Shown here piece by piece: positions 1 to 36,571 of a stretch of 36,571 nt of DNA. Each line of letters opens with the position of its first letter. The stretch's first letter is position 1. The notes beneath the pieces are model-generated. The model did no database searches. It was not told the DNA's origin and was given only the letters and a program-made list of their open reading frames with translations. Both the position numbers and the translations under genes were made by a program. The stretch covers positions 1-36,571 of the forward strand of contig JAAZAA010000178.1 in the NCBI GenBank assembly GCA_012514535.1, in the 5' to 3' direction. Source of the stretch: Myxococcales bacterium. Its GTDB lineage: Bacteria > Myxococcota_A > Polyangia > Polyangiales > Polyangiaceae.

Positions 1-130
1 CGTTCGACGTGGGGAGTGCTTGACGTGCCTGCTCGCGGGTGCGGCGGGCGCGACGCGTTTGTTTCTCCTGCTCGGTCACCGGCGCCTCTATACCACCAGC
101 GACGCGGTTGGCGACAAGCCCCTCGTCACC
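1..130. other. Left-edge stretch without a supported gene
   Basis: This is the sequence downstream of the stop codon of the minus-strand sulfatase-fold gene. I see no frame here with convincing protein features, no tRNA-like fold and no clear terminator. Open frames that run through it on the plus strand continue antisense into the neighbouring gene and look like GC-driven shadows. Confidence 0.5.
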
Positions 131-3100
131 TCATTTTGGCTGCCATGGCTCCGGTGGTGGAGGCGGGAGCTCGTCGGCCAGGGGAACGAGGGCGAGGGCC
201 TCGACCTCGACGTTCTGATCCGCGAACAGCGCGAGGGGGAACGGGTGCCCGGGCCGGGCTCGCCAGGCGTCGGGCAGGGTGACCGCCACCTCGGTGGCGC
301 CCTCCGCCCCGACGCCACTCCCGCCGGCTCCGTGCTGGGTGGGCGGGATGCGCACTTCAAGTGCTTTCTCACGTTCGATTGTTGGGCGATATCGGAACCT
401 TACCTTCGAATCCTTCGAGTTGCTCGGAGGGGGCTCGGTGCCTCTCTGGAGGTAGATGACGCCCCCTTCGGAGCCCCGCGCGCGAGCCCGCACCACCAGC
501 CGCACGCCCGTGCCGTTCCCTCCCGGCGGCACGTTCAGGTGCGTCACCACCCCCGAGTTGGCGAGGGAGCGGACGCGCCGGAGCTGCTCGCGCTTGGGCC
601 CACCGATGTGGTGGAGGATGTCTGCCTTCTGCGCGTGGGCGAGCCCGTCCTGGAGCGGATCGGGGACGCCCAGGAAGCGGACCAACGGGATCACGAGGTC
701 CCCCTTCCCGCCGAGGGCGACGATCGCCTCCACGAGGGCGCTGCGAGCGCTCTGGTAGCGCTCGTTCATCAGCGCGCGCACGAGGAACCAACGGGCGTCC
801 TTGTCGCCGATGGCCGCGAGCGTCCGGGCGATGTCGGGGCGCAACCGCACGTCCCCCAAGCTCCCCACGAGGGGCGCGACCGCCGCCTCGGAGCGGATCT
901 TGGCGAAGGCGCGGAGCAGCTGCCGGGAGCGCTCGAAGTCCCGGGCCGCGGCGTCGTTCCACCAAGCCAAGAGCTCGCGCTCTCCGCGGGCGTCCCCCGT
1001 CTCCGCGAGGGCGAGGGCCGCCAGACGGCGGACGGGAGGCTCTCCGTCCTGCACCAGCTCGTAGACGAGGGGCGCCCCCTCCCCCAAGCGCGTCAAGGCG
1101 AGGGCGGCCCAGCGGCGCACCTCGGGATCTTCGTCGCGGGTGAGGGACAGGCGCAGGGAGCCAGCCGTCTCCGGTCGCTGGAGCTCGAACAGGAGCTCGG
1201 CGGATTTCCGACGGATGGCGGGGTCCGCGTCGTCGAGGAGCTCCGACAGATCGGGGGCAGCGTCCCCGTCGCCGGAGATCCCCCGCAGGATCGGCGCAGG
1301 CCACCCCCTGCCCTCCGCCCGCAGGCCCCGGGACTCGAACTCCCCGTGGGAGGCCGCCAGCTGCCGGGAGCGCTCCCGCATGCGCCGGAAGCGCTCCGGG
1401 TGCCTGCCGGACACGTCCACGCGCTGCGCGGGATCCGTGGCGAGGTCGAACAGCTGGCAGGCGCCGACCCGGCGCTCGCAGATCAGGCGGAAGGTGCCCT
1501 CCGCGAGGAGCGCGTAGTCCTCCGTCTCGGCGACGGCGAGGCCCTCGTCCTGCGCGTTCCCCTTCGGGCTCCCCTCCCCGCTCTCTTCCCCGGCGGGCGG
1601 CGGCGCGGCGCTCCCGTCCGGAGCCGCGGCTCCCTCCCTCGGAGTCCGGCGCGCCAGGAGCGGGCTCAAGTCTCGGCCGCGGATGCGCGGCTGCGGGGGC
1701 ACCCCGAGGGCGCTCAGCACCGTGGGGAGCAGATCGATGGTCTGCACCGGTCGGGAGACGCGTCCAGGGACCACGTCTCCGGGGGCGACGACGACGAGGG
1801 GCACCCGCACCTGCTCCTCGTAGACGGTGGTGCCGTGATAGCGACCGCCGTGCTCCCCGAACTCCTCGCCGTGATCGGCGGTCACGACGATCACGGCTCG
1901 GGGGCTGCGCGCCCGCACCATGCGCACGAGCTCCCCCACCGTGTGGTCGGCGAAGGCGACCTCCGAGTCGTAGCGGTCCACGTCGCGCGCCCCGAAGTCG
2001 TACCCGGGCTGGGCCTCGTAGGGCTCGTGGGGGCCGAAGAGGTGCAGCCAGAGGAAGAGCCGCTGCTCGGGGGGCTGCTGCGCGAGGTAGTCGCGGATCT
2101 GCCCGAGGCGCTTCTCGCCCTCGGCGAACTCGACCTTCGTGTACTCGAAGTCGAGGCGGGACTCCTCGAAGCGGCGGAAGCGCGCGGTGTCGATGAAGAA
2201 CACCGCGGGAGGATAGAAGGCAGCGGTTCGATAACCGTAGGTGCGGAGCAGGCCCGCCCAGGTGTCCGAGTCCTCTCCGGCTCCCTGGAGCAGCAACGGG
2301 CGCATGTACTTGCCCGTCATCAGGGAGGTCAGTGAGTAGGAGGTGTGCGGGGTGGCGGCGTAGGCCGCCTCGAAGACGACCCCTTCTCGCGCGAGGGCGT
2401 CGAGCTCGGGGGTCAACGGACGCCCGCCGCGGGTCGCTCCGAGCCGATCCGCGCGCAGGGCGTCCACGGTGATGAGCACGATGTCGCGCCCGGACCAGTC
2501 GAGGGTCGGTCCCCCCGGGGTCGCCGCGCTCACGCTCGGGAGCTCTTCGCAGGACGCGTCCTGGCAGCGGTTCGGAGGAGGAGGCGCCACCGTCGCCGCG
2601 AGGCGCACCCCCCAGCGGAGGGTGGGCGCGTGCTCCAGGAGGATCCAGCGGAGGTTGTCGAAGCCGCTCACGGATCGGGCGCCGGGCACCAGGGCCAGCG
2701 CCGCCACCGCCACCATCCCCACCGCGACGGCGATCCCGGCCGCGGCTCGGGAGAACGTCCAGCGGCCCAGTGTCCACCTCCGGCTCGCGCCGTCGCTCTG
2801 CGAGGTGCTCTGCGAGGGGAACCAGACCGCCCAGCCGAGCGCCGCGAGCGCCAGGGCGAGGCTCGAGAGGCCAGCGTGGAACGCGGGGTAAAGCCGTGGT
2901 AGAATGTATAGGTTGGCCAGCTGCACGAGGGCCACCACCAGGGCGACCCCGAGGCTCCAGAGGATCCTGCGGCGCCGAGTCTCCCGCGCCCAGCGGAGGG
3001 CCCGCGCGGTGCCGGGCGCCGCCGCCAAGGCCGCCGCCGCTGCCAGCAGCGCCACCAGCCCCGCGAATCCCCAGCGCTGCTCGGGGGCCGCCAGGTGGCG

Positions 3101-3424
3101 CCCCCCGCCCACGCCCCAGCCGATGGCTCCGCCCCAGAGCGCCCAGCCGAGGGCCAGCACCGCCCGGCGACGCCAGGTGGGCGCCGCGAGGAGCTCGAGC
3201 AAGAGCCAACCGAGCAGCGCCCCGGCGGCGCCCACGAGCACCCAGGCCGGCGTGAGGCCGATGGCTCCGTGCTGGAGCTCCCAGATGCTCGTGATCCGCG
3301 CGCGGGTCCCCCAGGCCACCACGGCCAGCTCCAGGGCGAGCAAGCTCCAGGCTGCGAGGAGGGCCAGAGCGAGCCGTTCTCCGAGATGGAGCCGCCTCTG
3401 CCGCTCGTGGGGCTGTCGGGTCAC
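131..3424 (-). CDS. Membrane-anchored sulfatase-fold hydrolase/transferase with HEAT repeats
   Basis: The product is 1097 aa. Residues about 17-247 hold roughly seven hydrophobic membrane segments. A sulfatase/alkaline-phosphatase-superfamily domain follows at about 313-690: metal-ligand Asp in ITVDALRADRLG (D321) and TADHGEEFGEHG (D517, H518). A HEAT-like helical repeat region spans about 725-945, and a beta-rich Pro-ended tail runs to the end. At the nucleophile position the sulfatase CxPSR motif is replaced by PHTSYSLTSLMTG, with T361 where Cys or Ser would be modified to formylglycine. This suggests a Thr-nucleophile transferase or phosphodiesterase (as in LtaS or EptA) rather than a true sulfatase. 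The GTG start lies 3 nt after the greA stop, so the two are probably cotranscribed, although no good Shine-Dalgarno is visible. Superfamily is confident; substrate unknown. Confidence 0.85.
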   Translation of the reverse strand: MTRQPHERQRRLHLGERLALALLAAWSLLALELAVVAWGTRARITSIWELQHGAIGLTPAWVLVGAAGALLGWLLLELLAAPTWRRRAVLALGWALWGGAIGWGVGGGRHLAAPEQRWGFAGLVALLAAAAALAAAPGTARALRWARETRRRRILWSLGVALVVALVQLANLYILPRLYPAFHAGLSSLALALAALGWAVWFPSQSTSQSDGASRRWTLGRWTFSRAAAGIAVAVGMVAVAALALVPGARSVSGFDNLRWILLEHAPTLRWGVRLAATVAPPPPNRCQDASCEELPSVSAATPGGPTLDWSGRDIVLITVDALRADRLGATRGGRPLTPELDALAREGVVFEAAYAATPHTSYSLTSLMTGKYMRPLLLQGAGEDSDTWAGLLRTYGYRTAAFYPPAVFFIDTARFRRFEESRLDFEYTKVEFAEGEKRLGQIRDYLAQQPPEQRLFLWLHLFGPHEPYEAQPGYDFGARDVDRYDSEVAFADHTVGELVRMVRARSPRAVIVVTADHGEEFGEHGGRYHGTTVYEEQVRVPLVVVAPGDVVPGRVSRPVQTIDLLPTVLSALGVPPQPRIRGRDLSPLLARRTPREGAAAPDGSAAPPPAGEESGEGSPKGNAQDEGLAVAETEDYALLAEGTFRLICERRVGACQLFDLATDPAQRVDVSGRHPERFRRMRERSRQLAASHGEFESRGLRAEGRGWPAPILRGISGDGDAAPDLSELLDDADPAIRRKSAELLFELQRPETAGSLRLSLTRDEDPEVRRWAALALTRLGEGAPLVYELVQDGEPPVRRLAALALAETGDARGERELLAWWNDAAARDFERSRQLLRAFAKIRSEAAVAPLVGSLGDVRLRPDIARTLAAIGDKDARWFLVRALMNERYQSARSALVEAIVALGGKGDLVIPLVRFLGVPDPLQDGLAHAQKADILHHIGGPKREQLRRVRSLANSGVVTHLNVPPGGNGTGVRLVVRARARGSEGGVIYLQRGTEPPPSNSKDSKVRFRYRPTIEREKALEVRIPPTQHGAGGSGVGAEGATEVAVTLPDAWRARPGHPFPLALFADQNVEVEALALVPLADELPPPPPEPWQPK

Positions 3425-3427
3425 GGG

Positions 3428-3898
3428 TCAGTCGTAGTCGACGGCGCTCACTTCGTAATGGCGCACGCCAGCGGGCAGCTGGACCTGCACCTCGTCGCCC
3501 ACCGACTTGCCGATCAGGGCTCGCGCGAGGGGGGCGGAGATGGAGATCCTGCCCTGATCGATGTCCGCCTCGTCGGCGCCCACGATCTGGTAACGGACCT
3601 CCTCGTCCGTGTCGAGGTTCAGGAGGGACACCGTGGCGCCGAAGCGGACCTTGTCGCCGCTCAGCTTGCTCGGGTCGATGATCTCCGCGCGGGCGAGCTT
3701 GTCCTCCAGGTCCTTGATGCGGGCCTCGACCATGCCCTGCCGCTCCTTCGCGGCGTGGTACTCGGCGTTCTCACTGAGATCGCCGTGCTCGCGGGCGATG
3801 CCGATCTCGCGGGAGATCTTCGGTCGTTCCTCCTTGAGGCGGCTGAGCTCTTCGCGCATCAGCTGCGCCCCGCGGGGCGTCATCGGGACTTTTTCCAT
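3428..3898 (-). CDS. greA: Transcription elongation factor GreA
   Basis: A 156-aa protein, matching the usual GreA length of about 158. GreA binds in the RNA polymerase secondary channel and stimulates transcript cleavage in backtracked complexes. The N-terminal antiparallel coiled coil (about 1-75) carries the tip motif [15 protein letters not shown], with the acidic tip residues D40 and E43. The C-terminal FKBP-like domain contains [15 protein letters not shown] and ends in the typical beta strands. The start is ATG at 3898 because [12 protein letters not shown] aligns with the known GreA N-terminus; the frame stays open upstream but that part has no GreA similarity. It precedes the sulfatase-fold gene by 3 nt and is divergent from bamD. 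Confidence 0.97.
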
Positions 3899-4175
3899 GG
3901 CTTTCGAGGAAGTGGGGAATGGTGGGGTCGCGGCGAGGCGGCCCTCGAACGGAGTCGAATGGTTCGGAAGATGGCGCGAGCGAAGGAGCGAAGATCCTCC
4001 GAGGGAGGTGGCGCCCGAGGACGAATCCCCGGGAGGCACTCCCGAGGAGGACCTTGCCACGCTCCGGGAGCTTCGGCTCGCGCCTGCCCCCGCGTTGCGG
4101 AGGTGCTCTGGAGCGGCCATGCCGCAGGTGAGCTGGTCGTCCCTGACGGACGGCCCACCCCGAGCGGGTCCGCAA

Positions 4176-4202
4176 GCTATCACCAAGGACGACCGTTGCC
4201 AA
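4176..4202 (-). promoter_or_regulatory. Candidate sigma-70-like promoter for greA
   Basis: On the minus strand TTGGCA (4202-4197) matches the -35 consensus at five of six bases. It is followed after 15 nt by GATAGC (4181-4176), a weak -10. The spacing is short and the leader to greA would be about 270 nt, so this is only a candidate. Confidence 0.2.
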
Positions 4203-4250
4203 AGCCCCCGGAGCGGTGAGAGGGCCTCCCTGGCGGGCCGTCCGCGGGCC

Positions 4251-4294
4251 CTCCGCGGCCCCGTCCGCCGCCCGTCCGCGGCCCCGTCCGCCCC
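4251..4294. repeat. 22-bp tandem duplication upstream of bamD
   Basis: Two adjacent 22-bp copies differ at only a few positions; each contains CCGCGGCCCCGTCCGCC. It lies about 90 bp before the bamD start, in sequence with no gene. Function unknown; simple slippage is the likely origin. Confidence 0.7.
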
Positions 4295-4383
4295 GCTGTT
4301 CCCCCTCTGTTCGCGGTGCCGGTGGCCGCGCCATCCGTCGCTCCGGGCTTGCTCCCGTCCCCTCCGAACTGTAAGGCCCCTCC

Positions 4384-5337
4384 GTGCGCTCGCCTCGTCG
4401 ATCTCTCCTCGCCCGCCGTCGGCTCGGCCGCCCGCTCCCGCCCGCTCCCGGAGCGCTGGGTGAGCGTGAGAGGGGGCGCGTAGGCGTTTCGAGGCGCGGG
4501 GGCTGGACGGCCCTCTTCCTGGTTGGCGTCCTGGGAGCGAGCGTTTCGGCGCTGGGTTGCGCCGGCGAACAGCGGCAACCCCAGACCGCCGCGGAGTACG
4601 CAGAGCACGCCCGCGCGGCCTACGAGGAGGCCCTCGAGGCCTTCTACGATCGCGACTGGGTGACGGTGATCCCGCTCATGGAAGAGGTGAAGCGGCAGTA
4701 CGCGGGCACGCAGTACGCGCGCCTCGCCCAGCTGCGCATCGCCGACGCCCATTTCCGGCAGGAGAGCTTCCCGGAGGCGATCACCGCCTACCGCGACTTC
4801 GTGCGGGACTACCCGAACGATCCGGAGGTCCCCTACGCCCGCTACCGGATCGTCCTGTGCCAGTTCCAGTCGAGCGGCGCCTCGGCTTTCCTGCCGCCCC
4901 TCGAGGAGCGGGACCTCACCAGCGTCCGCGATCTGCACGAGAGCCTGCGGACCTTCCTGCGGGACTACCCGAACTATCCCGAGCGGGTCGAGCTCGACTA
5001 CATGCTCCAGTGGGCGAAGGGCATGCTCGTCCGCTACGAGCTCTACGTCGCGCGGTACTACCTGGGGCGCGGCGAGTTTGATGCGGCCGCCGCCCGGACC
5101 GAGTATGCCCTCTCCAACTTCCAGGAGACCGGGCTCGAGCCGGAAGCCCTCGTCCTGCTGGCGGAGATCCACCTGAAGCGGGGCGACGAAGAGCGGGCGC
5201 GGCGCGCCCTCCACGCGGTGCTGAACCTGTACTCCGAGTCCCCGTTCACCGTGCCCGCTCGGCGCTTTCTCGCGCGGCTCGGGGAGCCCGTGGCCCAGAA
5301 GCGAATGGGGGCTGACGCCAGCGAGCCCTCGGAGTAG
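4384..5337 (+). CDS. bamD: Outer-membrane assembly lipoprotein BamD (YfiO)
   Basis: The product is a TPR lipoprotein of the beta-barrel assembly (BAM) complex, which inserts outer-membrane proteins. After a hydrophobic segment ([19 protein letters not shown]) the lipidation Cys is C59 if translation starts at GTG 4384; the lipobox A-L-G-C is not quite canonical. Residues 60-300 are helical TPR units with BamD-like motifs such as [33 protein letters not shown] and the Tyr-rich helix [19 protein letters not shown]. The n-region before the hydrophobic segment is unusually long (about 40 aa, Arg-rich), but no ATG, GTG or TTG occurs in frame between 4384 and the signal peptide, so either the signal is long or a rarer start is used. 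The response regulator follows after 47 bp. Confidence 0.9.
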
Positions 5338-5379
5338 CGTTCCCGGTCGGCTCCGCCACGTTCTTCCCCGACCTTCCCT

Positions 5380-5405
5380 GCGCCTTGGAATACAGCGCCT
5401 TGGAA
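5380..5405 (+). repeat. Direct repeat carrying two candidate TTG starts
   Basis: The 11-bp sequence GCGCCTTGGAA occurs at 5380-5390 and again at 5395-5405. Each copy contains an in-frame TTG (5385 and 5400), so the response regulator has two equivalent candidate start codons 15 nt apart. Neither has a clear Shine-Dalgarno. Confidence 0.7.
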
Positions 5406-6866
5406 AACGCGTCCTCCGCTCCTCGCCCGCCGAGCTCTCCCGATCCCCTCGAAGCCCTCGCGCCGACGGTCCTGGTCGTCGACGACGAGCGCAACATTCG
5501 GCGCACCCTCGAGCTGGTGCTCACGGGCGAGGGATACCGGGTGCTGGAGGCCGGCTCCGCCGAGGACGCGTTCCGGCTGCTCTCGGAGACGGAGCCCGGG
5601 GTCGATCTCATCCTCTTCGACCTCAAGCTGCCGGGCATGAGCGGGCTCGAGGCCCTCGAGAAGCTGCGCCTGGACGAGGCCACCCGGGACGTCCCCGTGG
5701 TGGTGATCAGCGGCCACGCCACGGTCCACGACGCCGTCGCGGCCATCAAGCTCGGGGCGAGCGATTTCTTCGAGAAGCCCCTGAACCGCGAGCGCGTGCT
5801 CGTCAGCGTGAGCAACTGCATCCGCACGGCGCGGCTGTCGCGGCGCGTGGAGCAGCTGCGGGCGGAGGTCGAGGCGCGCTACGAGATGATCGGCACCAGC
5901 GCGCCGATGCAGAAGTTGTACGCGGCCATCGACAAGGTCGCGCCCACCAAGGCCAACGTCCTCATCACCGGGCCCAGCGGCACGGGCAAGGAGCTGGTGA
6001 GTCGGGCCATCCACCGCCTGAGCCCTCGCTGCGAGGCGCCCTTCGTGAAGGTGAACTGCGCGGCCATCCCCCGGGAGCTCATCGAGAGCGAGCTGTTCGG
6101 CCACGAGAAGGGCTCCTTCACCGGAGCGCAAGCGCGCAAGCGCGGCTTCTTCGAGCAGGCCCACGGGGGCACGTTGTTCCTGGACGAGATCGGCGACATG
6201 GATCTCGCCGCCCAGGCGAAGGTGCTGCGCGTGCTGCAGAACGGCGAGCTGGTGCGCGTGGGGTCCGAGCGCGCGGTGCACGTCGACGTGCGGGTGCTCG
6301 CGGCCACCAACAAGGATCTGGATCGGGCGGTGCAGGAGGGGGCCTTCCGGGAAGACCTGTTCTTCCGGCTCAACGTGTTCCCCCTCCAGGTGCCGGAGCT
6401 GCGGGCGCGGGGCGAGGACATCCGGCTGCTGTCGGACGCCTTCGTGCAGCAGTTCTGCAGGGAGAACGGCCTGCGCTCGAAGGTCATCCGCCCGGACGTG
6501 TACGAGGCCCTGGAGCGACGGCGCTGGCCCGGCAACGTGCGGGAGCTCAAGAACGTCGTGGAGCGGGCGGCCATCCTCAGCGGTGAGGAGATCACCGTCG
6601 CCGATCTGCCGGAGGACCCCCACTCGAGCCCCTTCGACGAGGAGGTGGAGGAGCCCACGACGGCGACGTCCCTGCCGCCGAGCGGCGCCGAGGGCGAGCG
6701 CCCGACCCTCCGCAAGTACCGGGAGATGGCCGAGCGCGGCTACATCCTCGAGACCCTGCGGGAGTTCGACTGGAACATCACACGCGCCGCCGTCGTCCTC
6801 GGCATCGAGCGCACCAACCTCCACAAGAAGATCCGCGGCTACAAGATCCAGCGGGGGGAGCAGTGA
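5385..6866 (+). CDS. Sigma-54-dependent response regulator, NtrC/NtrX type
   Basis: The product is 493 aa with three domains. The receiver domain (about 28-145) has acidic pocket D33/D34, phospho-acceptor D79 in LFDLKLPGMSG, S109 and K131. The AAA+ sigma-54 interaction domain (about 168-405) has Walker A GPSGTGKE (195-202), the sigma-54 contact loop GSFTGA (243-248) and Walker B LFLDEI (264-269). A Fis-type helix-turn-helix lies at the C-terminus (NITRAAVVLGIERTNLHKK), resembling NtrX more than NtrC. The contact loop reads GSFTGA rather than the commonest GAFTGA. Start is TTG 5385 or TTG 5400. No partner histidine kinase is adjacent. It follows bamD by 47 bp and may be cotranscribed with it. 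The signal and regulon cannot be told from the sequence. Confidence 0.93.
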   Translation: MEYSALENASSAPRPPSSPDPLEALAPTVLVVDDERNIRRTLELVLTGEGYRVLEAGSAEDAFRLLSETEPGVDLILFDLKLPGMSGLEALEKLRLDEATRDVPVVVISGHATVHDAVAAIKLGASDFFEKPLNRERVLVSVSNCIRTARLSRRVEQLRAEVEARYEMIGTSAPMQKLYAAIDKVAPTKANVLITGPSGTGKELVSRAIHRLSPRCEAPFVKVNCAAIPRELIESELFGHEKGSFTGAQARKRGFFEQAHGGTLFLDEIGDMDLAAQAKVLRVLQNGELVRVGSERAVHVDVRVLAATNKDLDRAVQEGAFREDLFFRLNVFPLQVPELRARGEDIRLLSDAFVQQFCRENGLRSKVIRPDVYEALERRRWPGNVRELKNVVERAAILSGEEITVADLPEDPHSSPFDEEVEEPTTATSLPPSGAEGERPTLRKYREMAERGYILETLREFDWNITRAAVVLGIERTNLHKKIRGYKIQRGEQ

Positions 6867-6871
6867 TGCTT

Positions 6872-6908
6872 CGCCGAGCGCTCGGCGCCAGCGGGGCCCG
6901 GCGCCGGG
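6872..6908. terminator. Two palindromes after the response regulator
   Basis: A 16-bp perfect palindrome CGCCGAGCGCTCGGCG (6872-6887) is followed by a 12-bp perfect palindrome CCCGGCGCCGGG (6897-6908), starting 5 nt after the response-regulator stop. Neither is followed by a T-run, so this may be a weak or Rho-assisted terminator, or an operator for the hydrolase gene that starts at 6949. Confidence 0.3.
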
Positions 6909-6948
6909 ACCTCGACGATCGCGCTCGCGGACGAGGGGCGCTCGAGGG

Positions 6949-7992
6949 ATGACCGAGGCCTCGCCGGGCGCTCGCCCCGTGGGGGGCTGCCCTGCCGAGG
7001 GCCGGGCTCGGGGGGAACAGGCTTCGGGGAAACGGGCTTCCGGGAAATGGGCCGCTCTGCGCGACGTCGCCGATCGGATGACGTACCGCCGCGGAGGTCT
7101 GATCGGAGCGCCCGATCCGGCGCCGATCCACGTGCCCGGGCGCACGCCGACGGTCCTCGCGATCCACGGCTTCTGCGGCGTCCCCCGCGAAGTGGCCGTG
7201 GTCTGCAGCGCGGCGGCCTCCCGGGGCTTGGCCGCCCACGCGCCGCTGCTCGCGGGGCACGGGACGTCTCCGGCGGATCTCGCGCCGCTGCGCTTCGACG
7301 ACTGGGTGGCGAGCGTGGAGCCGCTCTTCGAGGAGCTGACGGCGCGGGGGCCCGTCGTGCTGGCGGGGCTCTCCCTGGGGAGCCTCGTCGCCATCGAGCT
7401 TCTGTTGCGCCACCTTCGGCGGGGGAATGGCGCCGCCAGTGAAGAAGACGCGAGCGGCGCCTCGACAGGAAACGGCGCTGCCCGGGGCGCGAAGGGCGGC
7501 GCCGTGCTCGACGGTACTGGTTCCGACGGTACTGGGTCCGAGACGGGCGCGGCGGGGCGCGTGGTCGGGCTCGTGCTCCTCGGCAACGCCCTGTGGCTCG
7601 CCCGGCCCTTTCCGGGCCTGGTGCTCAGCCTGGTGGATGCCCTGAAGCTCCCGGATTTCGGATTTCCCAAATTCGGGACGGATCTCGGCGATCCGGAGAC
7701 CCGGCGCGATCACACCACCTACCCGAGCCAACCCGTCGGGGGCGCCATCGACGTGCAGAGAGCCGGGAAGCGCCTGCGCGCCGAGCTCCACCGCGTCACC
7801 TGCCCCACCCTCGTGCTCCACGGCGCCTTGGATCGGACCTGCCCCGTCTCCAACGCCTGGCGCGTCGCGGAGCGGCTGGGGACCACGGACGTGCAGGTGC
7901 GCGTCCTGCCTCGCTCCCGCCACGTGCTCACCCGGGACGTGGAGCGGGACCAGGTCCGGGCCGCCGTCGCGGAGTTTCTGGCGCGATACTGA
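6949..7992 (+). CDS. Alpha/beta-hydrolase (esterase/lipase-like)
   Basis: The product is 347 aa. It has the oxyanion-hole segment AIHGFCGVPRE (71-81), nucleophile S142 in GLSLGS, acid D295 in HGALDRTCP and H325 in RSRHVLTRD. This is the fold of carboxylesterases such as Est30 and of monoacylglycerol lipases. Between strand beta-5 and the cap there is a Gly/Ala/Ser/Thr insertion (about 158-203) encoded partly by a 15-bp micro-repeat (DGTGSDGTGS), absent from typical relatives; it is probably a flexible loop. The N-terminal 43 residues are low complexity (repeated ASGK), and ATG 7078 (M44) is a good alternative start. It is the last gene of a plus-strand run, convergent with the dUTPase gene. 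Substrate unknown. Confidence 0.85.
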   Translation: MTEASPGARPVGGCPAEGRARGEQASGKRASGKWAALRDVADRMTYRRGGLIGAPDPAPIHVPGRTPTVLAIHGFCGVPREVAVVCSAAASRGLAAHAPLLAGHGTSPADLAPLRFDDWVASVEPLFEELTARGPVVLAGLSLGSLVAIELLLRHLRRGNGAASEEDASGASTGNGAARGAKGGAVLDGTGSDGTGSETGAAGRVVGLVLLGNALWLARPFPGLVLSLVDALKLPDFGFPKFGTDLGDPETRRDHTTYPSQPVGGAIDVQRAGKRLRAELHRVTCPTLVLHGALDRTCPVSNAWRVAERLGTTDVQVRVLPRSRHVLTRDVERDQVRAAVAEFLARY

Positions 7993-8079
7993 GACGAAGA
8001 AAGGACGCCGTCTGGTCGCTCACCGATCGCCCACCGATCGCCTGCCGCGGCGCGTGGGCCGGCGGACGTCGCCGCGCGG
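7993..8079. other. Convergent intergenic region
   Basis: This 87-bp gap separates two converging genes. It contains a short direct repeat (CACCGATCGCC, CCACCGATCGCC) and GC-rich partial inverted repeats around GCGGCG/CGCCGC. No T-run follows, so no intrinsic terminator can be called. Confidence 0.3.
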
Positions 8080-9180
8080 TCAGCTGCCCGTCGAGCCGAA
8101 CCCCCCGCTGCCGCGGTGGCTCGATCCGCTCGCCTCGATCCGCTCGAGGCCCAGGTGCACGATGGGCCGAGGCACCATCTGCACGACCCGCGCCGGGAGC
8201 TCCAGGTCGGGGGCCTCCGGATCCACCTTGATGAGGGGCACGAGGATCTCGCCGCGGTAGCCGCGGTCGATCACGCCCACGTTGTTCGCCAGCAGGTATC
8301 CGCTCTTGATGATCGAGCTGCGCGGCACCACGTCGAGGTACCAGCCGTAGGGCGGCTCGATCACGAGCCCCGTACCGTAGAGGACGCAGGCGCCGACCCG
8401 CTTTTTCTCGTAGAGGAGGGTCAGGTCGTAGCCCGAGTCCGTGATGCGCTGCTTGAAGGGCGGGCGAGCGTCGGGGTGGACCGCGGTCCAGCGGATGGGC
8501 CCGGCGACGTGGGGACCCGCCTGGAAGGGAGGCACCCGCTGCGCCCACGCGAGATACCGGGCGAAGGGTTTCGCGCGGCAGGGCGCCGTGGCGTCCGGTG
8601 CGCTGGTGCCCGGCGCGCTGGTGCCCGGCGTGGCGGAGCCGGTCGCGGAGCCGGTCGCCGCCGCACAGGGTTCGTAGAGGTGCCCCAGCAGATCGAGGGC
8701 GTTGTGCCCGCTCCAGTGGAGCCAGCGTTTGCCCACGCGGTCCGGGCCGAGGGCGAGGAACTCGAGCAGCCCCTCGAGCAGACGAGCTCCGGGCCGCTGC
8801 AGGCGGACGCGCAGCACCGGGCGTCGCGGCGAGCTCACGTGCCCGCTGGCGTCGAAGAGCCCCCGAACGAAGGCCCAGCCGAGCTCCCGCCGCAAGGTGG
8901 GGAACTCCAGGCGCCCCGTGTCCCCCGGCGCGGCCGCGAGCCAACCGGCGGCGAGGGCGCTGGCGGGTGCAGCGACGTACACCCTGCCCCGGCGCAGCTC
9001 GTAGGCCAGGGGCTCCTGGGCGCTGCGGGGCCGGAGCAGATCGAGGAGGGGCGCGTCGTCCTCCTCCAGGCGCACCTCCAGGGTCCCCTGCCGATCGCGC
9101 CCGGCCGCCGCCACCACGCCCAGGGCGTAGGCGTGCACGGGCTCACTCATGTCGCCGAACAGCCGCTCTCCTGCCGTCAT
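8080..9180 (-). CDS. dUTPase fused to a degenerate LAGLIDADG-like domain
   Basis: The product is 366 aa. The C-terminal part (about 226-366) is a trimeric-type dUTPase, which hydrolyses dUTP to dUMP and PPi. All five motifs are visible: TDSGYDL (247-253), PRSSI (286-290), GVIDRGYRGE (302-311, catalytic Asp), RVVQMVP (331-337) and the closing RGSGGFGSTG (356-365). The sequence around PRSSIIKSGYLLANNVG resembles phage and large-virus dUTPases. Residues 1-172 look like a two-repeat LAGLIDADG domain: YALGVVAAAG (18-27) and FVRGLFDASG (104-113), with WSGHNALDLLGHLY typical of that fold. The acidic residue before the last Gly is Ala in the first motif and Ser in the second, so nuclease activity is unlikely. 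A repetitive Gly/Ser/Ala/Thr linker (about 172-200) joins the halves. ATG 9180 has AAGGAG 4 nt upstream. It lies 20 nt after the ATPase-TPR gene. Confidence 0.88.
   Translation of the reverse strand: MTAGERLFGDMSEPVHAYALGVVAAAGRDRQGTLEVRLEEDDAPLLDLLRPRSAQEPLAYELRRGRVYVAAPASALAAGWLAAAPGDTGRLEFPTLRRELGWAFVRGLFDASGHVSSPRRPVLRVRLQRPGARLLEGLLEFLALGPDRVGKRWLHWSGHNALDLLGHLYEPCAAATGSATGSATPGTSAPGTSAPDATAPCRAKPFARYLAWAQRVPPFQAGPHVAGPIRWTAVHPDARPPFKQRITDSGYDLTLLYEKKRVGACVLYGTGLVIEPPYGWYLDVVPRSSIIKSGYLLANNVGVIDRGYRGEILVPLIKVDPEAPDLELPARVVQMVPRPIVHLGLERIEASGSSHRGSGGFGSTGS
8600..8653. repeat. In-frame micro-repeats encoding the dUTPase linker
   Basis: Two 15-bp copies of GCGCTGGTGCCCGGC (8600-8614, 8615-8629) are followed by two 12-bp copies (8630-8641, 8642-8653) of a G(T)GGCGGAGCCG-like unit. 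On the coding minus strand they give GSATGSAT and PGTSAPGTSA. Both unit lengths are multiples of three, so copy-number change would keep the frame. Confidence 0.8.
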
Positions 9181-9184
9181 CGCG

Positions 9185-9190
9185 CTCCTT
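9185..9190 (-). promoter_or_regulatory. Ribosome binding site deciding the dUTPase-fusion start
   Basis: AAGGAG lies 4 nt before ATG 9180 on the minus strand. The alternative ATG at 9150 has no comparable site, so the longer form is preferred. Confidence 0.65.
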
Positions 9191-9200
9191 CGCCGCCGTC

Positions 9201-11825
9201 TCAGGACATGGCCGCCGGGATGCGATGCCGCTCGAAGATCTCCGCCGCCATCGAGCGGAGCTTCGCGGCTTCCCGCTGGATGTCCGGGTTCGTCTGGTAG
9301 ATCGCCGAGGCGGTGACGTACTTCGAGAAGGCGAGGTAGCTGCGGGCGACCTCGATCTCGTTGCCGATCTCCTTACCGACGGCGATGGAGCGCATGAAGT
9401 ACTCCACGGCCCGCGTCTCGTGTTTGCCGCCCCAGGCGCCGGCGCCCGTGATCTCGCCGAGGGTACGGAGGGCGATCGCGAGGTGCGCCTTGCTGCGCAC
9501 CTGTCCGAACAGATCCACCGCCTCCTTGATGTGGGAGCGGGCGCGCTTCAGATCGCCCCGCAGCAGGTAGGACTTGGCCAGGCCGCGCTTCGCCTCCGCG
9601 AGCTGGAGCTTGTCGCCGAGCTCGCTGCTCAAGGCCACCGCCTGCTCCAACATCTGGATGGCCTCGTCCCCCTGCCCGAGGCGCTGCAGGGTCTCTCCGA
9701 TGTTGGTGAGCCCCGCGGCGATGCGGGTGCGCTCGCCGATCTCCACGGCGACCTGGTGGGACTCCCGGAAGTACGCGAGGGCCTGCTCGAACTGGTTCTG
9801 GTCGATGGACAGCTCGCCCAGCGTGTTCAGGCTCTCGGAGATGCCCACGGGATCGCCGATCTCGCGGCGGATCTGGAGGGACGCCTCCAGGGCCTCCTTG
9901 GCGTTCGTGGGGCGCCCGTGGTCGGCCCACACCAGGCCGATGTTGTTGAGGCTGAGGGCGATGGAGCGTCGGTCCCCGAGCTCCTTACGCATGTCGAGGG
10001 CGATGCGCAGCTCCTTCAAGGCCGCGTCGTAGTCGCCGCGCACCCACAGCAGCCGCCCGATGTCGTCGCGACTCGCGGCGACGCCGCGCTGGTCCTGGAC
10101 CCGCTCGAACAGCTCGAGACCCGCCTCCAGGTGCTGCTGCGCCTCGTCGAGGAACCCCGTCTCCCGATAGAGCCGCCCGATGCGGTTGTGGGCGGCGCCC
10201 CCCTTGCCCTGCAGGTTGAGGCGATAGGCGATGCCGAGCATCTGCCGGAACGCCTCCAGCGCCTCGTCGGTCTTGCCGAGCAGACAGAGCACGTCCCCGT
10301 GGTTGTGCAGGGCGTCGATGCGGCGCCGCGCGTCGTCGTCGCCGAGCAGGGTGAGCCCCTTGGTGTAGTACTCGTGGGCCTTGCGCGTGGCGAAGCTCTT
10401 GCGGGCGATGTCCGCGGCGTCCAGGAACGTGAACGCCGAGCGCGTCAGCGATCCGGCGCGCTCCAGGTGCTGGGCGAGCATCGCCACGTACTCCTCCTGG
10501 GAGCGGGCGCCCGTCTTCTGGGCGAGCCAGTCGGCGATGGTCTGGTGGTAGCGCCGCTTCGCCGCGGCGCTCGTGAGCGCGGAGATCTTCTCACGCTCGA
10601 AGTTGTGCTTGAACGAGTACTCCTTCTCGTCGGAGAAGACCGCGTCCTCGAGCTCGACCAGGTAGTCCCGCTCCACGAGCTGCCGGAGCACCTCCCGCAG
10701 CCGGGTCAGGTCCACCTCGTGATCCTTCGACCAGAGCTCGGGCAGCTCGCGATCCATGCGGTTCAGGGCGACGAGCCCCCCGAGCCAGAACACGCTGCCC
10801 ATCGCCGCGGCGTGCTCGAGCACCCGGCGCTCCTGAGGGTTCAGCGCCGAGATCCGGATGGCGACCGCGTCCTCCACGGACATCGGCAGCCGCACCGTGT
10901 TCAGCCGGTCCAGGTTGACCCGCCAGCCCCCCGACTCGGCCACCTCCTCCAGCACCCCCGCGTCGTGGTAGGCGCGCACCATCTGCGCCAGCTGTCCCGG
11001 GTTGCCCGCAGCAGCCCGCACCCCCGCGTCCACGAGGGCCTCCGGCACGCCCCCTTCGCAGCGCCGCAGCAGGTGGCGGATCATTTCGCTGGCGGTCGTC
11101 GGTGGCAGCGGACCGAGCTCGATCACCGTGTGACGGTCGCCCCCCAGGGTCGCCCAGTCTTCCTGGGAGCTCAGCAGCTCCCGGCCCGCGGCGCACACCA
11201 CCAGGAGCGGGCCGTTCAGCTGGGCGACCAGGGCCCCCAGCAGATCGAGGGAGTCGCCATCGGCGAACTGCAGGTCGTCGAAGACGAGCACGACCGGGTG
11301 CCGCGCCGCGTCGGCCTCGAGGAAGCGCCGCACCAGGGCGCGGCGCAGGGCCCGCACCTGGCCGGGATCCTCCGTCGCGGCCTCCGTGAGCGGGCTCTCG
11401 GGGAACGCGAGACCCACCAGCTGGCCCAGGAAGAAGCAGACGTCCCCCACCTTGCGATCGCCGAGGACCTCGGCCACCTCGGCGCTCAGCCGCTCCCGGG
11501 CCTGCTCGGGGTCGAGATCCTCGGTGAGGCCGAAGCGGGTCTTCAGCAGGCTGCTGAACACGCCGTAGCTCAGCCCCTGACGGCGCGCGTGGGCGACGTA
11601 CACCCGAGGGCCCCCCTCTTCGGGGCGTGGGAGCTCCACCAGGAGCTCGTGGATGAGGCGGCTCTTGCCCGAGCCGTTGGCCCCAATCAGGGTGACCGCA
11701 CGCACGCTCCGGGTGGAGGCAGTCTGGCGATAAGCCTCGCGCAGGTGCTCCAGCTGAGCGTCGCGCCCGATCAGGCGGGCGCCCAGGTTACCTGGCGGGA
11801 GCAAGCCGGAATCCGTGTCTCCCAT
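9201..11825 (-). CDS. AAA ATPase with TPR repeats (signalling-type NTPase)
   Basis: From ATG 11825 the product is 874 aa. An AAA_16/STAND-like ATPase domain (about 15-330) has the entry motif LIGRDAQLEHL, Walker A GANGSGKS (48-55) and Walker B VVLVFDD (178-184). A helical middle region (about 330-470) follows. The C-terminal half (about 480-850) holds ten or so tandem TPR units, for example LALSLNNIGLVWADHGRP-like repeats with ALEAFRQML and AQQHLEAGLEL helices. Such proteins act as nucleotide-driven signalling scaffolds or transcriptional co-regulators in myxobacteria and actinobacteria; here there is no kinase or DNA-binding domain in the chain. The frame stays open to 12089, across the accD start, so ATG 11825 is chosen; GTG 11852 is an alternative and no strong Shine-Dalgarno supports either. 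It is upstream of the dUTPase fusion in a likely operon. Confidence 0.85.
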   Translation of the reverse strand: MGDTDSGLLPPGNLGARLIGRDAQLEHLREAYRQTASTRSVRAVTLIGANGSGKSRLIHELLVELPRPEEGGPRVYVAHARRQGLSYGVFSSLLKTRFGLTEDLDPEQARERLSAEVAEVLGDRKVGDVCFFLGQLVGLAFPESPLTEAATEDPGQVRALRRALVRRFLEADAARHPVVLVFDDLQFADGDSLDLLGALVAQLNGPLLVVCAAGRELLSSQEDWATLGGDRHTVIELGPLPPTTASEMIRHLLRRCEGGVPEALVDAGVRAAAGNPGQLAQMVRAYHDAGVLEEVAESGGWRVNLDRLNTVRLPMSVEDAVAIRISALNPQERRVLEHAAAMGSVFWLGGLVALNRMDRELPELWSKDHEVDLTRLREVLRQLVERDYLVELEDAVFSDEKEYSFKHNFEREKISALTSAAAKRRYHQTIADWLAQKTGARSQEEYVAMLAQHLERAGSLTRSAFTFLDAADIARKSFATRKAHEYYTKGLTLLGDDDARRRIDALHNHGDVLCLLGKTDEALEAFRQMLGIAYRLNLQGKGGAAHNRIGRLYRETGFLDEAQQHLEAGLELFERVQDQRGVAASRDDIGRLLWVRGDYDAALKELRIALDMRKELGDRRSIALSLNNIGLVWADHGRPTNAKEALEASLQIRREIGDPVGISESLNTLGELSIDQNQFEQALAYFRESHQVAVEIGERTRIAAGLTNIGETLQRLGQGDEAIQMLEQAVALSSELGDKLQLAEAKRGLAKSYLLRGDLKRARSHIKEAVDLFGQVRSKAHLAIALRTLGEITGAGAWGGKHETRAVEYFMRSIAVGKEIGNEIEVARSYLAFSKYVTASAIYQTNPDIQREAAKLRSMAAEIFERHRIPAAMS

Positions 11826-11897
11826 TGCGGCGAGGAGTGTTGCCTGGAACACAGAGGACGCACAAGGGGCCGCCGGTGTGTGGGCGTCCGGCGATGA

Positions 11898-11919
11898 AGG
11901 CGCCGGGGGGCTGGCGCCT
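11898..11919. promoter_or_regulatory. Inverted repeat between ATPase-TPR gene and accD
   Basis: AGGCGCC (11898-11904) and GGCGCCT (11913-11919) form a 7-bp perfect stem around an 8-nt loop in the 160-bp divergent intergenic region. It could be an operator or simply GC-rich structure; no clear -35/-10 pair was found beside it. Confidence 0.25.
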
Positions 11920-11985
11920 CCAGGCTGATCCGCGGTAGAAAATCGCCCCACCAAAGCGTCTGCGACGCACTCCGAGAGGCTCCCG

Positions 11986-12882
11986 TTGGCGTTCCCTTCA
12001 AAAACCCCTGCGCAATCCCACGAGAGCGAGAAGAAGTCCTTCGGCAAGGGCCTCTTCCAGAAGTGCACCGGCTGCGGTGCCGTGAACACCGCCGAGGAGA
12101 TGCGCCAGCGCTGGCACGTGTGTCCGGAGTGCGGCTACCACCACCCGATGTCCCCGGACGACTGGCGGCGGTTGCTCCTGGACGACGCGAAGCTCGAGCG
12201 CTTCGACGAGCACATCAGCCCCGCGGACCCGCTACAGTTCTTCGACGGCAAGTCCTACCAGGATCGGGTCCGGGCCGCTCAGGCGGCGACGCGCCGAGGT
12301 GAAGGGATCGAGGTGGGCCGCGCCCTCCTCGACGGGCACCCGGTGGGGTACGGGTGCTTCGTCTTCAAGTTCATGGGGGGCAGCATGGGCTCGGTGGTCG
12401 GTGAGCGCATCACCCGCCTCTTCGAGCGGGCCACGAGCGAGCGGCTCCCGGTGCTGCTGCTGCACGCCTCCGGCGGAGCGCGCATGCAGGAGGGCATCCT
12501 CAGCTTGATGCAGATGGCCAAGACGGTGGCCGCCCTGCGGCGCTTCCGAGAGGTGCGCCGGCCCTTCATCAGCATTTGTTTGCACCCCACCACCGGCGGC
12601 GTCGCCGCCAGCACGGCGTTTCTGGGAGACGTGAACGTCGTCGAGCCCAACGCGCTCATCGGCTTCGCGGGACCGCGGGTGATCGAGAACACCATCCGCA
12701 CCAAGCTCCCCGAGGGCTTTCAACGCTCGGCGTTCCTGCTCGAGCACGGCATGGTCGACACCATCGTGCCCCGGGCCGAGATGAAGCAGAAGCTGAGCGT
12801 GATCCTCTCGATCCTTGCCGGAGGTGCGGTTCCTCCTGCCCCCTCGAGCCGCCGGGTCCCGAAGACGGGAGCGTCCACGTGA
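11986..12882 (+). CDS. accD: Acetyl-CoA carboxylase carboxyltransferase subunit beta
   Basis: The product is 298 aa, near the family norm. AccD with AccA transfers CO2 from carboxybiotin to acetyl-CoA to make malonyl-CoA, the first step of fatty-acid synthesis. The N-terminal zinc ribbon is intact: C27, C30, C46 and C49 in KCTGCG and HVCPECG. The crotonase-like carboxyltransferase domain shows FMGGSMGSVVGERI and HASGGARMQEGILSLMQMAK. The start is TTG 11986, with GAGAGG at 11974-11979 as a suitably spaced ribosome site; there is no in-frame ATG before the zinc ribbon. The stop overlaps the folC start (GTGA), implying translational coupling. accA is not in the window. Confidence 0.96.
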   Translation: MAFPSKTPAQSHESEKKSFGKGLFQKCTGCGAVNTAEEMRQRWHVCPECGYHHPMSPDDWRRLLLDDAKLERFDEHISPADPLQFFDGKSYQDRVRAAQAATRRGEGIEVGRALLDGHPVGYGCFVFKFMGGSMGSVVGERITRLFERATSERLPVLLLHASGGARMQEGILSLMQMAKTVAALRRFREVRRPFISICLHPTTGGVAASTAFLGDVNVVEPNALIGFAGPRVIENTIRTKLPEGFQRSAFLLEHGMVDTIVPRAEMKQKLSVILSILAGGAVPPAPSSRRVPKTGAST

Positions 12883-14108
12883 CCGCCTACGAAGAGGCGA
12901 TTCGGCGGCTGTACGGCCTCGCCGGGCGGGGGCGTGACCTCGGCCTCGAGCGCATGGAGGCCGCCTGCGCCCATTTCGATCACCCCGAGCGCGCCTTCCG
13001 GGCGGTGCACGTCGCGGGGACGAACGGCAAGGGCACCGTGTGCGCCTTCCTTGCGGCGATGCTGCGGGAGTCGGGGCAGCGGGCGGGCCTGTACACCTCG
13101 CCGCACCTGTGCCGCTTCTCCGAGCGGATCCGCATCGACGGACAGCCGGTCCCCGACGATCGTCTCGCCGAGGCGATCCACCGCGTCATGGACGCGGCGC
13201 CGGACCTCAGCTTCTTCGAGACCGCGACCCTGGCGGCCTTCCTCCTCTTCCGGGACGCGGGCGTGGACATCGCGGTGCTCGAGGTCGGCCTCGGGGGGCG
13301 CCTCGACGCGACGAACGTCATCCCGGCGCCGGCCGTGGCCGCGATCACCCGGATCGCCTTCGATCACAAGACCGAGCTCGGAGACAGCCTCGGCAAGATC
13401 GCTGCGGAGAAGGCGGGGATCATCAAGGCGGGATCGAAGGTCGTGCTCGGCCGGCTCCACCCGGAGGCCCTCGCCGTGATCCAGGACCGGATCGAGGAGG
13501 TGGGGGCGGAGCTCGTGCCCTTGGGGAGCCCCGAGCCCGTTCCGGGAGCTCCCCTCGCCTACCCTCGCGTGGCCATGGTGGGGACGAACCTGGCCGTCGC
13601 GGTGACCGCCGGGCGCGCCCTCGGCCTCACGGCGGCCCAGCTGAGCGCCGGCATCGAGGCGACGGAGTGGCCCGGCCGCAATGAGCTACTGCACCGGGAC
13701 GGCGAGGAGCTCACCCTGCTCGACTGCGCGCACAACCCCGACGGCGCGGTGGCCCTCTCCCACGGGCTCGACCCGGGTGCCCTCGGCGACATCGAGTCAC
13801 GGCGGGAAATCGCCCTCGTCTTCGGGGCGATCCGGGGCAAGAACTACCGGGCGATGCTGCAGCGCCTCGAGCCCGTGGCAGGCCACAGGGTCTATGTGGC
13901 GCCCCCCATCAGCCGGGCGGTGGATCCCGCCGAGCTGACGGCCGTCCTCTCGGGCGAGATCGCCCCCGACGTGCCCAGCGCCCTGGAGCGGGCCCGGGAG
14001 CTCGTGGGGCCGCGCGGCCTCGTCGTGGTCACCGGGTCGACGTTCCTCGTGGGGGCGGCCCGAGGACACCTGCTGGGGCTCCCGATGGACCCCGCCATCG
14101 ACCTGTGA
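12879..14108 (+). CDS. folC: Bifunctional folylpolyglutamate/dihydrofolate synthase
   Basis: The product is 409 aa. FolC ligates glutamate to dihydropteroate and/or tetrahydrofolate with ATP. The Mur-ligase-type P-loop is HVAGTNGKGTVCAF (GTNGKGT at 47-53); other family marks are YTSPHLCRFSERIRIDG, LEVGLGGRLDATNVI, the metal and folate region ITRIAFDHKTELGDSLGKIA with EKAGIIK, and LLDCAHNPDGA in the C-terminal domain. The start is GTG 12879, inside the accD stop (GTGA, 4-nt overlap); the frame is open upstream but only as a shadow of accD. The accD-folC order is common in bacteria. Confidence 0.95.
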   Translation: MTAYEEAIRRLYGLAGRGRDLGLERMEAACAHFDHPERAFRAVHVAGTNGKGTVCAFLAAMLRESGQRAGLYTSPHLCRFSERIRIDGQPVPDDRLAEAIHRVMDAAPDLSFFETATLAAFLLFRDAGVDIAVLEVGLGGRLDATNVIPAPAVAAITRIAFDHKTELGDSLGKIAAEKAGIIKAGSKVVLGRLHPEALAVIQDRIEEVGAELVPLGSPEPVPGAPLAYPRVAMVGTNLAVAVTAGRALGLTAAQLSAGIEATEWPGRNELLHRDGEELTLLDCAHNPDGAVALSHGLDPGALGDIESRREIALVFGAIRGKNYRAMLQRLEPVAGHRVYVAPPISRAVDPAELTAVLSGEIAPDVPSALERARELVGPRGLVVVTGSTFLVGAARGHLLGLPMDPAIDL

Positions 14109-14163
14109 GTGGCCGACGCGGGGCGCCCGCGCTCTGCGTTCGCCAGGGAGGAGGAACTCGACA

Positions 14164-14652
14164 ATGCCTTCGTTCGACGTGGTTTCCAAGGTGGACTGGT
14201 CCGAGGTGAAGAACGCGGTCAACCAGGCCGAGCAGGAGGTGGGTCAGCGCTTCGACTTCAAGGGGACGGGCGCGGAGATCGAGCTCAAGGACAAGCTGAT
14301 CGTGCTCCGCGCCAACACCGAGGAGCGCACGAAGGCCATCCTCGACGTGCTCCAGACGAAGCTGATCCGCCGCAAGGTGAGCTTGAAGCACCTCGACGCG
14401 GGCGAGCCCGAGAAGGGACCGCGCAGCTCCTTCAAGCTGGAGGTGCGGGTGAAGGAGGGCATCGAGACGGAGAAGGCCAAGGAGATCGTCAAGCTGATCA
14501 AGGACGCCAAGCTCAAGGTCCAGGCGGCCATCCAGGAGGACTCCGTGCGGGTCTCGGGCAAGAAGCGTGACGACCTCCAGGAAGTGATCCAGATGCTCCG
14601 AGGAGCGGAGAAGCTCGACCTCGACCTGCAGTTCGTCAACTTCCGGGACTGA
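14164..14652 (+). CDS. yajQ: YajQ family nucleotide-binding protein
   Basis: A 162-aa protein, the full length of the YajQ/UPF0234 family. It begins [19 protein letters not shown] and contains [45 protein letters not shown] and the C-terminal [12 protein letters not shown], all hallmarks of the two-ferredoxin-fold family. Members bind nucleotides, and some bind cyclic di-GMP and act with LysR-type regulators (XC_3703 in Xanthomonas). A strong AGGAGG lies about 10 nt before ATG 14164. It sits between folC (55 bp) and glmM (110 bp) on the same strand. Confidence 0.95.
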
Positions 14653-14762
14653 CCCGTGGAGGCCCGGCCGCAGGAGCCGCCTTCGAGGCCCGCGCCGCTC
14701 GTCGCGCCCCTCGCAGCGCACCCGGCGGGTTCGGACCGCGCCAGCCAGCGAAGACCACTCTC

Positions 14763-16124
14763 ATGAATCAACGTAAGCTCTTTGGAACCGACGGCGTGCG
14801 CGGGCGCGCCAACGTGGCGCCCATGACCCCCGAGCTGGCGCTGCGCCTCGGCCGCGCCATCACCCACGTCGCGCGCAAGCGAGCCCGAAAGAACCCCCGA
14901 GTCGTCATCGGCAAGGACACGCGCCTGTCCGGGTACATGATCGAGACGGCCCTCTGCGCCGGCATCTGCGCGATGGGAGGCTGGGTCATGGTGTCCGGCC
15001 CCATCCCGACCCCCGCGGTCGCGAACCTCACCCACTCGATGCGGGCCGACGCCGGCGTGGTCATCAGCGCCAGCCACAACCCCTTCGGCGACAACGGCAT
15101 CAAGATCTTCGGCCCCGACGGGTTCAAGCTCCCCGACGAGGAGGAGCTCGAGATCGAGCGGCTGCTGGACGATCCGGTGCTCGATCGCGGGCCAACGGGC
15201 GAGGGCATCGGCAAGGCCGTGCGGCTCGACGACGCTCGGGGTCGGTACATCGTCTACGCCAAGTCGACGTTCCCCAACGATCTCACCTTGAACGGCCTGC
15301 GCGTGGTCGTGGACGCCGCGCACGGCGCCGCGTACCGCGTGGCCCCGGAGGTGTTCTCCGAGCTCGGCGCCGACGTGATCCCGCTCGGCGTGCGCCCGAA
15401 CGGTCGTAACATCAACCGACAGTGCGGCGCCCTCCACCCGGAGCACGTGCAGCACGAGGTGCTCAAGCGCCAAGCGCACCTGGGCATCGCCCTCGACGGC
15501 GACGCCGACCGCCTGATCATCGTCGACGAGCGCGGTCAGATCGTGGACGGGGACGCCGTCATGGCGTTGTGCGCCACCCGCCTGCTCCAGCAGGGACGCC
15601 TCGCGAAGAACACGCTCGTGGCGACGGTCATGAGCAACATGGGGCTCGAGCGCGCCCTCGACGCGGCTGGCGGGCGGGTGCTGCGGACCGCGGTGGGCGA
15701 TCGTTACGTCGTGGAGGAGATGCGTCGCTCCGGGTTCACCTTCGGGGGCGAGCAGTCCGGGCACCTGATCTTCCTCGACCACGCCACCACCGGTGATGGC
15801 ATCGTCGCGGCGCTCCAGGTGCTCGCGATCATGGTGCGGGAGGAGCGCCCCATCGGTGAGCTCGCCCAGGTGATGCAGCGGGTACCGCAGCTCCTCGAGA
15901 GCGTGGTGTTGCCCACGCGCCGTCCCCTGAGCGACATGGCGATGCTCACCGCACGCATCGCGCACTACGAGCAGAAGCTCGGCAAGGAGGGGCGCGTGCT
16001 GGTGCGCTGGAGCGGCACGGAGCCGAAGCTCCGTCTGATGGCCGAGGGCCCGCGCCCCGACGAGCTCCAGGAGCTCATCTCCGATCTCGCGGATGCCGCG
16101 CGCCGCGACATCGGGAGCGCCTGA
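14763..16124 (+). CDS. glmM: Phosphoglucosamine mutase
   Basis: The product is 453 aa. GlmM interconverts glucosamine-6-phosphate and glucosamine-1-phosphate on the route to UDP-GlcNAc, feeding peptidoglycan and lipopolysaccharide. The N-terminus [13 protein letters not shown] is typical. The phosphoserine loop is [14 protein letters not shown] with S104 as phospho-acceptor; the metal loop is [10 protein letters not shown]; the sugar loop is [10 protein letters not shown]; the phosphate-binding loop is [16 protein letters not shown]. Domains and length match the family. ATG 14763 is chosen from the conserved N-terminus. It is the last gene of the accD-folC-yajQ-glmM run, 61 bp from the converging DUF433 gene. 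Confidence 0.97.
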
Positions 16125-16185
16125 GCGGGCTCCGCGCCAGGGACGCCGGATCCGCAGCTCGAATCGGTCGGGTGACGATCGGCGA

Positions 16186-16587
16186 TCAGCGGCGCGGCGA
16201 GGGCCCCGAGTCGTCGTCGAACATGAAGGGCAGCTCGACCTGCTGCAGCCCGGTGAGCCGCTTGGGGCGCTGCACCCCCTTCTGCTCGAGGAGGGCGGCC
16301 TCACGTTCCATGTCCGCCTCCATGACCTCCGGGTTGTCGAGGGCGAAGGCGAGCGCGTCGAACACCTTGGCGGGGGAAAGCTGGGGGTAGCGCTTGAGGA
16401 TGCGCTCGACGGGAGTGCCCGCACGATAGAAGGCGTACAGGCGACGCACTGGAACCCGGGAGCCGCCCACGTAGGGGCTCCCCTGGAGCACCTTCTTGTC
16501 CACGCGCACGTGGGGATGAGGAACCAGGACGATGGGCAAGGACGACACGGCAGCGCTGCTCCACATGATGACCGGTTGCCCATACAC
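16186..16587 (-). CDS. DUF433 domain protein
   Basis: The product is 133 aa from GTG 16587, or 126 aa from ATG 16566. The DUF433 signature runs through about residues 27-85: VDKKVLQGSPYVGGSRVPV, RLYAFYRAGTPVERILKRYP and LSPAKVFDALAFALDN. DUF433 is a small winged/ribbon-helix fold often found as the antitoxin-like partner of PIN-type toxins. No toxin gene is adjacent here, so a role as a stand-alone DNA-binding or regulatory protein is equally likely. A charged C-terminal tail ends in DDDSGPSPRR. It lies downstream of tkt on the same strand across 254 bp of hairpin-rich DNA. Confidence 0.8.
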   Translation of the reverse strand: MYGQPVIMWSSAAVSSLPIVLVPHPHVRVDKKVLQGSPYVGGSRVPVRRLYAFYRAGTPVERILKRYPQLSPAKVFDALAFALDNPEVMEADMEREAALLEQKGVQRPKRLTGLQQVELPFMFDDDSGPSPRR

Positions 16588-16841
16588 GCAACCAGGCCGA
16601 ACGGTGAAACATTCGACGAAAACCGGGCGACTGTCGAGCCAATGGAGTCCGGGACGCGAATTTGGTGCTCCGTCGCGCCCGTCCCGGACACGCCCCCGCA
16701 GGGGGGCGCATCCAGGAGGCCCGGAAGGGCCGTCAGGGAGTCGTCGAAGATCCCGTCGCGAGGATCCGATCCAGGTGGGCGGATCGGCTCACTCGGGGGC
16801 CTGTCGCGCGCCTTCGCCGCTCGGGCGTCGAGAGGCTCCGA
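16588..16841. other. Hairpin-rich 254-bp gap between tkt and DUF433 gene
   Basis: Three clear stems are visible: GTCCGGGAC/GTCCCGGAC (16647-16655 with 16681-16689), CGCCCCC/GGGGGCG with a 4-nt loop (16691-16708) and CCGATCC/GGATCGG (16766-16772 with 16781-16787). None has a downstream T-run in the tkt direction. Together they could act as tkt transcript-end structure or a structured leader for the DUF433 gene. Confidence 0.4.
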
Positions 16842-18836
16842 TCAAGACGCGGGGGACAGCTCCTCCAGGATCCGATCGGCTACCTGCGCCGCCGTGAACC
16901 CGAACCTGGTGGCGATCTCCTTCCACGGCGCGGAGGCACCGAAGCGATCGAGCCCGATGCAGATCCCGTCGAGCCCGGCGATCGCGCGCCACGGCGTCGT
17001 GACGCCGATTTCGAAGGTCGCCCGACGGACCCCGGGGGGGAGCACGGCGTTCTTCTTCTCCGGAGGGAGGCGCAGGAACGCCTCCACGCAGGGCATCGAG
17101 ACCACCCGCACCCGCTGCGCCCGCGCTCCGAGCTCCGCCCGCTCCAGGAGCGCCTTCGCCTCCAGGGCCACCGACACTTCGCTGCCGGTGGCGATGAGCA
17201 CGAGGGTCGGATCCGCCGCCTCGGCGAGCACGTAGGCCCCGTCGAGCATCTGTCGCGGATCGAAGTCCGCGGGCCGCGGCAGCTCGGGCACCGTGTGACG
17301 CGTCAAGGAGAGGACCGTGGGGCCATCACGCCGAGACAGGGCGTGGGTCCAGGCCGCCGCGCACTCGAGGGAGTCCGCGGGGCGCACCACGTCCAGGTTC
17401 GGGACCAGGCGGAGGGACCACAGCTGCTCGACGGGCTGATGGGTCGGTCCGTCCTCGCCCAGATAGATGGAGTCGTGGCTGAAGACGTAGACCACCTGCT
17501 GGCGCATCAGGGCCGCGAGGCGCATCGGCGGCCGCATGTAGTCGCTGAAGATGAGGAAGGTTGACCCGTAGGGCACGAACAGCCCCGAGAGGGCGAGCCC
17601 GTTGAGGATCGCGCCCATCCCGTGCTCGCGGACCCCGAAGTGGAAGTTGCGCCCGCCGAAGGCACCCGGTCCGATGTCGCCCCCACCCTTGATGGTCGTC
17701 TTCACGCTCCCGGCGAGATCCGCGGACCCGCCCACCAGTCCAGGCACGAGCTCGGCGACCTTCTGCTGGATGTGACCGGCGTGACCGCGGGTCGCGTCGG
17801 CCTTCGTGCTGCGCGCGGCGATGAGCTGCTCGAGCAGATCCGCGGGCACCTCACGGTTGAGGAGCGCCTTGAAGGATTGCAGAGTATCACCTTGCAATCC
17901 TTGGACTTTTTTCTGCCAGGCGTCGTAGGCGCGCTGGTTCTCCGCTCGCCAGGCGCGGAAGGGCTCGTAGGCCTCGGCGGGGACGTGGAAGGTGGGCTCC
18001 AGGGGCCAGCCCGCGGCTTCCTTGGTGGCGCGCACCTCGTCCGCTCCGAGGGCGGCCCCGTGGGCGGCGGCGCTGTCCTGCTTGTTCGGGGAGCCGTAGC
18101 CGATGTGCGTGCGGGCGACGATCAGGGCCGGGCGCTCGGCGGCGACGGCCGCGTCGAGGGCGCGGCGGACCTCCTCCGGCGCGTGCCCGTCCACGTGCCA
18201 CACCTGCCAACCGAGGCTCTCGAACCGGCCCGCGACGTCCTCGGAGAAGCTCAGATCCGTGGCGCCGTCGATGGTGATCTGGTTGGCGTCGTAGACGACG
18301 ACGAGGTTGTCGAGCTTCAGGTGCCCGGCGAGGCTCGCGGCCTCCCCCGCGACCCCCTCCATGATGTCCCCGTCCGACGCGAGCACGAACACGCGGTAGT
18401 CGATGAGGGACGCATCGGCGTGGTTGACGCGCTCCCCGGCGAGCTTGGCGGCGAGGGCCATGCCCACCGCGTTGCCGAGCCCCTGCCCGAGGGGGCCGGT
18501 GGTGGTCTCGACTCCGGGGGTGTGGCTGTACTCGGGGTGCCCCGGGGTCTTCGACTCGTACTGCCGGAAGGCTTTCAGGTCGTCGACGCTGACGTCGTAG
18601 CCCGCCAGGTGGAGCACGCTGTACAGGAGCATCGACGCGTGTCCGCAGGACAGCACGAAGCGGTCGCGGTTGGGCCAGGCGGGATCCTCGGGGTTGTAGC
18701 GGAGGTAGCGCGTGAACAGATCGACCGTGATCCCGGCCAAGGCCATGGGGGTGCCTGGGTGGCCGCTGCCTGCCTTCTCGACGGCGTCCACGGAGAGGAA
18801 TCGGACGGTGCGCACCGCCTGTTCGAAAGGTGTCAT
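16842..18836 (-). CDS. tkt: Transketolase
   Basis: The product is 664 aa, full length for the family. It is the thiamine-diphosphate enzyme of the pentose phosphate pathway that moves two-carbon units between sugar phosphates. The N-terminus has AGSGHPGTPMALAGI and KTPGHPEYSHTPGVE; the ThDP-binding motif is LASDGDIMEGVAGEA through VYDANQ. In the pyrimidine domain FHFGVREHGMGAILNG contains the catalytic Glu; SIYLGEDGPTHQPVEQL follows. The C-terminal domain begins at about 530. ATG 18836 fits the conserved start; no strong Shine-Dalgarno is visible. An internal 10-bp inverted repeat at 17872-17902 codes for part of VQGLQGDTLQSF. It follows mltG by 136 bp. Confidence 0.97.
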   Translation of the reverse strand: MTPFEQAVRTVRFLSVDAVEKAGSGHPGTPMALAGITVDLFTRYLRYNPEDPAWPNRDRFVLSCGHASMLLYSVLHLAGYDVSVDDLKAFRQYESKTPGHPEYSHTPGVETTTGPLGQGLGNAVGMALAAKLAGERVNHADASLIDYRVFVLASDGDIMEGVAGEAASLAGHLKLDNLVVVYDANQITIDGATDLSFSEDVAGRFESLGWQVWHVDGHAPEEVRRALDAAVAAERPALIVARTHIGYGSPNKQDSAAAHGAALGADEVRATKEAAGWPLEPTFHVPAEAYEPFRAWRAENQRAYDAWQKKVQGLQGDTLQSFKALLNREVPADLLEQLIAARSTKADATRGHAGHIQQKVAELVPGLVGGSADLAGSVKTTIKGGGDIGPGAFGGRNFHFGVREHGMGAILNGLALSGLFVPYGSTFLIFSDYMRPPMRLAALMRQQVVYVFSHDSIYLGEDGPTHQPVEQLWSLRLVPNLDVVRPADSLECAAAWTHALSRRDGPTVLSLTRHTVPELPRPADFDPRQMLDGAYVLAEAADPTLVLIATGSEVSVALEAKALLERAELGARAQRVRVVSMPCVEAFLRLPPEKKNAVLPPGVRRATFEIGVTTPWRAIAGLDGICIGLDRFGASAPWKEIATRFGFTAAQVADRILEELSPAS
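17872..17902. repeat. 10-bp inverted repeat inside tkt
   Basis: AAGGATTGCA (17872-17881) and TGCAATCCTT (17893-17902) are perfect inverted copies around an 11-nt loop. The stretch is visibly more AT-rich than the surrounding coding sequence and lies at the junction between the first and second transketolase domains. Confidence 0.75.
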
Positions 18837-18867
18837 CTGCTGGGTGGGGGGACGAGGGTTGGAGCGA

Positions 18868-18883
18868 GCCCGTCATGACGGGC
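18868..18883. promoter_or_regulatory. 16-bp perfect palindrome upstream of tkt
   Basis: GCCCGTCATGACGGGC is a perfect dyad about 32 bp before the tkt start, in the 136-bp gap after mltG. There is no T-run after it in the tkt direction, so an operator for a dimeric regulator is as plausible as a transcript hairpin. Confidence 0.35.
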
Positions 18884-18972
18884 GGCCAAAAACCAATGTG
18901 CCCTGGAGGGGTGACCCCCGGGGCGGCTTCCCCTTAGCACGCCGGAGCCAGCCCGCGCAGAGGATTTCCAGG

Positions 18973-20271
18973 TCATCGCGGCTCCGTGTCGAGGCCCGGA
19001 GAACCCGCGGTGCGCAGAGCGCGGAGGCGGCTCACCGCCCGCTGGTGTTCCTCGAAGGTCCGGCTGAAGGTGTGCCTGCCGGCGCCGTCCGCGACGAAGA
19101 ACAGGTAGTCGGACTGCGCGGGGGCGAGGACCGCCTCCACCGCCTCGAGCCCCGGGTTGGCGATGGGACCCGGTGGCAGGCCAGCGTGGCGGTAGGTGTT
19201 GTAGCGGTTGGCCGGATCCCGCAGCATCGCGGGGAGGACACGGCCCTCGAAGGCCGCGCAGGAGGGAGCGAGGGACGGCTCGTAGAGGCAGCCGTAGACC
19301 GCCGTGGGATCGCTCTGGAGCCTGCCCCGGGTCTCTCCGTCCGTCGCCGCCAGGCGATTCAAGAAGACGCTCGCCACGAGGGGGCGCTCCTCCCCGTGTC
19401 CGGTCTCCTTCTCCACGATGGACGCGAGGGTGAGCACCTCGCGCTCCCCGAAGCCGTGGGAGGCGCGTAGCCGCTCCAGGGCGCCCGGATGTTTGGCGAA
19501 CAGCTTGGTGAGCCGCTTGCGGGTCTCCTTCACCATGCGCCGGACGACGTCCTCGGGCGGCGTGTTGTGGGCCAGCTCGTACGTGGCTGGGAACAGATAG
19601 CCCTCGGCGCTCGGCCCGGCGACGTCCAGCGCCGTGAGGAGCTCCGCCCGCTCGCTCGCCTCGACGAAGGCGTCCGCGAGGCACACCTCCGATCTCTCGA
19701 GCCGCTCGGCGATCTTGCGCCGGTGCCAGCCCTCCGGCAGGGCCACTCGCGTCGAAGAACGTCCCGGCAGCCGTGCGAGGCGGGCGCTCAGCTCCCGCGG
19801 GCTGAGCCCGCGGCGAAGGAGGTGCTCGCCGGCGTCGAGCTCGACCCCCGGCAGGAGAACGCTCAAGTACAGGCGCATCAGCCGGGGGCTCTGGACGAGC
19901 CCCGCCTCCGCGAGGCGCTCCACCGCCTGCCCCTTGTCCGATCCGTCCAGCCAGATCACGACGGATCCCCCCCCCTCTTCTCCCGCGCTGCCCGGCAGGA
20001 GCGACCAGACGAGGAGTCCGGACACCGAGAGCACACCCGCCAGCAGGCCGAGGAGGCCGATCTTCAGCCACGAGCCCCGACGATCGCCTCCCGGGCGGCC
20101 CCGCCCCGCGCCTCCGCTCCGGCCAGAAGCACCTCGCCCCCGGGCCGCCCGCTCGACCTTCCTGCCCCCGCTCCTCCGCGCTGCGGATCGGCGCCCCGCC
20201 CCCTCCATCTCGGCCGTGCGCCTGGTGAGGGCGTTCCGGGAGGCCCGAGGTGCCCTCGAGCGCGAGCTCAC
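18973..20271 (-). CDS. mltG: Endolytic murein transglycosylase MltG
   Basis: The product is 432 aa from GTG 20271. MltG cuts nascent glycan strands at the inner membrane and so helps end peptidoglycan polymerisation. Layout: a cytoplasmic Arg/Gly-rich tail (1-67), one membrane segment (about 68-92, WLKIGLLGLLAGVLSVSG), a LysM-like part (about 100-185), then the YceG catalytic domain with LTLASIVEKETG (catalytic Glu about E287), LNRLAATDGETRGRLQSDPT, YNTYRHAGLPPGPIANPG and YLFFVADGAGRHTFS near the C-terminus. GTG 20271 is chosen because it overlaps the ruvX stop (GTGA) and has GGAGG 6 nt upstream; ATG 20208 is an alternative. The basic tail with 19 Arg in 67 residues is unusual. Confidence 0.93.
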   Translation of the reverse strand: MSSRSRAPRASRNALTRRTAEMEGAGRRSAARRSGGRKVERAARGRGASGRSGGAGRGRPGGDRRGSWLKIGLLGLLAGVLSVSGLLVWSLLPGSAGEEGGGSVVIWLDGSDKGQAVERLAEAGLVQSPRLMRLYLSVLLPGVELDAGEHLLRRGLSPRELSARLARLPGRSSTRVALPEGWHRRKIAERLERSEVCLADAFVEASERAELLTALDVAGPSAEGYLFPATYELAHNTPPEDVVRRMVKETRKRLTKLFAKHPGALERLRASHGFGEREVLTLASIVEKETGHGEERPLVASVFLNRLAATDGETRGRLQSDPTAVYGCLYEPSLAPSCAAFEGRVLPAMLRDPANRYNTYRHAGLPPGPIANPGLEAVEAVLAPAQSDYLFFVADGAGRHTFSRTFEEHQRAVSRLRALRTAGSPGLDTEPR

Positions 20272-20732
20272 GGGGAGCCTCCGTCGGCGCCCCGACGGGC
20301 ATCGAGCCAGCTCTGGAGCAGGATCGCCGCCGCCGCGCTGTCGATGCGGCTCCTGGATCTGCGCACGTCGAGGCCCGTCTCGTGGAGGCGGGCCTGGGCT
20401 TCCACGGTGGAGAGGCGCTCGTCCACCAGCTCCACGGAGCACCCAGTGGTCTGGGCCAGCTCCGCGGCGAACTGGCGGGCGCGCCGCGCCGCCGGCCCTT
20501 CCTTTCCGTCGAGGTGACGGGGCAGGCCCACGAGGAAGTGGTCGATCTTCTCCGAGGCCGCGAGCTTCCGTAACTCTTGGAGCAGCCCCCTCCGGTTGCG
20601 CCCGTCGAGGAAGGGGCGGGGGTGCGCCAACCAGCCGAGCTCGTCCGCCACCGCGACGCCCACGCGGGTGGTCCCCAAGTCGACGGCAGCGGCTCGCCCT
20701 GGCGGGGCTTCGGGGACCAGGGGGTCGTTCAC
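20268..20732 (-). CDS. ruvX: RuvX/YqgF family pre-16S rRNA nuclease
   Basis: The product is 154 aa from GTG 20732. This RNase H-fold family processes the 5' end of 16S rRNA and was first described as a putative Holliday-junction resolvase. The N-terminal AAAVDLGTTRVGVAVAD carries the first catalytic Asp; VGLPRHLDGKEGP and VELVDERLSTVEAQ carry the typical second acidic motif; RSRIDSAAAAILLQSWL is the closing helix with the last Asp. GTG 20732 has an AAGGGAG site 6-7 nt upstream; the frame is open beyond it without similarity. It overlaps mltG by 4 nt, a common ruvX-mltG pairing, and is divergent from hisS. Confidence 0.94.
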   Translation of the reverse strand: MNDPLVPEAPPGRAAAVDLGTTRVGVAVADELGWLAHPRPFLDGRNRRGLLQELRKLAASEKIDHFLVGLPRHLDGKEGPAARRARQFAAELAQTTGCSVELVDERLSTVEAQARLHETGLDVRRSRSRIDSAAAAILLQSWLDARRGADGGSP

Positions 20733-20774
20733 GCGGGCTCCCTTAGCACGATTCGTCGGCGCGACCGGGGCTGC

Positions 20775-20803
20775 TTGACCCGGTGCGCGCGACTTTGCAT
20801 AAG
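20775..20803 (+). promoter_or_regulatory. Sigma-70-like promoter for hisS
   Basis: TTGACC (20775-20780) and CATAAG (20798-20803) are separated by exactly 17 bp, matching the -35 and -10 consensus at five and four of six bases. The predicted transcript would start near 20810 and give a leader of about 50 nt before the hisS ATG. Confidence 0.5.
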
Positions 20804-20858
20804 CCCCCTGCGCCTCGGGCCATTCAGGGCGAGGCACCGCAACTTTCGAGAAAGACCG

Positions 20859-22142
20859 ATGAAGTTACGCGCCGTCAAGGGGATGAACGACATCCTCCCC
20901 GACGAGACCCGGCGGTGGCAGCGGCTCGAGCATGTCTTCCGTCGCACGGTCGAGGCGTACGGCTACGAGGAGCTGCGCACGCCCGTGCTCGAACAGAAGG
21001 AGCTGTTCGAGAAGTCGACGGGAGAGACCAGCGAGGTCGTCCAGAAGCAGATGTTCACCCTCGAGCGCAGCGGCGAGACCCTCGCGCTGCGCCCCGAAGG
21101 CACGCCGAGCGCGGCGCGGGTGTACATCGGTCAGTCGATGCACGCTCGGGAACCGGAGACCCGCTGGTACTACGTCGGGCCGATGTTCCGCGCGGAGCAA
21201 CCGCAACGGGGACGCTACCGCCAGTTCCACCAGGCGGGCTGCGAGCTGTACGGCAACCCGGGTCCCGTGTGCGACGCGGAGATGATCGACATGCTCTACC
21301 GGATGCTCGTCGACCTGGGCATCCCGAACGTCCAGGTCAACGTCAACTCCCTGGGCGGGCCGAACGCCCGGAGCCTGTACCGGGAGCGCCTCCGCGCCTT
21401 CTTCGAACCCAAGCGAGCGGAGCTCAGCCCCCACGCCCAGGAGCGCCTGGCGGACAACCCGCTGCGGATCCTCGACTCCAAGGACCCGCGGGATCGGGCG
21501 GCGAGCGATGGCGCGCCGGTGCTGCTCGACGTGCTCGACGAGGACGATCAGGCGCACTGGCGTGGGCTCCTGCAGGCGCTGGACGCCCTCGGCACCCCCT
21601 ACACCGTGGACCCTCGCCTCGTGCGCGGCCTCGACTACTACACCCGCACCTGCTTCGAGCTGACCGCCCAGACCGGGGAGCTCGGCTCCCAGAACGCGCT
21701 GCTCGGCGGCGGACGCTACGACGGCATGATCGAGTCCTTGGGTGGGCCCAAGACCCCCGCCATCGGCTTCGCGATGGGCCTCGAGCGCATCCTGCTCGCC
21801 CTCGGGGAGCTCGAGGTGGCGCGCCCGGAGCTCTGCTTCGTCGCGCCCCTGGGCGAGCACGCGGCGCTCGAGGGAGTCGTCCTGGCGCGGCGGCTGCGGG
21901 ACCGCGGCCTGCGCGTCGTGCTCGACGGGCGAGACAACTCCCTGAAGAGCAAGCTCCGGCGAGCCAACAGCATGGGCGCGCGCTGGTGCCTGGTGTTCGG
22001 CGACAGCGAGCTCGACCGAAAGATCGTCCAGGTGAAGGATCTCACGGCTCACAAACAGGAGGAGCTCTCCCCGGAGGAGGCCGTCGAGCGCCTCGCTGCC
22101 GAGAACGCTCAGCCCCCTGGCGCCGTCGGGAGTCGCCCTTGA
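20859..22142 (+). CDS. hisS: Histidyl-tRNA synthetase
   Basis: The product is 427 aa, normal for class II HisRS, which charges tRNA-His. The N-terminus MKLRAVKGMNDILPDE and the motif 1 region are conserved. Motif 2 is YYVGPMFRAEQPQRGRYRQF, leading into the HQAGCELYG segment. The histidine-specific motifs LVRGLDYYTRTCFE and GGGRYDGMIESLGG are intact, and motif 3 is AIGFAMGLERILLAL. The C-terminal anticodon-binding domain ends with VKDLTAHKQEELSPEEAVE. ATG 20859 follows GAGAAAG, an acceptable ribosome site. Its stop overlaps the TTG start of the next gene (TTGA), suggesting coupled translation. Confidence 0.97.
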   Translation: MKLRAVKGMNDILPDETRRWQRLEHVFRRTVEAYGYEELRTPVLEQKELFEKSTGETSEVVQKQMFTLERSGETLALRPEGTPSAARVYIGQSMHAREPETRWYYVGPMFRAEQPQRGRYRQFHQAGCELYGNPGPVCDAEMIDMLYRMLVDLGIPNVQVNVNSLGGPNARSLYRERLRAFFEPKRAELSPHAQERLADNPLRILDSKDPRDRAASDGAPVLLDVLDEDDQAHWRGLLQALDALGTPYTVDPRLVRGLDYYTRTCFELTAQTGELGSQNALLGGGRYDGMIESLGGPKTPAIGFAMGLERILLALGELEVARPELCFVAPLGEHAALEGVVLARRLRDRGLRVVLDGRDNSLKSKLRRANSMGARWCLVFGDSELDRKIVQVKDLTAHKQEELSPEEAVERLAAENAQPPGAVGSRP

Positions 22143-23857
22143 GGGCCGCTCGCTGCGTCGCGGGCGCGGGGCCGGCCCTGGCCCTTTTGCTCCTGGGGCT
22201 GCCGACGGCGGCGCAGGATCACGTCTTCGGCCCCGGCGGCGGCGGGATCGCGCCCATGGGGCGTCCTCCACCTTCCCAGGCGCCCCCGCAACAGGCGCCG
22301 AGCGACGCCCCGGAGACCCACGCTGCTCCGGGCGGCGCCGACTCCACCCTGCCCCAGGGCAACGAGCCCACCCTCCCGGAGGACCCCCTCGAGATGTCCG
22401 AGGAGACCCGGGCGCGCATCGGCTCCGACGGCGATCCTGCGACCTTCGGGACGGTGGGCGACACCGAGCGCCAGTTCTACGGCCTCTACTACAACGAGGT
22501 CGCGGGGGAGTACCGCTACCGCGTCGCCTTCCCCGTCTGGGCCGAGCGCACCAAGCCGTCCCTGACGGATCCCACGGTCCCCGACCGCGCGTCCCTCTTC
22601 GGCGGCCTCTACTACAACCGACGCAGCGCCGAGCGGGCGGACGACGTGCTCTTCCCCCTCGTCTGGAACCTGCGGGACCGCATCTCCGACGACCGCACGA
22701 CCGTCGTGGGCCCCTTCGTGAATCGCCGCGCCCCCGAGGAGAGCGACGACTGGCTCGCGCCCCTCTACATGACCGGGCGGCGCCCGGGCGGCGGCTACAC
22801 GATCATCCCGCCCTTGCTGACCGCGCTCACGAGCCACGCGGAGGGCGGCTTCAACCTGATCGGGCCAGGGTTCTGCAGCTGGAAAGGCGGCAACCGCTGC
22901 GACGTACGCACGGCGACGGACATCGACGTGGGCGTCGCGCCCCTCTACTTCTTCGGTCAGGACGCGGGCTCTCAGTACGAGGTCATCCCACCGCTGCTGC
23001 ACTACTACCGCTACCGGGAGCGGGACCTGTCGTGGCTCAACATCTGGGGCCCCTACTACCGCGAGCACACGGAGAAGAGGGAGATCTTCCACCTCCTGCC
23101 CTTCTACTGGAGCATCTGGGGCAAGGACGAGCGCCACACGACCGTCGCCCCGTTCTTCCATTACGGACACAAGGGCGACCGTGAGAACTTACTCATCACG
23201 CCCCTCTTCATGAACCGGACGGGCCCCGCCGGAGAGCGCACCTTCGCCACCTGGGGCTACGCGCGTCATCGGGGCCGCACCGAGCTCGACATGATCACGC
23301 CCCTGTTCTGGCACTACCGTGATCCAGACATCGGGCTCGATCAGAAGCTCCTGTTCCCCTTCCTCTACACGCGGACCAGCCCCCGTGAGGACACGACGGC
23401 GTTCCTGCCGTTCTGGGCCCACTCCAAGCGCCACGGCATCAGCCGGTCCCTCTGGATCACCCCCTTCTTCAATCATCGCACGCACCTGCGTGGTTGGTCC
23501 ACCAGCATCCTCCCGCTCTTCTTCGTGGGGCGGGACGGCAGCGACACGCACCTGGTCGTTCCCCCGGTATTCTGGGATTTCGCCTCGCCGCGCAGCCGCG
23601 CCACCGTGGCTTTCCCCGTGTACTGGCGCTTCAGCGACGAGGAGAGCGTCACGCAGCTCGTGGGCAACGTGTACTACCGCGAGCAGCGCCAGCGCGCGGG
23701 CCTCGACTGGCAGCTCCACGTGTTCCCGTTCTTCAGCTACGGCGAGACCCCCGACGGCCACTGGTGGGACGTGCTCTACGGGTTGGCGGGCTACAGCCGT
23801 CGCGGCACGGCGACGAGCGTGAAGACCCTGTGGATCCCCATCCCGCTCAGTGACTGA
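22139..23857 (+). CDS. Secreted repeat protein of aromatic/Pro beta units (unknown)
   Basis: The product is 572 aa and I do not recognise a named family. A signal peptide is clear (VAGAGPALALLLLGLPTAAQ, cleavage near residue 26), followed by a Pro/Gly-rich linker to about 115. The rest is about 25 tandem units of 16-20 residues, each with a hydrophobic strand, a Pro, an aromatic pair and a charged turn: LLPFYWSIWGKDER, TVAPFFHYGHKGDR, LITPLFMNRTGPAG, ITPLFWHYRDPD, FLPFWAHSKR, ITPFFNHRTH, ILPLFFVGRDGS. Alternating strands and turns rich in Trp, Tyr and Phe suggest an outer-membrane beta-barrel or a surface beta-sheet. Start TTG 22139 overlaps the hisS stop by 4 nt; no ATG occurs before the signal peptide. 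Function unknown. Confidence 0.82.
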   Translation: MRAARCVAGAGPALALLLLGLPTAAQDHVFGPGGGGIAPMGRPPPSQAPPQQAPSDAPETHAAPGGADSTLPQGNEPTLPEDPLEMSEETRARIGSDGDPATFGTVGDTERQFYGLYYNEVAGEYRYRVAFPVWAERTKPSLTDPTVPDRASLFGGLYYNRRSAERADDVLFPLVWNLRDRISDDRTTVVGPFVNRRAPEESDDWLAPLYMTGRRPGGGYTIIPPLLTALTSHAEGGFNLIGPGFCSWKGGNRCDVRTATDIDVGVAPLYFFGQDAGSQYEVIPPLLHYYRYRERDLSWLNIWGPYYREHTEKREIFHLLPFYWSIWGKDERHTTVAPFFHYGHKGDRENLLITPLFMNRTGPAGERTFATWGYARHRGRTELDMITPLFWHYRDPDIGLDQKLLFPFLYTRTSPREDTTAFLPFWAHSKRHGISRSLWITPFFNHRTHLRGWSTSILPLFFVGRDGSDTHLVVPPVFWDFASPRSRATVAFPVYWRFSDEESVTQLVGNVYYREQRQRAGLDWQLHVFPFFSYGETPDGHWWDVLYGLAGYSRRGTATSVKTLWIPIPLSD

Positions 23858-23919
23858 GCTGGGCTGCTTGAGCTGGGTTGCTTGAGCTGGGCTGCTTGAG
23901 CTGGGTTGCTTGAGCTGGG
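23855..23919 (+). repeat. 14-bp tandem repeat, 4.6 copies, at the gene end
   Basis: Units TGAGCTGGG[C/T]TGCT start at 23855, 23869, 23883 and 23897, with a partial fifth at 23911. The ninth base alternates C, T, C, T, so the array is also a 28-bp doublet. The first unit begins with the TGA stop codon of the repeat-protein gene. Confidence 0.9.
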
Positions 23920-24003
23920 CGACGCGCGGCACCTGGGCGTCCGGGGCCGCTCCTGGAGAACGGGCGCTCGGGGCCCGGAGAACCGGCGGCGCGTCGGCCC
24001 TTT
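23920..24003 (+). terminator. Possible terminator after the repeat-protein gene
   Basis: CGACGCGC (23920-23927) can pair with GCGCGTCG (23989-23996), closing a GC-rich region with further internal pairing, and is followed by GCCCTTTTCC. The long loop makes this a weak call. Confidence 0.25.
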
Positions 24004-24054
24004 TCCGGGATTCGAGGCGGATCTCGCAAGAAAAGATCGCGTGATTTCGGGCAC

Positions 24055-24083
24055 TTGAAAAAAACTCTACTAAGGCGATAGGG
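24055..24083 (+). promoter_or_regulatory. Candidate promoter for the TauE/SafE gene
   Basis: A local AT-rich patch holds TTGAAA (24055-24060) and, after 17 bp, ATAGGG (24078-24083). The GTG start at 24088 lies so close to the -10 that the message would be nearly leaderless. The -10 match is poor. Confidence 0.3.
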
Positions 24084-24087
24084 ATAG

Positions 24088-25029
24088 GTGCATTATCGCA
24101 CCGTGTTGGACCTTCTGGACCCCTACGTCATCCTGGCCGGGCTAGGAGTGGGCTTCGTCGTCGGCCTCACGGGGATGGGCGGCGGAGCGCTCATGACGCC
24201 CTTGCTCGTGCTGCTCTTCGGAGTGCCGCCCCTGACGGCGGTCTCGAGCGACATCGTCGCCGCGATGGTCATGAAACCCGTGGGAGGCACGGTCCACTGG
24301 AAACGGGGCACCGTGAACCTGAAGCTCGTGGGCTGGCTCGTGGCCGGCTCCGTGCCTACGGCGTTCCTCGGGGTCCTCCTCCTACGGGAGCTCGGCGCAG
24401 GACCGGATCTCCAGGCTCACGTGAAGCTGGCCCTGGGCTTCGCCCTGCTCGCGGTCACGTTCGGCTTGGTGATCCGCCCCCTCCTGGCGGCCCGCCGGAA
24501 GCCGGGCGACAGCATGATCCCCTTGCAGGTGAAGCCGTTGCCCACGTTGTTCATCGGCATCGTCGGCGGTCTGGTCGTCGGCCTCACCTCCGTGGGCTCC
24601 GGCTCGCTGATGATGATCCTGCTCCTCCTGCTCTACCCGCGCCTGAAGCTCTCCGAGCTCGTGGGGACGGATCTGGTGCAGGCGGTTCCCCTGGTGGCCA
24701 GCGCGGCCATCGGTCACCTGCTCTTCGGAGATTTCGAGCTCGGTCTCACGGGCTCGATCCTCGTCGGCAGCCTGCCCGGCGTGTTCCTCGGGGCACGCTT
24801 CTCGTCGCGCGCGCCCGACTACGTCATCCGCCCCGCCCTGATCGTGGTGTTGCTCGCCTCCGGTCTGAAGCTCCTGTCCGTGGGCACTGGGGTGCTGGCC
24901 ACCGCGGTCGGTACGGCCGCCGCCATCGGGGTGGCGCACGGCGTGATGGAGGCGCGTCGGGAGAGGCAAGCGCGCCAGGAGCTCGAGGTCGCCAGCGCGG
25001 ACGGCCCGCTCCCCGCACCGGAGCTCTGA
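24088..25029 (+). CDS. TauE/SafE family membrane permease
   Basis: The product is 313 aa with about seven or eight membrane segments. It belongs to the TauE/SafE (sulfite exporter, DUF81) family, which carries small organosulfur or organic anions across the inner membrane. The duplicated signature is visible: VVGLTGMGGGALMTPLL near the N-terminus and VVGLTSVGSGSLMMILLLL after the central loop, followed by LVGTDLVQAVPLVASAAIGH. The C-terminal about 30 residues are charged and cytoplasmic. Start GTG 24088 has no clear ribosome site; GTG 24103 (Val6) is possible. Upstream DNA is a repeat array and an AT-rich patch. The substrate cannot be inferred from neighbours; argC follows after 66 bp. Confidence 0.88.
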   Translation: MHYRTVLDLLDPYVILAGLGVGFVVGLTGMGGGALMTPLLVLLFGVPPLTAVSSDIVAAMVMKPVGGTVHWKRGTVNLKLVGWLVAGSVPTAFLGVLLLRELGAGPDLQAHVKLALGFALLAVTFGLVIRPLLAARRKPGDSMIPLQVKPLPTLFIGIVGGLVVGLTSVGSGSLMMILLLLLYPRLKLSELVGTDLVQAVPLVASAAIGHLLFGDFELGLTGSILVGSLPGVFLGARFSSRAPDYVIRPALIVVLLASGLKLLSVGTGVLATAVGTAAAIGVAHGVMEARRERQARQELEVASADGPLPAPEL

Positions 25030-25095
25030 GCCCGCACCGGGCTGAGCCCACGCCCGAGATCTGACGGGCGCGACGCGACGCGGTACGCTCGCAGC

Positions 25096-26142
25096 ATGGC
25101 TGAGCGCGCGCGTGTGGCGGTCCTCGGGGCCTCCGGGTTCGCGGGGGCGGAGCTCCTGCGACGGCTGCTCCAACATCCGGCGGTGGAGGTGGTGCGGGTG
25201 GTGGCCGACGATCACCTCGGCCAGCCGATCGCCGCCGCCCACCCCCACCTCGAGGGACTCAGCTCCCTCCGCTTCGAGCCCTTCGACGCCGCGCGCGCGG
25301 TGGACGCGGATTTCGTCCTCATGGGGCTGCCCCCCGAGGCGAGCTTCGACGTGGTGCGCAGCGCGCACGGCAAGGGCGTGCGCATCATCGACATGTCGGG
25401 GGCGTTCCGGCTGAAGGATCCCGCCCTGTTCGAGCGCTTCTACGGACGCCCCCACCCGCTGCCGGAGCTGCTGTCCGACTTCGTGTACGGGCTGCCCGAG
25501 CTGAATCGGAGCGCCCTGCGCGACGCGCGCTACGTCTCCTCACCGGGCTGCTTCGCGACGACCATCACCCTCGGGCTCCTCCCCCTGGCGCGGGCAGGGC
25601 TCCTCGCGGGGGCCGTGCACACGGTCGCGATCACCGGCTCGAGCGGCGCGGGGAAGGAGCCCACCGCGACGACGCACCACCCGTCCCGGGCCGGGAACGT
25701 GCGCACCTACAAACCCCACACGCATCCCCACGCTCCCGAGGTGGCCTCCACCCTCGCCGCCGCGGGCGCGCGGGATCTCCAGATCGAGTTCGTACCCGTC
25801 GCCGGTCCCTTCGTGCGGGGCATCTTCGCGACCTCCTTCGTCCCCCTCGGCGACGGGGTCCTCTCCCAAGGAGTAGACGGCGCGCTCCGCCAGGCCTTCG
25901 GCGCGTGCTTCGAGGGCGAGCCCTTCGTGCGCGAACCCGCGGGGCGTCTCCCGGAGGTGATCGCCGTCGCCGGCTCCTGCTACGCGGAGGTGGGTTACGT
26001 GGTGCGTCCCGGCGGGGTCACCGTCTTCTCCGCGCTCGACAACCTGATCAAGGGGGGAGCTGGCCAGGCGGTGCAGAACCTCAACCTCATGCTGGGGATC
26101 CCGGAGACCACGACCCTCGCGGATCCCGGGCCCTATCCGTGA
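25096..26142 (+). CDS. argC: N-acetyl-gamma-glutamyl-phosphate reductase
   Basis: The product is 348 aa. ArgC reduces N-acetylglutamyl phosphate to the semialdehyde with NADPH, the third step of arginine synthesis. The nucleotide loop is VLGASGFAGAELLR (11-17, usually GxxGYxG), the catalytic Cys is C152 in SSPGCFAT, and the substrate His lies in YKPHTHPHAPEV. Other family marks are IDMSGAFRLKDP and the C-terminal DNLIKGGAGQAVQNLNLMLG. The LysY enzyme of the AAA lysine route is a close relative and cannot be excluded from sequence alone; no other arginine gene is in the window. ATG 25096 fits the conserved MxxxRVAVLGASG start. It converges on pcm with a 111-bp gap that shows no clear terminator. 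Confidence 0.94.
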   Translation: MAERARVAVLGASGFAGAELLRRLLQHPAVEVVRVVADDHLGQPIAAAHPHLEGLSSLRFEPFDAARAVDADFVLMGLPPEASFDVVRSAHGKGVRIIDMSGAFRLKDPALFERFYGRPHPLPELLSDFVYGLPELNRSALRDARYVSSPGCFATTITLGLLPLARAGLLAGAVHTVAITGSSGAGKEPTATTHHPSRAGNVRTYKPHTHPHAPEVASTLAAAGARDLQIEFVPVAGPFVRGIFATSFVPLGDGVLSQGVDGALRQAFGACFEGEPFVREPAGRLPEVIAVAGSCYAEVGYVVRPGGVTVFSALDNLIKGGAGQAVQNLNLMLGIPETTTLADPGPYP

Positions 26143-26253
26143 TCCCTCCGCTCACGCCGCGTGTTCTCGCGAACGGCTCGATGAACGCCTCACGCGGGGC
26201 CAGACGGCGCGCCCCCATCGGGATCCCTGCCGGGTCCCTGCTTCCCCGCTGGC

Positions 26254-26949
26254 TCACGAGGGGGCGGCGCTGCTCACCAGGGGGACGAACCGCACCCCGT
26301 AGTGCTCCTGGCGCCGGAAGGCCTCCGCGCGCAGCCCCTCGCCGACACGTTCCCAGACCTCGAGTTGCTGGGGCCCCTCGAGCGCGCCCACGGGGATGAC
26401 GAGGCGACCGCCCAGGGCGAGCTGTTCGAGGAGGGGGATGGGCACCTCCGGCGGCGCCGCCGTCACCAGGATGGCGTCCCAAGGGGCCTCCTCCGGCCAG
26501 CCGCGGGTGCCATCTCCGCAGCGGAGGTGGACGCGATCGGGGCCGTATCCGAGGGCGCGCAGGTTCCGCTCCCCGAGGGCGCAGAGCTCGGGGACGTACT
26601 CGATGCTGAACACCGAGTCGCAGATTTCCGCCAGGATCGCAGCCTGGTAGCCGCTCCCGGTGCCGATCTCGAGGCAACGATCCGTCGAGGACAGTCGAGC
26701 CAGCTCCGTCATGCTCGCCACCACGAAGGGCTGGCTGATGGTCTGGCCCGCCGCGAGGGGCAGCGCCCCATCCTCGTAGGCCCTCGCCGCGTAGGCGGCG
26801 GGAACGAAGGCGTGTCGCGGGACCTTCGCCATCGCGGCCAGCACGCGTCGATCGCGGATGCCGTTGCGTTCGAGGTGCCTCGCCAGGGCCAGCCGCTCTT
26901 CCCGCCGCTCGAAGAATGCGGGCGCCAGCTCGTCCCGTCCCTGCTGCAT
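26254..26949 (-). CDS. pcm: Protein-L-isoaspartate O-methyltransferase
   Basis: The product is 231 aa from ATG 26949. Pcm methylates isoaspartyl residues formed by ageing so that they can revert to Asp. The N-terminal part has RNGIRDRRVLAAMAKVPRH and the substrate region GQTISQPFVVASM; the SAM-binding motifs are LEIGTGSGYQAAILAEI and GDGTRGWPEEAPWDAILVTAA, followed by LGGRLVIPVG. Length is typical. The frame is open upstream across the end of otsAB, but only the sequence from MQQGRDELAPAFF on resembles Pcm; ATG 26949 lies 2 nt after the otsAB stop (TGAAGATG), so translation is probably coupled. A stress or desiccation link with trehalose synthesis is inferred. Confidence 0.95.
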   Translation of the reverse strand: MQQGRDELAPAFFERREERLALARHLERNGIRDRRVLAAMAKVPRHAFVPAAYAARAYEDGALPLAAGQTISQPFVVASMTELARLSSTDRCLEIGTGSGYQAAILAEICDSVFSIEYVPELCALGERNLRALGYGPDRVHLRCGDGTRGWPEEAPWDAILVTAAPPEVPIPLLEQLALGGRLVIPVGALEGPQQLEVWERVGEGLRAEAFRRQEHYGVRFVPLVSSAAPS

Positions 26950-26951
26950 CT

Positions 26952-29315
26952 TCAAGGGGTCTTCTTCGCCCGACGCTGCGGACCGGGAGCGCTGCGCGGG
27001 GCTCTCCCCGAGGCGGTGGCCTGGGTCGTGCTGGTTCGTTTCTTCGCTCGCGCGGGGCCGCTGGCGGTCGCCTTCTTGCGTCCGCCCTTCCCCGCCGCCG
27101 GCGGTTGAGCGCTGCCACGTCGCCATATCCTAATCATGGCCTCGAGCTCTCCGAGAAGCGAGGCGTCCGACTCGCGCCAGTAGTCCGCCGTGACGTTGCG
27201 ACTCCCCACCCAGCACGTGACGGCCCGCGGACGCCACGCCTTGGGGATGGCGTTCATCATCTCCTCGTCCGTGCGATCGTCGCCCGCGCAGAAGAGGAAA
27301 TCCGCGTCGGGGTGACGATCGAGGAGGTGCCCGACGGCGCTGCCCTTGGTGACGTGCTCGTGCCGCACCTCGATCACGCGGTTACCGCGCAGCACCCGGT
27401 AGGGGCGGCGCTTGAGCAAGTCCTCCAGGCGCGTGAGGAGCTCCTTCGCCTGGAACGACCCGTACTCCGGATCGGCGCCGCGGTAGTGCCAGGCGATGGC
27501 CGCCTGCTTCATCTCGATGGCGCTGCCGGGGGTGCGCCGGGAGAAATCCTCGAGCAGGGGGCGCACGAACCGAGCCAGAGCCGACCCGCTCACGTTCGTC
27601 CGATCCTGCCACTCCCCCCCAGGCGGCTTGATCGAGAGGCCGTGCTCGCACACGAGCCCGATGGGCAGCCCCCCCAGCCAATCCTCGAGCGTCCGGCGAT
27701 CGCGGCCGCTGACGACGTAGACGGTGGCGTACTCCGCCAAACGCTGGAGCACGTTGAGGATGCGCGCGTCGGGGACGGCCTCCTTGGGGTTGATCACGTA
27801 GGAGCGCAGCGTGCCGTCGTAGTCGAGGAACACGAGGGGCGACCTCGCGTTCTTGACGAGGCCGAGGACCGGCTCCTCGTTGATCCGCAGCAGCTTCGCC
27901 TCGTGGTGCGGATCGCCGGAGAGGTGCTCGAGCCGGGTCAAGAAGCGCTTCGCCCAGAACAAGGAGGTGTTCTCGTTCACGAAGCGGGACATGTGGGCGA
28001 AGGTCTCGAAGTTGGGGCCCTCGTTCTCCAGAGCGTCTCCGAGGACGGTAGCGACCTGGCTCGTGTTGAAGGGGTTCACGAGGCGTGCGCCGGGCATGCA
28101 GTGGGCCGCCCCCGTGAACTCGCTGAGGATCAGGGTCCCCCCACGCTGTCCGCGTGCGGCGACGTACTCCAACCCCACGAGGTTCATGCCGTCGCGGATC
28201 GGCGTCACGAGGGCCACGTCCGCCGCCCGATACAAAACCGCGAGCTTGTCCCGGGACACGGACTGGTTGATGTAGACCACCGGCGTGTGGTTGGGCGTGG
28301 AATACTGCCCGTTGATGCGCCCGACCAGCTCGTCGACGCTGCGCTTGAGGTTCTGGTACTCCTCGACGCCCGTCCGCGACGGCGCTGCCACCTGGATCAG
28401 CACCGTGCTCTCCCGCCACTCCGGGTGGTTGTGGAGGAACTCCTCGTAGGCCTCGAGCTTCTGCGGGATGCCCTTGGTGTAGTCGAGGCGATCCACGCCC
28501 ACGATGATGCGCTTGCCCGCGTAGTTGCGCTCGAGCTCCGTGAGCTCCTTGCGCGCCTCCGCGGTGCGCAGCATCTCGGCGATTTCCCCCGGATCGATGC
28601 CGATCGGCATCACTTCCAGCTGCACCTCGCGGGACTGCAGGCGCAGGGCCGCGGGCTCCGACTCGATGCCCAGCACGCGCAGCGCGGCCATGCGCAGGTT
28701 GCTCACGTACTCGTAGGCGTGGAAACCCAGGAGATCCGCGCCGAGGAGCCCGCGCAGCAGATCCTCGGCGACGGGGAGGGTGCGGTACGTCTCGGCGCTC
28801 GGGAACGGGATGTGGAGGAAAAAGCCGATGGGGCAACCGAGGCCCTTCGCGCGGAGCAGCTGCGGGACGAGGCACAGCTGGTAGTCGTGGATCCAGATGA
28901 CGTCGCCGGGGCGAGCGATCTTCGCGATCGCGTCGGCGTACATCTGGTTCACCGTGCGATAAGAGCGCCAGTTGTTGCGGTCGAAGCGGGCGCGCTCCAT
29001 CAAATTATGGAAGAGCGGCCAGAGCACCTCGTTCGAGAACCCTTGATAGAAAGGGTCCATGTGCTCTTGCTCGATGAAGACGGGGGAGGTCCCGTGCTTG
29101 GCGAGCTCGCGCGTCACCGTACGTCGATCGGCCTCGTCCACGTAGGCGCCGGGCCACCCCAGCCAGGTGAATTTCTGCCTCTCCAGCACGGAGCTCAGCG
29201 CGGTGACGAGACCGCCCGTGCTGTGCGCGACCTGCCATCCTTGCTCGCCGCGCGTCATCGTGACCGGGAGACGCACGGAGGCGACGATGAGTCGGTTCTT
29301 TGCCATCCGCTCCAT
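26952..29315 (-). CDS. otsAB: Fused trehalose-6-phosphate synthase/phosphatase
   Basis: The product is 787 aa. The GT20 trehalose-6-phosphate synthase domain (about 5-475) joins UDP-glucose and glucose-6-phosphate: GGLVTALSSVL (34-44), WIHDYQLCLVP, FFLHIPFPSAETYR, GVDRLDYTKGIPQKL (273-287) and RDGMNLVGLEYVA. The HAD-type phosphatase domain (about 490-735) has FLDYDGT with D498 and D500, VVSGRDRRTLEDWL, KGSAVGHLL and CAGDDRTDEEMM, and would release trehalose. The C-terminal tail (738-787) has 14 Lys/Arg and no acidic residue, like a histone H1-type tail. Start ATG 29315, or ATG 29306 (Met4), which has GGAG 3 nt upstream. The gene is divergent from the GH15 enzyme and coupled to pcm. Confidence 0.95.
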   Translation of the reverse strand: MERMAKNRLIVASVRLPVTMTRGEQGWQVAHSTGGLVTALSSVLERQKFTWLGWPGAYVDEADRRTVTRELAKHGTSPVFIEQEHMDPFYQGFSNEVLWPLFHNLMERARFDRNNWRSYRTVNQMYADAIAKIARPGDVIWIHDYQLCLVPQLLRAKGLGCPIGFFLHIPFPSAETYRTLPVAEDLLRGLLGADLLGFHAYEYVSNLRMAALRVLGIESEPAALRLQSREVQLEVMPIGIDPGEIAEMLRTAEARKELTELERNYAGKRIIVGVDRLDYTKGIPQKLEAYEEFLHNHPEWRESTVLIQVAAPSRTGVEEYQNLKRSVDELVGRINGQYSTPNHTPVVYINQSVSRDKLAVLYRAADVALVTPIRDGMNLVGLEYVAARGQRGGTLILSEFTGAAHCMPGARLVNPFNTSQVATVLGDALENEGPNFETFAHMSRFVNENTSLFWAKRFLTRLEHLSGDPHHEAKLLRINEEPVLGLVKNARSPLVFLDYDGTLRSYVINPKEAVPDARILNVLQRLAEYATVYVVSGRDRRTLEDWLGGLPIGLVCEHGLSIKPPGGEWQDRTNVSGSALARFVRPLLEDFSRRTPGSAIEMKQAAIAWHYRGADPEYGSFQAKELLTRLEDLLKRRPYRVLRGNRVIEVRHEHVTKGSAVGHLLDRHPDADFLFCAGDDRTDEEMMNAIPKAWRPRAVTCWVGSRNVTADYWRESDASLLGELEAMIRIWRRGSAQPPAAGKGGRKKATASGPARAKKRTSTTQATASGRAPRSAPGPQRRAKKTP

Positions 29316-29329
29316 TTATGTCACAGCGC

Positions 29330-29347
29330 CCCCTGCATTCACAGGGG
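29330..29347. promoter_or_regulatory. Inverted repeat in the otsAB/GH15 divergent promoter region
   Basis: CCCCTG (29330-29335) and CAGGGG (29342-29347) form a 6-bp dyad around CATTCA in the 58-bp gap between the two divergent genes. Given the tiny gap it could be a shared operator; no clear -35/-10 pair is visible. Confidence 0.3.
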
Positions 29348-29373
29348 CCGGTTGCTGGAGTACCATCGGCTGC

Positions 29374-31143
29374 GTGAAGCTCGCACTGATCGGGAACTGC
29401 TCTTATCAAGCGTTGATCGACGACTTCGCGCGGGTGGTGTGGTTGTGCTGGCCGCGCTTCGATTCGAGCCCGGTGTTCGGCGCGCTCCTCGACGACGAGA
29501 AGGGCGGTGTGTTCTCCGTCGAGCCCGCGCGCCCGGGCGCCACGTCGTTTCAGGAGTATGTCCCCAATACGAACATCCTGCGTACGCGCTTCACCTCCGA
29601 CCGCGGCGAGTTCGAGGTCGTGGACTTCGCCCCGCGCTTCAAGCAGTACGAGCGCCGCTACAAGCCGAACATGCTCGTCCGGCGCCTACGGCGCCTCGAC
29701 GGAGATCCCTTGGTGCAGGTCCGCTGCCAGCCCACGTACTACTACGGCCGCCTGCGACCGGACGTCCAGATGGCCTCCAACCACCTCGAGTGGCGGATCC
29801 CCGGGCAGCAGCTGCGGCTCACCACGAACGTCCCCCTCAACTACATCATGGAGGAGCGCCCGTTCCTGCTCGAGGACGAGGCCTGGATCGTGATGACGTG
29901 GGGCGAGCCGCTCGAGGCGCCCCTGGAGGAGACGGCCAGGAGCTTCCTCGATCGGACGCGACGCTACTGGGAGCGTTGGGTCAAGCACACCGCCCTCCCC
30001 GGACGCTTCCAGAAGGAGGTCGTGCGCTCGGCCCTCGCGCTCAAGCTCCACCTCTACGAGGACACGGGGGCCATCACCGCCGCGACGACCACCAGCCTGC
30101 CGGAGTGGCACGGCTCCGGGCGCAACTGGGACTACCGCTTCTGCTGGCTCCGCGACGCTTATTTCACCCTGCGCGCCCTGCGGCGGCTCGGCTACTTCGA
30201 CGAAATGGAAGCCTTCATCGGCTTCCTGAAGAACCTCGCCTCCTCCCACGAGCGACTGCAGCCCGTGTACGGGATTTCCGGCGAAGCGGAGATCCAGGAG
30301 CGCGTCATCGAGCACCTGGCCGGGTACCGCGGGCACGGTCCGGTGCGCGCGGGCAACGACGCGTATCGCCAGGTGCAGTACGACACCTACGGGGAAATGG
30401 TGGCCGCGATGGCCCCCTTCTTCCTGGACTTTCGGTTCGAGGAGTACCGGACGTCCCACTCCGCCGCGCTCGTGAAGCGGTTGCTCCACCGGATCTCGGA
30501 GGTCATGCACCTGCCCGACGCGGGCATCTGGGAGATCCGCGACGACAACCGCGTGCACACGTTCTCGCTGCTGTTCCACTGGGTGGGGGGCTCCGTGGCT
30601 GCGCGGATCGGCGAGGTGCTCCGCGACGACGAGCTCTACCAGGCCGCCACGGACGTGGCGCGCCGCGCCCGCCAGACCATCGAGGAGAAGTGCTGGTACG
30701 AGGAGGGCGGCTTCTACGGCGACTCGACGGAGACCCAGAACCCCGACGCCGCCCTGCTCATGATGATCAACCTGGGCTACCTGCGCCAAGGGAACCCGCG
30801 CGCGGAGAGGCACCTGCGCGCCCTGGAGTCCGCCTTGCGCGCCAACGGCCACCTGATGCACCGCTATCGGCACCACGACGGGATCGGCGACACCCACGCC
30901 ACCTTCACGGTGTGCGGCTTCTGGCACGTGGAGGCGGTGGCTCGCCTCGGCCACGTCGAGGAGGCGGAGGATATTTTCCAGCGGATGCTGAGCCACGGAA
31001 ACCACGTGGGGCTCTTCAGCGAGGACATCGATCCCGTCACGGGCCAGCAGCTCGGCAACTTCCCCCAGACCTACTCCCACGTGGGGATCATCAACGCCGC
31101 CTTCGCGATCAGCCCCCTCCCCATCGAAGTCGGCGATCCCTGA
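29374..31143 (+). CDS. GH15 glycoside hydrolase (glucoamylase/trehalase-like)
   Basis: The product is 589 aa from GTG 29374. The N-terminal beta domain of GH15 opens with LIGNCSYQALIDDFARVVWL and LCWPRFDSSPVFGALL, then VDFAPRF. The (alpha/alpha)6 barrel (about 205-580) has SLPEWHGSGRNWDYRFCWLRDA, general-acid candidate E387 in DAGIWEIRDD, and the second candidate E550 in GLFSEDIDPVTGQQLGNFPQTYSH. Family members hydrolyse alpha-1,4-glucans or, in mycobacteria and Thermoplasma, trehalose. Divergence from otsAB with only 58 bp between starts favours a link to trehalose or glycogen turnover. No signal peptide is seen, so it should be cytoplasmic. An in-frame ATG at 29287 would run into the otsAB coding region and is less likely. 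Confidence 0.9.
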   Translation: MKLALIGNCSYQALIDDFARVVWLCWPRFDSSPVFGALLDDEKGGVFSVEPARPGATSFQEYVPNTNILRTRFTSDRGEFEVVDFAPRFKQYERRYKPNMLVRRLRRLDGDPLVQVRCQPTYYYGRLRPDVQMASNHLEWRIPGQQLRLTTNVPLNYIMEERPFLLEDEAWIVMTWGEPLEAPLEETARSFLDRTRRYWERWVKHTALPGRFQKEVVRSALALKLHLYEDTGAITAATTTSLPEWHGSGRNWDYRFCWLRDAYFTLRALRRLGYFDEMEAFIGFLKNLASSHERLQPVYGISGEAEIQERVIEHLAGYRGHGPVRAGNDAYRQVQYDTYGEMVAAMAPFFLDFRFEEYRTSHSAALVKRLLHRISEVMHLPDAGIWEIRDDNRVHTFSLLFHWVGGSVAARIGEVLRDDELYQAATDVARRARQTIEEKCWYEEGGFYGDSTETQNPDAALLMMINLGYLRQGNPRAERHLRALESALRANGHLMHRYRHHDGIGDTHATFTVCGFWHVEAVARLGHVEEAEDIFQRMLSHGNHVGLFSEDIDPVTGQQLGNFPQTYSHVGIINAAFAISPLPIEVGDP

Positions 31144-31172
31144 GGCGCCTGGGGCCGGGGAGCGCGTCGTGT

Positions 31173-31195
31173 CGGCGCTTGGCGCCGCTTGCTTG
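31173..31195 (+). terminator. Hairpin after the GH15 gene
   Basis: CGGCGC/GCGCCG with a 3-nt loop (31173-31187) is followed by CTTGCTTG, a poor T-tract. It lies in the 83-bp gap before the ABC-F gene and could attenuate transcription. Confidence 0.3.
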
Positions 31196-31226
31196 CGAGC
31201 CCATGGCGGCGTAGCACCCGACACCC

Positions 31227-33176
31227 ATGATCGTCGTCTCCGGCCTGGCCAAGCACTACGGCCCCAAGACGCTCTTCGAGGGCGTGCAGCTGCAGCTCAA
31301 CCCCGGGCACCGCTACGGGCTCGTCGGCGCCAACGGCAGCGGGAAGACCACCTTCCTGAAGATCCTGGCCGGCGACGAGGCGGCGGACGCGGGCTCGATC
31401 AGCTTTGGGAAGCAGCTGCGGCTGGGGGTGTTGCGTCAGGATCAGTTCGCGGCGGACGACGAGCGCATCCTCAGCGTGGCCATGCGCGGAGACGCCGAGG
31501 TCTTCGCTGCCCTCGAGGAGCTCGACGCCCTGGCCCGCGGCGAGGCACCCGCGGCGGGTGGCGCCGAGGAGCTCGCAGAGCGCATGGCCAGCCTGAACGA
31601 GGTCCTCGCGCGCCTCGACGGCTACACCCTGGAGTCCCGCGCCCGGGAGACGCTCGTCGGCCTCGGCATCCCCGCGGAGGCCCTGGAGCAACCCCTGCGG
31701 ACCCTCTCCGGCGGCTTCAAGCTCCGCGTCCTGCTCGCCCAGGTGCTCGTCGGGCGCCCCGACGTGCTGTTGCTCGACGAGCCCACGAACCACCTCGACA
31801 TCCTGTCGATCCGCTGGCTCGAGCGATTCCTCCAGGGGTACGCGGGCTGCGCCCTGGTGATCTCTCACGATCGGCGCTTCTTGGACGCGGTGTCGACCCG
31901 CACCCTCGACGTCGACTACGAGACGATCACCGAGTACGCGGGCAACTACACGCAGTTCCTCGTCGAGAAGGCGAGCACCCGCGAGCGCAAGGAGGCGGAG
32001 ATCGCCCGCGCCGAGCGGCAGATCGCTCAGAAGCGGGCCTTCGTGGAGCGCTTCGGCGCCAAGGCCACGAAGGCGAGGCAAGCCCAAAGCCGTCTCAAGC
32101 AAATCGAGAAGATCGAGGTGGCCGAGCTCGCCCAGAGCTCCCGGCGGGCGCCCAACTTCTCCTTTCAGCAAGAGCGTCCGAGCGGGAAGGACGTGCTCGC
32201 CGTCGAGGCCGTCAGCAAGGCCTACGGCGACAAACGGGTGCTCGAGGGCGTGGGCTTCCAGGTCCGGCGCGGCGAGCGTGTGGCCATCATCGGTGCCAAC
32301 GGCATCGGCAAGTCGACGCTCTTGAAGATCCTGGTGGGGCGCCTCCAGCCCGACTCCGGGAGCTACGAGTGGGGCATCAACACCAAGGTCAGCTATTTTG
32401 CCCAGGATCATCACGAGCTCCTGTCGGATCCGAAGACCACACCCCTCGAGTATGTCTGGGAGATCTGCCCCATGGAGCCGACCACGTACGTCCGGGGACA
32501 GCTCGGTCGGATGTTGTTCAGCGGCAGCGAGGTCGACAAACCGGTGAGCACCCTCTCGGGTGGGGAGGCCGCCCGGGTGGTCTTCGCGCGGATCGCCGTG
32601 GAGCGCCCCAACGTGCTCATCCTCGACGAGCCCACGAACCACCTCGACTTGGAGACGATCGACGCCCTGGCAGAGGCGCTGCAGAGCTACGAGGGCACGC
32701 TCCTGTTCGTCTCCCACGACCGCCATTTCGTCGGCCGGCTCGCGACGCGCATCATCGATCTGCGCGCCGACGGGCTGCACGATTTCCCGGGGACCTACGA
32801 GGACTACCTGGCCCGCGACGGGGACGACCATCTGGACGTCGAGGCCGTGGTCCTCAAGGCCAAGCGGGAGGCCCAGGCGAGCAAGGGGCGCGAGGACGGA
32901 CAGCTCTCCTGGGAGGAGCGCAAGCGCCGCGAGAACCGCCGCAAGGCGCTGCCCAAGCAGCGGGATCGGCTCCTGGCGGAGATCGACGCGGCGGAGAAGG
33001 AGAAGGCGGAGATCGACGCGCGCTTCGCCGAGCCGGGGTTCTTCGAGAGGACCTCCCCCGAGGAGGTGGCCGCCCTGCAGCGACGTCAGGAGGAGCTCGA
33101 CGCGATCGCCGAGCGCACCATGGCCGAGTGGGAGGCCGTCGAGACGGAGCTCGCGGAGTTCGAAGCGGAAGCCTAG
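31227..33176 (+). CDS. ABC-F family ATPase (YbiT-like)
   Basis: The product is 649 aa with two ABC domains and no membrane segment, as in ABC-F proteins that act on ribosomes. Domain 1: Walker A VGANGSGKT, signature TLSGGFKLRV, Walker B VLLLDEPTNHLD. A linker helix pair (about 245-320, ERKEAEIARAERQIAQKRA) joins the domains. Domain 2: Walker A IGANGIGKS, signature TLSGGEAARV, Walker B VLILDEPTNHLD. The C-terminal extension (about 545-649) is a charged coiled coil. YFAQDHHELL fits the YbiT group better than EttA, so a housekeeping translation factor is likelier than drug resistance, but this is not certain. No clear ribosome site precedes ATG 31227. Confidence 0.92.
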   Translation: MIVVSGLAKHYGPKTLFEGVQLQLNPGHRYGLVGANGSGKTTFLKILAGDEAADAGSISFGKQLRLGVLRQDQFAADDERILSVAMRGDAEVFAALEELDALARGEAPAAGGAEELAERMASLNEVLARLDGYTLESRARETLVGLGIPAEALEQPLRTLSGGFKLRVLLAQVLVGRPDVLLLDEPTNHLDILSIRWLERFLQGYAGCALVISHDRRFLDAVSTRTLDVDYETITEYAGNYTQFLVEKASTRERKEAEIARAERQIAQKRAFVERFGAKATKARQAQSRLKQIEKIEVAELAQSSRRAPNFSFQQERPSGKDVLAVEAVSKAYGDKRVLEGVGFQVRRGERVAIIGANGIGKSTLLKILVGRLQPDSGSYEWGINTKVSYFAQDHHELLSDPKTTPLEYVWEICPMEPTTYVRGQLGRMLFSGSEVDKPVSTLSGGEAARVVFARIAVERPNVLILDEPTNHLDLETIDALAEALQSYEGTLLFVSHDRHFVGRLATRIIDLRADGLHDFPGTYEDYLARDGDDHLDVEAVVLKAKREAQASKGREDGQLSWEERKRRENRRKALPKQRDRLLAEIDAAEKEKAEIDARFAEPGFFERTSPEEVAALQRRQEELDAIAERTMAEWEAVETELAEFEAEA

Positions 33177-33181
33177 AGCAC

Positions 33182-33207
33182 CGGGCGCCGCGCTCCGCGG
33201 GCGCCCG
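33182..33207. terminator. Bidirectional hairpin between converging genes
   Basis: CGGGCGCC (33182-33189) pairs with GGCGCCCG (33200-33207) around a 10-nt loop, directly after the ABC-F stop and between two converging genes. A second stem CGGGG/CCCCG follows near 33219-33231. No T-run, as is common in this GC-rich DNA. Confidence 0.4.
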
Positions 33208-33209
33208 TC

Positions 33210-33290
33210 GGGGTGCTCGGGGTTTCCCCGGGCTCGGGGGGTTCCCCGGACTCAGGGCGCCGCAGGGCTCAGGGCTTCCCGGGAGCCAGG
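33210..33290. repeat. Degenerate 17-18-bp repeats between converging genes
   Basis: Four imperfect units beginning CTCGGGG or CTCAGGG and ending in CCCGG or a related GC string follow each other from about 33219 to 33288. They run into the 3' end of the lipoprotein gene, which ends in a Pro-rich tail. Confidence 0.5.
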
Positions 33291-34330
33291 GGCGAGAAGG
33301 TCGGCCGCGGGGCGACGGTCCCGGGCAAGGGCAGCACGCTCCCCATCGCGTCCTCCGGGACGGGGACCTCGATGGAGACGATCTTGTCCTGCACCTCGAT
33401 CTTGGCGCCTTCGGCGATGCCAGGAGGCGCGCTAGTGAGGAGGGACTCCATGCCTTTCTTGAGGAGCTCTGCGTGCTTCGCCTCACCGAAGCGCGCCTGC
33501 AGGCGCAGCGTCTCGTCATCGAAGCCCACGTGTCCGCCCTCGAAGGACGTCGCCGCCGCCGCGAACGGCGATCCGACGGCGGAGCGGGCGAACAGAGGAG
33601 CGCCCGACTTCGTCAGGGCCAGGCCCGCGGGCTCCGGGCTCAGCGTGTAAGTCGTGTGGGCCGAGCCCGGGGTGAGCGCCTTCTCGAAGCCCTCGCGATC
33701 GTTGCCCACCACGAAGGCGCCGTCCTTCGCCTGGGCGATGAGCATGCCGGTGTCCTTGTCCAGGAGAGCTTTGACCCCGCCGATCTCGAGTCGTTCGACC
33801 TCCGCGGAGGGGCCATCCGTCCCCAGAGCGCCGACCTGCTGCACGACGGCTCGGATCCGCTCCGACACGGTGTCGAGGGCGTCGATGGCGGCGCCGGGCC
33901 GGAAGTTGCCTCCCACGATCGCGACGAAACCCGGGGAGCTGCCCTGCTCGAACTGCTCGAACCGCCACAGGCACACGGCGACGTCGCTCGGATCCTTCCG
34001 CGGATCGATGTCCGCCTTCTCGAGGAACTCGGCGACCTTCTTGGCGGCGTCCCTCCCGTTGGGATCCATCAGATCGGTGAGGCCCGCCTCGATGTCCGCC
34101 TTCATGCTCTTCATCGCGCGGAGCCGTTGCCAGTCGACGGTCACCACCAGGTCGCAGCCCTCGGGCAGGTGCGCGCGCCCGTGGCTCTGCTGCTTGGCCC
34201 CGAGGGCCGCCGCCACGGTCGTGGACGTGGAGGGCGCGGCCTCGGCTCCCGCCTGGGGGGCGTCCTTCTTCTTGCAAGCGACGCCCAGCGCCAGCAACGC
34301 GAGACAACAGATCGATCGACGTAGGTTCAT
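33269..34330 (-). CDS. Uncharacterised lipoprotein
   Basis: The product is 353 aa from ATG 34330. The N-terminus MNLRRSICCLALLALGVACKKK is a lipoprotein signal with C19 as the lipidated Cys (G-V-A-C; not a perfect lipobox). A short Ala/Ser/Thr linker follows, then one or more alpha/beta domains with LPEGCDLVVTVDWQRL, DIDPRKDPSDVAVCLWRF and a Pro-rich end. No catalytic motif is recognisable and I cannot name a family; the opening LPEGCD...VDWQRL recalls uncharacterised myxobacterial lipoproteins. The frame is open upstream, but ATG 34330 gives the signal peptide directly. It lies downstream of the L,D-transpeptidase gene on the same strand and converges on the ABC-F gene. Confidence 0.8.
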   Translation of the reverse strand: MNLRRSICCLALLALGVACKKKDAPQAGAEAAPSTSTTVAAALGAKQQSHGRAHLPEGCDLVVTVDWQRLRAMKSMKADIEAGLTDLMDPNGRDAAKKVAEFLEKADIDPRKDPSDVAVCLWRFEQFEQGSSPGFVAIVGGNFRPGAAIDALDTVSERIRAVVQQVGALGTDGPSAEVERLEIGGVKALLDKDTGMLIAQAKDGAFVVGNDREGFEKALTPGSAHTTYTLSPEPAGLALTKSGAPLFARSAVGSPFAAAATSFEGGHVGFDDETLRLQARFGEAKHAELLKKGMESLLTSAPPGIAEGAKIEVQDKIVSIEVPVPEDAMGSVLPLPGTVAPRPTFSPLAPGKP

Positions 34331-34566
34331 CAGGGGGTCCCTCGGCGCGCTCGCGCCGCTCGAACGGACAGACGAAGACGAAGACGGGCGGAGTGAGCCG
34401 AGCCGTCCGCCGAGCGTTGTCGCATCGGGGTGGTGCGCACCGCAAGCGCAGCGCCCGCCAGCTCGCGAGACCCTGCCAGCTCGCGAGACCCCTGCCAGGT
34501 CCCGAGGCGGAGCGCGCGAACGACTGCCCCCACCGGGTAGCCCGCCGAGGGCACCGCCAGCCCACG
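34331..34566. other. 236-bp gap with repeats and a hairpin
   Basis: The gap lies between the L,D-transpeptidase stop and the downstream lipoprotein start. It has a 7-bp stem CGGCGCG/CGCGCCG (34343-34358), three copies of a GACGAA-like hexamer near 34371-34386, and two copies of an 18-19-bp unit GCCAGCTCGCGAGACCCT (34457-34474, 34475-34493) with a partial third. No gene is supported in it. Confidence 0.5.
34457..34506. repeat. 18-19-bp tandem repeat
   Basis: Two near-identical units contain the palindrome CTCGCGAG; a partial third (GCCAGGTCCCGAG) follows. It lies in the gap upstream of the uncharacterised lipoprotein gene. Confidence 0.75.
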
Positions 34567-36510
34567 TCACTTGCGGATGTGGACCCAGGTCCCCTCACCC
34601 ATGTCCGGGCCGATGTTCACCCCGTGCCAGCCGTCGGGCACGGGCGGATCCGTCCATTGGAACACGATGCGCGCGTCGATCGGGGCCAGGTTGACGCAGC
34701 CATGGCTCCTGGGCGTCCCGAACACGTCGTGCCAGTAGGCGCCGTGGATGGCGTAGCCCGCCGAGAAGTACAGGATCCACGGGACGTCCCGGAGTTCGAA
34801 GCCCGCCGCCCCGCGCCGGCGCGTCACCCCGTACTCCGGGTGACGCCCTCGCTCGATGTTCGTCCAGCGCCGCGCGTCGTCGCCCGAGAGCGTCTTGCCC
34901 GCCTTCTTGGCCTCCTTGAGCCTGGCGATCGTGGCGCGCGCCTCGGCGTCGAGCCCCCCGCCCTGGCGCCCCTTCGAGCCTCCGGAGACGGAGGAGTTCT
35001 CCTCCGAGTCCATCATCGCCGCGATGTGCTTGCTCTGGAGGCGAAAGTCACCGAGCGGCGTGCTGAGATCCTTCTTCGGATCCCCGAACCGATCCCTCCC
35101 CGACGAGATCAGGGTCGCGTACTTCGGGGTCTTGCCCTCGTAGAGCACGAGCGTCTGCTGGCCGATGGAGATGTCGATCCACTTCTCCCCGTCGTTCGCG
35201 GGCTTGGGCCAGTCCTGCGGCTGGTGCACGATGCCCAGCTCCGTGTCCCTGAGCCAACGGGTCGCGTCCTTCAGCGTCTGGTAGTAGCGCTTGCCCGCCT
35301 TGATACGCGCCTTGCCAGACAGGGGTACGATGGCTCGGTGGGGAACCGGCCCCGCCGGACGGACCTCGTCCTTGCCCCGCACGAGCTGCCAGGCGTTGGC
35401 GTTCTCCGACAGGACCCAGGCGAAGGGCATGTGCATGCCCTCCGTCACCTCGACGCCGTGGAAGGGGGATCCCGTGTCCGGCTTCACCTTCGTCGTGGGC
35501 ACGAGCCGGAGATCGACCGTGATGCCGAAGCGGCGCTCGAGATCTTCGTCCTTCGTGTTGAAGGCCCCCACGAAGGACAGCCCCGTCTTCCGTCGCACCC
35601 GATCCGCGAACCAGGCGTAGTCCGGGACCTTGAAGTCGGAGACGTTGGGGATGAGCCGCTTGTTGCCGTCGAGCCAAAAAGGCGGAGGGTCGTCCGGCCC
35701 TGCACCGCCGAACAGCTCGTTCCTGCTGAGGGACGTCGACGGTCGGAAGCCTTCGGGGTGCGACAAACCAGGCCGGGCGATGCCCCGCGCGTCGAGGGGG
35801 ACGTCGTTCGCCCCGAGGCTCACGGTCTGCACCTCGGCGGCGTTCTTCGCGTACCACTCGAGGTGCTCCTCCAGCTTGAACTCGCTGTCGAGTTGGACCT
35901 TCTTGGTCGGGATGCGCAGGTACTGGGGCGCGGTCGCGCGCACGAAGCCATAGGCGTAGGGCAGCGGCTTCGTCAGGTCCGGACGCCGGGAGGCCGCGCG
36001 CACCACCGGATCGTCCAGATCCGTGGTCGCGTCCGCCGTGCAGACGAAGCCCATGGGGTAGACGCGGTACCAATCTCCCTTGCATCCGGTGCCCTGCACG
36101 GGATCGGGATCGCGCGGCACGATCCCGCCGAGCCGGATGTATCCCAGGCGGCGGGAGTCCGTGTTCGGGAGCTTGTAGACGGTGGCGGCGACGATCGTCG
36201 CCGCCAGGCCCGGGGCTCGCTCGGGGGCCTTCTGATCGAGCTCCCCGTGATCCACCACGAGGCTGGAGAGGCTCGTGGGCTCTGCAGAACTCCCCTCCGT
36301 GGACCCCGAGGGCGCGCCCTCGACGGTCGCCGCCTCCCCTCCGGGCGAGGAGCTCGCCTCCTCCGAGGCCTCCGAGTCGTCGCACCCTGCGAGCAGCGCG
36401 ACGCAAGCGAGCAGGCGCCAACAGGGACGTCCGCCCCACGCCCGAGGGACGGCGGATCGACGCGGCGCTGCCGAGCAGCCCGACGGCGCTGTGACGGACG
36501 CTGCACCCAC
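34567..36510 (-). CDS. L,D-transpeptidase lipoprotein (YkuD/ErfK family)
   Basis: The product is 647 aa from GTG 36510. The signal WRLLACVALLAGC has a canonical lipobox, lipidated Cys C43. An acidic Ser/Glu linker (44-85) follows, then an SH3-like region (about 105-165), a long central part without recognised motifs (about 180-430), and the YkuD domain (about 450-647) with KWIDISIGQQTLVLYEG and the catalytic IHGAYWHDVFGTPRSHGCVN, Cys at about 605. Such enzymes make 3-3 peptidoglycan cross-links or attach proteins to peptidoglycan. The YkuD domain carries an internal insertion of about 60 charged residues before the catalytic motif. The frame remains open to the window edge, so an upstream start outside the window is possible; GTG 36510 is the only in-window choice. 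Confidence 0.88.
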   Translation of the reverse strand: MGAASVTAPSGCSAAPRRSAVPRAWGGRPCWRLLACVALLAGCDDSEASEEASSSPGGEAATVEGAPSGSTEGSSAEPTSLSSLVVDHGELDQKAPERAPGLAATIVAATVYKLPNTDSRRLGYIRLGGIVPRDPDPVQGTGCKGDWYRVYPMGFVCTADATTDLDDPVVRAASRRPDLTKPLPYAYGFVRATAPQYLRIPTKKVQLDSEFKLEEHLEWYAKNAAEVQTVSLGANDVPLDARGIARPGLSHPEGFRPSTSLSRNELFGGAGPDDPPPFWLDGNKRLIPNVSDFKVPDYAWFADRVRRKTGLSFVGAFNTKDEDLERRFGITVDLRLVPTTKVKPDTGSPFHGVEVTEGMHMPFAWVLSENANAWQLVRGKDEVRPAGPVPHRAIVPLSGKARIKAGKRYYQTLKDATRWLRDTELGIVHQPQDWPKPANDGEKWIDISIGQQTLVLYEGKTPKYATLISSGRDRFGDPKKDLSTPLGDFRLQSKHIAAMMDSEENSSVSGGSKGRQGGGLDAEARATIARLKEAKKAGKTLSGDDARRWTNIERGRHPEYGVTRRRGAAGFELRDVPWILYFSAGYAIHGAYWHDVFGTPRSHGCVNLAPIDARIVFQWTDPPVPDGWHGVNIGPDMGEGTWVHIRK

Positions 36511-36571
36511 GGCAAGCAGCTTTAGCGTTTCGAGGGCCCCGAGTTCAAGCCATCGGAGCGGGTTTACGTCA
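36511..36571. other. Right-edge stretch
   Basis: Upstream of the L,D-transpeptidase start. The minus-strand frame is open through it without a stop, so it could be either leader or additional coding sequence. No promoter-like pair is evident. Confidence 0.4.

Follow-up and report, generated by a model that had tools for sequence, protein, structure and literature searches.

The gene at positions 8080–9180 (minus strand) of the window, i.e., the whole analysed stretch of 36,571 nucleotides, encodes a LAGLIDADG-dUTPase fusion protein of 366 aa. The window belongs to the genome of a Myxococcales bacterium (G000), which groups with Polyangiaceae genomes. It is likely that this protein is the dUTPase of the cell, that the enzyme makes up the C-terminal half of what was once a mobile gene of phages, and that this gene has since been disarmed. 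Fold, motifs, distribution, states of the catalytic acids, synteny, sole-dUTPase status and constraint were computed; the evidence is considered below.

The reading frame begins with ATG, immediately 5' of which lies AAGGAG. Its codon-position GC (0.82/0.53/0.90 in the N-terminal domain, 0.68/0.47/0.95 in the dUTPase half) is that of a coding gene of the source genome. Three parts are encoded in succession on the minus strand: a LAGLIDADG domain, dead by sequence (residues 1–174, positions 8659–9180), a linker that is variable in the family alignment A1 (residues 175–224, positions 8509–8658) and a dUTPase domain of 142 residues (residues 225–366, positions 8083–8508). The first half of the linker is of low complexity (GSATGSATPGTSAPGTSAP), and residues 185–195 have a pLDDT below 50 in the model. 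Positions 8590–8658 contain short near-repeats found only in the copy of the source species.

The window sequence alone is no proof of a LAGLIDADG domain, since its only match, to Pfam LAGLIDADG_3, is weak (E 0.11) and lies below the cut-off. The identity is certain from the relatives, the family profile and the predicted fold. LAGLIDADG_3 is matched by 19 of the 26 aligned homologues (best E 2.2e-13), and the family profile matches the archaeal homing endonuclease I-Tsp061I (2dch; 1.8e-11). Because a structure search with the full model lists only dUTPases, that domain filling the list, the N-terminal domain was modelled separately (pLDDT 88.3, pTM 0.84). The model has the LAGLIDADG fold with both motif helices (residues 14–26 and 98–112) and matches I-DmoI (Z 13.7, rmsd 3.3, 151 residues), WhiA (Z 13.1; Foldseek 2.0e-5) and 2dch (Foldseek 1.8e-5). 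The two-motif fold, which the earlier note had read from the letters of this part of the protein, is borne out by profile and prediction alike. A chance match of the motifs, with the N-terminal half being a GC-rich domain unrelated to LAGLIDADG, could appeal to the below-cut-off E value of the protein taken alone; it is practically out of the question given the homologues with intact motifs, the profile match to 2dch and the fold matches.

LAGLIDADG domains of the same fold are frequent in inteins and group I introns, and the domain could therefore be regarded as a remnant of an endonuclease formerly spliced out of the dUTPase. This origin is highly improbable. An intein has splicing blocks and flanking exteins; here the domain is N-terminal to a complete enzyme, no extein precedes it and no splicing domain is present. 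Motifs 1–5 of the dUTPase are all downstream of the endonuclease in every fusion, and no Hint domain was found by Pfam across 26 family members.

Motif 1 (AYALGVVAAAG, residues 17–27, positions 9100–9132, minus strand) and motif 2 (FVRGLFDASG, residues 104–113, positions 8842–8871, minus strand) lie where the earlier note had placed them. The acid before the last Gly is absent from both, its positions being occupied by A26 and S112, so the replacements by Ala and Ser were also correctly read. The segment WSGHNALDLLGHLY, likewise placed as claimed (residues 156–169, positions 8674–8715, minus strand), forms the final strand and helix of the domain (strand 153–157 and helix 158–173 in the model), and its residues W156, A161, L162, D163 and Y169 are invariant in alignment A1.

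The dUTPase half is recognized above the cut-off by Pfam (PF00692, E 1.7e-10) and by NCBIfam (dut, 1.5e-23). Its five motifs, at residues 248, 286, 302, 331 and 356, include the catalytic Asp and Tyr of motif 3 (GVIDRGYRGE, positions 8248–8277, minus strand) and the Gly-rich motif 5, and the full model matches solved dUTPases with Z 14.8. A complete five-motif enzyme at the C-terminus, as had been proposed, is confirmed by both family matches and the motif positions, and dUTPase activity is predicted for it. The fusion is the only recognisable dUTPase of the source genome. An extra PF00692 match in this genome (C30:5095), considered as a second dUTPase, was rejected, being a dCTP deaminase by sequence; the extra match in G041 is also a dCTP deaminase by sequence. 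The fusion accounts for the single PF00692 match in each of G001, G072, G090 and the Microscilla genome. The related genomes G004, G005, G050 and G099 possess one ordinary dUTPase each.

Relatives of the fusion were recovered by an alignment-based scan of genome contigs; a scan of genome contigs with the single protein had found none. The search for the same domain order, suggested in the earlier note, located it in five other Polyangiaceae (G001, G041, G072, G090 and G002, whose copy is interrupted by the contig end), in one Microscilla genome (L034) and in about 20 IMG/VR phage contigs. The fusion is rare in bacteria: it occurs only in G000 and G072 among the 379 Myxococcota genomes sampled, and in one of the 395 genomes from the phylum of Microscilla. 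The contigs were assigned to phages by IMG/VR and by replication-gene neighbours; the genes near the phage fusions include DnaB helicase, clamp loader and ribonucleotide reductase. No full fusion was found in named phage or plasmid records. Phage fusions often carry an extra N-terminal cysteine-rich segment and a linker of the GRNNPN type. The open-licence PMC literature searched yielded no description of the layout, in line with the earlier note, which knew of no such protein, and within the searchable literature the dUTPase form of such an element in phages or bacteria appears undescribed.

The state of the catalytic acids differs between phages and bacteria. Both are D/D in 18 of 18 complete non-degenerate phage rows and in L101 (19 phage copies), a count from which three decayed copies were left out: L045, which lacks motif 1 and half of the LAGLIDADG domain and keeps the dUTPase, L061, where the second acid is lost, and L110, where both motifs are lost and the dUTPase is kept. 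Both acids are retained in one of the seven bacterial copies (G072, D/D), the remaining states being A/S (the window), G/A, A/S, N/Y, gap/R and A/A. The dead versions include those of the source genome, G090 and Microscilla, and at least two changes between the live and dead states are needed on the tree. Since the acids are intact in the non-degenerate phage copies and in only one of seven bacterial ones, phages are the probable birthplace of the fusion, its endonuclease then being active, and inactivation probably followed in bacteria on two or more occasions. Homing endonucleases pass through a life cycle of invasion, fixation and decay, and the live and decayed copies look like this cycle at its different stages.

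The dUTPase tree unites all fusions in one clade (SH-aLRT 97), which is separate from the ordinary myxobacterial dUTPases, and the bacterial fusions are placed among those of phages. The full-length tree contains a supported clade of the window protein with L036, L032 and L035 (99/97) and a G072–G090 pair (85/99), with Microscilla separate. Inner forks are weak in both trees, and descent of every bacterial copy from one source is neither shown nor rejected (p-AU 0.31). The N-terminus of the G072 protein, the copy with live motifs, contains SGRNNP, a remnant of the phage linker SGRNNPNxxY. Because the bacterial fusions lie among the phage ones and G072 has this linker remnant, transfer from phage to bacterium is the best-supported direction. 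The mobile-element origin and the phage-like character of the dUTPase half, suspected in the earlier note, are supported. Two Myxococcota proteins (L087 and L088, from G298 and G333) are plain dUTPases without LAGLIDADG that branch near the phage fusion clade and not with the ordinary myxobacterial enzymes.

The chromosomal position of the gene is also informative. In G099, an ordinary dut lies between genes for an NtrC-like regulator and a Ser/Thr kinase. In G090 (examined by tblastn) and G072 these two genes flank the fusion instead, and its orientation in G090 is that of dut in G099. In the window, this marker of the ancestral dut locus is present as an NtrC-like sigma-54 response regulator (positions 5385–6866, plus strand); its gene is also near the fusion in G041. 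Immediately upstream of the fusion, on the same strand and after a gap of 20 bp, an AAA/TPR protein is encoded (positions 9201–11825, minus strand), a neighbour conserved in G001 and G041 as a part of the accD-folC-AAA/TPR block that the three loci share. A GreA-like transcription elongation factor (positions 3428–3883, minus strand) is a further member of the conserved locus, shared, like the NtrC-like gene, with G041. The convergent neighbour, an alpha/beta hydrolase whose family was named from its sequence (positions 7078–7992, plus strand), is common to G041 too. Since the flanking genes match the ordinary-dut locus of G099, the fusion replaced dut at its own chromosomal locus.

The earlier note had supposed that an endonuclease domain was joined to a nucleotide-pool enzyme and kept in a non-cutting form. 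This order of events is not upheld: probably the endonuclease was still intact when the fusion formed in phages, and bacteria acquired the finished fusion in exchange for the ordinary dut, with the acids being lost later.

Traces consistent with homing are found in phage loci. In contig L058, a plain dUTPase gene ends with ...SRSGLAAEFDIEKGAG, exactly where its intact phage relatives go on with VID of motif 3, i.e., at codons equivalent to those at positions 8248–8277 of the window, and the endonuclease-dUTPase reading frame starts where this truncated resident dut stops. Motif 3 is seen as the insertion site in this one contig. The fusion in L038 is directly preceded by the relic of a plain dUTPase, which is decayed rather than cut at motif 3. 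Resident-gene fragments thus stand beside the fusion in two of more than 20 phage loci (L058 truncated, L038 decayed), and none of the other phage fusions, whose upstream regions were scanned, has a dut fragment directly before it. A complete plain dut in L112, and another in L134, is directly followed by a free-standing endonuclease from the family of the fused one.

Several viral contigs contain related arrangements. The LAGLIDADG endonuclease gene beside dut in L134 (viral contig 3300031965_000002, L134:4495-6687) is interrupted by a TnpB-like gene, a mobile gene within a mobile gene. A second, divergent plain dUTPase-like gene (L039:1135-1581) is situated about 2.5 kb upstream of a live fusion. 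Directly upstream of the decayed LAGLIDADG-dUTPase of L110, a ribonucleotide reductase frame of 1633 aa (L110:807-5708) has three apparent inteins, as judged by eye. In L059 (L059:5617-6555), a dUTPase is fused to an endonuclease VII/HNH-like type (PHROGs). The endonuclease of L059 being of a different type, endonuclease-dUTPase fusions apparently have more than one origin. Four contigs (L136:3491-4987, L137:3323-5044, L140:3515-5005 and L141:3308-5074) contain ThyX (Thy1) genes into which LAGLIDADG_3 is inserted in frame. The insertion comes right after the catalytic RHRxxSxxQESTRYV, with an apparent small HTH ahead of it and no room for an intein splicing domain. These ThyX proteins represent a second thymidylate-pathway enzyme with an unspliced homing endonuclease.

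The constraint on the dead domain bears on its present role. Fourfold-degenerate sites between the bacterial copies are near the random expectation, i.e., near saturation, and the identity of the N-terminal domain between these copies is 25–39%, against 6–9% for random sequences. Its rate relative to the dUTPase has a median ratio of 2.8 in bacteria versus 1.7 in phages. Since identity is kept despite nearly saturated silent sites and the domain nevertheless evolves faster than in phages, the dead domain, as far as sequence comparison tells, is relaxed but not free and still under purifying selection. Part of this constraint may predate the loss of the acids, from a time when the ancestor was perhaps still active. 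A structural or vestigial role fits the constraint as well as the DNA or nucleotide sensing proposed in the earlier note.

It is quite possible that the domain is a functionless vestige, kept through its fusion upstream of an essential enzyme, with deletion still to come. The acids disappeared in two or more lineages and gave way to different residues, the relative rate of the domain is relaxed, and decayed or partly deleted versions exist in phages (L045, L061 and L110), all of which agree with a vestige. The persistence of the reading frame, the fold and the 25–39% identity despite near-saturated silent sites argues against it, as does the still high confidence of the domain model. Recruitment of the domain as a WhiA-like non-cutting DNA-binding module, e.g., for autoregulation of the operon or placement of the dUTPase at the chromosome, is rather unlikely. 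Purifying selection after near-saturation of silent sites, a fold kept in six diverged bacterial copies and WhiA among the nearest solved folds could be explained by such recruitment. However, no HTH family match by Pfam indicates an added DNA-binding motif like that of WhiA, the domain is faster relative to the dUTPase in bacteria than in phages, and phage L045 keeps its dUTPase without half of the domain. Fused domains of phages and of bacteria both have a net charge close to zero, below that of three free-standing relatives, which gives no indication of strong DNA binding. Net charge was rejected as a test of lost DNA binding, being uninformative since phage and bacterial fused domains overlap.

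The former phage mobile gene, the reading preferred here, could have acted as follows. In phages, a LAGLIDADG homing endonuclease fused in frame ahead of the dUTPase, often behind a cysteine-rich N-terminal segment, would cut dut genes lacking the element, and repair would copy endonuclease and dUTPase into the recipient, replacing the enzyme of the latter. The cut would fall at the codons of motif 3; the element would supply its own dUTPase front, and the enzyme would be rebuilt as a fusion. The fusion gene would then have been inserted into Polyangiaceae chromosomes where the resident dut lay, becoming the sole dUTPase, after which the endonuclease would have lost its catalytic acids (A26 and S112 here, other residues elsewhere). 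The present protein is predicted to function as a normal dUTPase, each subunit carrying an inert LAGLIDADG domain; this domain could persist because it aids folding or stability, or perhaps because it binds DNA without cutting. As a whole, the proposal that phages carry a splicing-free homing element cutting dut at motif 3 and rebuilding it as an in-frame fusion, a prokaryotic counterpart of the WHO elements discussed below, copies of which jumped to bacterial chromosomes, took over the locus of the native dut and became domesticated through loss of the acids, is put forward tentatively, as a plausible account.

The evidence suggests that a mobile gene took over an essential housekeeping job. 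This would be a route by which a selfish endonuclease is fused to an essential enzyme, inserted at the locus of that enzyme and then disarmed. If insertion at motif 3 is general, phages have a means of lodging a homing endonuclease in an essential gene that needs neither intron nor intein. Since live (phage, G072) and dead (source genome, G090, Microscilla) versions exist, homing, displacement and domestication are directly testable.

Among known systems, WhiA (DUF199) is a bacterial LAGLIDADG protein without nuclease function that regulates transcription and has a C-terminal HTH. The window protein resembles it in carrying a LAGLIDADG domain without nuclease function, and WhiA is among the nearest solved folds; unlike WhiA, it ends in a dUTPase, has no HTH match and has live relatives. 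With LAGLIDADG_3 endonucleases such as I-Tsp061I and I-DmoI it shares a single-chain two-motif fold with the same order of elements, but it lacks both acids and belongs to a nucleotide enzyme instead of an intron. With trimeric dUTPases (PF00692, Dut) it shares the five motifs and the fold, whereas its 224 extra N-terminal residues and its phage-associated clade set it apart.

The kind of element proposed is known in eukaryotes. In the WHO elements of yeast, part of the target gene accompanies the homing endonuclease, and every insertion makes the gene whole again without splicing (Coughlan et al. 2020, PMC7282813). The mitochondrial mORFs of Allomyces and Glomus follow the same splicing-free principle (PMC3630166). 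Elements of both types replace the 3' ends of FBA1, atp6, cox2 and other genes in fungi (PMC7282813, PMC3630166). For WHO elements cleavage was shown, remnants of the resident gene may remain, and family members have been domesticated (HO; PMC7282813). The phage fusion would be similar in that its endonuclease would move together with a copy of the gene it attacks, with neither protein nor RNA splicing. It differs in its putative target, dut, in its hosts, which are phages and bacteria, and in the position of the endonuclease ahead of a complete enzyme; cleavage, shown for WHO, is here a putative activity.
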